64,000 bases of DNA from Sphaerolaimus hirsutus (Eukaryota; Nematoda; Chromadorea; Monhysterida; Sphaerolaimidae). The number at the start of each line of letters is the position of its first letter. Within the stretch, counting starts at the first letter, position 1. The stretch is taken from assembly GCA_964036195.1 (NCBI GenBank), contig OZ038459.1:9855206-9919205 (forward strand), in the 5' to 3' direction. Below the pieces are notes generated by a model that searched no databases, was not told where the DNA came from, and saw only the letters and a list, made by a program, of their open reading frames with translations. Shown in pieces: positions 1 through 64,000 of the stretch. The translations under genes were made by a program, and so were the position numbers.

Positions 1-186
1 ATCAAAATCGGTGTCAACTAAATTTTGGTTCTTTATCTGATTTCAACTTTCCGTTGTGATAGAGCATACTGAATTTTATGTCGCGACGCTTACTTTTCAT
101 TGTTTCTGTTAAGTGTGATGCTTGATGCAAATTTGTGTTATTTAGTTGACATTCAGTTGACATTTATTTGCGACGCCAACTAGTGT
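1..186. mobile_element. TTGACA-family MITE, right part
   Basis: Contains paired TTGACA/TGTCAA blocks and ends with gccaactagtgt, the right terminus shared with copies at 3364, 4790, 6328 and 26278. The left end lies outside the window. Confidence 0.65.
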
Positions 187-216
187 ATTTTTGCCCATTC
201 TGGCAGGAAAATGTAG

Positions 217-528
217 AAAGTATTCAATGACGAGTTACGTTATCCAGAGGTGGCAGCAAAGTCGCTAGCGGGGCACGTGGCGCGCGGCGGCAAGAAGTCG
301 GCCAGGGCGGACCGGTTCGGCTCGGCGCTGCACTTCAGACTGGACACGCTGGTGCAGACCCTGTGCGCGGCGCTGGTGGACAAGCACACCGAGTTGTTGC
401 GTCCCTGCAAGGCGGCCAATGTGGCGCTGGCCTACTTTGTCAGGGCTTGTCTCAGTTTGATCGATAGAGGCGCCGCGTTTAAATTGATATATTACTATTG
501 TAATCAGATGGATACGGCCGCGTCAAAG
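217..528 (+). CDS. DOCK exon 1 of window
   Basis: 104 codons, phase 0 at both ends. The acceptor is atgtag at 211-216 and the donor gtgggt. Encodes the block with LVDKHTELLRPCKAANVALA, equivalent to the DOCK9 region before DRGFVFK. Confidence 0.9.
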
Positions 529-3500
529 GTGGGTGCATTTGATGGACCCTTTATTTTTACATCAAAATCAAGGTTCTAACACTTCTGTAGGATCTGCGCG
601 AGTACAAGCTGGACTTTCTGCAAGTGCTCAGCGAGCACGAACACTGGCTGCCGCTGTGCCTCCCGGTGCACATCGGCGACGATGGCGCGGTGAAAAGCGG
701 CGGTCCGTTTGATCTCAGTCTCCTCTTTTTTTTGCGTGCAGTTTGTGACCGTGACACTAATCCATAACGAGTGTTCATTCCCTAACGTGTGTAGTGGAGC
801 CAATAGCCGCGGGCACAAACGGCGACGCGACAGACTCCGCCCACCATCGTTCGCCGCACAAAACCGGTGTCGGCGGCGACTCAAACAATTTGCATGCTGA
901 CACCCGTGGCGCGAGTGGAACGAGCTTTATATCGCGATTTGTGTCCGGTTTTTCCAGTGTGGTTGGTGCTATCGCGTCAGCAATGAGACCGGGCGAACCG
1001 TGCTGCAATCCTGGTTTGTTTGTGTGAGGTTGTGTGCTTTTTCTAGATGTTACCCGGGTTGCACTTAACTATAGATTCGGTAGTGTACAGCACCTATTTA
1101 ACCCGGTTGAAAAGTTGCTTTGCTTCATAAATCACGTGAGATTTTCAGCAATGCCAAACAATTTGTAGCAGCAATGCCAATGAAGTTTAGAGACATTTTT
1201 ACCCTTTGTCTTCCCCATATGCCAAATCTCTTCCAACAACCATTCGAGTGACACTTTTTAACCGTCACCCAGTTCAGAAAACACCCGGCTATTTTACCAT
1301 GTGGCCACGTAATTAGGCATGTCAACTCCAAAATCAAAAACAAAATCTATCAATCCAGCAATTCTGCTCCACTCAGACCTGTCGCTCAGCGGCGAGCTGT
1401 CGCTGAGCAGCAGCTACTGCGAGCGGCACTTCCCATCCGGTGTGCTGCTGCAAGAGTTGGTCTACGCTTTGAGAGAGCCTCGATCTAGACGGAGTAGGGC
1501 TATTGGGGTGGTGAGAAACTTGTTAGCGAAGCATGCTGCTGATCCGAGGTATGCTGATGAGGTTGGTTTCTTTTTGGTTATCATGTTTATTTGTCACTGA
1601 GCGTGGCTATGCCAACGATATTTACCTTCATAGTTATTTTTAAAAACAAAAGCAAACTCCGCAAAAATAGCAAAAATAATAGGCAAACTAGCATATTTAT
1701 CCGTAAATAATTTTTTTTAAAGATTTTACTGTATACTCATTTTAGCTTGATATCTTTCTAATTTTTGTCAGCATGTATTTTGTGTTCATGTCTAGCACAA
1801 ACTTTTTTTTCTGCGTTCAATCCTAATCCATTCGCAGGCGAGTCGCGAGCGAATCGGCGCGCTGTACATGCCGCTCATACAGATCATGATGGACCACGTG
1901 CAGGAGTTCGAGCCGGCCATCGCGTCCAGCGCTGGCGCGTCAGAAGCTGTGACCAAACCTCCCCTGCCTGCCAAGGTAAGTGCCACTTTCCATGCAAAGC
2001 CATCAGGTGCCAGTCCCAGACCCTGTAAAATGTCATGTATCTCCTAATATTATTCCATGGTATCCAAATCTTATGTTCATAAGATCTGGATACCATAGAA
2101 TAAGATTCGGATACATACATGACACTTTACAGGGTCTTTCATATGACATTTTAAATTATACAGGGTCTGTGACTGCCCCCAGACTGCCTGGAGAGACACT
2201 GCGTAAATATTCACACTTCACGCACAGCCAAAGTCAATCTCGCACCGCCGGCGGCCGGGCGCCACGTCACCAAGTACTTCAACTTCAACAACGGTCGCCA
2301 GCACCGCCTCCTCCTCTCGCTACAGCACCGACAGCGGCGTTACGTTGCGAGCGGAAACTCCGCCTATTTCGGTGACTGTTGGCACTCCGCGAGCGGCGAG
2401 TAGCGGTGCGGTCGCTTTGAGGCACGGCAGCTTGCAGCCGCCTAGTTTGAGGACTTCTAATTCGGGTGAGTCGAGGTATTTTGTTCATTGCACGATGTTT
2501 CGTCGGGGATAACGCTAAGGGTACTGACACGGACTAAATGCAGTTTTGAAACGAGTGAAGCTTAGTAAGTGATCTTATGTAGAGGTGTGCTATTTAAGAT
2601 TTCTACGGCGAGCAACAGAAAGATACATAAATACTACAAGTTGAAAATCGGTCAAATTACCACGAATAGTGAGGAGAGTATCAATGATGGATATGGATAT
2701 AAGGCAAACTGCAATTATATATACATTATATAATATCCCTTTGGTGCCTTTATACACATTATTGGCGTCGGTAAAAATGTCCATAAAGCGTAAGTATCAG
2801 CAAAATGTACAATATTACGAAACCGGACCGAAGGTCCGGCGAAGAATCCTGCTAGTATTCACATGTGTCGCGTAGACTCAATCCAATCGATGCCGTCTTT
2901 GTCTCTGTCTTTGCGTCTGTCTTTGTTTTTGTTGTTGTTGTCTGTTCCTATAAGGCCCCGCTGCGACCACCGCAGTGCCGCCGTATTGGCCACCGTATTG
3001 GCCACCATAAGCGTTGTATCCGTAGGGATTCAAGGGGTAGGGATGCGCGTAGGGCACCTGCGAGGACACTGGCGCCTGGATGAGGCATTCGCGTTAACTT
3101 TTTGCACTTTTTAAAAATTAAAAGTGACCCCTGATGGTGTGATCCTGCGTAGATAAATACAATAAATTAAGTGAAACGTTTACCTGTACATAAGTGGGCG
3201 CGACGGCCGGCTGCGGCACTGCGTAGACGATCTGCTGCGGGGCGGGGCAAGCTTTCTTGATGTAGTACATCCACATGGTGTCGTATTTGAGGTGTCCATA
3301 ACACGGCACGTAGTAGACCTGTGTGCGTGTGCGTTTTTGTGAGCGTGTGACATCATATTTAAAGGCGGCCCGCACACTAGTTGACACACGTGTGCCAACT
3401 GTTCTGTGTCAACTCAGATTCCGGCTTCACGTATCGCAGAGCGATCTTCAAATGCACTTGCCGTAATATTTATCTTTCAACATTGCCGCATGTGCATTTG

Positions 3501-6500
3501 GAGATCGCCCTGCGACAAGCCGAAATCTGAAAATCTGAAAACAGTGAAGCCGAAATCTGAGTTTACACAGACCAGTTGACACACGTGTGTCAACTAGCGT
3601 GTGGGCCGCCAAATCATAATAACTATGTCGTGAGTACACGATTTATGAGCAAAATTCATTAGGTGATAATAGGGTTGGCAAGCGATTTTTTTCCGATTTT
3701 TTTTTTTAAATCGCAACCCCTGTACCGATTTTTTTTATTTTAAATCGCCAGAGAAAATTTTGGTACTTAAGCACTAGGTAAAATGGAAAAATTTTGCGCG
3801 TACGCGCGCAAATAACATGAAATAACTTGAAATTTCTTTTTCTCACTTCTTATTTGCAGCACATTTGGTGTGTAGCATCCTTTTCTTTATGTTTTTACAC
3901 GTCTAAGGTAAACCGTAAATCATTAGGGGGAGTATACACCATTGTGTCAGATGATTTAATATAAAAAAATCAGTGCAAATGCATTCATTTTACCTTCTGA
4001 AATGATCTGGACTGTGCTCTCAGCAAGAATATGTATTTTCTACCAGGAAAATTGCAAATGGTTGATGACATATGATTCACACAGAAAATATAACAGGTTT
4101 ATTACAACTAAAGTGAAAATAATTTTTTTAAAGCTTTTTGCAAAGCTCTACAGCAATTGTATTGTCTCAGAAAGCATAAGAGTGCACTGGCTATCTATCA
4201 ATATATATTGCTTTTACTACATCTATATACCCTCAGGGGCGATTTTTTTAAAAAATAGGACTATTTTTGACTCCAGCGATATTTATTTAAAAAAGTAGAT
4301 TTTTTTAAATCGGGGTCGTTAAAAAAAATCTAAAAAAATTTTTTTCCAACCCTAGGTGCTAACCTGTTGGACATAATTTGGCTGCTGATAAGCATAACTA
4401 TACGGGTAGCCGGCCGCGTAAGGAGCATAACCGTACGAATATTGCGGTGCCGCGTAACCGTAGCCGGCATGCCCTCCATATACGTGTGATCTCGGATCCC
4501 TGCCTTGTTGTTGCGGGCCACCTTGCTGCGGTAGTAACACTTGCCGCTTTTGGCGACTCTTGGCAGCGGTTGCGGTGACCCGTTTCTTTTTCCCCTTGTA
4601 TGGGTAGCCCTGCAGAGGTCGATGGATAGATGTAATCTGTTTTGCGGTTTGTTGTGTGGACCCAGACTTCCCGATATCGACTTTCCATTTGAGAAAGTAT
4701 TTGATAACTGATCAATATTATTTATTTTTTCGTTATTTGATCTATTTTCAAGACTATTGATATCGCCTCTAGCGTAGTAAAGCCTATATGGCGGCCCACA
4801 CATTAGTTGACACATGTGTGTCAACTGTTCTGTGTCAACTCATATTGCGTGTTCACGTGTCACAGAGCGATATTCAAATGCACATGCCGGGATATTTATT
4901 TTTCAACATTGCCGCGTGTGCATTAGCAGATCGCTCTGCGACACAAGATGCCGAAATCTGAGTTGACGCAGACCAGTTGACACACGTGTGTCAAGTCAAC
5001 TAGTGTGCGAGCCACCTAAATATATACCCAGCCCACCTGCGTGCCGTACACGACCGAGTACAAGTTGCACTCCTGCGAGCCGGTGTTGTAGTTTGCCGAG
5101 CGGCAGGCGCTGTTGCTGGTGCACGTCTGCAGGCAGTTCTCCGCTGTGACCGCCGAGGACTCGCTCAGCGCCGTGCCGCAGTCCACTGCCAAATTGTCGT
5201 GCTGGTCGAAACAGCCTGACCGTGGGGGGGGGGGGTGGTTCGATGCGGCTAGATCTGTTGAGTCAGATACCCAGCTATGTTGGCTGCCAGGGGGTTGGTC
5301 AAAGATTGTTTTTGAGCTGCTCGATTTTTTCGAGAGAAAAATTGACATTTTAAAAAATTATTAAATTTTAATTTTCATAAATTCAATCATTTTATTCGGA
5401 ATAAGCTAGGAGATGGTCTAGATTCAAATTTTGTCTATGTCGGAGTTGATGTTACATTCAAATGTATTTTATTTCAAATCACAACCAAACCCACCAATCC
5501 AGTGGACTAGGGCTGAAAAAAAACTATATTTCGAGCTGCTTGCAAAAAATGTTCCTAATTGTGTGCAATCATAGGAAGTAAAGCGAACTTCGCAAAGGTG
5601 GGTGTGAGGCGTGAGCTGTCGCAGAGTAGCAACAATCCCATTGAAAAGGGTTTTGGTGAATCTAAGGGGTAGCTGGGGCATAGAATAATCGAAGACGAAA
5701 ATACTCATCACAAGTCGACAAAAAATGATTTTTGTGTAGAAATCACTTGTAGATTTTTGGGTAGAATATATACCAGGTACCTGTATATGTCCGTTGACAT
5801 CACAATGGCCGGCCAACCCCCCCCCTCCCCCCTCACCCGTATAATTGGGCACATTCTGCTGCACAGTGGCGTACGTGTATCCGCCGTGCCTGGCATTGCG
5901 CTGCAGCTGTGGACTGCCGCCCCCGCCGCTGGACACGCCGCTGAGACGGGCCACGGCGAAGTTGTTGGCCGCGTTGATGTTCGCGTTGTTCGGCGGCTGG
6001 GGGGGGGGGGGGTTGGCTGAGGTTGGGACATTGGCTGCTAAGAGTGATACTTTTCTGGTTGGTATAACACTGATTAGGGTATAGGGGGAGAAGTTGCCTT
6101 GTTTTGATAATGATTTAATGGAGACTAAAAGTAATCCATTTCAGTTTCTCAACTCAATCACGTTCAAAATGTGATCTCCTTTGATCGCAAGTCAGCCTAT
6201 TGCGACTAGTGCGCAGCGCCATTGCGTCTACCTAAGCCAGGAAAATATGTAAACAATAGATGTTAATGAGCCTTGATGTTATGAGCCAGTTTTTATGTGA
6301 TGTGCTTCTTATAACTCTTTTTGATTTGGCCCACACACTAGTTGACATCGAAAATCGAAAGTTGTCAACGGAATGTCAACTAGGTAAACAACAAAAAAAT
6401 TCAAGCCTCGCACTTAACAGAAGCAATGAAAATTAAGTGTTCGCAATGTACAATTAGGTACCTATGCTCTATCACATAGGAAATTTGAAATGACAACATT

Positions 6501-9500
6501 AACCAAAATTTAGTTGACACGAATTTTGATGTCAACTAGTGCGTGTTCCACAATGAAAGAGTACATTTAAAAAAACTCTCTTCTCACCGGCTGTGGGTTG
6601 TAGCCGCTCCTGTGCGTGCGCGCCTGCACCGTGGCCCTGCCATTCACGCTGAACGGGTTGATCACAGACCTTCCAATGAAACCTTGCCCGAGGCAGAGTT
6701 CTATTGCCGCGATCAAGTGAAGTATAAAGTTCTCTTGCCGCATGTTCTGTTTGTCAAATTATTCAGCCCTTGAGATCGGTAATAAATTGAAAAAGAGGCG
6801 GTGAAAATTTAAACCGTATAATCGCATATTTAGGCTTTTGAGATCAATGAATAAATTATATCAAGTTGGTAGATCTGTGAAGAATAAACGTGCATTTCTG
6901 TTCGCATGGGTAGGTTGAGCGCGGTTAGCAGCACAATGACTGTCAATCAGATGTTCAATTCGTCAGTGAGAAACGCGCGGGTATTGATGTAATGTTAGCC
7001 TTTGTTGAATTCGGGCCGATACTCACTGCCAGTCTCTGTGGGCATGCAATTTTGGAGATCTTTTGACAATAATGTATTTATATAAATACAAATATATACC
7101 TAAAATAGTCATCAATGAATATCTGTACTGAGTCAACACATTTACATTTCCTCTGAAAAAGTACCTGTACTCACCTTTACGCGTACTTTTGAATGTGCCT
7201 GAGTACAGAAAATGTATTTCAGAAATTTCAATAAAAGACAAAAGAAGTTACTACGCTGTTATGCATTTACTGAAGTGCTTGGATTTAATGTAAAAACTTA
7301 TCTGTTATCTCTCCTAGTGTAAAAATCTAAAAGTACTCGCTTTTACGCTTTCGTTGAAAAAGTATTCTTACACGCGGTTACTCATGAGTACAACTAGAAA
7401 ACTTTTACTTTACGTTTTCTGTACTCTGAACGAGAATTTTATTTACATAAAACCTACATATACTTTGAAAAAAATTAGTAATTTGCATAACTCTGATGCA
7501 TTGTCCGATTTTTTTCATTCCGTTTGACCGCCCTCTGTCAAACCACGTTGAATCGGTCAGTATATAAATAAATAAAACAGCTACAGATAAATAAATGTAA
7601 ATAATTGGGTTATTATTGAATGACTGCCTTGTTTGGTTTGAGCACTCTAAAGCTGTTTGTTGAAAAGTTTGAACTGCCGTCCCATGATAATGGATACCTG
7701 ATTCTATTGACTGTATTCGAACGAGTTTGTAGGAGAAACAAATGGTGAAATGATCTACATGACAATTTTATACATAAAAATAATACAGTTTACATGTTCA
7801 TCTTGGAGTTTTGCCCTGAACTTATTCAGTAATGAATACATAAATAAATAATATGCATGTAAAGTAAACTGATAAATAACTAAGTATTTCATGATAGGTA
7901 TATTCTAAAAATATCACATGTACAAATGAAAATGGCCAAGTGAAATGACCAGTCCAATCCGTGATTGCTCGTGTGTAACATGTAATAGGTAGATAAATAT
8001 CGCTCGCACGCACATAAACAAGTACTTACACGAATTTACTGCAGAGTCTCTTGGGGGCGGGGCGGGCTCTTTGTGTAGTGAAGATGATTTTATTATGTAT
8101 TTAAGTTAATACGCGAGAAATTTGTGAAAGTCTAAAATGTTCGATAGTGTTTGAACTCTGTGATTTTCAGATAAAATGGAAGCTAAATGAGATAAGTTGT
8201 ATTGGAGGCGAATATGAGTAATGCTCATTGGTAAAAAATATGAGTATTTTACATTTATTTATCTGTGAATTTCACTGTCGTTCTTTTTTTATACCATCAA
8301 AAAACTGGTCACCACTTGGCGCTATTCCAAACACCACATCCAAAATTGAAAAGCTACTGGAGCCTGCATATTTCGACTGTCAGGTTCGATTTGCGTGCGC
8401 GGCTTTTTATGACCGCGATAATGGAATTGATAACATGACATTGATATGGCAATCATCGTTCACTAGTGGAAACTTGCGTTATGTCCACGTAAACAGCGCG
8501 GCCTGCATGCATTTCGCCACGCATGAATTGACTGCAATTTGAATGTTTGCCTGCGAGAGTAAATTTCCGACTGAATCCACCCCCCTGCATATCTTCCGTG
8601 CAGCCGCGCTGCCGAAATGATAGTGCGCATGGTCGCCGAGTGAAAACGTGCTTGCCGCCGGACTTGACGTAAATTGTGATGAATGAGGTTGGAGTTTGTA
8701 AATGAACACACAATAAAAATAAATAGTTTGAGTTGGGGAGGGGACAATTTCTTCTAATAGAAGAGCGCCGTTCTATCTTTTTGTCAACTTTTTCATCTGC
8801 CGTTCTATTGGAGGCTGATGTTCTATTGTTTTTCTGATGGCAAAAACGTGCCAAAACCTGCCGTTCTATTGGAGGTGCCCTTCTATTGGAGGTATGCCGT
8901 TCTATTGGAAGTATTACAGTAAATGCTACCTAAAAATCCCGCCAAAAACCCCGCAGACAATCTCCGCTGCGGCACGCCCGACTCTCTGCCGCTCATTGAC
9001 GGGTCGCCCACGCCGACTGCGGACAGGCCGCCGTCCATGCCGCCGCCGCCGCCGCCGCGCCAGGATGGCGAGTCGACGCAGAGTATGGCTGTGGGCATGG
9101 GCAAGACACCGCCCGTGAGTGTTGGGGATCTGAATGTGGAAGTGGTGTGGTTTGATAGTGGATGCGGAGTACAGTGTATGTAATGTAAAATTTCACGGCA
9201 GGGGTCTCCAATGGGGTGGGTGTTGGGGGTCGTTAATGCGGATAGCATTGATTTCGTTGGCGTATTTCAACTTTGCAGATAGCTGGAGTTGATTTAGTGT
9301 AATGTGCGCAGTTGATTGAATTACAGTATTACCTCGAAATACCCCCATGGGGGTTTATTATTTTGCCAACAAAATTTGAGGGGGGTAATTCGAGGTAATA
9401 CGGTACGTTGCAGAAATACATTTAATTCTACAAAACTGAGTAACTTCGTAGCCTCTATCGGAACGGCTGACGCTGGTGGAGCGGCGCGACCTGCTGCTGT

Positions 9501-12500
9501 GCGCGCTGCACGTGGTCAAGTGCTGCCCGCCGCAGTTCGCCGCGCTGCTGTGGCACAAGGCCACCGGCGACCAGCTACACGCCTACTTGAGACTGCTCGG
9601 GTGTGTTGGCGCCGTTCCAATTGCACGTTGCTAAGGGTTGATCAGGCAAGACCTTCAAGTACCCTTGTGTCCGATAAAATGTTTGATGAAATTTCTCATT
9701 GAAAATAAATATTTGGAACATCTCTAACAATTAGTTATTATACGTTCTAACCCTAAAACATCTGATTTTCTTTTCACTTGTATATTTACAAAATGCGCAA
9801 ATAAATTTTACCACTAATTCGAGAAAGTTGTTTAATAAAATGCGTATTGACATTAATTATAGGTAGATGATTTCCTTTTGCAGTCTCAGTGCTAACAGCT
9901 TCATTCAACAAGGTTCCACAAAACCCTTTCACCTCGTTTCGACCCTTATCACTAAAAAACCATTTTGGTCAACCCCAGTTCATCCACGTTTACAAACCCC
10001 ACGTTCCAGTAAAATGGGGTATAAGTCTCAAATTTTGGGGGATATACCCAACACCCCCTCACTACTATACATGGGTGGCAGAGGCCTGGTGACTAGGGTT
10101 CAAACGGGACCGCGGTCCCTGTACATGGTTCAGGGAAAAGTCGGGACTGGAGGGTCCCAGCCCCAGTCCCGACACCCCAGTCCCGGTTCCAGTCCTGACA
10201 TTTGAAAAAGCCAGTCCCAGTTCCGACCACCCAGTCATTTCACATTTTACAAACTACAGCTCGGCCGTGGACACCTTCTCCTACACGGGCCGCCGCGGCA
10301 TCACCGACACCATGCTCGCGTCCGACTCGGGCCCGGCCGACTGCGACGCGCTCTCCTACTTTGTGTCGCAGCGCGCCCACCTGGCCGAGCAGACGTGTCT
10401 GATTGTGTTGGACGCGCTAGATGCGTTCGCTGTGCATTGTGGGCAGAGACTGGCTAATAGGGATGGTTGGTTGAGGGTGGTTTTGGGAAAATGATGTGAC
10501 CTGTTTTTGGGTTGGTATGCTATTTTTTCAAAAATTATGTTTTAAAAAAGCATCAAATTCTAAAAAATTGTTTTTTGCTTCAATCTCAAAAACAATTTAT
10601 TCGCAGCCTAGGTAAATAGTTTCAGAAGAGGATAAGTGCAATTAAAAACCTTTCTTGGATTCAAAAATCCAAAACTTCTGACCCTTGAATTTAGTTGAAC
10701 TTTTAAAAAAAAAACATTTTATTAGCAATTCGAAACAATTTTTTGACTTTTTAGCCACCTACCCAACATTGACGAACCCTGAATCCTTCGGGAGGATCCC
10801 ATGAAACATACAAGCCCATGAAACATACAAGTCTATGTACACGCACGCGGTGTTATAGCAATGTGTGTGCACGCGTCATATAACTTCTCACTTTTTAATA
10901 ATTCCCATTGATAAGCAAGTAACAAGTTGATAATTATAATGGAAATATTACACCCGGGGTGTTTATTCAGGTAACAAAGTACTGTATTTGCTTGATTAAT
11001 TCCCCCTGTTAGACATGTGAGGAAAAAATAATAATCCTGGAATAACCCCCCCCCCTTAATGCATATGATCAATTTGGTCTGTCACATTTGAACAAAAATG
11101 GCATGCACTCATGCATTGCTATAAGATGTGTGCGTGTATGTTTCATGAGCTTGTATGTTTCATGTAGCACTCTCGAATCCTTCCACAAGGAAATTTTTCC
11201 AGCTTCAGTAATACCTCAAGAAACGCGTAAAAAATAAATACAATACTATTTACTTCAATAGGTTTGGCTGAATCGTGTGCGCTTCTGGCCAGACTGGTGG
11301 ATTTGTACATGCGACTGTGCGAGCCGAATCGTTCCACAAACGTTCGATTGTACGCGCTCGCCGCTCTCGCCAAACTGATAAAGAGCGTACGTTTTTCAAT
11401 CCTCCATAATTTCAGTGTTTTTTTTTTCAATTTCACTGATTTGAGCACAGTTGTTAAAAAGTAATTAGGTTTACCCGAAAAATACGTATACTCGAGTACT
11501 GAGTAAGGTCGTTTACATTTCCTCTGAAAAACTACCTGTACTCGCTTTTCACGTATACTTTTTGAAAATACCCGAGTGCAGAAAGCGTATTTCTGATATT
11601 TCTGAAAACGTATTTCAAGCCTATAAAAATAAGCAAAATTTCTGAAAATGAAAAGAAAAACAAACAAATGAACTAGTGAATTTGAAGGTAAAAATGGGCA
11701 AAAAGGTACGAAAATTAGTCCTCTGAGTGAAAATTGCGGCAAATTTTTTTCAAAAACACACTTTACGTTTTCTTTAAGGTTTTACGTTTTCTGGGGAAAA
11801 GGGTATTCTACTCTTGTTAATTCATGAATAAAAGCTAAAAAACTTTTATTTTACGTTTTCTGTACTCAGGGTGCGAGTAAAAAAATACTCGCGTTTAAGT
11901 ATATTTACTTTGAAAAAAGTTCAGTTCTTTTAACAACTCTGCACTTCAGTTCGAACGAGCCTTATTCGCCGCGTCGGTGCCGGGCGCGTCCGACCTGCAA
12001 TACTTGTTGTCGCGTTCCGTGCTGCTGCAGCTGGCCGGCCGCGTGTCCAGCGTGCGCAAGGCCGCCGCCAGGCTCATGCAGCTGTTGTTGAGAGCCAGTT
12101 ATGATGCCGCTGATAGAGGGCCCACTCTTGGTAGGTGTGATTTAGCTAGTCGATTTGTGATTGTGAGGCATTGCCATTGTTGGAATGAAAGTTGTTTCAA
12201 ACTCCAACTGAAATGAAGTTATATAATTGGAAAGAACTTTTGTTCCAACCTGACAAATAATATTCGAAAACTGAGAATTTATTCCAGTAAATGGATAAAC
12301 TGTGTGTTTGATCGTTACTCCACTTTGTCCAGGTACGGTGGCCAACCAGACCTACGCCGCGCTGGCGCACCTGTTGTCCGAAGCGAAGCTGTCTGCCGAC
12401 TGCACGCACCTGCAGGCCGGCCTCGACGAGATGCACGAGCTCGCCGCCGCCGGCAGACACTTGAGCCATTTCGATACGTTGGTGCTGGAGATGGTCAAAC

Positions 12501-15500
12501 AGGTGGGTGCTTTTGTCACTTTGTCACTCCAACAGAATTAACGATGACAAACAAAAATTCGAAAGCGAAAGACAAATGCACTAAAGACGCTTTAAAAATT
12601 TGAAGCGGCAGAACAAAAAAATTGCAAATGTTGCTGCGGTAAGAGTCCGGAAAGCCATAAAACAACGTCTCAAAATTCAGAAGAAAAATACTAAGCAATA
12701 ATTTAGTGGAAAAAATTCGAATAATCAAAAAGATTGGAAATTCGAGAACTATCCTTGAAAAAATTTCGACATTAGAAAAGTCGCTTTGAGAAAAAAACAC
12801 TAAAAAAAATTTAATCCTTTTTTCGGCGGGGGGGGGGGGGTCGCCATGGTTAAACATAACTACGTTCGAACACCACTCCCAATTTCCCAGCTACGCGGCG
12901 TGCTATCCGCCACGGGCGAACTACGCTCCGTCTCCCACCACGTGCACCGGCAGTGCGAGCTGCACGTGCGGCTGGCCGACGCGTACAAGACTTGCTGCGT
13001 GTCGCTGCGGCACGCCTGGTTGGACAGCCTCGCCCAGCTGCACATGGGCGCCCAGTGCTACACAGAGGCGGCCCTGTGCCACCTACATATTGCTGCCATG
13101 ATGCATAGGGAATTGGTGGCGCAAGGTGTGCTCGGGTTGCGATGACTTGGATTCCTTTTTAGAAGGGATATCACTATCCGTTTCACGTTTTGGGAAATTA
13201 GTACCAAAATATCCTCGAATAAGTCCTTCCCTCGAATAACTCCCCCTTTTAGTGGGAAAAAATAACTCCCGCTCGAATAACTCCCCACACATAAACAATC
13301 CATTCAACCCAGGCATCTACGGCGGCGACTGGCGCCTGTACAGTCTGATCAGTGAGCACGTAGTGCGCGATGAAAACCTCGACCAATTAAGCATCACCGG
13401 GCCGCAGGCGGCCATGGGCGCGTGCCTGCCCGCCGGCTACACGGTGGACCAGTTTTGCGATCGAGTTACCACTGCGGCTGAGTTGCTGATGAGAGCCCAG
13501 AGATTTGAGGCTGTGGGGCCGGTTTATAGGTGGGCGGTTTGGCTCGTTTTTTTTAAGCAGAAATGGATAGCTTACGAATGTTTGGTATTGAGAGGGAAAA
13601 CTATTCTCGATTTGATGGCTGGCTGAGTACTTCACATTTCCCCGCTGAATCTTTGTTTGTTTGGAGAAAAAAACCTATGCTTTTTTCGACAAAATATTCT
13701 TCGCAGATTGATAATTCCAATTTTGGAGCGCGAACGCCGGCACCAAGCTCTAGTCAACACCTACAAGCTTTTGGAGGAGGCGCACAGTTCAGCTGGTAAG
13801 TGTCATAACTGACTTCTATGTATTTCCATTGACGTATTTAGGATTCAATCGGGATCGGGATTGCGATATTCAAATTTCGGTATCGGGACTGCAAATTCCC
13901 GGGATTTTTCGGGATTCGGGATCGGGGTCCCGTTTTGACCCTACATAGACAACACAGTTCGGTTTGCTGACATCAGTCCATTTTACAGCCACATCTGCGG
14001 GTCGCCGCCAGCTGGCCACTTATTACCGGGTGGCCCTTTTCGGCCCGGCCCAGTGGGCCAGCGAGCACGGCAAAGAGTGGGTTTATAAAGAACCCGGCCA
14101 CACTAGTTTGGCCGCGATCGCCGATCGATTGAGAAAACATGCGGTGCTCATTTTGGGTCATCAGAAAATGGAGTTTCTGCCCAATGATGAGCAGGTGGAT
14201 TTGGGAGCGTTGGAAGACTCGATTGCGTATTTACAGGTGAGTAGCATATCTGGTGGCAATATGGCGCACCCTGTAAAGTGTTAAGTCAAATGTCACTCAA
14301 ATTTATCAAATATCATGCTAAATGTCAAAAGTTTGCTGAAATTTTTTAAAATTTCGATCGACATTTTACATTACATATGACACTTTACATGGTGCGGGAC
14401 TGCCCCTTCATGGGGTTGGTTGAGATGATATTTATTTATCTTTGAATATCGGCCAGTTTTTCATCTGACATATGAAATTTTGTGAACATAGCTAATCAAC
14501 TAGGGAAAGTCGTATACTCTCCTATATATTACCGCATATATTACCCGTATATTACCTTTGTCCTTGCGGCCTTAATTGTGTTACTGTTGCGCGTCACGTG
14601 TATTACCGTATCAATGACGTCACAGTAGCTCCACCATCTTAGGTAGCGCACGTGCACCCGGTGGCGTCGAGCAGCTCGCTGGGCTGCGTGCCGGCCGACA
14701 AGTTGGCCATGCTCAGCGCCGCCGAGTTGGACCAGTACGCGACGCACACCAACGTGCGCCGGTTTTGCTACGAGGTCAAAGTGGTGCAGAAGGGGGCGGC
14801 CGACCCGAATGACCCGACCAATGTGGCAGTTAGGAGGGTCACTTTGACTAGTGAGTGTGGGGGACGGCTTTATTGTCATTAATGGGCGTCATTGCTTCCA
14901 TGGAACAGTCCCAGACCCTGTAAAGTGTCAAATGTCATGTAAAATGTCAATCAAAACAAAAAAATAAAACATTTTATTACCGAATATTGCACGACAATTG
15001 ACACTATACTTTACATTTGTCATGACAATTGACACTTTGCATGACATTTTACATGACATTTGATACTTTACTTTACACTTTACAGGGTCTGGGATTGGCA
15101 CTATGTTGAGCGCACCTAAATATGTAGGCTTCCCCTTTATGGCACCGCTTCCACTGAGACGCTTTTCTTGTATAATAGATCGTTTCACTTTCGATCATAA
15201 ATTGAACAGCATGGTTGCGACCAAAGGCTTAGCCTTGTACCTTTCAGAGTTGTTCACAGGGACTTGCAAAGTTGGATCACATATCATTGATATTAATCCA
15301 CTTAAATATTTTCACCCCTCCAAAATCCGCCAACCAATCAAAACACCCCCCCCCCCAGCCGAACGTGCCTTCCCCTCCCTCCAATGTCGTCTACTAGTGT
15401 CCGCCAGATCAGAGCAGGTGCTGTCGCCGCTGCAAGTCGCCGACGAGGAGTTGCGAGTGAAAACGCACGATTTGAGGAAGGTGCTCGCGAACAGGCCCAG

Positions 15501-18500
15501 GGTGGATGCCAAGAGGTTGCAGTTGGTGCTGCAGGGGGTCGTGATGGCTCAGGTCGGGTTTACTTGACGTTTTTGTGGTGATTCGTGGTCGGTTATTATC
15601 GGTGGATGTGAGTGATATTATCCTCCAATAAATTAAGTGTCTTTATATTTAGTTTCACAAGTTGTTGATGCTCTAAGTAAGTCAAACTCTCAGCATTTTC
15701 GCACACTTGTTTCTTCTAGACATTCTGCCGGTGCATGACGCTCCGCAATTCACTTCAATATACCCTCTCGAATAATTCCCCCTTGAATAGTTCCCCTCTC
15801 GAATAATTCCCTCCTGTAAGACGTGTGAGGAAAAAATAATTCCCGTTAATAATAATAATAATTTGATAATAATTAATCAATTTTATAATAATAAAATAAT
15901 AAATTGATCTAATAATAATTGAATAATTAATTAATTTTATAATAATTAAATAATTAATTAATTTAATAATAATAAAATAATTAATTAATTTAATAATAGT
16001 TAAATTTTGTGTAAAATGAGTTGATAGAAATATGCTTGAAAATTTTGATGAAATAATAATTCCTGCCCTTGATTAACCCCCCTCGAATACCCCCCCCCTC
16101 AAAAAAGTCCCCCGGGGATAATTCAGCAAATAAGGTAACCCACCAACCNNNNNNNNNNNNNNNNNNNNNNNNNNNNNNNNNNNNNNNNNNNNNNNNNNNN
16201 NNNNNNNNNNNNNNNNNNNNNNNNNNNNNNNNNNNNNNNNNNNNNNNNNNNNNNNNNNNNNNNNNNNNNNNNNNNNNNNNNNNNNNNNNNNNNNNNNNNN
16301 NNNNNNNNNNNNNNNNNNNNNNNNNNNNNNNNNNNNNNNNNNNNNNNNCCGACGAGGAGTTGCGAGTGAAAACGCACGATCTCAGGAAGGTGCTCGCGAA
16401 CAGACCCAGGGTCGACGCGAAGAGGTTGCAGTTGGTGCTGCAGGGGGTGGTTATGGCTCAGGTGGGGGGTTTGGAGATTTTTTATTGCTATGCTTCACTT
16501 TTATAAGCGGCCAGACGAGGGGTCTCCAATGGGAGTGAGAGGGACTTACCCCACCCACCCCCAAACCGCCCAGCTGTCAAACTATCCCGGAGGCAGCTCA
16601 GCTATCTATCTATACCGGTCCCGGAGGTTACATTTTTTGGCTACTATCCCCTGTACCCCCCCCCCCAATCGGACACCTATCTAGCTATCTGGAGCGATTT
16701 TTTAAAAATTTTACCCAACTTTTGCTTGGCAGCGCTAAGAGGCAGGCTCACCCGGCGTGTTATCTAGCTACCATGTATCTTCAAAAAAACGAAATTGCTT
16801 GTTTTCTTAATTTTTAATAGATTTTTCACCTCCAAAATCACTTGAAGTGTGTGCTTCTAAAAGTACCGATCTACAAAAAATCGATTTTGAGATAATCGCG
16901 ATTGAAAGTTTGGAGCATGCAATACCCATAAATACATGGGTATTGGGTATGGGAATTTTGGGTAAGGGTATTTCAGCCATATTGTTGGGTATCCACATGC
17001 ATGGGTATAATCATTGATTATACACATAACACTAGCTATATAAAATTTAGGGAATTGTATTTTTGTAGTACAGTACATTTTAAAGGAACAAATTGGTAAT
17101 AGCGTGTAGATCGGTATTTTTTAAAGCACAAAATCAGAAAGCTGTAGATCGGTACTTTTACCCATAATAAAAAAGCACAAAATGAGTTTTTGCGCAACCG
17201 GACACCGATCTGACATCGGTACTTTTAGAAGCACAAAAAAATAATGTGCAGATCGGTACATTTAAAAGAACAATTTTGAAAAAAGTGTGTAGATCGGTAC
17301 TTTTTAAGACACAAAAGCTGAAAAAGCTTGTAGATCGGTACTTTTGAAATTTCAGAAACTGTATTTTGCGATTTTTTTGCTTTTTTCGAATCCCCATATC
17401 TCAAAATTGAATTTCGCACCCCCCACATATTATATATATTTTTGAAGCGCATTTTTATGGGGACCCCAAAAATGGTCCTAACTCAAATTTGAAAAATTTG
17501 TAGATCGGTACTTTTAGAAGCACACCCTTCACTTGTTCATGTGTCTAACTGCCTATGTTCAGCTACGTATTTTAATACTATATGTTCTTACATCAATATT
17601 TATTTTGAGCTATTTTCACCTACTTTTTGGCGATTTTACTCCCATTCTGCTCCCTTCTACACCTAAAAAAATAGGAAATACATGTAGTAGCCCCCGCAAC
17701 CCTCCCGCCAAAGCCCCCCCCCCACCCTCAACCCCCCCCCCCCGAAAAATTTTGTTTTCAGCTATCTATCGCTCTGGAGTAGCGATTTGCTATCTATGCA
17801 ACCCCCTGGAGGGTAAACATCTAGGATACCCCTCTAGGATTTAGCCAATCACTCTTTCCACACCTTCACACACAGGTAAACGCTGGCCCACTAGCCTACG
17901 CGGAAGCGTTCAGCCGACGCACGCAGCGCGAAAAGTACGGCCGCGACGCGCTGCAGCGTTTGGTTGACGCGTACCGCGACCTGTGCGCCGCGTGCGCCGA
18001 CGCGCTCAACGTAAACGCGCAGCTGATCAAGTCCGACCAGGTGGAATATCATGCGGCGCTGGCGCACGCTTTTGAGAAGCTGCTGGAGAAGTTGAATGCG
18101 ATTTTTGGGGTTGAGGTGTGTTGTGTGGGAGTGGTTTTTTGGGGCTTGTGATAATTTTGATAGCTATTTACGTGGTTAGCATTGAATTTCCACATAATTC
18201 AATATAATCTCTGAAAACGACAATATAATTTAATCTGTTTTAGAAAAAGCCAGGAACCGTATAAATGTGTATAAATGGGATATTTTCTGATATTTTTACA
18301 ATCTCGTAAAATCTCTCAGATAGAAAATATAAAAACCCTGAAAAAAAATAAAAATATTTTTGATTTTTTTAAATAATTAAAAATGAATATTATTATAATT
18401 AAATAAATTTTATTTTATAAATTTATATGATTTGTTATTCTGATAATTTTTAAATATAAATATCCTGGAGATCTTCTCAATGCTACACGTGTTGTTGATG

Positions 18501-18826
18501 CACTTCTTTCAATTGACCAAATTTTAACCAAATGTGGGAAATTTTCCCCTTTTTTTTGGGGGGGGGGGGGGTTGAACTGAATGTCTCAATTATGTACCAC
18601 TACCACATGGACATTCACACTTGTCATTATTTTATCACATTCACACTTGTCACTCATCGTTCACGTTCCTCCACGTTCCCAGATGCTGCCCTCATCACCC
18701 TCGCCAGTGTCGTTGAAGCCGGCCGGCCAGACGAGGCGGCACACGGTGGAAGTGCCGCAGCGGTCGCCCAACAGACAGCAGCAGACGCACGTGCTCGACA
18801 CCATCGCCGGCCTGCCCGAGAGGTGA
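217..18826 (+). CDS. DOCK-D family guanine nucleotide exchange factor (DOCK9/10/11, zizimin type), C-terminal 1255 residues
   Basis: Members of this family activate Cdc42 (and in some cases Rac) through the DHR2 domain and act at membranes and the actin cortex. Twenty exons join with matching phases into one open frame of 3768 nt including the stop. The order of conserved blocks follows DOCK9: the armadillo-like middle region (CKAANVALAYFVRACLSLID, then RNLLAKHAADPRYADE), a Ser/Pro-rich linker (exons at 2228 and 8957), the helical blocks before DHR2, then DHR2 with KEWVYKEPGHTSL, EDSIAYLQV, LQLVLQG and VNAGPLAYAEAF. The Val of VNAGP corresponds to the nucleotide-sensor valine known in DOCK9. 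DOCK-C proteins carry VNQGPL at this site, so the D subfamily fits better. The N-terminal PH and DHR1 domains must lie upstream. Intron 6 hosts another gene on the opposite strand. Family assignment is firm; which DOCK-D paralogue it is cannot be told. Confidence 0.95.
591..702 (+). CDS. DOCK exon 2 of window
   Basis: Encodes DLREYKLDFLQVLSEHEHWL, matching the DOCK9 EYKFEFLRVV block. The end is chosen at 702 (donor gtccgt) because that phase fits the next exon. A better-looking donor at 690 (gtgaaa) would break the frame with the following exon, so the 3' end is uncertain. Confidence 0.75.
795..1013 (+). CDS. DOCK exon 3 of window, low-complexity insert
   Basis: 73 codons' worth, phase 1 at both ends, so it can be skipped without a frame change and may be an alternative exon. 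Encodes a Gly/Ser/Asp/His-rich stretch that has no counterpart in the vertebrate proteins I know. Supported by open frame and phase fit only. Confidence 0.6.
1377..1561 (+). CDS. DOCK exon 4 of window
   Basis: Encodes the conserved block ending RNLLAKHAADPRYADE, equivalent to KNLLIKHSFDDRY of DOCK9. Starts in phase 1 and ends in phase 0. Confidence 0.92.
1838..1975 (+). CDS. DOCK exon 5 of window
   Basis: 46 codons, phase 0. Encodes ASRERIGALYMPLIQIMMDH, equivalent to the DOCK9 ARIATLYLPLFGLLIEN block. The donor is a strong gtaagt. Confidence 0.95.
2007..2182 (+). mobile_element. Introner-like foldback element inside a DOCK intron
   Basis: Starts GTGCCAGTCCCAGACCCTG and ends GGGTCTGTGACTGCCCCCAG; the two halves are inverted copies. 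It takes up 176 of the 252 bases of the intron 1976-2227 but does not form the splice sites in use. Confidence 0.8.
2228..2465 (+). CDS. DOCK exon 6 of window, Ser/Thr-rich linker
   Basis: No start codon lies in this frame, so it is visible only by splicing phase: acceptor gcacag at 2222-2227, donor gtgagt at 2466. Encodes a Ser/Thr/Pro-rich linker (TSPSTSTSTTVASTASSSRY) that is in the same place and of the same character as the disordered linker of DOCK9. Confidence 0.8.
2878..3075 (-). CDS. PAN gene last exon
   Basis: 65 codons plus TGA, phase 0. Encodes PYAHPYPLNPYGYNAYGGQY and a Gln/Arg-rich terminus. A second possible acceptor lies 18 bases further in (ctcgcag), which would remove six residues without changing the frame. 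Confidence 0.82.
   Translation of the reverse strand, partial: APVSSQVPYAHPYPLNPYGYNAYGGQYGGQYGGTAVVAAGPYRNRQQQQKQRQTQRQRQRRHRLD
2878..6743 (-). CDS. Secreted PAN/apple-like domain protein rich in Gly, Tyr and Pro, nested in a DOCK intron
   Basis: Six exons join with matching phases into a complete 357-residue protein. It starts with a signal peptide (MRQENFILHLIAAIELCLG). Residues about 106-165 form a PAN/apple-like module with six cysteines (C107, C118, C133, C137, C143, C155) and the typical CLQTC, SACRSANYN and QECNLYS spacing. Next come a basic stretch with furin-like sites (KGKKKR, SRQKRQ), a Gly/Tyr/Ala/Pro region (GYGYAAPQYSYGYAPY), a short conserved-looking segment VYYVPCYGHLKYDTMWMYYI, and a C-terminal GGQYGGQYGG and Gln/Arg-rich tail. 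PAN modules bind proteins or sugars; tandem Gly/Tyr repeats are common in cuticle, byssus and adhesive proteins, so a secreted matrix or coat protein is an inference. The whole gene lies antisense within the DOCK intron 2466-8956. Confidence 0.85.
3184..3318 (-). CDS. PAN gene exon 5
   Basis: 45 codons, phase 0. Encodes VYYVPCYGHLKYDTMWMYYI and a Pro/Ala/Val-rich end. It has two further cysteines, which could pair with each other. Confidence 0.82.
3364..3610. mobile_element. TTGACA-family MITE in PAN gene intron
   Basis: Terminal inverted repeats GGCGGCCCGCACACTAG and CTAGCGTGTGGGCCGCC, with inner TTGACACACG/CGTGTGTCAA. Confidence 0.8.
4364..4609 (-). CDS. PAN gene exon 4, basic cleavage sites and Gly/Tyr-rich region
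   Basis: 82 codons, phase 0 at both ends. Begins GYPYKGKKKRVTATAAKSRQ, then QQGGPQQQGRDPR, then the aromatic repeat region. Donor gttagc. Confidence 0.85.
4790..5016. mobile_element. TTGACA-family MITE in PAN gene intron
   Basis: GGCGGCCCACACATTAG on the left, CTAGTGTGCGAGCCACC on the right; the interior resembles the 3364 copy, including CACAGAGCGAT and GATCGCTCTGCG. Confidence 0.8.
5037..5215 (-). CDS. PAN gene exon 3, PAN/apple-like module
   Basis: Phase 1 to phase 0. Carries all six cysteines of the module, one exon for one domain as is usual for PAN modules. The intron 5' of it contains a long run of cytosines. Confidence 0.88.
5837..5996 (-). CDS. PAN gene exon 2
   Basis: Phase 0 to phase 1. 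Encodes PPNNANINAANNFAVARLSG through TYATVQQNVPNYT. The acceptor is a run of cytosines followed directly by AG. Confidence 0.85.
6328..6546. mobile_element. TTGACA-family MITE in PAN gene intron 1
   Basis: Begins GGCCCACACACTAGTTGACA and ends TGTCAACTAGTGCGTG. It ends about 40 bases from exon 1 of the PAN gene. Confidence 0.75.
6588..6743 (-). CDS. PAN gene exon 1 with signal peptide
   Basis: 52 codons from the ATG at 6743-6741 to donor gtgaga. The N-terminus has a hydrophobic core (FILHLIAAIELCLG) fitting a signal peptide. A MITE of the TTGACA family ends about 40 bases downstream in the intron. Confidence 0.8.
7120..7497. mobile_element. hAT-like MITE (GAGTAC/AAAAGTACC family), diverged
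   Basis: Carries GAAAAAGTACCTGTACTCAC and GAGTACAGAAAATGTATTTC as in the better copy at 11446, and ends cataactctg. In the DOCK intron upstream of the PAN gene. Confidence 0.5.
8957..9114 (+). CDS. DOCK exon 7 of window
   Basis: Starts in phase 1, ends in phase 0 with donor gtgagt. Continues the linker with DSLPLIDGSPTPTADRPPS and a run of six Pro followed by PRQDGES. The 6.5-kb intron before it contains the nested PAN gene. Confidence 0.85.
9326..9405. mobile_element. TACCGTATTTCC-family MITE, short copy
   Basis: TTACCTCGAAATACCCCCAT on the left, GGTAATTCGAGGTAATACGG on the right; only about 80 bp, in the DOCK intron before exon 8. Confidence 0.6.
9452..9600 (+). CDS. DOCK exon 8 of window
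   Basis: Encodes RRDLLLCALHVVK and LLWHKATGDQLHAYLRLL, equivalent to the DOCK9 block KSLLMCFLYILK to NKASTSELMDF. Phase 0 to phase 2. It follows directly on a TACCGTATTTCC-type transposon copy. Confidence 0.92.
10095..10250. repeat. CCCAGTCCC short repeat in DOCK intron
   Basis: CAGTCCC/GGGACTG units occur about eight times, partly inverted. Similar GGGATCGGGATT units occur at 13850-13935. Possibly debris of a foldback; no termini found. Confidence 0.4.
10260..10465 (+). CDS. DOCK exon 9 of window
   Basis: Encodes FSYTGRRGITDTM and AHLAEQTCLIVLDALDAFAV, equivalent to the DOCK9 YMGKRYIARTGMM and ATEVCLTALDTLSLF blocks. The donor at 10466 was chosen over 10477 because its phase 1 joins exon 10 in frame. 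Confidence 0.9.
10925..11060. mobile_element. Degraded poly-C MITE
   Basis: Contains GTTTATTCAGGTAAC, TTAATTCCCCCTGTTAGACA and GGAATAACCCCCCCCCCT, the internal pattern of the TACCGTATTTCC family. Ends are not clear. Confidence 0.35.
11262..11386 (+). CDS. DOCK exon 10 of window
   Basis: Encodes SCALLARLVDLYMRLCEPNR and ALAALAKLIKS, equivalent to the DOCK9 FDVYLCFLQ to FTALRSLIYK region. Phase 1 to phase 0, donor gtacgt. Confidence 0.92.
11446..11942. mobile_element. hAT-like MITE filling DOCK intron 10
   Basis: Begins CAGTTGTTAAAAAG and ends CTTTTAACAACTCTG, the inverted form. Inner units include CGAGTACTGAGTAAG and GAAAACGTATTTC. It occupies 497 of the 563 intron bases. Confidence 0.75.
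11950..12130 (+). CDS. DOCK exon 11 of window
   Basis: Encodes LAGRVSSVRKAAARLMQLLL, equivalent to CNSKLSSIRTEASQLLYFLM of DOCK9. Phase 0 to phase 1. The acceptor lies seven bases after the end of a MITE that fills most of the preceding intron. Confidence 0.92.
12333..12502 (+). CDS. DOCK exon 12 of window
   Basis: Encodes GTVANQTYAALAHLLSEAKL through HFDTLVLEMVKQ, in the helical region before DHR2. Phase 1 to phase 0, donor gtgggt. Confidence 0.9.
12891..13125 (+). CDS. DOCK exon 13 of window, start of DHR2
   Basis: Encodes LRGVLSATGELR and RHAWLDSLAQLHMGAQCYTE followed by AALCHLHIAAM, equivalent to [28 protein letters not shown] at the start of DHR2 in DOCK9. Phase 0 to phase 1. Confidence 0.95.
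13313..13529 (+). CDS. DOCK exon 14 of window, DHR2
   Basis: Encodes GIYGGDWRLYSLISEHVVRD and the helix VTTAAELLMRAQRFEAVGPV, equivalent to [23 protein letters not shown] of DOCK9. Phase 1 to phase 2. Confidence 0.93.
13707..13795 (+). CDS. DOCK exon 15 of window, DHR2
   Basis: Encodes LIIPILERERRHQALVNTYK, equivalent to LIIPIYEKRRDFERLAHLYD. Phase 2 to phase 1, donor gtaagt. Too short to stand out as an ORF; placed by homology and phase. Confidence 0.93.
13845..13940. repeat. CGGGATT-type short repeat in DOCK intron
   Basis: CGGGAT-type units recur (GGATCGGGATTGCG, TTCGGGATTCGGGATCGGGG). Lies just before DOCK exon 16. Confidence 0.45.
13989..14236 (+). CDS. DOCK exon 16 of window, DHR2
   Basis: Encodes RRQLATYYRVALFG, KEWVYKEPGHTSLAAIADRL and LEDSIAYLQ, matching TYFRVAFFG, KEYIYKEPKLTPLSEISQRL and SKYAYIQ of DOCK9. 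Phase 1 to phase 0, donor gtgagt. Confidence 0.96.
14253..14408 (+). mobile_element. Diverged introner-like foldback in DOCK intron
   Basis: Inverted halves with CACCCTGTAAAGTG on the left and CACTTTACATGGTG on the right; the right end reads GGGACTGCCCC. Its left terminus (GGTGGCAAT) is a degraded form of GGTGCCAAT. Confidence 0.6.
14643..14850 (+). CDS. DOCK exon 17 of window, DHR2
   Basis: Encodes VAHVHPVASSSS, THTNVRRFCYEV and VRRVTLT, equivalent to VTHVIPFF, SHNIRRFMFE and CKRRTILT. Phase 0 to phase 1. Confidence 0.95.
14905..15101 (-). mobile_element. Introner-like foldback, inverted, in DOCK intron
   Basis: Reads CAGTCCCAGACCCTGTAAAG on the left and CTTTACAGGGTCTGGGATTG on the right, ending GGCAC. 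On the minus strand it therefore begins GTGCCAATCCCAGACCC like the other copies. Confidence 0.75.
15359..15552 (+). CDS. DOCK exon 18 of window, DHR2
   Basis: Encodes FPSLQCRLLVSARSEQVLSP and the helix ending KRLQLVLQGVVMAQ, equivalent to VDMIKLQLKLQGSVSVQ. Phase 1 to phase 0. The acceptor is preceded by an uninterrupted run of cytosines. The 3' 111 bases recur at 16351-16461. Confidence 0.95.
15763..16130. mobile_element. TACCGTATTTCC-family MITE with AT-rich interior
   Basis: Flanks read CTCGAATAATTCCCCC and CCTCGAATACCCCC. The interior is an ATAATTAATT-rich simple repeat. It lies against the assembly gap. Confidence 0.5.
15848..16005. repeat. AT-rich (AATAAT/TTAATT) simple repeat
   Basis: About 150 bp made almost only of A and T in short units (aataat, taattaattt). 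It can fold back on itself and may explain the assembly break just after it. Confidence 0.75.
16149..16348. other. Assembly gap of 200 unknown bases
   Basis: A run of N of round length, so a scaffold gap of unknown true size. It lies between the two copies of DOCK exon 18. Confidence 1.
16351..16461 (+). other. Second copy of DOCK exon 18 after assembly gap
   Basis: This 111-bp stretch repeats 15442-15552 with eight base differences, all synonymous (for example TTG versus CTC for Leu), and keeps a GT donor after ATGGCTCAG. The left part of the copy is hidden in the gap. Using both copies in tandem would duplicate a DHR2 helix, so either this is a second haplotype collapsed into the scaffold or a mutually exclusive duplicated exon. 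The flanking introns differ immediately after the donor. Confidence 0.85.
16845..17527. mobile_element. Inverted-repeat element with GTAGATCGGTACTTTT units
   Basis: The left end GTGTGCTTCTAAAAGTACCG is the inverted copy of the right end (cggtacttttagaagcacac). In between, GTAGATCGGTACTTTT recurs about eight times at uneven spacing, often followed by AGCACAAAA. Lies in the DOCK intron before exon 19. Confidence 0.7.
17876..18115 (+). CDS. DOCK exon 19 of window, DHR2 with nucleotide-sensor loop
   Basis: 80 codons, phase 0. Begins VNAGPLAYAEAF and continues with CADALNVNAQLIKSDQVEYH, equivalent to CGQALAVNERLIKEDQLEYQ. The first Val corresponds to the residue that, in DOCK9, contacts the nucleotide site of Cdc42. 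Confidence 0.96.
18116..18682 (+). other. Last DOCK intron
   Basis: AT-rich, with a run of T followed by at least 13 G at about 18550. No gene seen on either strand. Confidence 0.7.
18683..18826 (+). CDS. DOCK last exon with stop
   Basis: 47 codons plus TGA, phase 0. Encodes a Pro/Ser/Gln-rich tail ending HVLDTIAGLPER. The acceptor is tcccag at 18677-18682. DOCK-D tails vary, so support comes from phase, composition and position. Confidence 0.8.
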   Translation: MLPSSPSPVSLKPAGQTRRHTVEVPQRSPNRQQQTHVLDTIAGLPER

Positions 18827-19377
18827 CGGGTGTGCGGAACGTGCGGAACAGTGTAGATTACAGTTGTTCGGAAGTCGGAAGGTTTTTAAGAATCTGACAG
18901 GGTAATATATAATTATCAACGCAATACGTTCGTACGGCAAATCGATTCTGTTGGACGCCCCACATAAAATCTTATATATTTACTCTCGCAGTTAGCGTTT
19001 ACTTTCGCATATAGACGTTCTATTTTTCGGCTTGACTTTTCGTTTTTATTTTTCGATTTTTAGTCTTTTGGTTTGGCTATTTTGCTTTTAGGTATCAAAG
19101 GTTATCTTTAGTGGTTTGTTTCGCTTTGCTTTCTTCTAAATACCGAATTGGCTGTTTTTATATCTCATGTTTGAATTAAAAGCGCCATGCTCGAATTGAG
19201 TGCCACTGTGACGGCTTTGTAAAAAATTCAGCGTCCGGTATTCAAAACATGCCAACACTGTAGAACCTGTCCATTTTTGCATTAATGCAAATTTGTGTAG
19301 ATGAAAATTTTACACCTTCCGCTTGCTTATCGTCGTTAAGCGAGACCTCAGCATTATTACAGAGTAGTTGTTGTTTT

Positions 19378-19383
19378 AATAAA
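19378..19383 (+). promoter_or_regulatory. Candidate DOCK polyadenylation signal
   Basis: A canonical AATAAA about 550 bases after the DOCK stop codon. It is the first one I noticed in the 3' flank; use is not shown. Confidence 0.3.
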
Positions 19384-19521
19384 ATGATTTTGCCTCAGAT
19401 CTTAAGGTTCGCATCGAGTCAGTTTCGTACAAAATAGAGAGTTTAAAGGTGATGATTGGTGCTTTGTCACATTTGAATCTGATCATTTCGGGCTACATTG
19501 ATTTATGTTTCCACACGCCCT

Positions 19522-19751
19522 GGTGCCAGTTTCGCAAATTGAGAAGTGAGAAGTAAAATGGCAAATGCGAAGTGAATTGAGAAGAAAATTGGTAAAAGCG
19601 AAGTGAAATGGCAAATAAATTGGCAAAAGCGAAGTGAAAAATAAAAAGTAAATCCCTTCGCTTTTGCCAATTTCCTTCTCAATTCACTTCTCATTTCACT
19701 TCGCATTTGCCATTTTACTTATCACTTCTCAATTTGCGGAACTCGCCCCCT
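19522..19751. mobile_element. Foldback element with related termini, intergenic
   Basis: Begins GGTGCCAGTTTCGCAAATTG and ends CAATTTGCGGAACTCGCCCCC. The interior is a long inverted repeat of AAGTGAAATGGCAAA-type units. The terminal GGTGCCAGT and GCCCCC match the introner-like family although the inner sequence differs. Confidence 0.65.
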
Positions 19752-20300
19752 GTTTTCATACTTCTGTAAATAACATCTGCAATATGGTACTGCTTCGGTT
19801 TTCTATTTAGACCGTAACTTTTTATCAACTTGAAATTATGCAAAACAATTCTGGTTCATTATACTCAAAAATTTCTTATTGCATGAACATAGGCAAAATA
19901 AGCGCCGAATACCTACTCAATTATCCATTTAACTTTGCGTTATCATGCTTGCCTGTTTACCATTTTTGCCCGGGTGGTTGTGACTGGTTTTTACATCCGT
20001 TACTCTCTAGATGACTTTTTATGTTTTATTTATTTAGGGGAATGATAGGAATTGGAAGTTAGTACAGTCAGAAGTTTCATATTGATGTGATCAATTCGTC
20101 AGTTTTAGTCATCGTTTACTCGCATAATGTTTCTGCATTGTATTTATTTAGCGCACCATGAAGTGATAGATGTTCGTAGTGTTAGACGCACTTCCATTCA
20201 ACATCAAAAATAATCCGATTTATAGGCGGCCGCTGTGGCCCCATAGGCCTCAAAAAATTCTTTATCCAAACAAAAAATTCCCGCAAATTCAACCAGACCG

Positions 20301-20537
20301 ATGTCATCAAATTCGGCCGAAAGTCGGCTAGCCAGCGACAAATCCGAACACGACACCACCCAGGATTCATCTGAAAAATGCACCGACTCCCCTCAAGAGG
20401 GGGACGCGCCCGCCCGCCACAAGGGAATTGCCCTGCAAAATGGTAGGGCAGTCGGTAGGGCTACGCAGGGCGGCCGTGGCAAAGTGGATTGGGAAACTAA
20501 TGGGGCTGGTGGCAGTGATGACGAACTGTGGGTTTGA
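20301..20537 (+). CDS. Unknown gene, candidate first exon
   Basis: Open from ATG to TGA at 20535-20537 with good coding character (acidic, Ser-rich, GC-rich codons). A donor at 20443 (gtaggg) or later is likely, so the 3' limit is uncertain. Confidence 0.5.
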   Translation: MSSNSAESRLASDKSEHDTTQDSSEKCTDSPQEGDAPARHKGIALQNGRAVGRATQGGRGKVDWETNGAGGSDDELWV

Positions 20538-23500
20538 TCGGTCTTGCTTATAATAGGCTTTACACGCTAGCTGGCAGTGACACCAACTGGTTTTTATCCC
20601 AATTCAAAGTTTATTGACTAGTAACGCCACACATCGGTCCGCCACGTTACTGCATACACACTTCATGCCGGTTTTGTACATGCACGAAAGGCAATTTATT
20701 TCAACACTACAGCTTTTTTGGGAACATCATTCAACACTTTTGCATTTGAACGTCATTTGTTGGTTCATCGGCACGCTTTGGATTGCGGTCGGAGCCAGTT
20801 GACGTCATTGTCAACCAGTGCGTGTGTGTAGGGCCATTCTGGCAGTCTCACAGGCAGTGTTTTGCCCTTCGGTGTGTTCGGAAATGCTTATCCCCGATAG
20901 CGGCAAGCCTTGGCGCTCCAACCTTACCGTTGTAGCACGCACTGCTAGTGTTGCATTAGGTACACCGGCATCAAAGCACAACCATGCTTCGCCCACAGCG
21001 CACGCTCCGGGCTGGTCGGCACCAGAAGGACACAACCGCCCTCCGCAGTTGCCCACAACACACAGGACAGGCGTCGCCCCCTTGCCCCTTACAGGTGCCA
21101 ATCCCAAGCCCTGTAAAGTGTTAAGTAAAGTGTCAAATGTAAATTCAAGTGCAAAGTAAAGTGTCAATTGTCATGCGAAGTTCAGTAATAAAATCTTTTC
21201 TTTTTTGTTTTGATTGACACTTTACTTTGCATTTGACTTTACATTTGATACTTTACTTTACACTTTACAGGGTTTGAGACTGCCCCCAGGAAGGCACAGC
21301 AGCCCACTTGGCGTGGCGGCACTGCGACGCCGCGGTTCAGAGTTGGTGCCGATGAATTTGGGCAGTTCAAAGTGAACAAGCGCGTGCGGAGACTATCCTA
21401 TCTGAATGGTGGTGAGACGATTTTTGTGGAGTTTAGAAGTCGAATCTTGTGGTTGCAAGGTCGACACGCTCATGAAGATTCTGGTTCATATATCAGATGT
21501 TCTGGGGCGTGTGACTAAATTTAATGAGCTGTACAAGTCTGGAGTCTTTGATAGGCAAGCCAATCATAAAATGCTAAATATCGATAGTGTAGTATCGACC
21601 CACACATAACAGTATGACAAAAAAATCACAAATATATTTTTATTGCAAATAAATTTTGTGTTTATCTGGTCAATGTTGAGAAGTTGACTGAAACATGCAC
21701 AAAATTGCAGACACAAATGGCGATACCAGCGAACGGCCATTGACAACAAAGGCCAGATCGTACACATCATGTGGAACATCATCCGCGTCGAGAAACAATG
21801 GCAATGGCATTGCGCAGCACAAGAAGCACACGCAGCTGCAGCACTGGTGGCAGCACGGCGGCGCCGACAACCTACACCCTGACCAGTTCATGCCGTCGCT
21901 CACGTTCAGCTCGCAGCAGATGCAGTCGGGCGGCCGGGCGGCCAAAAGGGCCAATGCGAATGCGCACGACGACTTGCCGGGTAGATTTTGTTGGCTAAAA
22001 AGAAAAGTGTCAAGTCTGTATACCTACCGTATTTCCTCGAAATACCTCCCTTGAATTACTCTCCCCCCCCCACGGAAAACCCCAGGTATGAACAAGCTGA
22101 GGAAAAATAACCCCCTCGAAATACGCCCCCTCTGGAATAGGGTACATCATGTATGCAATTGTTATACATGATGTATTTATTGCTTCCAATTTGCATCGCA
22201 GCTACACATAGCCTAGATTGTGTAGCTATCTACGTTGATAAATAGGTATGTCTTATTGTCTTTATATACCTATCATTCCGGTTATGTTTATTACCAGTTT
22301 TGGGTATGTAAAATGCCATTCTGTCCTACGATCCTGGTGAATTTTGGGTTAAATGATTAACCCACCTTGAATGAGCCGCACCACCTCGAAATACTTTAAC
22401 TCTGAAAAAATAAACCCCCTGGGGGTATTTCGAGTAAATACGATAAGTTAAATTACCGGGCGTCATTTACTCAGCGCACGCCTTGCGCGTTGAAAGTCAC
22501 GATGATGGCAGCGGCATGCTGGTGGACCAACGCGACCAGTGGGGAAATACGCCGCTCACCGAGAATGATGTCATACAGTGAGTGAATTGACTATGATAGA
22601 ATGTCTAATAAAAAATATGGAGATTCAAATTGTACGATAATAAATTTCTAGTTTTTCACTATAAAATTTATAAAAAGTCAGTAACTGTAGTTACCAGTGA
22701 GAAACTGTAACTTTCCTCCAAACGCATGTTCAACGATTTTTGACATTGTTGGCAAGGTGACAACATAAGACTTTCACTCACCCCCCCCCATTTTCCGGCA
22801 CCTGCTAACACTGTGCATGTCGTCGCCGCTGGGCCGACTGCACGTGCAGCAGCAGATCGTGTCGCAAACACTGGCTCTAGCCTCAGAACCAGTGCAGAGG
22901 GCCTACGCCATGTGGCGCGTGGGCGGCTTGCGACAGTGGAAGTTGGTGCTCGCCATGCAGGGGGCCTTTTTGGTGCCCGTTCAGGGCGCCGGCGGCGCGG
23001 TGAGGTCCATTTTTGATAGGCAGTTAAAGTTGAGTCAGACATTGATTTCGCGGATCCATTCGATTTTCCAGGCGTCTGTGATGGGCTTCGGGGACAGCGG
23101 GCCGGGCAGACCGATGACCGAACGCTGGGAACCCATGCATCCGTATAACATCAGGAATCTGGACGACTTGGCCGTGTGCGTGACAAATGCTCTCCCTCAT
23201 AACGCTTAATAATCATATTTAGTTGTGAAAACATATTCAGGTTTACTCGAAAAATACGTATACTCGAGTACTGAGTAAATACGTCTACGTTTCCTCTGAA
23301 AAAAGTACCTGTACTTACATTTACGTGTACTTTTTGAAAGTACGCGAGTACAGAAAACGTATTTTAAAGGGCATTTGCAGGCATTGCCTATAACACAAAA
23401 GTAAAGAAACCTTGTAAAATTGTAAAAAAATACGTTTAGAGTGAAAAACACAACTCTGATGCCTTCCAGTGTAAAAATTGACAGAAACTTTTACATTTTC

Positions 23501-24632
23501 TGTGAGAATACAAAGTCGCTTTTATGTGTTCCGTGAGAAAAAATACTCGCTTTTACGTTTTCTATGGAAAAAATGTTATTTTACCCTTTACGCAGTGTAT
23601 AAGTAAAAGTAAATTTTTCCTTCTTCTGTACTTGGGGGAGATTGGAAAAGGTTCAGCACTCTCAAAAACTCCGCTAATAACTCAATTCTACCCCGCTCAG
23701 CTACATGCAAGCGCTCCTGACGCACTTCGGCCCCTTGTCAGCGCGCGCGCCCCCCATACAAATGCTGCGCGCCATATTGCCGCAGCCAGTGCGTCGCAAG
23801 ACTTTCGAACAGTTGGTGCACGGCTTGCAGAGGCGACTCGACCAGGTGCCAGTCCCGGAGCCTGTAACGTGCCCTGTAAAATATCAAATGTCATGCAAAG
23901 TGTCAAAAGTCATGGAAAATGCCCTGCAAAATGGCAAACGTTCGTTTGCCATTTTGCAGGGCATTTTCCATGACTTTTGACACTTTGCATGACATTTGAT
24001 ATTTTACAGGGCACTTTACAGGCTCTGGGAGTGCCCCCAGCTAGTTGTGGTCGAGCAGATTTTCTATCTACTCAATTTGCATGAGGTAATGTTTTGGTTT
24101 TGCGATTTTTTTATTTATATTTGAGTATACTCGGCGGACCGCAAAGTATGCGCAGAATCCTACTATTATTTTATGAATAAAATCTTGTGATAAATTTCTA
24201 GTAATTAATTTTTTCATAGTAAAGACGAAATATTATGATGACAAAAATGCATAATCGTTGGTTCTTTATTCAGATGGGTTATGGTAGGTTTCCATACTAA
24301 GTGTGACGTCCGCCGAGTATTTACATGTGTTATTATTTATTGTCGTGTTGAAATGGAAAATTTCATTTATAGCACCAAGATGCTCTGAGAGAAAAGCTGG
24401 CCGCCTGTGTGATTTCTGATGTTTGACCAATGTTTGTGGCAGCGGCATCATTGCTCGTGGTTTGGCTATTTTAGATGGTGCATACATTACAGATTGAAAT
24501 TTATCCTTACTGGCGATTGCATTTGATTTAAAACGTTTACGACTTCTGTTTCAGTTTTTTTCTTCATTTGTGGCGCAAATATCACAATGGAAGAATGAAT
24601 CGGGAAGCATATTTACAAATATAATTATATGA
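20301..24632 (+). CDS. Unrecognised multi-exon gene with introner-like introns
   Basis: I do not recognise this protein. The proposed start ATG at 20301 opens an acidic, Ser-rich, low-complexity N-terminus (MSSNSAESRLASDKSEHDTT). The middle (21290-22577) is polar, with Asn, Gln, His and Ser runs and WRGGTATPRFRVGADEFGQF. The C-terminal half (22850-24632) is helical in composition and looks like a folded domain: SQTLALASEPVQRAYAMWRV, GGLRQWKLVLAMQGAFLVPV, MQALLTHFGPLSARAPPIQM, LVVVEQIFYLLNLHE. Exons from 21290 to 22577 and from 23701 to 24632 join with matching phases. The joins at 20537-21094, 21094-21290 and 22577-22850 are not resolved. No membrane segment is seen. It ends 700 bp from the convergent leucine-rich receptor gene. 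Confidence 0.6.
20556..20835. mobile_element. Diverged TTGACA-family MITE
   Basis: Left end GGCTTTACACGCTAGCTGG and right end AACCAGTGCGTGTGTGTAGG are diverged inverted copies of the family ends. It would lie in an intron of the unknown gene. Confidence 0.5.
20951..21094 (+). CDS. Unknown gene, exon before first introner-like intron
   Basis: The donor at 21095 is the first base of a 195-bp foldback element. The frame ending in phase 2 (DRRRPLAPY) joins the next exon and is open back to a TAG at about 20950. A competing frame is open for longer (from 20818) and is rich in Ala, Pro, Ser and Thr, but it ends in phase 1 and would hit a stop downstream. The start and frame are therefore provisional. 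Confidence 0.4.
21095..21289 (+). mobile_element. Introner-like foldback that forms a whole intron (195 bp)
   Basis: Begins GTGCCAATCCCAAGCCCTG directly after an exon and ends TTTGAGACTGCCCCCAG directly before one. Arms of repeated AAGTGTCAAATG-type units are inverted around an AT-rich centre. The intron limits equal the element limits. Confidence 0.8.
21290..21411 (+). CDS. Unknown gene, exon after first introner-like intron
   Basis: Starts in phase 2 and ends in phase 1 with donor gtgaga. Encodes KAQQPTWRGGTATPRFRVG and FGQFKVNKRVRRLSYLNG. Its phase matches the exon at 21711. Confidence 0.7.
21711..21980 (+). CDS. Unknown gene, polar Asn/Gln/His-rich exon
   Basis: Phase 1 at both ends. 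Encodes DTSERPLTTKARSYTSCG, QHKKHTQLQHWWQHGGADNL and HPDQFMPSLTFSSQQMQSGG. A long uninterrupted frame with coding-like composition. Confidence 0.7.
22027..22445. mobile_element. TACCGTATTTCC-family MITE in unknown gene intron
   Basis: TACCGTATTTCCTCGAAATA on the left and GGGGTATTTCGAGTAAATAC on the right, with several CCCCTCGAAATAC units inside. Confidence 0.75.
22475..22577 (+). CDS. Unknown gene, short exon
   Basis: Phase 1 to phase 2 (donor gtgagt). Encodes AHALRVESHDDGSGMLVDQR and DQWGNTPLTENDVI. The preceding intron is filled by a TACCGTATTTCC transposon (about 22027-22445). Confidence 0.65.
22850..23175 (+). CDS. Unknown gene, core helical exon
   Basis: Encodes QQIVSQTLALASEPVQRAYA, WKLVLAMQGAFLVPVQGAGG, FDRQLKLSQTLISRIHSIFQ and RWEPMHPYNIRNLDDLAV; the donor gtgcgt at 23176 gives phase 2 and joins the exon at 23701. 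The frame is open further back to 22770, so the start could be earlier. An acceptor with the phase required by the 22577 donor was not found, so a small exon may be missing. Confidence 0.65.
23220..23675. mobile_element. hAT-like MITE in unknown gene intron
   Basis: AGTTGTGAAAAC at the left, then TACTCGAAAAATACGTATAC and CTCGAGTACTGAGTAAATAC units, and a right part ending in TTCAGCACT. Same family as 11446. Confidence 0.65.
23701..23845 (+). CDS. Unknown gene, exon before second introner-like intron
   Basis: Starts in phase 2, ends in phase 0. Encodes YMQALLTHFGPLSARAPPIQ and TFEQLVHGLQRRLDQ. The exon ends exactly where the 195-bp foldback begins. Confidence 0.8.
23846..24040 (+). mobile_element. 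Introner-like foldback that forms a whole intron (195 bp), near-perfect palindrome
   Basis: Begins GTGCCAGTCCCGG and ends GGGAGTGCCCCCAG. The two arms are near-perfect inverted copies meeting at GCAAACG-TT-CGTTTGC (23934-23949). Exons on both sides read through in phase 0. Confidence 0.85.
24041..24085 (+). CDS. Unknown gene, 15-codon exon after second introner-like intron
   Basis: Encodes LVVVEQIFYLLNLHE in phase 0 between the end of the foldback and donor gtaatg. Joined to the previous exon it continues one amphipathic helix, which supports the foldback being a true intron. Confidence 0.8.
24127..24320. mobile_element. ATACTCGGCGGAC-family MITE in unknown gene intron
   Basis: Terminal inverted repeats ATACTCGGCGGAC and GTCCGCCGAGTAT; inner CGCAAAGTATGCGC and ACGAAATATTATGATGA. 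Confidence 0.8.
24555..24632 (+). CDS. Unknown gene, last exon
   Basis: After acceptor gtttcag, phase 0: FFSSFVAQISQWKNESGS, then an Ile-rich end and TGA at 24630-24632. It continues the helix-rich pattern. An AATAAA lies about 75 bases downstream. Confidence 0.6.
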   Translation, partial: FFSSFVAQISQWKNESGSIFTNIII

Positions 24633-25334
24633 TAAAATACAGGTATAATATAGGTTATAGGAAAAGTCTAGAAAAAACTGCTTACAGTTCAACACCAGCA
24701 TAATGAATAAATGATCACCGATTTGTGATTACTGTCTAACAAGATGCACAAAATTACAAAAGCATATTAGAACAAAATGTGCTGCTTCTTTTTAGACAGT
24801 TTTAAATATTTAGTCTGAAAGATGTAAATGTGTCAATTTTTAACTGTTAATTTCATAAAATGGATGGTTTCATTACAGTCTTTATATCTTATTGAAAACT
24901 GATTGCATGTCCAAGGGAAGTTTCTAAATATACCTACAAATTTACTTATTTTTTGTATTTAAATATATAAATGTCATGTGAATTTGTTTGGCGTGGCGGC
25001 AGTGTGAAAAATGTTGGAAATCAATAAGAGTATTTACGTTGCAATATAAAAACAAATTGAGAAAACTGTGCATGAATAATTTTAAACTCTGAGCTTGTCG
25101 GACAGCAAAAAGCAAGAATAGTTATTATCTGAGAATCATGAATTCTTTGGTTACTAATCAATCCCTTTCTAAGCTCATAACTTGAATTCATCATTCTGTT
25201 AAACGCAGTAAAAAAACAAATTGGATGCGCATTTTTGTTAAACGATTCACTTTCCTTTTCACAAAAACGCACACGTGAGCACATTTTGAAACCAAACGGT
25301 CAATAAATAATTATATACACCGTAGAATTAAACA
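24633..25334. other. Convergent 3' flanks of unknown gene and LRR receptor
   Basis: AT-rich with no supported coding frame. It contains the candidate polyadenylation signal of the unknown gene. Confidence 0.7.
24706..24711 (+). promoter_or_regulatory. Candidate polyadenylation signal of the unknown gene
   Basis: AATAAA 74 bases after the proposed stop codon, a usual distance. Confidence 0.45.
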
Positions 25335-25662
25335 TTACAATTCAGTAATTGGCACAGGATACTTACTCAGTACTCTAAAGTTGGCACTGTCCGTGCTTGG
25401 CGACCTGCCAACTTGCATATTGCCGGCTAGCCTACCATTGGGGCCGTTGCACATGTAAGGAGGATATTGACCCACAAAGTTAGGCCCCGCCCCATTGGGA
25501 GGTGGAATGCTGCAGTAGTAGCCGCCCTGTTGTTGTTGCGCTGGGAGATCCTCCACTGGCGGCGGCGGCGGCGGCATGAAAGGGGGCGGGTGCGCTGCGC
25601 GGCGCAGCACTGCATCTTCGTAGTGCTGCTGTTGTTGTTGCTGTTGGAGGTCGGTCGGCTGG
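25335..25662 (-). CDS. LRR receptor last exon: Gln/Pro-rich tail
   Basis: Starts in phase 2 (acceptor tttcag), encodes poly-Gln, PPPFMPPPPPPVEDLPAQQQ and GPNGRLAGNMQVGRSPSTDS, and ends VLSKYPVPITEL with TAA. A strong-looking gtaagt at about 25370 could splice to a further exon, so the last 11 residues are less certain. Confidence 0.85.
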
Positions 25663-28600
25663 CTGAAATGTGCGCATGGATTGAGATTGGGTATGTTGTG
25701 GTGTCTCGGGATTGAAGCCTAGAGCAATTCGACAAGTTGTAAGTCAGGTGACTTGTAAACTTAAAAATTGACAAATTTTCAAAATTGTAAATGTTCATCG
25801 TGATTTCACTTATTCTTAATGGTTAACGATATTTTCATGATAGGCTAAGCTTTCACTTTTACCTGACACACGGTAATTCCAATTAGCCTCACATAAACTG
25901 GCATAGGAAACTCGACTCACCACGCTTCCATACCACCGCCTCTAGCCATAGGCGTGCTGCAATATTGATGCTGATAAGCGGCGTACTGCGCGGGGCTGTA
26001 CACCAGATCAGCCCTCGACCCCAAGCTGGCCGACTTGTTGCCGCAGCCGCTGGCATTGGTGCTGGTGGTCGTGTTGGCCGTCTTGGCGCTGGTGTCGTAC
26101 ACGTACGGCCGCAAAGTCGCGTGCCCGTTGTACAGGGCCGAGGCGCTGTCGTTGTCGCTGCTGGCTGTTAGTGAACGAGCGCCCGATGGGGAGGGTGAGC
26201 AGCAGCAGCAGCGGGAGCAACTGCGGAATGATGGTGATGGTTGTTGGATTTAGTTTACTGATATGATTGCATCTTTTGGCCAACACACTAGTTGACATCA
26301 AAATTAGTGTCTAAATTTTGATTAATTATGTGATTTCAACTTCAACTAAATATGTGATACATCATAGTTTATTTTATATCGTGTCCCTTTATTTTCAGTG
26401 TTTCTGTTAAGTTTTATTTAGTTTTAAAAAATTTTGCAGTTCACATTCAGTTGACATTGACTCGGTATGTCAACTAGTGTGTGTGTGGGCCCGTAGATGC
26501 CATTTCAACCTACAAAAAAATACAATACAATCTCAACTAACGCGAAATAAAGGCAGTCGGGACTCTTGTCGATGCACTTGATCACGAGCAGCACGAGCAC
26601 GGTAAGCGTGAGCAGCGAGCTGAACAGCGCTGCCAGGTGGATCACCATGCGCGTCGTTTGCCTGTCGTAGCACTGGGCGAAGTCGTTCGATGTCAGCTCG
26701 ACTAGCTGCTTGTTAACCAATGCTTCCGGGCCGGCGCAGCTGCAAAAGGTTGTTTTGTAAAAAAATGGCTGGAAAAATTTGTAGCAAAATGAAGACTCGT
26801 GGTGCCAGTTCCGCAAGTTGTTGAGTGGTAAGATAAGTGATAAGCATATTTTTACAAACAATATTTTTACAAACAATACAATATTTAGAAACAATATTTT
26901 TACAATTCAAGCATAAAGTTCAGATGAGTGACATTAACAAATTGACTTGTCACTTGACCACTAGCTTGTCATGGTCACACTTTTACTGCAACTTGCACAA
27001 TTGGCCCCTATAAAAGAAAACCCAATTAAACCAGATGCTCACCTCGGTTCAGCCTCGCCCTGCCTGGCGCCCTTCAACTTGTGCAACACAGCGGGCAGCC
27101 AAGCCACGCCGCAGTCGCACAGCCACGGATTGCCAGCCAGATCCAACTCGACCAGCTTGTCCCAGTTGACCAATTCTGCAGCCAAGGATCTGAGCCCGTT
27201 GTGCGACAGGAACAAGCGCCGCGGGCCCGAATCCGTGTCCGATATGGGCCGCTCGAACGCCAGCGAGGAGATGTGCACCAGCGACGGGTTGTGCGACATT
27301 TCCAGTGTTTCCAAGCTGAGAGATTGGATGGGTTTTGTATAGTCAATGACACACCATTAGAAGCTCGTCCACACTATACACGGCGGACAGCACACTCAGT
27401 ATGGAAAGCTACCATAACCCATCTCAATAATTAACCCAAAGTTATATTTACAGTTTTTCATCAAAATATTTCGCTTTTACTAATAATCATCAATAACCAA
27501 TGAAATAATTAATTTATCACAAGATTTTATTCAAAAAAGTTTGGTAGGATTCTGCGCGAAGTATGCGCTCCACTCGGTACACGTAAATTTCACAACGTCG
27601 CAATAAATTAAAATAACAATCACCCGCCTCACCTGTACAATCCCGAGAAGGCATTCATCTGCACCGTGTGCAACAATGGACATCCATCAACTGTCAATCG
27701 TCTCAATCTAGCCAATCCATCGAAACTACTAGTGGCCAGTTCCTGCAGCTGGTTCTCGCTCACGTCCAACACCTGCAGCTCGGTGAGGTGCCGCAGCGAC
27801 ATGGTGGGCACCCTGAAGAGCATGTTGGCGCGGATGGACAGCACCCCGAGGTTGTGCAAGCCCATCAGAGAGTTTGAGTGTAGAGAGTCGAGTCTGGGGT
27901 GTGGGGGGAGAGATTGAATTGATGGGAGTTAAACAGATGCAACTTGATAACGATATCATGGATGAAATGCTATTTACCAGATATTAGAACTTTTTTTCAG
28001 GTTTTCGATAATTGTTTTTTTGCTTGTTGTCAGTGAGAAGAAAATTAAATCTGGCTAAATACATAACGTGTCGATTCAAAAACACTCAAAACGCTCAAAA
28101 AAACGTCTCGACCAATCAAATTTCATACAAAACTAAAAATACATGTAGCTCACCTATTAAAGCTCAAATCGAGCACCTCTAATCTGTGCAGAAATATGAA
28201 ACTCTCATTGTCCAGCGTTGTGATTCTGTTGACGGCCAGATTCAAAATTCTCAGTTCAATCAACGGCCTGAGCGCGCGCACGGGCACGTCGGTGAGCTCG
28301 TTGTCGCCCAGCTGGAGTTCGGTCAGCGACAACAAGCCGGACAGCGAGTCGGGCGCCAGACGCTGCACCGAGTTCGACGACAAGTTCAGCAGCTGTGATG
28401 GGGGAAATTTTGATTTAGTGTTGAAATAATGAATAGTGTTATCGGTGAAACAACCGTAGCTAGGTACCATATTTCCTCGAAATACCCCCAGGGGGGTTAT
28501 TTTTCCAGAGTGAAAATTTTGAGGGGGGTAATTCGAGCGGGGGTATTTCGAGGTGCAATTTTCGAGGAGGGTATTTCTAGGAAATACCGTATGTACAAAA

Positions 28601-29282
28601 ATTCAAAAACAAAACGCCAAACACACCTGCAGCGCGTTCAGATCCGAAAACACGGACGTGCCCACTCTGTTCAGTTCATTTCTGCTCAAATCGAGCACTG
28701 TGAGCTGGGCCAAACCGGCGAACGAGTCTATGGCGACGGATTTCAATCTATTGCCAGCCAAATTGAGCGATTTCAAACTGGCTAGCTGGAAAAAGGCGCC
28801 GCGCTCCACGGATTTGATCTGGTTGTCGGACAGGTCGAGCAGCTCCAAGTCCTTGTAGAAGCTGAGCTCATCGCGCCCGACCATTTCTGTGCGAGTGAAG
28901 TTTGGCAGAGGTTAGAAGTTTTCATCAGAGGTGAATTGCCGATTTAAATGGCACTACCAATTAAAAAGAGACAGTATTTACCATGATGAGCGATGAACTA
29001 TTGTGAAAAACGAATTCTTTTCACTATTTACCAAGACCACTACGAATCCATTTTTTTCACCACCAAAACTTTCATAACCCTGCACTCACCAATATGGTTG
29101 CCTCTCAAATCCAGCGCTCTAATTCTAGGGTTGAGCAAAATTGGTATCGCTTTGAGCCCCACATTTTCGCACACCACCGACAGCAGTTCCTCGTTGCAGA
29201 TACAGCCGCTAGGGCAGAATCCAGCTCGTGATAGGGAAAGTAGGGCAAATAGGGGTGCAAGTAGGGTGTAGGGTGACGACAT
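25335..29282 (-). CDS. Leucine-rich repeat type I transmembrane receptor (capricious/tartan-like architecture)
   Basis: Eight exons join in phase to a complete 663-residue protein. A signal peptide (LLAPLFALLSLSRAGF) is followed by an LRRNT cap (CPSGCICNEELLSVVCEN), then about a dozen 24-residue repeats (LDLSDNQIKSVERGAFFQL, LDLSRNELNRVGTSVFSDL, LNLAVNRITTLDNESFIFL and others), an LRRCT cap (NPWLCDCGVAWL with later cysteines at CAGPEAL and FAQCYD), a single membrane helix at about 441-465 (ALFSSLLTLTVLVLLVIKC) and a cytoplasmic tail of about 200 residues. The tail has Asn/Thr/Ser runs, poly-Gln and poly-Pro. There is no TIR, kinase or Ig domain, so it is not a Toll, Trk or kekkon type. Cell adhesion or recognition at the plasma membrane is inferred from architecture; orthology to a named gene is not claimed. 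Confidence 0.93.
25921..26160 (-). CDS. LRR receptor exon 7: cytoplasmic tail
   Basis: Phase 2 to 2, donor gtgagt. The acceptor gccag at 26161 was chosen by phase. Encodes SDNDSASALYNGHATLRPYV, an Asn/Thr/Ser run and LVYSPAQYAAYQHQYCSTPM. Confidence 0.85.
26278..26492. mobile_element. TTGACA-family MITE in LRR receptor intron
   Basis: GGCCAACACACTAGTTGACA on the left and TGTCAACTAGTGTGTGTG on the right. Confidence 0.75.
26542..26739 (-). CDS. LRR receptor exon 6: LRRCT end and membrane segment
   Basis: Phase 2 to 2 with donor gttagt at 26541. Encodes CAGPEALVNKQLVELTSNDF, AQCYDRQTTRM and the membrane helix, followed by KCIDKSPDCLYF. Confidence 0.9.
26801..27009. mobile_element. Foldback element with GGTGCCAGT terminus in an LRR receptor intron
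   Basis: Begins GGTGCCAGTTCCGCAAGTTG and ends CAACTTGCACAATTGGCCCC. Lies wholly within the intron 26740-27042 and is oriented opposite to that gene. Resembles the copy at 19522. Confidence 0.55.
27043..27315 (-). CDS. LRR receptor exon 5: last repeats and LRRCT start
   Basis: Phase 2 to 2. Encodes LETLEMSHNPSLVHISSLAF, RRLFLSHNGLRSLAAELVN, LVELDLAGNPWLCDCGVAWL. Confidence 0.95.
27374..27583. mobile_element. ATACTCGGCGGAC-family MITE in LRR receptor intron
   Basis: TATACACGGCGGACAGC at the left, AAGTATGCGCTCCACTCGG at the right; the interior matches the 24127 copy in reverse (ATGGAAAGCTACCATAACCC). Confidence 0.65.
27633..27893 (-). CDS. LRR receptor exon 4
   Basis: Phase 2 to 2. Encodes LGVLSIRANMLFRVPTMSL, LQVLDVSENQLQELATSSF and RRLTVDGCPLLHTVQMNAF. 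Confidence 0.95.
28154..28392 (-). CDS. LRR receptor exon 3
   Basis: Phase 0 to 2. Encodes repeats LLNLSSNSVQRLAPDSL, LTELQLGDNELTDVPVRAL, LRILNLAVNRITTLDNESF and LEVLDLSFNR. Confidence 0.95.
28470..28591. mobile_element. TACCGTATTTCC-family MITE in LRR receptor intron
   Basis: ACCATATTTCCTCGAAATAC on the left, GTATTTCTAGGAAATACCGT on the right. Confidence 0.75.
28627..28886 (-). CDS. LRR receptor exon 2
   Basis: Phase 1 to 0. Encodes repeats LELLDLSDNQIKSVERGAF, LKSLNLAGNRLKSVAIDSF and LTVLDLSRNELNRVGTSVF. Confidence 0.95.
29090..29282 (-). CDS. LRR receptor exon 1: signal peptide, LRRNT
   Basis: ATG at 29282-29280, ends in phase 1 with donor gtgagt. Carries the four cysteines of the LRRNT cap and the first repeat (RIRALDLRGNHI). 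Confidence 0.92.
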
Positions 29283-32200
29283 TGTTCGATAGGTGTTGTC
29301 TGTGCGATAGAGGGAATAAATTTAGAGAAATTTGAAAAGTTACGACCGGAACATTACATGTGAAACGACAGGTAAATACAAATTTAAAATCAGCGTCCTT
29401 AGAATTTTGGTAAATAACAGAAGTCAAGTCATAGTCTGTGTCAACAAGTGTGACCGTAAACATTCTTACGAGGCAACTATACAGCCCATACATGGGCAAA
29501 CATGGCAGTAAATGTCTTTACCAGCCGACAACTGATAACACTGTCGAAACTTCGCTCACTTATAAGTAAGTCAACTTCAAAATGGGGCGACAAATGCGGC
29601 AAACACATGCGCCAAAATCCGTGTGGGAAGAGGCGGGAAGTGAAAGACTACATTGGCGCGCGCTAATTAACCATAGAACTAATTATCGCCTCAAAGGGGG
29701 CAGGCTGGTGACAAACGAAATGGGCGTGTGAAGGGCGGCAGAAACGTTTGCGCGGCTACAAAATGTAGTACTAGGGATCATGGATTTCAATACGGCGGCG
29801 CTTCAAAGCTGCCGCTGTGGCAGCGGGTGGCAGCTGCGGCGGCACGCGTCCTATGATAATGGGAACAATAAATGGGACTGCGCACTTGATCTGCATGCAT
29901 GAGACACTGATAATGCCAGTGCCAGTTTCTGGTGACAATGTATCGTACCATAATACTGATTTCCACAATCATGTGGCCGCTTCTGCTGGCAATATCTTTA
30001 TGCAGAATCTGCAGCGCATTCGTATGCACACGCATCCCATGAGTGCCATATCAGCTAAGTTTGCGTTTCGAAAGTCTAGTTTCCGACTAGTTTCCGTTCG
30101 GTGTGCATTTCAAAGTGGGCTTACAGAAGAAAAATAAGTCAGTATATGCATCGGGGCCGGTTTCCATTAAGACAAAAAAACATTCGTTGAGCAAATTTCC
30201 CCCAAGCCGCCAACCGGTAATTCATAAGGAAATAGGATGAAAGGTGATACGATGGTATTTCGAGCAGTTTCAAGGAAAACGTCACAGATGAAAAAAATAC
30301 CACAGATAGAGATCCAAAATACCACAGATTAGATATACCACAGACCTCCCACTACCGTACACCCAAATGCAGATACCCATTCTAATACCAGGTTCCATTC
30401 AAGCTGAAAAGCCGCAAATAAATAGCCACAAAACTGAGCCAAAGTAGACACTTGTTCACTTTTATGCGTTCATAAATCCAAAGGTGTTTTAAAAGCGCGT
30501 GTATTCGAACCCCGGCCATCAAACAAACGCATCAACCATCGAACGAACGAAAATAAGGAAGAAGCCTGTAAGAAGGCAGCAGAAACAAAGATAAGAAGCA
30601 TGCACTAGGCTCATGCGCTGCGAGGAGGTAAGAAATTGGTATAACGCACTGGGCCCCTCGTTGAAGACGATTTATGCTCGCGCTGGATGCCCAAGGCGCA
30701 ATCTAAACTAGGTAACCTATAGCAGGTTACGTGGACATTGGCGTAAAATTGAGGGGTGTCCGCTTATCAGTATACCTTTTTGTAACCGAACAACCCATCT
30801 GCGAACAGTGACACACCGTATAAACGGGTTCGATACTATTATACCTACATTCACAACTGGCCTCGTCAAGATCCACCTTCTAAGGAGTGTGTCAGTGTGT
30901 GAGCATGTGATAAATGACCAACATGCATGGAAACCTTTTTATCCATGCCTTGTCATATGAATACAAACCTTCACTTAAAATGCGTGGTATAGGGGCGGGG
31001 CGATGTGCAAGACTGATTGTTCCTTGTAATGGGAGCTGCAGCGCTGCAAGTTCGACGGGCACTTTCGTGACTTTGATGCATGAGCTTATTCGTTTCGGAT
31101 GTGTTTGCTTGCACCTATGCACATGCTTTAGTCGTTTTAGTGGTCGCCAGTCAAGTGAACTTTGGGTGTTGTGGATATTGGAAGTACTGTACGAATTAAA
31201 TACGATTCTGCGCCAGTTTATATTCGATATAAAATATAATTTAGAAGTCTTAAGACCACGCCGGGGTATAAAGTTGATGAAAATGAACGCGATAACTTCA
31301 CGTTCAAAACAGGCGCTTAATTACTTTCTTCTGTGCAGCAACATGCTAAGCCGCGGCGGCAACCTACCAGTTAACGAAGTCATATCCTATCATAATCCCG
31401 CCGTATTACTTTCCGCTGAACAGGCGATTTACATACCGAATGCGATGGCAAAAGACGCAACGGTCGAATTGCGGTATAATAATGTTCCATCATTGGATGC
31501 GCTCGCCTATTTTGCCTTATGAAATAATGCATGGATGCAGAGTGAAAAAGTAAAAGATACATGTGCCGAACAGATAGATTCATAACCTTTAGGTGGACCG
31601 TTTTGAGTTTGAAAGATGGATTTGCTGAATACACTGGAAACTTCTGCGTTAGGCGGCGGCAAATACGCTGCATGTGCATATGCATGAGCGCTTAGCTAAA
31701 ATCGCCGCATGCCAGGCATTTTGCAGAATAAAGCTGATAAAATACCCTCCGGGCACACTACAGCTGTAGACGCGGCTTTCATGTATTAATTAGGGCTTCC
31801 GCGGCATTCCACAATAGCACAACAACATAAATAAAATCCGTAACGGCACGTGACGATTGCTAAACACGAAAGAAGCAATATAACCTTGTTTCCTCGGATG
31901 ACCTCAGTAGATCGAAGTTCACACATTCAACATGACATGTCAAAAACTCGCGAAAAATCTCCAACCATCCAAACAGCAACGATGCACCAAATGTCACCAT
32001 TCACGCGACAAATATCTGCGACCATCACACAAAATGCACAATGATCAGAGGGGCTTATCACGCATGGAATCACCAATATTCCCGTTATACGGCTGCGACG
32101 ATCAAAAAGGCACGGCGCCTTTTGCCGCTAAGTGCAGCCTTAGGGCGCACTTTTATACTAGTGCGTTTGATGCGCTGCAATAAAAATCATCATGCCCGTC

Positions 32201-33409
32201 ATTAGGGCAAAACGGCCTTGTTTATCATGCCGCCGCAGCGCAGGCGGATTCATGCAAAGTGTCGAGCGGCAGTTTTCAGGGGCAGCCTTTGAGGTGGCAC
32301 TGAATAGTCTTTATGGCACCCCACGATTGCAGGGTGGTTCGGGGAGGATGAAGTTAAATGTGAAAGTCTCTTTTTGAGTGCGATTTGTGCCAAAATTTGG
32401 AATGATTTCGTCGTTGCGATATAAATTTATTTCCCTGATCATGATCACCCTGTATTTCAGAGTCCACGCATAGGTAGCGATGTGAAGACTATTGGATACT
32501 TGGCGCTGCCGCCAAAAAAACCGAAAATGCTCATGACCATTTTGCTGCGGTGCAATGCCTATGAAAAATGCCATGAAGTTTTTGGTTTTTGGCGAAATTT
32601 TTCATACTATCAGTTATAAAACGCCAAGCGCCATTTACCTATGGCGTGAGTCATGGCGACCTGTTGCAACACAACAGAGATATTTTCACATCACTACCCA
32701 CGTACCCACCGGTGATCCACCATTCATCAATATCGGCTATCAATCATCCCGCGGCCGACATTGTAAACGACACTATCAAATGTTGTGCCGCCGTGCAATT
32801 AAAATGCCGCTGAAAACTTCACGTTTCATCCGAAGCGAGCATCGGTCACTCTCAGAAGATCCATGTGCATATTGTAAAGTGGCGGAATCGTGGTAAAACG
32901 GACATGGTGCAAACATAGTTGTAAATGGACGCGCATTTGGGGTCTGAAGTCAAATTGTGATTGAAGTAGTGTGGATTGTGTTGTGGCAGGTTGTGGAAAT
33001 GTGGCCTCTGAGTGTTGGAAGTACCATACATTCTTGAATAAGCCCCCGAGAAGTTATCGTGTACCAGATAATATTGAAGGAGTTTGATCCAATGCGGAAT
33101 GTGTTATGGGGAGTAATTCGACGATGGGTTTTATTCAAAAATATACGGTAACGACGTTCATAAAAATTGATCGAATACGAACCACCAAAGTTGAAACAGT
33201 CGAGCGACGCGCGCACAAATTGCGCTAGGAATGCTAACGAAAGAACCTACGGCGCTGCGGGCGGGCATCTACCTTTTTAATACGATTGCGGCATGATGCA
33301 AAAAGGCCGGATGAAACCCGACGCACGGCGGCGCGGTGCTCATGCAAATTGACTCAGACGCAGGTGCTTCCTTCCATTTCCGCCTGGCCCCCAATTCAGT
33401 CGTAACGTA
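29283..33409. other. Upstream region of LRR receptor, no supported gene
   Basis: Likely holds the receptor promoter, but I see no clear core element. A 202-codon open frame at 30914-31522 (+) has no recognisable domain and ordinary noncoding composition. Confidence 0.5.
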
Positions 33410-33600
33410 AGGTGCGCCTAAGGCGCAACTAAGGCGCCCCACAAGCGAGTAGTGATGGAATGGCGCCGTCGCGCTGGCGCCCACAAATGGCGCCAGCACC
33501 ATGGCGTCATTGGCGCTTGGCGCCATTTTCTCTGGCGCCCGGCGGCATCATTGTTAATGGCGCCATGTACCATTTTGAATGGCGCTTGGTACCATTTTTT
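33410..33600. repeat. TGGCGC-rich inverted-repeat block
   Basis: Dense GGCGCC/TGGCGC units (GCGCTTGGCGCCATTTTC, CTGGCGCCCACAAATGGCGC), with TAGTGATGGAATGGCGCC at the left. A related block ends at 36252. Confidence 0.6.
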
Positions 33601-33799
33601 CTCGTGTTTTCCATCTTTACAAGCGAGTATGCGCAGAATATTTACTCTTTTCCGGGAGGATACTGTAACGTATCTCCGCATAGCGTATCCTTATTCATGT
33701 ACCTGTCCGTATCTTTTTTGCGGGATACGGAAAACTTTCAATGTAGCCGTAGGAATCTCGAATGTACCTTTCCGTATCCTACCTCCATGTGTGTGAGCG

Positions 33800-33976
33800 G
33801 AACCGGAAGTGTGCACGCGGTTAAATCAAATTTACTCACATTTAAGCGTGAGTAGGAGTAAAAAAAGTATTTTACATTTTCTATACTTCGTGGTGATAAA
33901 ACAACAACCTACATTTACATATACTTCATATATATATTTACTATACAAAAAAGTTCAATAATTCTAACAACTCTGG
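33800..33976. mobile_element. hAT-like MITE, partial copy
   Basis: Contains the right-hand part of the family only (GAGTAGGAGTAAAAAAAGTA, tactttacatatact-type units) and ends TTCTAACAACTCTG. Confidence 0.45.
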
Positions 33977-36014
33977 TGGAACAGACGCGAACTCGACGTT
34001 TTTTAGTGTGTATATGTCCGGTGGATGGATACGCAACCAGAAATGCTTTTTTTTCACTAATTAATGTGTGTACTGGAAAGAACCTATCATGTACAGATAG
34101 GAACCCTTATAGGGTTCATTACACTGAGGATTCCTTACGCGCAGATTCCTTACAGGAATCTACCTCTTTTCCGTGTAGGGCGCCTTTTTTTGCGCCCTAC
34201 GTTACAATTGAATCCGGCCCATGCGCATGATAGTGCAAGAACGATCACAAAGCCATCTGCATTTTTGCCTTGAACCTCCGCGAAGAATAAAAAATGACTT
34301 TCACCCATTGTATAAGATGTTTTATCTCATGCTGATCTCGGCACCCCACCGAGGTGCATGAGACATTTATTTTATATCAAAAAGAGAGCCGCGTTTTATG
34401 CGATTACAGCCGTGATGATTTGCATACGGAATGAAGAAAGATGGGTAAGACAATAAAGTGCACTTTGAATATGAATCTAGAATAAAAAAACGACGGACGG
34501 TTTGCACAATGTCTGTACAACGGCATGTGTATAAGCAAAGTAAATTGCCTTTAATCAGAACAAGAGAAAATAATTGTCTAAGTCGATAGTATGTACATTC
34601 ACAAAAATTGGCTTGACTTACCATTAAAAGGACTATTTTACTCTAGTCAAACCTTGGGAACAGAAGCCACAACACATGTCGAACTAAACCATAAAATGCG
34701 TATAGTGAGTGACCAATGTCCACACACAAATGCAAAAATGTCCACACACCAATTGAAGAATTCAGGGTGCGTACATCGTTATTGATGGAGGATTAGCGCC
34801 CTTACGCGACAGAAATTTTTGCGCCAAATGGCGAGGTAAAAAAACACTCGAGACTTTTTCCAATCACACGAACAGTTGCTCTCAAACTTATGTAAACTAA
34901 AACATCTCATCACAGCATGAAATATAAGAACCTAAATTACTATTCAGAAGCCAGTAAAAAAACACTCCCAGCTGCCCGTGGACCACCCGCCGCTCTAATC
35001 GCATGCTGCGCGCACACTTAGCCCAACCCATCACTAATCCCACACTAGCATCTCATTAAAAAACCCGAAATGAGTGGGGAACCGGAAAGACCCATCCTTT
35101 ACATTTAGATGAATTAAGAGATGCACCACGATTTGCATTGAACGAGTGGCACACTCCAACTCAAACCCTACTTGCATTTAAGCCAAGTGACCACTGGTCA
35201 TCTGCGCACTGGATTCCAGTCTGGGGTCACATGGCGCCTATCTTTGCGATGGGAGCCACTTTGGCATAGATCGAGACGCCGGCTCATCCCGCACACTTGA
35301 AGTGAATGCCTGGTGAATTCAAATGCGTTCCGAGACAATAATTCATGGTATGCGTGCTGCCGCAGTCGCGATCACCGCCTAAATCATGAAATGAAATAGT
35401 GATTGCGGCCGGTCGGTATCTGAAAGATGCATGCACCCGATGGGACAATAGTTCATCATGTTATCAAGGCATCAGCTTACACTTTACATGCATCACCGTC
35501 AAACTCTGTATTGCGATGGCATATCACACTACTTATCACAATGAACCGAACACTTCACAATACTTCACGTAAGAATATTCAATGGATTGGAACATTGCGG
35601 TGCCACCTGTGTCCCCGAGCATTTCCAGCTAATCAGATATAAGCATGCGAAGGGGGATGGAATGACAATAATGTTGAAATATGTATGCCCGGCTAAAGTG
35701 TCGCAATTCATAAATAATTGCGGCGGGATAAATTAATGGCGCGTGGTCTTCTAAATATTACCATTTTATGCGTAACATCGGCGGAAATAGTTTCAATATG
35801 GCATGATTACATTTTCGCTCTTAATGCATGAAAATCCACAGAACAATTTTGAAAAATACTCCTTCCAAAAAACATGAAAGACACTTAGAACACTTCCCCA
35901 CCGCTGCTTCGGCCCAGTTTTACGCTTGTCCGGTGCAAATCGCATCTGACGTGTGCACGGCACAACATATGCTAATCGGCTGTGCACTGCTTATTGCGTG
36001 TGCAATATCGGTGA

Positions 36015-36252
36015 AAAGACGCCACGGCGCAGGCGCCTGGCAATAACGCCAAAGCAAAAAGTGTCGTGGCGGATATGGCGCCATTTCCCGTAGAGCTATT
36101 GTCGCTTGGCACTATTTATGCGTGGCGCCAGGAGCAAACGCCTGGGGCTGGCGCTTGGCGCTAGCGCCAAATCAAAAAGCGCCATGGAACTCTTGGCGCG
36201 TGGCGCTATTTTGCTCTGGCGCCAAAGTCCTGGCGCTTTTTACATCACTAGT
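36015..36252. repeat. TGGCGC-rich inverted-repeat block
   Basis: GGCGC units throughout, ending TGGCGCTTTTTACATCACTA, the inverse of the TAGTGATG terminus of the 33410 block. Probably two copies of one non-autonomous element family. Confidence 0.6.
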
Positions 36253-39200
36253 GTGCAACCATTGGGGGAAATGAAGCGTCATTAGCCTTTTGCTCGCTTG
36301 CGGTCACGTTGGCAACTTTACAATAGCTCCGTAAAAGAAAACGGTGAAAAAGTGTAGTATGGTTTGGATGTTAATACATGAATAGAGTCAAGAACAAATA
36401 AATCGGTCAGTAAATACCTGGTAGCTGAGAGAAACAGTGGTTGAGTCACGCATGAGTAATAGGTGCAAGACACTTTGATGGATAAATGTTTTGACAGCAA
36501 CACACGTTGTCTGAATACGTATCAAATAAACCACAGACAAAGTGGATTCATTTTGTAGGTGGGACTTCAAAAAGATAGGTATTCATGATTTCTCTATAAA
36601 ATAGTGAAACTTTCGCACACGGATCACAAACGCAAACGCTGAAAAAATATACCAAAAAGAATGTGAATATAAGTATGTGTAAGGAACAAATGAAATGGCC
36701 AAATTAATTAATCTAAGGTGTGGGCACAGCCCTGCTACATTAGTGCGCAGTGATGCTGTAAATACTCAATTGTTTCGTTTAAGTTCAGCTGCATTTGCCG
36801 AAGTCAGAAAATCGCAATACTCCAAAACTGTCTAGGCTTCATTTACGTGCGTAGCAAATGTCATTCAGTTCACTAAGCAGCTCATTTTCTCTTCTACGCT
36901 CAGTTTGAATCTAAAAGATGATTGACACATGTCACTCAACACAGGAAAGCAGGGGACATATTCGTGAATTGTCTGAAGATCAAGCTAAAATGCTGCTATG
37001 TTGGCCCACTTACGTCACTGGAAATGACAGGGTATAAATGCCCGAAAAGCATACATTTACATAAATAGCTCAAATCAAATGGTGTGTGCAATATTTAGGA
37101 TGCCAAAATAAAAGCACCTACCTTCAATGGCAAAACAGGTAAGCATACACAGGTAAAATGGCTTATATTTTGGTGCCTAGAGTAACAAACAAATGACGCC
37201 CTGAATTTGCAAAGGATAATATTGTTTTCCAACAGATGCTGATCAAGTTTCAAAACTTTACACTTAGGCAAAGTCAACTTTGACACATAACAATAAATGA
37301 GACCAAGTTTCTGACTTTTAAGGTATATAAACACACCTTTGGATGGGGCCAACCCCCCAGGGAATTTGGCAGTGCAACAATTATGCAATAAAAGTGCACT
37401 TCCAATGATGTTCCAAGGTATCCTACGTAGCTGTGGTGTGCATGCTGAGTAAATGCCTTATGACTTTGTATTTGTTAGGCAATAAAATTCCATAATATGT
37501 AAACATGCATGGCTGCAGGAGGAAAATGGGTTCAAGTGCGTTCACAAATTAGCATAATAAGTTAATTTCTATGAGCATTTTTATCTGGGCAAGAAGTAAA
37601 CGCTTGAACTGAACTCGCTTGTATTCAGATAGAGGGTTGGCTGACGTGGTTACCAACAAACGCAGTGATTTGGTAAAGGTTTTAATAAATTAACCTAATA
37701 CTCTCAAGGGATAGAACCACTCTGTACAGCACCCAGTTACAATACCCTGCCATATAACCAAAACGAGTAAAACAATTGAATAAATGAGCTTCACGCTGTG
37801 ATTCAAGATGAACAGTGAAAACACGATTGACACGAAGATGCCAATTTTATTGCCCATTTTGACCCCACACAAGCTTAAATTAAAATTGGGCCCAATTTCG
37901 GACCAATATTACCCCCCGTGGTCTGTGGGAATTGCGGTGAGCCACTGTTTTTGAGCCTAGAATGATTGCACAAGAAAATGCTTAACGGGAAATTCAATGT
38001 CATGAATTACTGGTGTGTGTGCGATCGAACAGTGTACCAAGCAATTACTGTTTTCTCTGGAAGCTGCAATTAGGAAGCCATAAAAGCCGCACTTTATGGC
38101 ATAATATTACGCAAAAAGCCCGGGTGAAAATGAAATATGGTGAAGATAATTGTGGATTTTCAAGACATAATTATTCAAAAATAAAGATAAGATGTGAAAA
38201 TTCTGAACGCATTCCGCCATGGATCAATGAACCTCTTCACTTCAAAAACATTGCGCCTATTAAACGCGTTTAGATTATGATCCTTATGCAAACAGAGCGC
38301 AGGGATTTCCAAAATCACATGCATATCATGCATCACGAGCAGCCGAAAAAACGACCGGGACAGGAAACATCTGTGCACTGATCCGGCCAGCGGCTGAAAT
38401 TCCCCAGACAATTTTGTTTTCGAATGCAAATCGATCAATCAAATCCTGCGGGAGGGCAGATTTCCACTCTACAAAAGGGAACACTTCACGCAAATGTGAA
38501 CAGCGCACATGCGCCTGTCGTTTTTGATTTGGAAGCAACGGAATGGATCCATGCATTTTTGCGCGGTGAGCTCATGAAACGTGACACCCGCAATGCAAGT
38601 CTGCCACCTGCCATGGAGCCTTGTGAGGGATATCAGAGTAAATATTTGTGAGATATCTAGACATGCATCAGCAATCAAAGATTTGGGTCAAACCAACATG
38701 GACACCAAGCAGAATCATTAATTAGCCCAGTACCAGCAGCGATGGGAAATTGTGCAGCTAATACGGTACCCAACAAAGCACAAAGCTTCAAACGCTCGTT
38801 AGTAAGCGATAATTCCTGCACTAATGCGCATGTGATACGTTCGAACGTGGGTCAGCTGCCACGGCTTATTGCAATCTGACACCAGAAAAAGGTTACACAA
38901 GCATTTGCCATGCTTCATCGCTCATCGCTGTGTCCGGTTGTAAATTAGCACGTTTGGGTTTACTATTTTCAGTAGGGTGATATTTTACATGGCATTTACC
39001 TATTTTATGAATGATGTCATGAATGCACGCGTAAAGTAAAAATGACGATATTCATGGCGATACTTCTAGCTATGGTTTGTAAAGATGCAAAAATGAGAAA
39101 TAGATCTCACGCATGTGCATGCTACAAGTACAAACGTCCAAGCCTTACTACAAATCTACCTACTAATTTATTCATCAGCTGTTCCGCTGATTATCATGCG

Positions 39201-39792
39201 ACATGAAGTCCATCCACACTGGACTATCCAATACACAATAACTGTGGGATGTACCTAAAATACTGTATGTATGTATGAAAGTGAAAATTGCATGCCAGTG
39301 CGCAGTTAGCCATGTTCTAATCCGCGGCGCGACGAATACAAATCGAACTCAGGCTCACTTGTATGGCGCCAATTTGAGCTGGCGTCAGTGCCAAAAATTA
39401 CGAAAAACGTTACTATCGGATGCTTTTTATCATACTTCAGGGTTTGTAAGTATTTTAGTTTTTGACAATTAGAAACAGGGGCACACAATTGCTCATACGC
39501 GACAAATCTGTCACTGTATAGAAAGTGTATCAAAAATTATAGCGCTATTTTATGGCGTCGAACACTAGCTGCTGGGCGTGGCGATGGACGGGCGAAAATC
39601 AGGTGGATGAATTAAGTTACTTTGTATGCAGCCTTTCATGTCCGATCACTACTATTTACTACTACGGAACCAGTACTAAATATTTTCCACGGTGGTTCAG
39701 CTCAACCTGCATTTCGAACTTTAAAATATACCAGAGGTATGTCAAGACAGACCGGCATTGTATTCATGTATAGAAAAAGTGCAAAAATTACA
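36253..39792. other. Stretch without supported genes
   Basis: AT-rich, with only short open frames of noncoding character. No clear repeats seen. Confidence 0.5.
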
Positions 39793-39868
39793 CTGCCACT
39801 TGGGTGGAATCGAACCCGCGCTTCTCATATACAGAGAAGACGAACGCCCTAACCACTGGTCCACTGGG
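39793..39868 (-). tRNA. tRNA-like sequence, probably a pseudogene or SINE head
   Basis: On the minus strand the order is CCAGTGGTTAGG (A-box-like), a TTCTC/GAGAA anticodon stem, and GGTTCGATTCC (a good B box). Position 33 of the loop is G, not the invariant U, and the T stem pairs poorly. The loop would read UAU. These faults argue against a working tRNA. Confidence 0.35.
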
Positions 39869-40802
39869 TATTAGTCACTCAATATTAGGGCCTAAATACA
39901 TCCTGCGACTGCATTACCCTGAACTGTATGAGGTAGTGACAATTTCGCATAAAAATAAATTGAAGCCAATTGAATCTAAAAAAACAGGAATGAACAAGTG
40001 GATAAAATTGAAATGTCAAGCATAGATAAATTATATTCAAGCGGCACTGAAAGTGAACCACCTTGCAAAACTAAAAATTGCTGCATCAGCAATTTGACAA
40101 CTACCTATTTAGAAATACACGTTATTAAATGCAAAATTCCATGTGTCCGGCGGCAGACTGTAAAAACATAAAACAGCGAGTGACCTGTGCATAATTGGCC
40201 CGATTTTATAGCGGTAATCAAGAGATGGCTCATAACGCACGCGGGATTGAGGTGATATCGTTTCTGGTCAACGATAATTCAACTACTTTCCAGATTCAGC
40301 TGAGCAGATTCTCAGCAGATTAGATTGCAGGAAGTATAGAATCGAACAAAAAGTTGTGCAAAATGATGAGACCAGAATGCGCAACCAAAATTAAGCTCAT
40401 CTCCATTGTGACCGAACTTGAATTGTTCAATGAAATTGAAAGTGCCACGAGATGAGCTGCACACCTGCTGTGCCAGTTATAAATTCATTGCCCATAAAAC
40501 TGGATCGGGGAATGAATTCCCAAATGTGTGATCGCCGTTATAATAACAATAAACGGCTGCTTATTACTACGTACCTAAATTCATGATCACGCTCGGACGG
40601 CTGCACCGTCGGCCATCTGTCTCACCTTCAAAAACATGCACAAAAGTGAGCGAAATTCGACGTGCATGTGACAGCGGTCGTCGATCACATGCGTAAAAAG
40701 AATCGTTGCAGAGAAGTGTCTTTATTTCATTAAATAGTGGATTGTGTCCGATAAATTGTAAGGTGACTCGTGGGTGATTGAATTTATTTAATGCGTCAAA
40801 TC

Positions 40803-40905
40803 ATTAGTGTCCCCCTCGAAAAACTCCCCCCTGTTGGCCAGGTGAGGAAGAACAACCCCCCTTTGAATAACTGCCCCTCCTGAATGACCCCCCCTCTGGG
40901 ATGGG
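40803..40905. mobile_element. Poly-C MITE fragment (TACCGTATTTCC family)
   Basis: Units CCCCCTCGAAAAACTCCCCC and CCCCCCTTTGAATAAC as inside other family copies; terminal repeats are lost. It abuts the foldback starting at 40913. Confidence 0.45.
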
Positions 40906-40912
40906 TGAATCC

Positions 40913-41552
40913 ACTTTAACATGTTGTGGAATGTAACATGCCGCCATGGGAATCTGACATGTTGCGGAAACTGACATGCCAAAAGGTGAATGTAACATGT
41001 CTAGCGTGAATGTAACATGCCAAGCTCAAAGGTGAATCTAACATGCGAAGCGTGAAACTGACAAGCCCTGCACATGTGGTCGCAATGCATTCAATTTTTC
41101 CAAACAATAGTTTTCAAATTTTTGAATACTTTTGAGTACTTTTTGAATTTTTTAATCTTTTTGATTACTTTACAAATTTTTTTCACTAAATTTTTGCATT
41201 TTCAAATTTTCTAGAAAAAAATTGGGGGGTTTTCTAGGGGTGAAATAAAAATTTGAAAAATTTGGATATTCAAATTTTGAATTCAAACTCAAAAAATTTT
41301 GAATTCAAAATTTGAGAAATTGACAAACATGGTGATAATGATTGATCACTGATCATTATTTCATGCACATGAGACATGCCTCATACCAAATATGTAGGGC
41401 ATGTCAGCTTTACGCTTCTCATGTTAGTTTCACCTTTGTGCCGGGCATGTTAAATTCACTCTGGACATGTTACATTCACCTTTTGGCATGTCAGTTTCCA
41501 CAACATGTCAGATTCCCATGACGGCATGTTATGTTCCACAACATGTTAAAGT
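40913..41552. mobile_element. Long-arm foldback element with ACATG units
   Basis: The left arm (ACTTTAACATGTTGTGGAAT, then GAATCTGACATG, AACTGACATGCCAAAAGG) recurs inverted at the right (CCTTTTGGCATGTCAGTTTC through ACATGTTAAAGT). Each arm is over 100 bp. The centre is A/T-rich with AAAATTTGAA units. Confidence 0.85.
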
Positions 41553-41754
41553 ACACAACATGTCAGAATGACCACACTACACTCCTCTGGGATATGTGTA
41601 TCCGTGCGTATTTGAATGACATGGATGCATGGATAGCATGGATAGCTTGTTTTTGTAGTTGTTGAACTGCTAAATACTGGATTACATGAGTTACAGAATG
41701 CATTCGTAGAATGAATAAATAAAATCCAAGTTTTCCTGAATGTTCTGAGGAAAA

Positions 41755-41838
41755 ACAGACCCCCCCTAAATAAATCCCCCTCCAAAACTTCTGACGAAAT
41801 TATGAACTCCCCTGGTGTGTTTTTCGAGAATATACGGT
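41755..41838. mobile_element. Poly-C MITE fragment (TACCGTATTTCC family)
   Basis: Contains CAGACCCCCCCTAAATAAAT and ends TTCGAGAATATACGGTAA. Confidence 0.5.
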
Positions 41839-42892
41839 AATCCAAGATAATGTGGATCTATGGATATATAATTTTCCAAACTTTGTTTTCGTGAAGACGC
41901 TTGTGTGTTTATCCCACCCCAGGAACTGGAACTGAGAGGATGTAATGAAGGATGTTTCACCATCAAAGTGACACCCTACGTCGAATTAGTGTGGAAACTA
42001 TTTCCTTCGCTCAACTGAAGATCCAGTTTTTACCGGCGACGAAAGCCAGCCAATCGACTCAAATGGAGCGCGATGAATCCACGTTCAATTTTTCATGCAG
42101 GTGTGAGCAAAAACGCGCATGTGGCACGTGGAAATGCACATGAATCGACGGGGTTCCGCGAAACATTTCACGCGCAGAAGCTCCTGGGAATTCCACCTGA
42201 TAAATGCGACCTAAATTCAATTTCGAACAGAAAATGCGAGCGAATGATGGCGCCATGTGTGCATTTCATGGATAAAATACGCATATATTCTTTAGAAGAC
42301 TAGGAAAATGATATAAATATGTATACGCTTTTCAGTGTTTATCTGATAAAACCAAAGAAAATAAACCACAATAAAGTGGTCAGCTACATATTTGGCGGCC
42401 CCACAGCAAATTATTATCCATAAGAACCCTCATGAAGGTCTAAATCTTGTAAAAAGAATGTATTTAGAAACAGAAGAAAGTAGGTAAATCTGTCTGTCAG
42501 ATTTCAATCTACATAAAAAGATGCACATATTATTTATTTATGTACACATAAATATGAGTGGTAATAAGACTGATATAGCGGATTTGATCCCATGATCTGA
42601 TTCACATGATGCGCAGGGACCTTGGGCCGTTAATCAAATCAAAGGGAACATAAAATGAGGAGTCCTACAGTTCTACCTTCTCACAAGGATTATAATGCTG
42701 TAGTAGGTCATGTGTGGTATACTTCCGAGTTACCCATCTTACAAAAATATGTGTACAAAAATAAGTATGATTTGACTACGAATTGTAAATATTTATGCAT
42801 GTTTAAAACCATTTACCATGGAAGTTAAGCTGGGAGTGAAAATCTTTGTTTTGTCGATGCCCTACGAATATCAGAAGTGCATAAAGTGAATA

Positions 42893-43329
42893 CCGTATTT
42901 CCTCGAAATACCCCCCCCTCGTTTGACCACCCCCCCTCTCGAGACCACTATGAAACAATCACCCCCCCTCGAAATACCCCCCCCCAGATTGAGTGTAAAG
43001 AGAACGTACATGACAAATACTGCAGTTTGTGTTCTGCGTAGTGCAGAATACACGTTAAAACAATGTCGTAATCACGTTAGAACAGTGTTTATACCGTCTA
43101 CATACTAATATTAGTCTACATAACCTTATAAATGGCGGTTTTTGTTGTATTTTTTGACGTCTGCGTACGTTTCAGACGACAATTTCGTACTGGGATTTGA
43201 AAATTTTTCTTGTGAAATAATAACCCCCCCCCCCTCGAGATACCCCCCCCCCCTCGTTTGACCCCCCCCCCTCTCGGGACCACTATGAAACAATCACCCC
43301 CCGGGGGGTATTTCGAGGAAATACGGTAA
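42893..43329. mobile_element. TACCGTATTTCC-family MITE, long copy
   Basis: Left end ACCGTATTTCCTCGAAATAC and right end GGTATTTCGAGGAAATACGG. Internal CCCCCCTCGTTTGACC units occur twice, suggesting nesting or duplication. Confidence 0.8.
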
Positions 43330-44255
43330 CAACGAATTTACAAAATGCACCAAAAGTGCGATAAAATGAAGACACCTCAAATGACAATCTTTAGCCCGAA
43401 TTTTAATTCGAGTCATGAAAATGGCCATTAATACCTCTGGGAGGTCACAATCACTCTCGTGGTGATAATAAATATAAATCAGCCTGCATAGTAACACAAA
43501 TCATTTGCAAAATATGGGAATCGACCGATTTACGATCTGCAATCGAATCTTCGAATTGTCAACATTTCGTGTACAATTCAAACACGCTAAATTGACACGC
43601 CGCACTACAAAAGGAAAATTCGCAAATCCCAAGTGCATGAAGCCTCGCATGAAAATTGGAAATTTCGTAGCAGAATTCAACAAATTACAGGGTTTCCGAT
43701 GGGAATGTTGAACTTTGCAGAGTGTGCAATTACCGAATAAAGTGGAACAATGCAACATATGGCATGAAGTATCCCATGTGCTGGGTGATCATGGTGTAAA
43801 ATAAAGGTGGGCCGGCGCTCTGCGAAAATCTCACTATCAAAATTTGGACTGCAAATGTGTAATTTCGAAATGTATAATGAGTCGCATCAAAATCGACACA
43901 GTAACGACACATTTTCAACCAAAATTTCAATCATCAGCATTCTCTGAATACTGTGTTCTAATGCGTGTGACCATTACGACCCTTACAATAACGCATAAAT
44001 GGTGATCACATGGTGGATTACCGATATTCGATCACGAAAATGATATTTATGAAGGAAGTGATATGATGCAAAGTGGGTCGGGCACTAATCAATCAAATTC
44101 CAAATCGAATTGCTTAACCATGCAAGGGGAAATTTGAGAAACGGATGTGGAAATGACCACCTTGTTCAGAATGACCATCGCCGCGTGGTAGTAAATATAG
44201 TATCTCTGGAAATTGGCTCTAAATCATTTCAATTTAACTGCAAAAACAACAGCTA

Positions 44256-44642
44256 CCGTATTTCCTAGAAATACCCCCATGGGGTTTATTTTTTCGCCAA
44301 GAAATTTTGAGGGGGTAATTCGAGGTGGGGGTATTTTTTCGTCGGAAAATGTCGTGAAGGTCCATTGTAAAGAATAGGCCTTTACATACAAAAACTGGTG
44401 ATAAATGTAACAAAACAGTATTACTTGGACAGTATATACCAATCTACACGAACTAGTAATCATATGTGTGGCTGCGATGCAAACTGGCAGCATTTCATAC
44501 ATAATGTACATTTCATACATGATGTACATCATTCAAAACGGGGGGTATTTCGAGCGGGGTTTTTTCTTCATCAGGTGACTCAACCTGGGGGTATTTCGAG
44601 AGGGCTCAATTCAAGGGGGGATAATTCGAGCAAATACGGTAA
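44256..44642. mobile_element. TACCGTATTTCC-family MITE
   Basis: TACCGTATTTCCTAGAAATA at the left and TTCGAGCAAATACGGTA at the right. Confidence 0.75.
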
Positions 44643-44820
44643 CTACATAGAATACAGATATTGCATGCGGCTAAAAAGCCTGCAAACTTGATCTCTGACC
44701 TAGAACGAAACCAACTTTTCTCATGATCGAGAAAAAGCGCAACAGCTCTGAGCGGTGCCAGGCGCAAGGCGGCAAACGAGCCAAGACAAAGGCGCAATAA
44801 AATCCATCACCTAGCCCATA

Positions 44821-45489
44821 CACAGGGAAAAGTGATTTTCTGACAGCTCGCTGACAGTTCACTTGACAACCATCAAAATATGTGGTAGCTCGCTGACAAA
44901 AATTTTCAACTTACTGACAGCTCGCTGACAACTAAATTGCTGCATGCTGCAGCTCGCTGACAATTGGCTGACAAAATTCACAACATTAGGTTATTTATTT
45001 GACCCAAAGTAAGTAAGCTCAACATAACTTGCATATGTGCATATTTTTGCAAGTCAATACGATGATAAAAGCAAGATGAAAAGAAGCTAGTTCAAAAAAC
45101 CACAAATTTGTTCTTCTGATTGTGTTTCAGTGCAGGAAGTGTGGATTGTCTGTGGTGTCGGCGTAGAAGTGTGGCTTCTGATTGTCTGATTTGTTCATAC
45201 ATTGACACTTTTACACTGTTGCTGCACACATTTACCTATCTGTTTACTTTGGGCCAAAAACGAATTGCACCTGCCTAAATGTATCCTGCAATGCAAGCAT
45301 TTCAGCCAGTATTCTGACAGCTCGCTGACAGCAACGCTGCTGCTTTTAGAATGTGCCTGCAGCTCGCTGACATACGCTGACAGTGCGCTGACAGTTGGCT
45401 GACATACGCTGACAGTTCGCTGACAACCATAAACAAATGTATGTCAGCAAACTGTCAGCTAGCTGTCAGAAAATCACTATTCCCTGTGA
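44821..45489. mobile_element. Inverted-repeat element with CGCTGACAG arrays
   Basis: CACAGGGAAAAGTGATTTTC at the left is mirrored by GAAAATCACTATTCCCTGTG at the right. Both inner flanks carry arrays of GCTCGCTGACA units (about 44840-44970 and 45318-45430). Confidence 0.8.
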
Positions 45490-45655
45490 TATCATACCAC
45501 GCCGGGGTCCATCCTCCATTCTAGCGTGAAATTTGATTGATACCTTAGCTCGCATACATCACGCGCGAGGCCGCCCGAGCAACCCTATCATTTCGCCACC
45601 ACAATGCGTGATACCCGACGAAGTGATCATGGATATGACGCAAAAGTGCATAGAT

Positions 45656-46165
45656 GTTAAAACGTATTTACGTTTACTCGATAAATACGTATACTCGAGT
45701 ACTGAGTAAATACGTTTTGTCTGAAAAAGTACCTGTACTCGCTTAGAAAGTACTCGAGTACAGAAAACAAATTTCAGGTAGGCTTTCATAGTTTTTTTTA
45801 AGGCCTAGTAGGGAGAAAGGGCTAAAAATAGCACAAAATAACCAAAAATGGATATATTAAAACATATACCATCGACAAAAATAGCTGAAAATAATCAAAA
45901 AAGCATATGAACTAGCGAATTTGGAGGTGAAAATATGCAAAAATGTATGAAAATAATTAATTTGAGTGAAAATTAGGGTAAAATTTGTCAAAAATACCTA
46001 CTCACTTGTACGTTTTCTGGGAAAAGTATGTTTACTTACGTTTACTCATGAGTAAGATTAAAAATTACTTTTTCTGTACACATGGGTTGAGCTAACAGTA
46101 GTTTACAAAAAATACTTTACGTTTACATATACTTTGAACAAAGTTCGGCACTTTTAACAACTCTG
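45656..46165. mobile_element. hAT-like MITE
   Basis: Left part has TACTCGATAAATACGTATAC and CGAGTACTGAGTAAATACG; the right end is CACTTTTAACAACTCTG. Confidence 0.7.
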
Positions 46166-49100
46166 CAAAAGTGATGCATGATGTCATGTCAAAGTGTGTG
46201 CTATCTTTGTTTGTTGCGTGCAAGTCGAGAAATGTTGCTTGTAAATTGAACACTCAGATATATTTTACAAGAAAACGTGGACAGAAAGATGTGGGGATAT
46301 TTTGTTGTAACACGAGTAGACGAGAAATTGACGATTCTGTCAAAACTTGGGCTACTTTTTAAGCAGACCCAGACCAGACATCGGTACATGCCATTCCAGC
46401 CTAGCTTTGAGTTAATAAAATGTCATGTAAACAAACCCATTGGAACTCCATTGGCTGGCTACAATAGCACGGCGACAGACGCAAAACTCTGAACAGACGC
46501 CTAACAGAGGCTGGCACATCGCACAGGATGTATCACAAATGGATAAATCACTTTGCACAATGAAAAGTGTTCAAACAAGTGGTTGGCGCTCCCCATGTAT
46601 TTAAATTAATACACACGGGGTAGCGAACTGTACCAATATTGAAACACGGTCCCTCTCGCCTCGCTCTACAGTCGTCGAAATTCAAAAGTTACATCAAATA
46701 ATGTCACGATAAATACAAAATGGATCGGCGGCGGCTCTTAGTGCTAACACCACTCCAAAGGTCAGCCAGTCACTCTACTTACATTTGGTGGACAGTGGCC
46801 ACTGAAGTTGGGCAAACAACAATCCATTACGACATTTGACTTCAAAATTGCAACCAATCGGACAGATGGAAAATGGAAATGGACTTTGTCACTTTGTGTT
46901 TGCAGCGGCTGGACGCCGGTAGATTTAGAAGTGGGATAAATGGAAAATTGTAGGTTATATGGCATCCTCAATGACTGAAATCAGACAAGGAACATGGGTG
47001 TTAAAAAATTTCAAAATATTTAATCATTTTGATGACGACTTGTAGAATGCCCCAAATAGTTATGGATACCATCACTTTTTTTATTCTCATTGCCCAGAGA
47101 AAAATTACCGACTATATTTGAGTGGATGGATTCAAAACCCCAGTGTTGTGAAGTGCACAGAGTCATAATGGGGGTGTACCATAGCGTACCTTCCCGTTGC
47201 GTATCCCAATCAATTTACCTTTGCATATCCAGTGTCAGATATGGAGGTATTTAGTGTACCTCTGCATCTCACCAATGTATCGATGCGTACCTGATTTTCA
47301 ATGCCTATGAACTGTTTGAAGTTGGATCCAATTGATGTTGTTAACATGGCCAACTTTTTCATGTAAATAATCAAACAATTCTTATCTTCAGGGTACTATG
47401 CTAAATTTGTAGCAAATTTTATTTTTATCTTAAATTCATTCATGAGTGCACCAAGAGTTTGACTCGACCATGGAATAATTGTTTTGGCATAGGTAGATCT
47501 TTACACACCACAGATACAAAAACTGGAGCTATGTGAAAATTCACATGAGATGTGGACAAAGGGGCATGCTTTTTTCTGGAGCTGCTCATCTAATCATATT
47601 CAATATGCACCCCTGCGAATCTAGATTGAATACGCAACAGTACAGATACGCAACACGATTCTGCCCCAAAAATACATTACAAAACGCATTTATGTACATT
47701 TATGTTTACACAAATATATGCTACACACATAGATTGATGACAGATCATTGTTGTCAAATTTGATCAAAATTGACACGGCAGTTGAGTGTCGGTAAAGCAA
47801 ATAAAACTACCTACAACAGTTGTTACAAAACGAATTGTGTATATCCATAACCATTTACGATCGGAATATTTATCAAGTAATTTATGGACTTATACTCGGC
47901 GAAGGACTTGTACATCGGCGGCCGCAAAGTATGCGCCCAACGTTACTTATGTCTTAGTCGATATAAGCGCGAGCAGAATACCTACTTATGCATGCACTTT
48001 AACAAAAAATACCTAGAAATATTAAAAATATTGAAAAAATAAAATGGCGGAGTCCAGTAAATACAACCGATGTACGTTTCGGGGTTGAAATAACTTTTTT
48101 CTCCTTTTTTGAACAGTTATGATGTAGGGTTCATTCAGAAAATTTCATAGCATGCGGTCCGCGAATAATACTCAGAAAAAATCCTGATAAAATACCTGTG
48201 GAAGACACTAATAAATGCAAATGGTTCTGAGGTGACGCCAATAAAATCCCTTCTCCAAAATTTGACGCCAGTATTATTATTGACAAAACCCGAGCAATCA
48301 TAAAATATACGGAGATTGGAGACATAAATGACCACATAAATGTGAGTATACAAATGACCTTGTTCGATAAATGGGTATTATCATGTAATGCATGAATGGG
48401 TTCAAGAATTCAGACATCAAATTTCGAATACCATGTCGAACTAAACATTCTCATTCGTCGCAAAGCAAAACAATAAATAATATACAATAATAATAATTTA
48501 GGTTGATTTCAAAAGAAGAAACTCAGTTATACAAAACGTGCATGAGAAAAGGCTCTACAGCTTTACATTGCAATCAAGAATACTACGACAATCAAAACAC
48601 AAAAATTAGCTCAAATTCCAATCGAATCGATGAGCGCATGCGATCAAAGCACCACTTAACCATGCGGTAAACAAGCGATTTTGACCCAGAACAATGGACA
48701 CACATCAATGGGACACTTTACACATCTTGTGCAAAAGCCCCACGCCGATAGTGATGCGCCTGAAAGTGGGCCAAATCTCATGAAAAAACCAGCATGTGGT
48801 CGTTCATTCATGAAATCAGAGCGCTGATCAATTGTTCACAAATTGCATGCAAGTGGGCGGTATATGCTTTTGAAGTTTTATGCTCATCGCGGATTATACT
48901 ATTTTTACATGTAGAAACCGTAATACAGTTACCGTAACCTTCCCGAATACAACATGAAAATCAGCAGTGTAAGTTGTGACATACAATTATAAATATATCC
49001 ATTAAGCAAAACAAATGTGGTCAACAATGCAGCTTGCAGTCGTATACATAAAAATGTGGGAAAACCACTACACGTGTATCCAATCCACCAGAGACCTACA

Positions 49101-50534
49101 AAAGTGGGATACTTTGTTGGCCCGGTTGTTGTGGAAGCTGGGAGCAAAGAACAAACATAAACATAGTACACACGCTGCAGCGCGGCATTAAGCATGAGCT
49201 GATGCGGCACAAGTGCACCCATGAGACAAACGAGCGAAACTCGGTTAAGCGGCAAATTCCTCGATCGAAATGACAAACAAACAAGCCGACAAATGCTTGA
49301 AAGATTCGTATAAATATTTATATGATACATATAACTTTTTATCCTCAACAGTGAAAAATCCCAAACATCATATTACCAACCAGGCGCCGAATATTCAAGT
49401 GAAAAACCGACGTAGAAAATGCAGAATTATCCAAACCTCCAAGACAAGATGTTAACAAAACGCATGAAATGCTATTCACTCATGCCTACAGTCGGACTTT
49501 GGCCGCTTTTGTGGACGGCGAAATGGCAGTGAAGCAAAATGTCATTTACGCGTCGCTTGGTTCCAGCCCGATATAATCATCATACATAAATATACATAGT
49601 AGTAAGTAGTGTCTTCGCATAGGGTGGCGAGAAATCAAGCATATAGACCCTGTGTTTGGCTTACATGCGTGCACTTTGTGGTATCCTTGGAATCTGTGGA
49701 ATTTTGTGTGACACGCCAATCAGCTGGGCACCCGTCTCGAAGTGTTGGGTGGAAAATTGAATGATTTTTGGAGTGGATTGGAAGTAGGTAGAGTGCTGAA
49801 TTTGGTGTGTAGAAAACCATATCTGAAGACTCAGAAATGTCACTTTGTCGTAAACTTTTTCACCAATGTCACCTACCATTTTCAAGCTCGTATTGGTTTG
49901 TAAAATTTTGATAAGCTAACGACCACGATCAAAAGAGCATTTATAAAGACTAAAGATGATAACGATCAATTAGAATGAACTATTTACGTATAAATATAAA
50001 CTTGTTTCAGGCCATGTCCAATACTTACGGCCAATAAGATTTCTTAAAATCTAATCAACTTTACGTCAGTTCCACTAAGCGTAGAATCCAAAAGAAAACA
50101 TCTCGCGCTTCTAATCAACGTAGAAACCGGGCATAACGTCATAAAAAGTGACGTTAATCACTAAAGTAACGTTGGTAGTGGCAATAAAATGAAAGGAATC
50201 GCTCAGACGGAAACAAATGTATGCATAATAAAAAATTCACATAAAGCAAAATGCAAATAAAGCCCCCGCCACCAGACGAATAACTCACACGTCTGACATG
50301 AGTATGTAAATTGCATACACAACGTCATAAAGTTTCCAAAACACTAAAAAATTCCATACATCTAATGAGTTAAATTAGGTATTTACACTATTTTAATGCA
50401 TACCAGAATGGTTGAAAAGACTCCAAACCCCGCCCGAATAGTTACTAACCTGTGAAAAATCTGATGAGAAAACAATTCCATGTGGTAATCGTTTAATAAT
50501 ATTCATATATCGTAAATAAATATATCCTAAATAA
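46166..50534. other. Stretch without supported genes
   Basis: AT-rich unique-looking DNA with one ATACTCGGCGGAC fragment (47888). Around 47180-47300 CGTACCTT/GCGTATCC-like units recur and resemble 33640-33790. Confidence 0.5.
47888..47990. mobile_element. ATACTCGGCGGAC-family fragment
   Basis: Contains TTATACTCGGCGAAGGAC and GGCCGCAAAGTATGCGCCCA; the right part is unclear. Confidence 0.4.
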
Positions 50535-50680
50535 GTTTCCAGGGGTTTTATTTTTTCGTCAGAAATTGTTGGCTGATAAATTATTCGATGGGGAGCAATT
50601 TTTTGGCAGATATTTTTGACTGGTGAAATTATCGAGGGGGAAGTTTTTCGAGGGAGGGATTATTCGAGGGGAGCGTTAAT
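50535..50680. mobile_element. TACCGTATTTCC-family fragment
   Basis: Internal family units GGGGTTTTATTTTTTCGTCA, TTTTTCGAGGGAGGGATTAT and CGAGGGGAGC are present but the termini are not. Confidence 0.4.
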
Positions 50681-51869
50681 ATTTTCGTTCAAATGTTAAG
50701 TAGAATGCATATTAAATACATTGTATGAAGGATATTAAATTAGATGAGGAAAAAACTGCCACAAAAATCAAGCAATCATTTGCTGTAAGCCAAACACCCT
50801 ACAGAAATGTGGCCACACAAACTGGTTTTCAATGTTCCTTTTTGAAAACTCTTCTGGGCAACGCGTCGCTGTATGGTTTTCAAAAGTGTGCAATTTGCAC
50901 TTTTATTTTTCAATAAGTGACAGCATATGTGAATATTGGTTTCGGCAAGTCACATTTGTTGTTCAAAGTTCACATTTGCAGAACATATTTGAAAACTGTA
51001 GGGTGACGTGTCGCCTCTGTAGCGGCGACGCCTCGCCAACATAATACTCTGAAGACAATTTTGAAAACTTAAAATTGAATAATGTAGTTTTCAAAAATAT
51101 ACATTCCAGTTTTCAAATGTAAAAAACATTTTTGAAAACTGAACATGGAGGGTGATGTACAGCGACATATGGCGACGTCGCTGTACGTTGCTGTACATGC
51201 CAGTTTTCAATATCTGTGCAACATATGTGAAAATGTATCGCCGTACACACCAAAAGTAGCAAAATCGTCGCCCAGCATCACCAGTTTACAAAATTTTGCC
51301 AACTTACTCCAAAATCCCTTAAAAACCACTGGATGAATGGGTTCATGTAAAATTGACACTGTAGATGCAGTATTTTTTGCGGCATCTAATGATAGAATTT
51401 ATATAAAATAAAAAAATTTTGTTTTAAATTATGTCGCTGTGGCTACATTTCAGGCGACAACTGCATATGTCACCTGTTTCCATAACTTATTACCAATTTT
51501 GAAAAGTATTTATAAAATGAAAGAATTGATGCATTTATCAACAACACAGAATCTGGGACTTGGTCCTACTGTTATGAAGGGTTCAAAGGCACAACTACCG
51601 GTTAAATTTGTGTGGATAATGCAATGATTATGAATGATCTTGCATTACAGATCGTCCCATGCACGCTGCTGTGTAGAATGCGTTTTTGGGATTTTGGCTG
51701 CTCGGTGGCACATCCTGCTAATGAAAATTTCAATGGAACTACACAGGGTCAGCAAACTGGTTATGGCTGCGTGTTATATGCACAATTTTATCAAATAATT
51801 GCGTGGCACAAATGTATCGGATCACTTTGACAAGGGAGGAAATGAAAAGCCACCTGTGGGTAGGGTGTC

Positions 51870-52140
51870 AAATTTCCGTTTCCGTTTTCCGTTTCCGCCT
51901 TTCCGCAGGAAAATTTTTTACCTTTCCGTTTTCCGTTTTCCGGCAGCCAAAAAATTTTTACCTTTCCGTTTTCCGTTTTCCGGCAGCCTAAAAATTTTTA
52001 CCTTTCCGTTTTCCGTTTTCCGGCAGCTGAAAATTTTTTACCTTTCCGTTTCCGTTTTTCCGGCCCATTTTTCCGTTTTCCGGCTGAAAAATTTTTACCT
52101 TTCCATTTCCGTTTTACCAGGCCATTTTTCCATTTTCTGG
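51870..52140 (+). repeat. TTTCCGTTTTCCGG minisatellite, left block
   Basis: Units of about 46 bp (ACCTTTCCGTTTTCCGTTTT, then CCGGCAGCC and a poly-A/T linker) repeated five or six times with slight changes. Confidence 0.85.
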
Positions 52141-53524
52141 CTCGATTTTCAGTTTTCTGGCATTTTTCCATTGTTTTTCCAATCTGTATTTATCTTCAAT
52201 TGGCTCATCCCATTGTGTTGTTTTTGTCTCTTGGAGCAGCATTGACAACTGGGATTTCAGGGTCAGTGAAACAGGTGCTGTGAACCCAATTGGGTCATAT
52301 GCTGACACCAATAATTTATTCAAGTTTTGTCTGGTTGGTGTTGTGATGCTTTCAATTTGCAATTTTGGTGTTGATATTGCCAGCATGTCCGTTCGGTGAT
52401 TTTATTTCATGCCCATTACTGCGACAATTTTATTCACCTTTGGACTCCTGTTCTTTTCTGCTATTTCATTCATGACTGATCTGGAGTTTGACAGCCATTC
52501 CCTCATGTTCATAGAACATTGGTTAAATAAAGCTTTGACTTTGTAATAAAGTTCTAATATACACTTTGTAATATCGTGACACTCATGATGAAGTTATTGA
52601 CATAAATGTTGTTTATTATCATTGCCAACTGGTTTCGTTCCCCTTCATTTTCTTTCATCATATTCATATTCATTCGTGTTGTTTATTGTCACATTTAAAT
52701 GGTATTTTATGACTGCTCCCAAAATTGCTGGGCTGCAGACAAGTCCAAACAGTACGCATCTAAAACAAAGTACTATTAAGTTATTTTCAGTTACTGGTTT
52801 TGAGGCATCTTTCAGCCGGAAAAATCATGTGTAGTCTCTAGCTTGGTCATGCAATCTTATTTGCAAAAATGCCTTTTCAATATCAGCAATTAATGCTAGA
52901 TTGCCTGCCCTGGACCTCAGGAGTAGCCCAGTGCTAATGGTGTTGTAATTGGTCCTCTAAAAGGCACTTGTTGAAACTGGGCTTACCTGCCGACCCATCA
53001 TACACAATTCTGCATGATGTTGATTTGCCCGGCGTGATTACTGGCTGGTGTGGCAGGTAATGAATCCCCTTGTTGTCTGTTTTGTCATCACAGATCTCAA
53101 TTATTCCCTTTTCTAGTTGGTTGTCCAAAACTTTCCGGTATTGTTCGAATAAGTTTGGATCTTTGTTGAATCTTCTTATCAGTGATTTAAACCGCACCAA
53201 AGCTTCTGCTTTTCCCGTGGGCATGTCACTGATACTCTCTTTATACGGCCAGTCAATATAGTATTGTTTGTTGTTGTCGTTGAATTTTATGCTATTTATT
53301 ATCATCTCCTCTGCAATGTTGTCTTCAATTGCATAGGGGTCATCAGTGATTCCCACTGCTTCTAGACTGTGAAATTGTCGTAGTGTTTCCTTTCCTATGG
53401 CCACTATGGCTATAGGAAAGGACTTTTGATGATTTGTTGTTGGTTCAGTTGAGCTTGAACTACAAGTGACGTTACAGGCATGATCCATAGTTGCAGAATG
53501 TACAGCTACCACAATCAAAGCCAA
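52114..53524 (-). pseudogene. Decayed BEL/Pao retrotransposon polyprotein fragment (reverse transcriptase region)
   Basis: The upstream frame (52934-53524) has the stretch before the reverse transcriptase core typical of Pao-type elements, including a YLPHQPVI block and RIVYDGSA. A motif resembling the catalytic ADIEKAFLQI block is seen in a shifted frame near 52880, and SAYDPIGFTAPVSL of the region after the RT core is in 52114-52386. Several stops and frame changes separate these, so it cannot be functional. No LTRs, protease, RNase H or integrase are visible; only this internal piece is present. Confidence 0.8.
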
Positions 53525-53579
53525 ACAGGCAAACCTGCATGCAGGTTTTCCTTCTGCAAATTTGTCTATTACCGTGCTA

Positions 53580-53815
53580 ATTTCACTTTATTTTTTTCCG
53601 TTTCCGTGAAAATTTTGCTTTCCGTTTTCCGGCATTTCATTTTTCCGTTTTCCGTTTTCCGGCCAACAATTCTTTTTTACCTTTCCGTTTTCCGTTTTCC
53701 GCTGAGTGAAATTTTTTTACCTTTCCGTTTTCCGTTTTCCGGCAGAAATTTTTTTTACCTTTCCGTTTTCCGTTTTCCGTAAAGTGAAAAAATTTTACCT
53801 TTCCGTTTTCCGTAA
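53580..53815 (+). repeat. TTTCCGTTTTCCGG minisatellite, right block
   Basis: The same unit in the same direction as the left block, on the other side of the BEL/Pao fragment. Confidence 0.85.
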
Positions 53816-54952
53816 AAAAAAATTTTTGACACCCTACCTGTGGGCGCTGTTGAAGAACAAAGTCTACGCAACCAAACAGTTAGAAATTATATATTTTTTC
53901 ATTTTATTAACTGATATAGATTTTTGAAACTGCTGAAAATTTCATCAATGCAGTTAGATTGGCACCAGGCGTACAATGACTTAGAGGATGGATTAGAGTC
54001 CTAAATCACAACGACGAACCGCGAGATGCCCGGCAAATGGGAGAGAAACTGAAAGACTGGTTGAAATCTACTCATGGCAGGGTTCCATAGATAGATCTGA
54101 ATAACTTTTGAGTTTTCAAAAATGTTCACATTTATGTAAAATTTTGTGACACATGTTACTATGAAATGAAAACATTTTTGAAAACAATACAATAAAATTG
54201 TTTGTTTTTTTTGTGCTAGTGTATTCAATGTGAAATCATCACAGTTGGTGTTCACTTGCTGTTCATTTTTTGGCTTCCATTTACATACAAAATCGGCTGT
54301 CTGAATTGCACTTGTGTGTTTTTTAAATTATAAAGTTGATTGTAAAAAATATAATTATTTGTTTTGCGGAAATGTTATTAAATTCAGTTGTTTTTTTATG
54401 TGAAAAAATAAGTGCTGTTTACTGTGATAATGTGATAATGTTATAATTACAGGTACAGGGATGTAATTTAAAAAAATTATTTAATGTTTTACGCATTACT
54501 ACACTTTCTCCATCATCTTTGTACTTCTATTGCAAAACATGGTATCAAATGAAAGAGAAAAAAAACTAGACATATATGTGAGACAGATATCATCTACAAT
54601 TTAAAACAGAATTAAAAAAAATATTTATAGTTAGAAAACAAATTAATTTTTAAAAAAATGTATCACAGACCTAAAAATATACAATACAGTCCCAAAAATC
54701 AAGCATAATTTTCTGCATCAGATGCTGCTTACAGCTTGTCCTACAAATGCGTACTTATTCCACAAAAAAATATTTTGTCTGCAGCATTTTACCGGAGTTT
54801 TCAAATATGTGTTCTACTGGCAGAAAAATATTAAAAAAAACAAAGATGGCGGCCATTTTGCTGATTACACAGAGTGTTTAAATGAATTTGAAAACTAAAT
54901 AATGGGTTTTCACAGAGGGAACATTGAAAACCAGCTTGTGTGGTGCCAATGT

Positions 54953-56914
54953 GACTGGGTGGGTTCCCATGCAAGAACAAAACACCGCTAAATAAAATAA
55001 ATATGTATGTTTTTAAGTCCACTTCTAAGTAGCCAAACACGTGACAGACATAAACGAAACAAATCTCAATAGTAAATACCTGGATACACAACAGGAACTA
55101 CCCAACTACACTCTTTACCTGCCAACAACAGTTACCAACACATATCTTACTAAATAAGTGGAGCCCCGAGCGGCGCGTAAACACGTGTAACTGCCCATGC
55201 ACGCGTGAAATAATCAGCTGCTAAACAAAGGCGTGTGCACTTTCGAGGGAAGTGTTTACAATTACCACATACTCATGTACCTATTAGTGTACTACTCAAA
55301 ACTAAATGCAACCTACATTTTGTACCACTATCCGGCCTAAGAAGTGTCACATGGCTGACATTCGGTTACAAGTGAGTACAACAGAATTTCATGCACTATT
55401 ACAGGTCGCAGTGGTCATGCTGCAGAAACTAGAAACACTCTGCAGATTCTGGGCACTAATCCCCTCCACATTCAGGGTCATCTGATTATGAGGTACACAC
55501 ACATGTCATGTAAGTATACTCCGGTTACTTTACACCTTGCACGCGTGGTTCCCGCTGGAAGTGTGCCAACGATGGTTAACGCGTCCGAGTTTCATAAAAA
55601 GATGACAAAATTGATTGTTGTTATAATGTTATTCATTAACACATTCACATCGATGAATTTTTTTCATATTTTTACGGAAATCGCATGATTTTATAATCAT
55701 TGGCACGCTTCCAACACGAGACATAAATCAGTGCGAGGGCAGAGTATCATGTACGCTGACTATAATGAACTTTGCTCATGAGTATGTGTAAGATATTTAC
55801 GTTGATACTAATGCACATGCGTACGCGCGTGAAGGAAGTTGTTGATACTTGATGTATCATGTCATGCATCATGTCAAGTTGGATTTTACACTTGAAAGAG
55901 CCATGAACCAATCGATCTTGGTAGGATAGTGGACTTGATCAAATGAAAAAAACCCTGAAATTGGCGCAAATGAGGGCCCAGAAGAAATCTGCTCATTATG
56001 TTTGAAAATATCATGGAGATATGCATGCATATTGTCCTTCAAAATTGCCCACAACAACAAAGTGGCAATAAGGTCAAAACGAGGATGACATTTAACGAGA
56101 ATGACCACTGGCTACTCAATCTTGCACCCACTTGTTGGTGTTACACGCACTTCATTCTTTTGTGTGCGTCTGAACATGGCCTGGGCCATGAGAAAGTGCA
56201 AGGCAAGTGGTCATTACATTCCCACATACACAGCAATGACATCATTGACGTAGTCAACCGAGACACTGCATTTGTGATGCATAATTTACATTGCAAGCTA
56301 GTGAACACAAGAAAGGAACACTCACGTGCAAAGCACGATGATAAGAAGCATGGTAACCAACATCAAAGGGTCAAGTGATGAAATTTTAATCAAAACTGCC
56401 ACCTTGTCACGGCTCTTTGTCGGGCAGACCAAAGGCATGTGACAAAATGCCCCATGTGACAAAATTCTAGAAGAGGTCCCGTCGTCACGCAGAGCAGTGA
56501 GCCACGCGTGAGCAGGGCAAACATTGAGCCCTTGCCCCATTAGATTACATTAGATCAAGCGTAGTGGAACACCAAGGCAGTAGTGTTCGATTTTGAAACG
56601 CTCGTTGTCCACCGTATCTGTCACCCGATACACAAATGGTGCCGTGTAAACATGGTTATAATAAATTCGGAAGCCATGCTTTGATAATCGCGTTTGCGAA
56701 CACGGAATCTGTCGCTGAATAATAAAGGTGAGAGATGTTTAAATGGGATGGATGAATGTGATTGGGTTGTGTGTCATTGGAGTGCCATTCCATTATGGTG
56801 CGCTGAATGTATGTAAATAACATATCGTTCGCATCATTTGACCGTTTGGACATACGAATATCGACTGAAGATACCTTGAATAATTCTTTTTTGTAATAAA
56901 ATAAGAACTATAAA
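54953..56914. other. Stretch without supported genes
   Basis: Only short open frames with no recognisable motif; no clear repeat seen. Confidence 0.5.
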
Positions 56915-57011
56915 TTAGGGGGAATTTTTTTTTCCTCACTCGTCTAAGAGGGAAAAATCATTCAAGGGGGAATTACTCAAGGCGGAGGAATTATTCGAGT
57001 ATATACGGTAT
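56915..57011. mobile_element. TACCGTATTTCC-family fragment
   Basis: Contains AGGGGGAATTTTTTTTTCCT and ends ATTATTCGAGTATATACGGT. Confidence 0.5.
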
Positions 57012-57219
57012 ATATTTACTTGAGATCCTTGACGTGACACTTGATACTTATCGTTAAAATTAGTACCTAGTATACTTCGCGGAGCCCATGTCTCCAGGAA
57101 ACCCTTCACCATGACGTCATCGTTAATAAAATCATAATTGTTAAAAAAATACGTTTCAGGAAAAAACATTCGTCACTTGTACGCGATTCCGCCTTTTGCT
57201 TTTTAAATATTTTTTTGTG

Positions 57220-57312
57220 AAAGTACATGCATAAGTATCCTGCTGGCGCATTATCGACTTAGACATAAGTATTTGATTTTGGAAGCATACTTTGCGGTCG
57301 GCCGAGTATACA
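57220..57312. mobile_element. ATACTCGGCGGAC-family fragment
   Basis: Reads GCATACTTTGCGGTCGGCCG followed by AGTATAC, the reversed terminus of the family. Confidence 0.4.
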
Positions 57313-57812
57313 ACAAAAGATAAAACAGAAAAACAAAAGGTCACACAAAATGTTCATCACATAATCCTCCACCAAAGTACAGCCAAATGGCACCCCGGGC
57401 ATGCCCGATATCCCTATCAGTGCCACCAACAGAAACAACTCCGTGCACATGCACACCGTCACTGATCAGTGCTGATTATTTCCGCACACGCACGTGCATG
57501 AATGCAATTTCAGAGTGCAAATTAGATTGCTCAAGTGAAATTTGCACTCACTGCGCTGATTGTGTGAACTGGAGAACTACGGAACTGCGATTTCTGGGCA
57601 CTGGTCACCAGACAAAGTGGACACTGGTCACTCAATTGCACAACGGAACGAGTGACACCATGCGCGCGTTCTCGCCGTGATTACTTCCTGCCCGCGCGGC
57701 TACATGCTGATTATCTGCGGCCACGCGCTTATAAAGGAAGTAGGAAGGTCGCTTTTGATGAGTTCGGAGGAGATAAGTGAGTGCTGTCAGGATCTGTCGT
57801 ATATCTCCACAT

Positions 57813-58143
57813 ACCGTATTTCCACGAAATACGTCTGGGGGTTTATTTTTTCCAGGGGTATTAAATCACCAGAATTTTCTTGAATTCCTTAAAGTACTTA
57901 TTTGTCGTATGTAAGGTACCTGTGCAGACGTAGGAAAATGCAACAATGTATAAGATTCTATAGACTTATTATGTAACAATCATTCATTGTTTTTAACGTG
58001 TGTTTTGCATTACACAGATCACAAACTGTAGTCAATTGCATTCTATTTCGGGTGGGGGTATTTCGAGGGAGGTTATTAATTCATAATGGCCATTTTTCGG
58101 GGGGGGGGGGTATTTCGAGGGGGCATTTCGAGGAAATACGGTA
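57813..58143. mobile_element. TACCGTATTTCC-family MITE
   Basis: Left ATACCGTATTTCCACGAAAT, right TTTCGAGGAAATACGGTA; inner GGGGGGTATTTCGAGG units. Confidence 0.8.
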
Positions 58144-60559
58144 CATATAGTAAGTGTGTTCAACACACTTTATGCCCAGATATTGAGCACACGGTTACTG
58201 ATAACCGATAACAAATAATGCTGATGCCTCTCACCCATCCATGCTCCATAAAAAGTCATCAAGATATCTTGCTTCAAGCAAAATTGACAAGAAGGCAACA
58301 AATACAGATGACCAGTGAAGTTAACTTCACAAGAAGACGTCACAAGCCATCTGACAGGCGTCATGCAAGAAGCAGTGCAGCAAACTCAATGCGCATGCAG
58401 AGACGCGTTAGCTAATTTGGCGCCTACGGCTATCTGTTTGGGCTGTCCCAAAAATCGTGCACGTTGGTCACATTTCATGACTTTTTCACAATGTTCCGAT
58501 GCTTTAGCCTTTAACAGCACTGTTATAACTGCACAAAGTTTCACATTTCTTGACCCATTGTTACATGGTTCTTATAGGTTAATCGCTTTTTGACAGGAGT
58601 TTACAGCTTGGCGAAAAGTAATACATAGGTGAAGGTGAAATACAAGGTCTAGGAAACAATTGATTTTTAAAATATTGTTAATTTTAAATTCATTTTGTCA
58701 ATAACTCATTTTACTTTGGTCATTGCAATGATCAGCGGTTCGCTCAAAATATTACGTCATAATATTTCACAATATAATTTAGCTGAAATCGCACCTTTAA
58801 ACCGAGTAACTATTCCGCGTCAATCACTTCCCGAACACCAGTACGCATTACTCCAGTCCAGAAGTTGTAAATAGTACTATCCATATACTACGGAAGCTGC
58901 AAGTTTCAATTAGGTTGTGCCGCGCGGCACGAGATGCGCAGCGCGGCCAACCTCGAGTAAATGCGACCGGTCATGCGGCAGGAGGAGTAAGCAGGTCATG
59001 CTCCATCAGAATTCAAGACTATGCTGCATGCAAAGTGCCTGGCGCCTGCTATATCAGCTTTGTGGCCCTGAAAACTACTACATCGAGTGGAGCGCATGCT
59101 ATGCACAGAAACCTACCATAATTAAATGAATAAAAATTTTGTGATAAATTTCGTAATAATTATTCCACAGTAAAAACGAAATATTATGATGAAAAACAGT
59201 ATAACCTCGGTTCATTATTCAGATGGGTTAGGTAGGTTTCCATACAAAGTGTGATGTCCGCCGAGTATAGCAGATCTTGAGTTGCCTTTTGTACCAGGAC
59301 TTTTGTGCTAAACGCAGTGCACCGCTTTCTACTGCACCGAGACAGAAATACGAGGGGAAAACGCTTTGCAGGCAATATACTCCGTGATAATAGAAGGTGG
59401 CACGGGCACAGCTTAGTAGAGGGGCTAATTGGAAAAAATGTCCGGACATTTGTTGACACAGGGGGGCCATTTGCAAACAAGGCTGACATTACAAGGTATA
59501 GATCGTAAATGTATTTTTGTCGTAAAAGCGCATTGTTGTACATAAATATCTAACAGTTTTATCACCACATGGCAAAATAAATATGTAGGTTCAGCACACA
59601 TTGATATTTGTAGAGGGGAAGGGTCACCTGAGTCACCTGGCAGCCACCAGCAGTAACTAAAACTTGTTAAAAAATGAAAGAGCATCACCTGTAATTCACA
59701 CTTTTTGACATTTTAACTTCTATGGGTGCAGATATTTCGCAATTGAATCAGACTGGTAGTCACTTTGCGGTCAAAGGCGGCATTTGAAATTTACTTTACT
59801 ATTTCCCTCCGAATGACTGTAAAGGTCAATAGCAATGGAATACACGTGTTTGCATGCTAAAACCGAAGCAAATGCCTTCCGTACAAGTTGCAAAATTACT
59901 CAAATCGACTATAAACTGAATAGGAAATGCTAAACTGACCGAAATTGTGTTTCCTTACATTAAATTTGACTTACGACTGCGAGAGTTTCACTGCACTACT
60001 AAATAAAATATTTAGACATTTGCACACGAAAATTTGTTTGAAATGGGAATACTACGCACCTGTTATTTATAAAAATTGCAACGAAGCTTTCTCACTGGCA
60101 GATGGGAGCAATATTCTCGAATTTATAAAAACTTCGCACGGCATGCTTTGAACAGCTTCGAAACGCTTCGAAATAGTATCGTACAGCCGGAAAAAATATA
60201 CCAAGGGAAAAGATTCATTCTTTAATTGAACATGTGAGAAATCAACAAAGATGAATGAACTCGAAAATATGAAACTGAACACAATGCACCATTTATTTGA
60301 ACTCCATGATCTCTCTTGATCTGAACCATTTGTACTTATTTATCAATTCACGTCATGACAATCGTGAACTCATCATAGCCACATCTGTGACGCGCGTTTT
60401 TATGCGATTTGACGGATTTTTTGTTGAGCGAACACCGTGTTATCGAGAATAATTGACAACTGCCGACATAATCCACCATCAAGGTCACCGGCATCGACGG
60501 GAAAAACGCTCGAAATTTTGCAGTTTGGCATAAATTAGAAGGGCGCTGTAAGGGTCAGA
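58144..60559. other. Stretch without supported genes
   Basis: Contains the 59120 MITE; the other open frames are short and unlike coding sequence. Confidence 0.5.
59120..59269. mobile_element. ATACTCGGCGGAC-family MITE, right part
   Basis: Shares TTGTGATAAATTTC, ACGAAATATTATGATGA, TTCAGATGGGTTAGGTAGG and the end GTCCGCCGAGTAT with the 24127 copy. Confidence 0.65.
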
Positions 60560-61029
60560 CCCACACGTTTACGTTTCTTCTGAAAAAAGTACCAGTACTC
60601 ACTTTTACGCACACGTTTTGAAAGTACTCGAGTACAGAAAACGTATTTCGGATTGTAAACTTTTTTAAGGTAAAGGAAAATGGGAGAAAAAAGCTAAAAA
60701 TAGGAAGAAAAAATAATCAAAAATGGGTATATAAGCACATTTATAACCAAAAATGACCTAAAATAGGCAAAAAGCACATTAACTGATGAATGAATTTAAA
60801 GGGGAAAATGAGCAAGAACATAAGTTATTTTGAGCAAAAATTGGGGCAAAATTTTCCCAAAAAAAAATCATTTTTTCGTTTTCTGGGAACAAAAAAAATT
60901 TAAGCACGTTTACTCACGACTAAAAGTAAAAAAATTATTTTACGTTTTGTATACTCAGGGGGTGATTAAAACAGAAATACTTTACATCTACATGTACTTT
61001 GAAAAAGTTCAGCACTTTCAACATCTCTG
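60560..61029. mobile_element. hAT-like MITE
   Basis: Contains GAAAAAAGTACCAGTACTCA, CTCGAGTACAGAAAACGTAT and the right end TTTCAACATCTCTG. Confidence 0.65.
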
Positions 61030-62736
61030 ACACTATAATATTTCCTTAGAGCTTAAAATACTTCTGAACTCATGGCTTCCAATGTATAAAATAAGCGCTT
61101 GACTACTGAGAATCACAGGAAACAGATTCCAACGATACTCCGCCAGTGTATGCGGCAAAATTCACCGAACAAAGGAAGTTGTTTTGCGATATTCGCATGA
61201 TTTGCCAATCACACACGCGCGCTGATGAAATCCGTAGCCTAAAATAAATAATTGAAATTGTAAATGATGATTCGATACGGGCGATTTCAAAATCAGTAAT
61301 TGGCACCGAGGGTTGTAGCGGGCGGGCAAAAACGTGTGACATTGTCGACACGACCGATTATAAAAAATTTGCCCTGAAATGTGAACCACAATATTTTAGC
61401 GTTTGGAAATTTACTGTGACATTTTGAATTTACTAAACGGATAACCAACATATTTAGTTCAGTGCACTGAACTAGCGATCAATTGTAAAACAAGTTTCAG
61501 TTTACGGAACGTGTGGTGATTGCCCTCACTGATTGACAGGTACAAGTTGATAAATTGTCTTCATAAAAATGATACATTCTAATGAACTAGGACGTGTTCA
61601 AAACGAATTTTCAGTTGACAAGGGGTCAACTAGAGCGGGTAACCTGGAATATGTACAATATTTACACAATCTGATTAAGATGGGCGCCAAAAACAAAAAG
61701 ACACACAGAAACGACACCTTGACTTGACACTACCCAAAAACGAAAAAAGACAAGTGAATTTGACAGAATTTTCTGTTCATGTTTCCCGTCGTATTTCAAA
61801 CACCTATAGTATGCCTCCAATGAACTGAATAGAACAGGTGGCATGTAGCGATTTATCGAAGGACACCTGAATGAAAGGAGTGAAAAATAATCAGAAAAAA
61901 TGTCATACGGTAGATTAAAAACTGGTTGCATGATTACATTCTGGCGACAGAAGAATACTAGTTGTTTTTTCGTTAAAAATTCGGAATTTATTGTGTTATA
62001 TCGGTACCATACGTGTTTTCAGTGGAGTTCAATCGAAATGAAACTATAAAAATAGGACTGAACAGGAATCTACATTATGGCTTGGTAAGTAGAATTGAAT
62101 TGAATGGAATGGTAGATATGTAATGGAAGAGCTGATGGAAATTCCATCATGGAATTCACCCATCAGGTGATCTGGATCAGATTGATGAAAAATAAAAATA
62201 AACCCAGGCGCGAAAAAATACGCTGGCTTGGCATCCAATTTGCGACAGACACAAACATTGCAATTTGATTAGGAAATTGAATTTAGAAATGTTATTGAAT
62301 GCTACACCAAACACTCAGTGGACCAAGAAAAAAGACGCACGGCCAATTTCACAAGTACCGCATCTCTTCTAATACGAGAGCAGGTTTTAGCATATTTTTA
62401 CACTCACAAACTCAACAAGAAAAGCAGCATCCACCAGAATAACAGGTAGAAATTACGTTGGAAGAGTGCCAAAACATCGAGAAGCCAGAACGTTCGAAGC
62501 GTTCAAATATTGAAAAATTCAAATTGACGCTCTGATATTAACTTTTTGTTATGTTATGTTCAAATGAAAAAAAACGGTGATAAAAGTGATGAAAAAATAG
62601 AACCACAGCCTCCAATTGAACGACAGGAAAAATGTTGATAATCTTACATGACGAAAAAGAAAGGCGTTCTTTTATCAGAAAAAAATACGGTATACCAATA
62701 TTTAGTGCACATGAATATATACCTACTTCCATACCT

Positions 62737-62880
62737 ACCGTATTTCCACAAAATACGCCCCCTTGAATTAACCCCGCCCCTCGAAATGCCCTAAAGTACT
62801 GAGGAAAAATATACCCCTCCTCGAAATACCCCCTCAAAATTTCCACTCTGAAAACATAAATTTCGAGGAAATACGGTAGA
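62737..62880. mobile_element. TACCGTATTTCC-family MITE
   Basis: Near-perfect terminal inverted repeats TACCGTATTTCC and GGAAATACGGTA, with TA at both borders. Confidence 0.85.
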
Positions 62881-63303
62881 TATCTTTTTGTACACCTATG
62901 TATTTCCACTTCAGTGCCAACGTGCACGGCACCACGAAAGCGTGGCATCCATACCAATCATGCATTATCCCCCTGAGATCACCAAAATAAATGTGCTGTG
63001 GAAAGAAAGTTTTCTTCCAGACAGCACCAGAAAATAGCGAAAACTGTAAGACATCAACGAAAAATTGTGCTGCTCAAAGTTTGCCCAGTGATGCGTGAAA
63101 AATAACCACATTCGAGACAATTCTCAATCAGGGGAAAGACAGCAATCAAATATACAGTACGCACGATCACCATGTCGTTTGTATTCGCTTCACAATGGCG
63201 ATACTGATGTGACGAATGGCTATCTCAATACAATAAATAAAACTGTGATTTCGCGGATGGAAATTCTACAGTGATCCCTCCCAAACAAAAAAGTTTTCGA
63301 AAT

Positions 63304-63392
63304 ATGGGCGGTGGGGGTTGGGGGGTCGGGCGGGGGTTGGGGGGTTGTGGTGGTTGTAGGGGTTGCGGTGGTGGCGCGGTATGCGGGGGTTC
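63304..63392 (+). repeat. G-rich tract with G-quadruplex potential
   Basis: At least eight runs of three or more G separated by short TT, TC or CG spacers (GGTGGGGGTTGGGGGGTCGG), in otherwise AT-rich DNA. Confidence 0.7.
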
Positions 63393-64000
63393 AATACAAG
63401 CCTTTTTCAAGGCGTAGAAAGTAGAAATGGGGAAAAATCGTTAAAATAGGAAATAGGCATATGAGCACATATATACTCGGCAGACATGATACTCTACCAA
63501 TAGATAATATTTATGTACGGTTTTTTTCAAAATCAAATATCTATGTCAAACTGAAAAGTTTAAGGACTCATCTTCTACAAAAAAAAATAAAGAAAAGAAT
63601 AGATTCGTTTGTATGCCGTCCGACCATACTATTTTGAAGTAAATATGTCGCGTTTCTGGGTACAGAAATATTCTATTTATCTTCAGCGGAACTTATCGCA
63701 GTCTTTTACACTGTTCTGCTCAACGTTTCTTATATGACCTTGACATTCAGGAAAAATTTCGTACTTTCCATCACAACGAGTACGAGCGCGGCCGAACATT
63801 TCATTAGGTACGCAGATTTTCGCTTTTGTTTTTCACACCAGAACGAGTTGGACAGCGGCTAAAAAAATGACGATTCACACCGATGGAGTGTTTCCTCGCG
63901 AAAAATGTACGGCATAAAGTCCCCCGAGTATACCTGCAATACGTAAGCACACGTAATACAAAAATAGCTGAAAATAGGCGATAAGGAACATGAATTGTGA

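Follow-up and report, generated by a model that had tools for sequence, protein, structure and literature searches.

How can a near-perfect palindrome come to fill exactly the space between two stretches of open coding sequence, and does it serve there as an intron? The question arose in a window of 64,000 nucleotides from the nematode Sphaerolaimus hirsutus (contig OZ038459.1, positions 9,855,206 to 9,919,205, forward strand), which also encodes the DHR-2 domain of a DOCK protein. At 23846..24037, on the plus strand, the window carries a palindromic element of 192 nt that starts with GTGCC, ends with GCCCC and lies between two CAG trinucleotides (23843..23845 and 24038..24040, plus strand). 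Read 5′ to 3′, the element is GTGCCAGTCCC...GGGAGTGCCCC, and the sequence passes from GACCAG into GTGCCAGTCCC at one limit and from GGGAGTGCCCCCAG into CTAGTTGTG at the other. The original prediction described one foldback with arms of about 90 nt and a loop of 2 nt. This was borne out by the inverted-repeat comparison: the aligned arms (23845–23940, of which 23846..23940 belongs to the element, and 23943..24038) are 96 nt each and 95% complementary, with 2 nt between them. The long RNA hairpin expected from this structure has a predicted folding energy of −166.2 kcal/mol for 23840–24046 (z −23.5 against 200 shuffles).

The flanking exons had been described as reading straight through, and the frame RRLDQ-LVVVEQIFYLLNLHE is indeed open in phase 0 on both sides; it becomes continuous in that phase when the element and one CAG are omitted. 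The predicted upstream exon (23701..23845, plus strand, after CCCCGCTCAG) would end with the first CAG, and the predicted downstream exon (24041..24085, plus strand, before GTAATG) would follow the second, both boundaries being set by eye. The GT at 23846..23847, which comes from the element, is the predicted donor, and the AG of the second CAG is the predicted acceptor. The joined exons had no match in Pfam and a single one in PDB (E 0.82). Since no match names the window gene, the splicing predicted at this element is argued from the reading frame and from the family to which the element belongs.

This family is large. The genome search for further copies, proposed with the original prediction, found the exact 23-nt 5′ end GGTGCCANTCCCRGANCCTGTAA 1,895 + 1,853 = 3,748 times in 348 Mb and the reversed control pattern 0 times. 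The shorter pattern CWG-GTGCCANTCC occurs 8,897 times genome-wide, its control 13 times. In a DNA search with the window element, in which the best 40 of 2,771 candidates were scored, at least 81 places matched, with identities of 87–100% save for one short piece; as expected of a palindrome, many of them appear in both orientations. From loci L001–L080 we collected 87 distinct copies with both ends, of which 70 are 142–198 nt long, two are shorter and 15 are longer (up to 435 nt), the family length being about 192 nt. Genome search and copy comparison together confirmed the GGTGCC start and the GCCCCC end as common to related elements. Sequence likeness among the copies stops at a CWG trinucleotide on both sides. 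The same element occupies the same place in two pairs of duplicated stretches (L067/L069 and L005/L017), and therefore some insertions predate the duplication.

Two further copies with both ends lie in the window, each with CAG on both sides and each on the plus strand. The copy at 2007..2179 may be situated inside a longer intron, a GTAAGT being seen by eye just upstream; the copy at 21095..21286 represents a subfamily reading CCCAAGCCC. A second subfamily, reading CCCAAGCCCTGTAAAGTGTAAAG, was found in all four of the flank classes described below, and its listed copies look much alike. Larger or broken relatives of the element occupy 14352–15102, where inverted repeats start with the same CCCAGACCCTGTAAAG motif and an AGTGCC-ended copy lies on the minus strand.

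What kind of element is this? Among the 87 copies the flanking trinucleotides were CAG/CAG in 31, CTG/CTG in 15, CTG/CAG in 7, CAG/CTG in 2 and others in 32. Strict genome-wide patterns gave 654, 426, 208 and 62 for the same four classes, with 0 in all controls, and we treat their sum as 1,350 full-length copies. The two flanks agree in 1,080 of the 1,350, where independence of the two sides would predict 686 (654 + 426 vs 208 + 62: odds ratio 21.6, p 1.6e-119). The family is a non-autonomous DNA transposon, a MITE, that has terminal inverted repeats, lacks coding capacity and leaves a target-site duplication of 3 bp, CWG. The claim that the element supplies both splice sites thus held for GT and failed for AG. 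The last two bases of the predicted intron belong to the duplicated CWG, so the element brings only GT; a 3′ CAG carried by the element itself is ruled out by the many copies with CTG.

Among known transposons the family resembles NuwaI, of the PHIS (PIF/Harbinger) superfamily, which is defined by CWG duplications, has terminal inverted repeats usually starting with GGG, and in the study concerned is found in animals only (PMC4482050). The present family shares the CWG duplication, the inverted repeats and an animal host, and one of its ends, read inward, is GGGGCA. It differs in that the other end, read inward, is GTGCCA rather than GGG, in having no transposase inside the element, and in its predicted intron role, which is absent from the description of NuwaI in the cited part of that study (PMC4482050). 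A change at one NuwaI-like end may have created the donor. The transposase would be provided in trans by another element, which in the case of NuwaI would encode a DDE transposase and a Myb/SANT protein. The DDE_Tnp_4 domain has at least 163 matches in the genome, and most of those listed have nearly equal scores and four TGA codons within the match. This pattern suggests that a single transposon, its gene either broken or bearing an intron, multiplied in a recent burst. Near the two DDE_Tnp_4 copies examined, at C1:2.16 and 2.19 Mb, there was no GTGCC end.

If copies of this MITE act as introns, then coding sequence should be restored when the element and one CWG are removed. We joined 34 fragments from 29 copies, picked by eye, and ran them against Pfam. 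Above the cutoff, matches continued across the junction for VWA (L022), for Oscp1 at two elements of one gene (L065:2001 and L065:2836) and for DHC_N1 (L011, 5.8e-23), and an Ion_trans match (L007) extended one residue past it. On one side only there were LRR_6 (L048), Neur_chan_LBD (L020) and TSP_1 (L005), the latter two starting at the junction, and a PDB match to cyclin B downstream of the copy at L008. A Frag1 match (L027) is weak evidence, because it lies below the cutoff, spreads 42 residues over 39 positions and comes with an AG in frame at 9. The other joined fragments gave no Pfam match or weak ones of doubtful meaning. The genes at copies elsewhere in the genome include a Cys-loop receptor, OSCP1, a dynein and a class B GPCR, which, like the DOCK domain of the window, indicate an animal.

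Orientation points the same way. In an open-frame test of copies with 3′ CAG (n = 45) the frame was longer in sense in 18 and in antisense in 5, with 22 ties. Genome-wide, CAG exceeds CTG on the 3′ side (862 vs 488, p 1.7e-24) and slightly on the 5′ side (716 vs 634, p 0.03). Likeness among the copies extends to the predicted splice limits, as in introners, and removal of the element with one CWG makes the domains at L022, L065 (two elements) and L011 continuous. The introner reading of the original prediction, in which a palindromic transposon gave rise to an intron, is well supported. Firm are the existence of the transposon, the CWG duplication and the exact fit to coding sequence at the named loci; splicing of the copies, and above all splicing at TG, is a prediction from sequence.

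Bursts of intron gain are explained by introners, and we consider with a probability of roughly 85% that the element of the window is one: a NuwaI-like MITE of the PIF/Harbinger group that inserts at CWG and duplicates it. For the spliceosome the GT of the element would be the donor and the second copy of the target the acceptor, and the length of the mRNA would remain unchanged because this second copy serves as the end of the intron. The acceptor would be AG at former CAG sites and TG, less efficient, at former CTG sites. The 96-bp stem would bring the two splice sites close to each other and may aid a weak acceptor, and TG acceptors would later be replaced by AG.

Introns rarely end in TG. 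In 426 of the 1,350 copies both flanks are CTG, and the predicted intron would end in TG; if AG were the sole working acceptor, such copies should be rare in sense exons. In the OSCP1-like gene of L065 a CTG/CTG copy is placed between MDKLYDL and MTMACKYQ. Pfam aligns 42 residues on 42 positions over this junction (E 4.4e-17), and the element contains three in-frame stops. Four CTG/CTG copies (L081–L084) were drawn from the list regardless of context, and three of them (L081, L083, L084) have an open phase-0 frame in sense, the antisense frames being open there too. The copy at L081 interrupts a class B GPCR in its last transmembrane helix, between GSVMGLL and AATVYCFNN. All 30 of its PDB matches to E 1 are class B GPCRs (best E 0.005), the junction is ungapped in the three alignments shown, and with a longer query 27 of 29 matches were to this class; Pfam gave no match for L081. 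Two sense-coding copies with 3′ CTG, in OSCP1 and in the GPCR, are found within conserved motifs.

Has the acceptor base changed since insertion? Among copies with 5′ CTG the middle base on the 3′ side is T in 426, A in 208 and C or G in 28; among those with 5′ CAG it is A in 654, T in 62 and C or G in 10; and 27 copies with 3′ CAG have C[C/G]G on the 5′ side. CTG/CAG thus outnumbers CAG/CTG by 208 to 62 (p 1.3e-19). The explanation that we prefer is that TG is a poor acceptor and that selection favours its replacement by AG. Alternatively, some of the 208 may have started as CAG/CAG copies in which the exonic A became T, and the 62 CAG/CTG copies also exceed the 10 with C or G among 5′ CAG copies. 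A change of T to A just before the donor would likewise better that site, giving CAG before GT.

The strand of coding was also scored by codon use, with a score trained on 1,073 codons, the own locus being left out, and applied to the 89 of 91 copies with enough flank; 19 of these were classed as ‘other’ (3′ trinucleotide shifted or changed) and 4 as ‘degraded’. A self-trained coding score was dropped, as it tracked GC content. The codon score is low for the Pfam-supported L022 and L048 and mis-calls some copies (by eye, L025:312 and L074:3634 look better in sense). The first orientation of the copies followed the score, and some, such as L007, were later reversed; because the palindrome is ambiguous and some copies were reoriented, flank-class counts differ slightly between tallies. 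At a cut-off of 7.5, 12 of 21 copies with 3′ CTG pass, 11 in sense and 1 in antisense (p 0.006), and 11 of 45 with 3′ CAG pass, 7 in sense and 4 in antisense. When CTG and CAG codons contribute nothing to the score, the ratio of sense to antisense is 5 to 0 for 3′ CTG (7 to 1 at cut-off 5) and 5 to 1 for 3′ CAG (6 to 3 at cut-off 5); random CTG sites in the same loci are 42–46% sense at those cut-offs. The open-frame test showed little strand bias for 3′ CTG copies (7 sense, 4 antisense, 10 ties). The sense bias of these copies in the codon score is suggestive, not proof.

We infer that GT-TG introns formed at CTG copies and later became GT-AG. In its full form this reading holds that one family is a mass source of GT-TG introns in an animal with otherwise GT-AG-looking introns, that the 96-bp stem permits the TG end, that selection turns TG to AG and that all stages are present in the genome. 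We hold it tentatively, at a little short of even odds, and our confidence is lowered by the weak strand bias of CTG copies and by an in-frame GT at offset 23 of the element. This GT bears on another possibility, to which we give some weight but which we think doubtful: that CAG copies are ordinary GT-AG introners and that exonic CTG copies either splice poorly and are mildly harmful or use a different AG, one within the element or a little way into the exon, GT-TG introns being unused. The GT at offset 23 is present in 17 of 55 good copies and, with an AG 19 nt before the exon, would keep the frame and add 42 nt, and the weak open-frame bias of CTG copies also fits. All 11 sense-coding copies with 3′ CTG contain at least one in-frame stop; in 3 of them an AG lies in frame 9 nt before the exon, and of the remaining 8, which lack one in the last 40 nt of the element, 6 have one within 60 nt of the exon. 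In L076 and L077, however, there is none even at that distance, and AGs in the exon would remove conserved residues in OSCP1 (L065) and in the GPCR (L081). The common AGs, 19 nt before the exon in all 55 good copies and 31 nt before it in 39, were rejected as usual acceptors, since the frame is lost when they are paired with the GTs that occur most often (offsets 0, 18, 30 and 37). The GT at offset 18 (GTAAAA) is a possible internal donor, and its use would add six in-frame codons.

Two other explanations dispense with the element's role as a spliceosomal intron. The hairpin, and not the letters of the splice sites, could direct removal, by hairpin-guided or non-spliceosomal excision of RNA or by excision of DNA. 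The very stable predicted stem does end at the duplicated site, and Amoebophrya has introners, likewise with hairpins and with direct repeats, whose removal takes place at non-canonical sites (PMC7789003, in the part cited). Two findings nevertheless point to the spliceosome: AG prevails on the 3′ side, and T to A changes are in excess there. The few other introns read by eye, those of the OSCP1-like gene included, look GT-AG; we regard such excision as improbable. It is still harder to believe that an ordinary MITE lies within older introns or between genes and fits exon limits by chance. Several copies do lie in AT-rich DNA without sign of coding, but at the named loci the limits of the element match domain continuity exactly, and the frames are open on both sides of the window copy.

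It is established that introners with terminal inverted repeats and target-site duplications can co-opt one splice site; among animals, the 2022 survey found them in only two groups (PMC9860276). The present family resembles them as a short repeat that probably became an intron, with terminal repeats and a duplication, one predicted splice site from the target and an mRNA that would keep its length, but the cited part of the survey text contains no CWG duplication and no TG acceptor. The introners of Amoebophrya, according to the sections cited, share hairpin-forming inverted repeats, direct repeats at exon limits (3–5 nt there) and non-canonical splice sites; they belong, however, to a dinoflagellate parasite and comprise many families and splice-site letters, whereas here one family has a fixed GT and a predicted acceptor AG or TG (PMC7789003). 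In human GT-TG introns the TG acceptor is used by the U2-type spliceosome; the cases in the cited part are single, whereas hundreds of copies of one transposon are candidates here (PMC4176328). Tunicates likewise have animal introns outside GT/AG, and introner transposons with weak splice sites are named there as a possible source; in the part cited, 95% of introns escape GT/AG, in contrast to the GT-AG-looking introns read by eye here (PMC13326754). In the open-access literature we found neither a NuwaI-derived introner nor mass GT-TG introns in print. Introners being already known, the present family would be a variant with a NuwaI-like origin and putative TG acceptors.

A CWG target reads as CAG or as CTG depending on the strand, and the same element would therefore yield an AG or a TG acceptor in a natural experiment. 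Such a family allows one to gauge the strictness of the 3′ splice site, the help given by the stem and the speed at which a poor acceptor is repaired. If the reading of mass GT-TG introns is true, the genome holds introns at every step from fresh insertion to canonical intron.

Some other features of the window were noted. There are 200 N in the whole window, with a run of N at about 16.1–16.5 kb. A separate inverted repeat at 40913–41552, with arms of 168 nt that are 89% complementary and 304 nt apart, belongs by eye to another family. At 51799–52283 the reading frames are rich in a repeated phenylalanine/proline motif, probably a tandem repeat.
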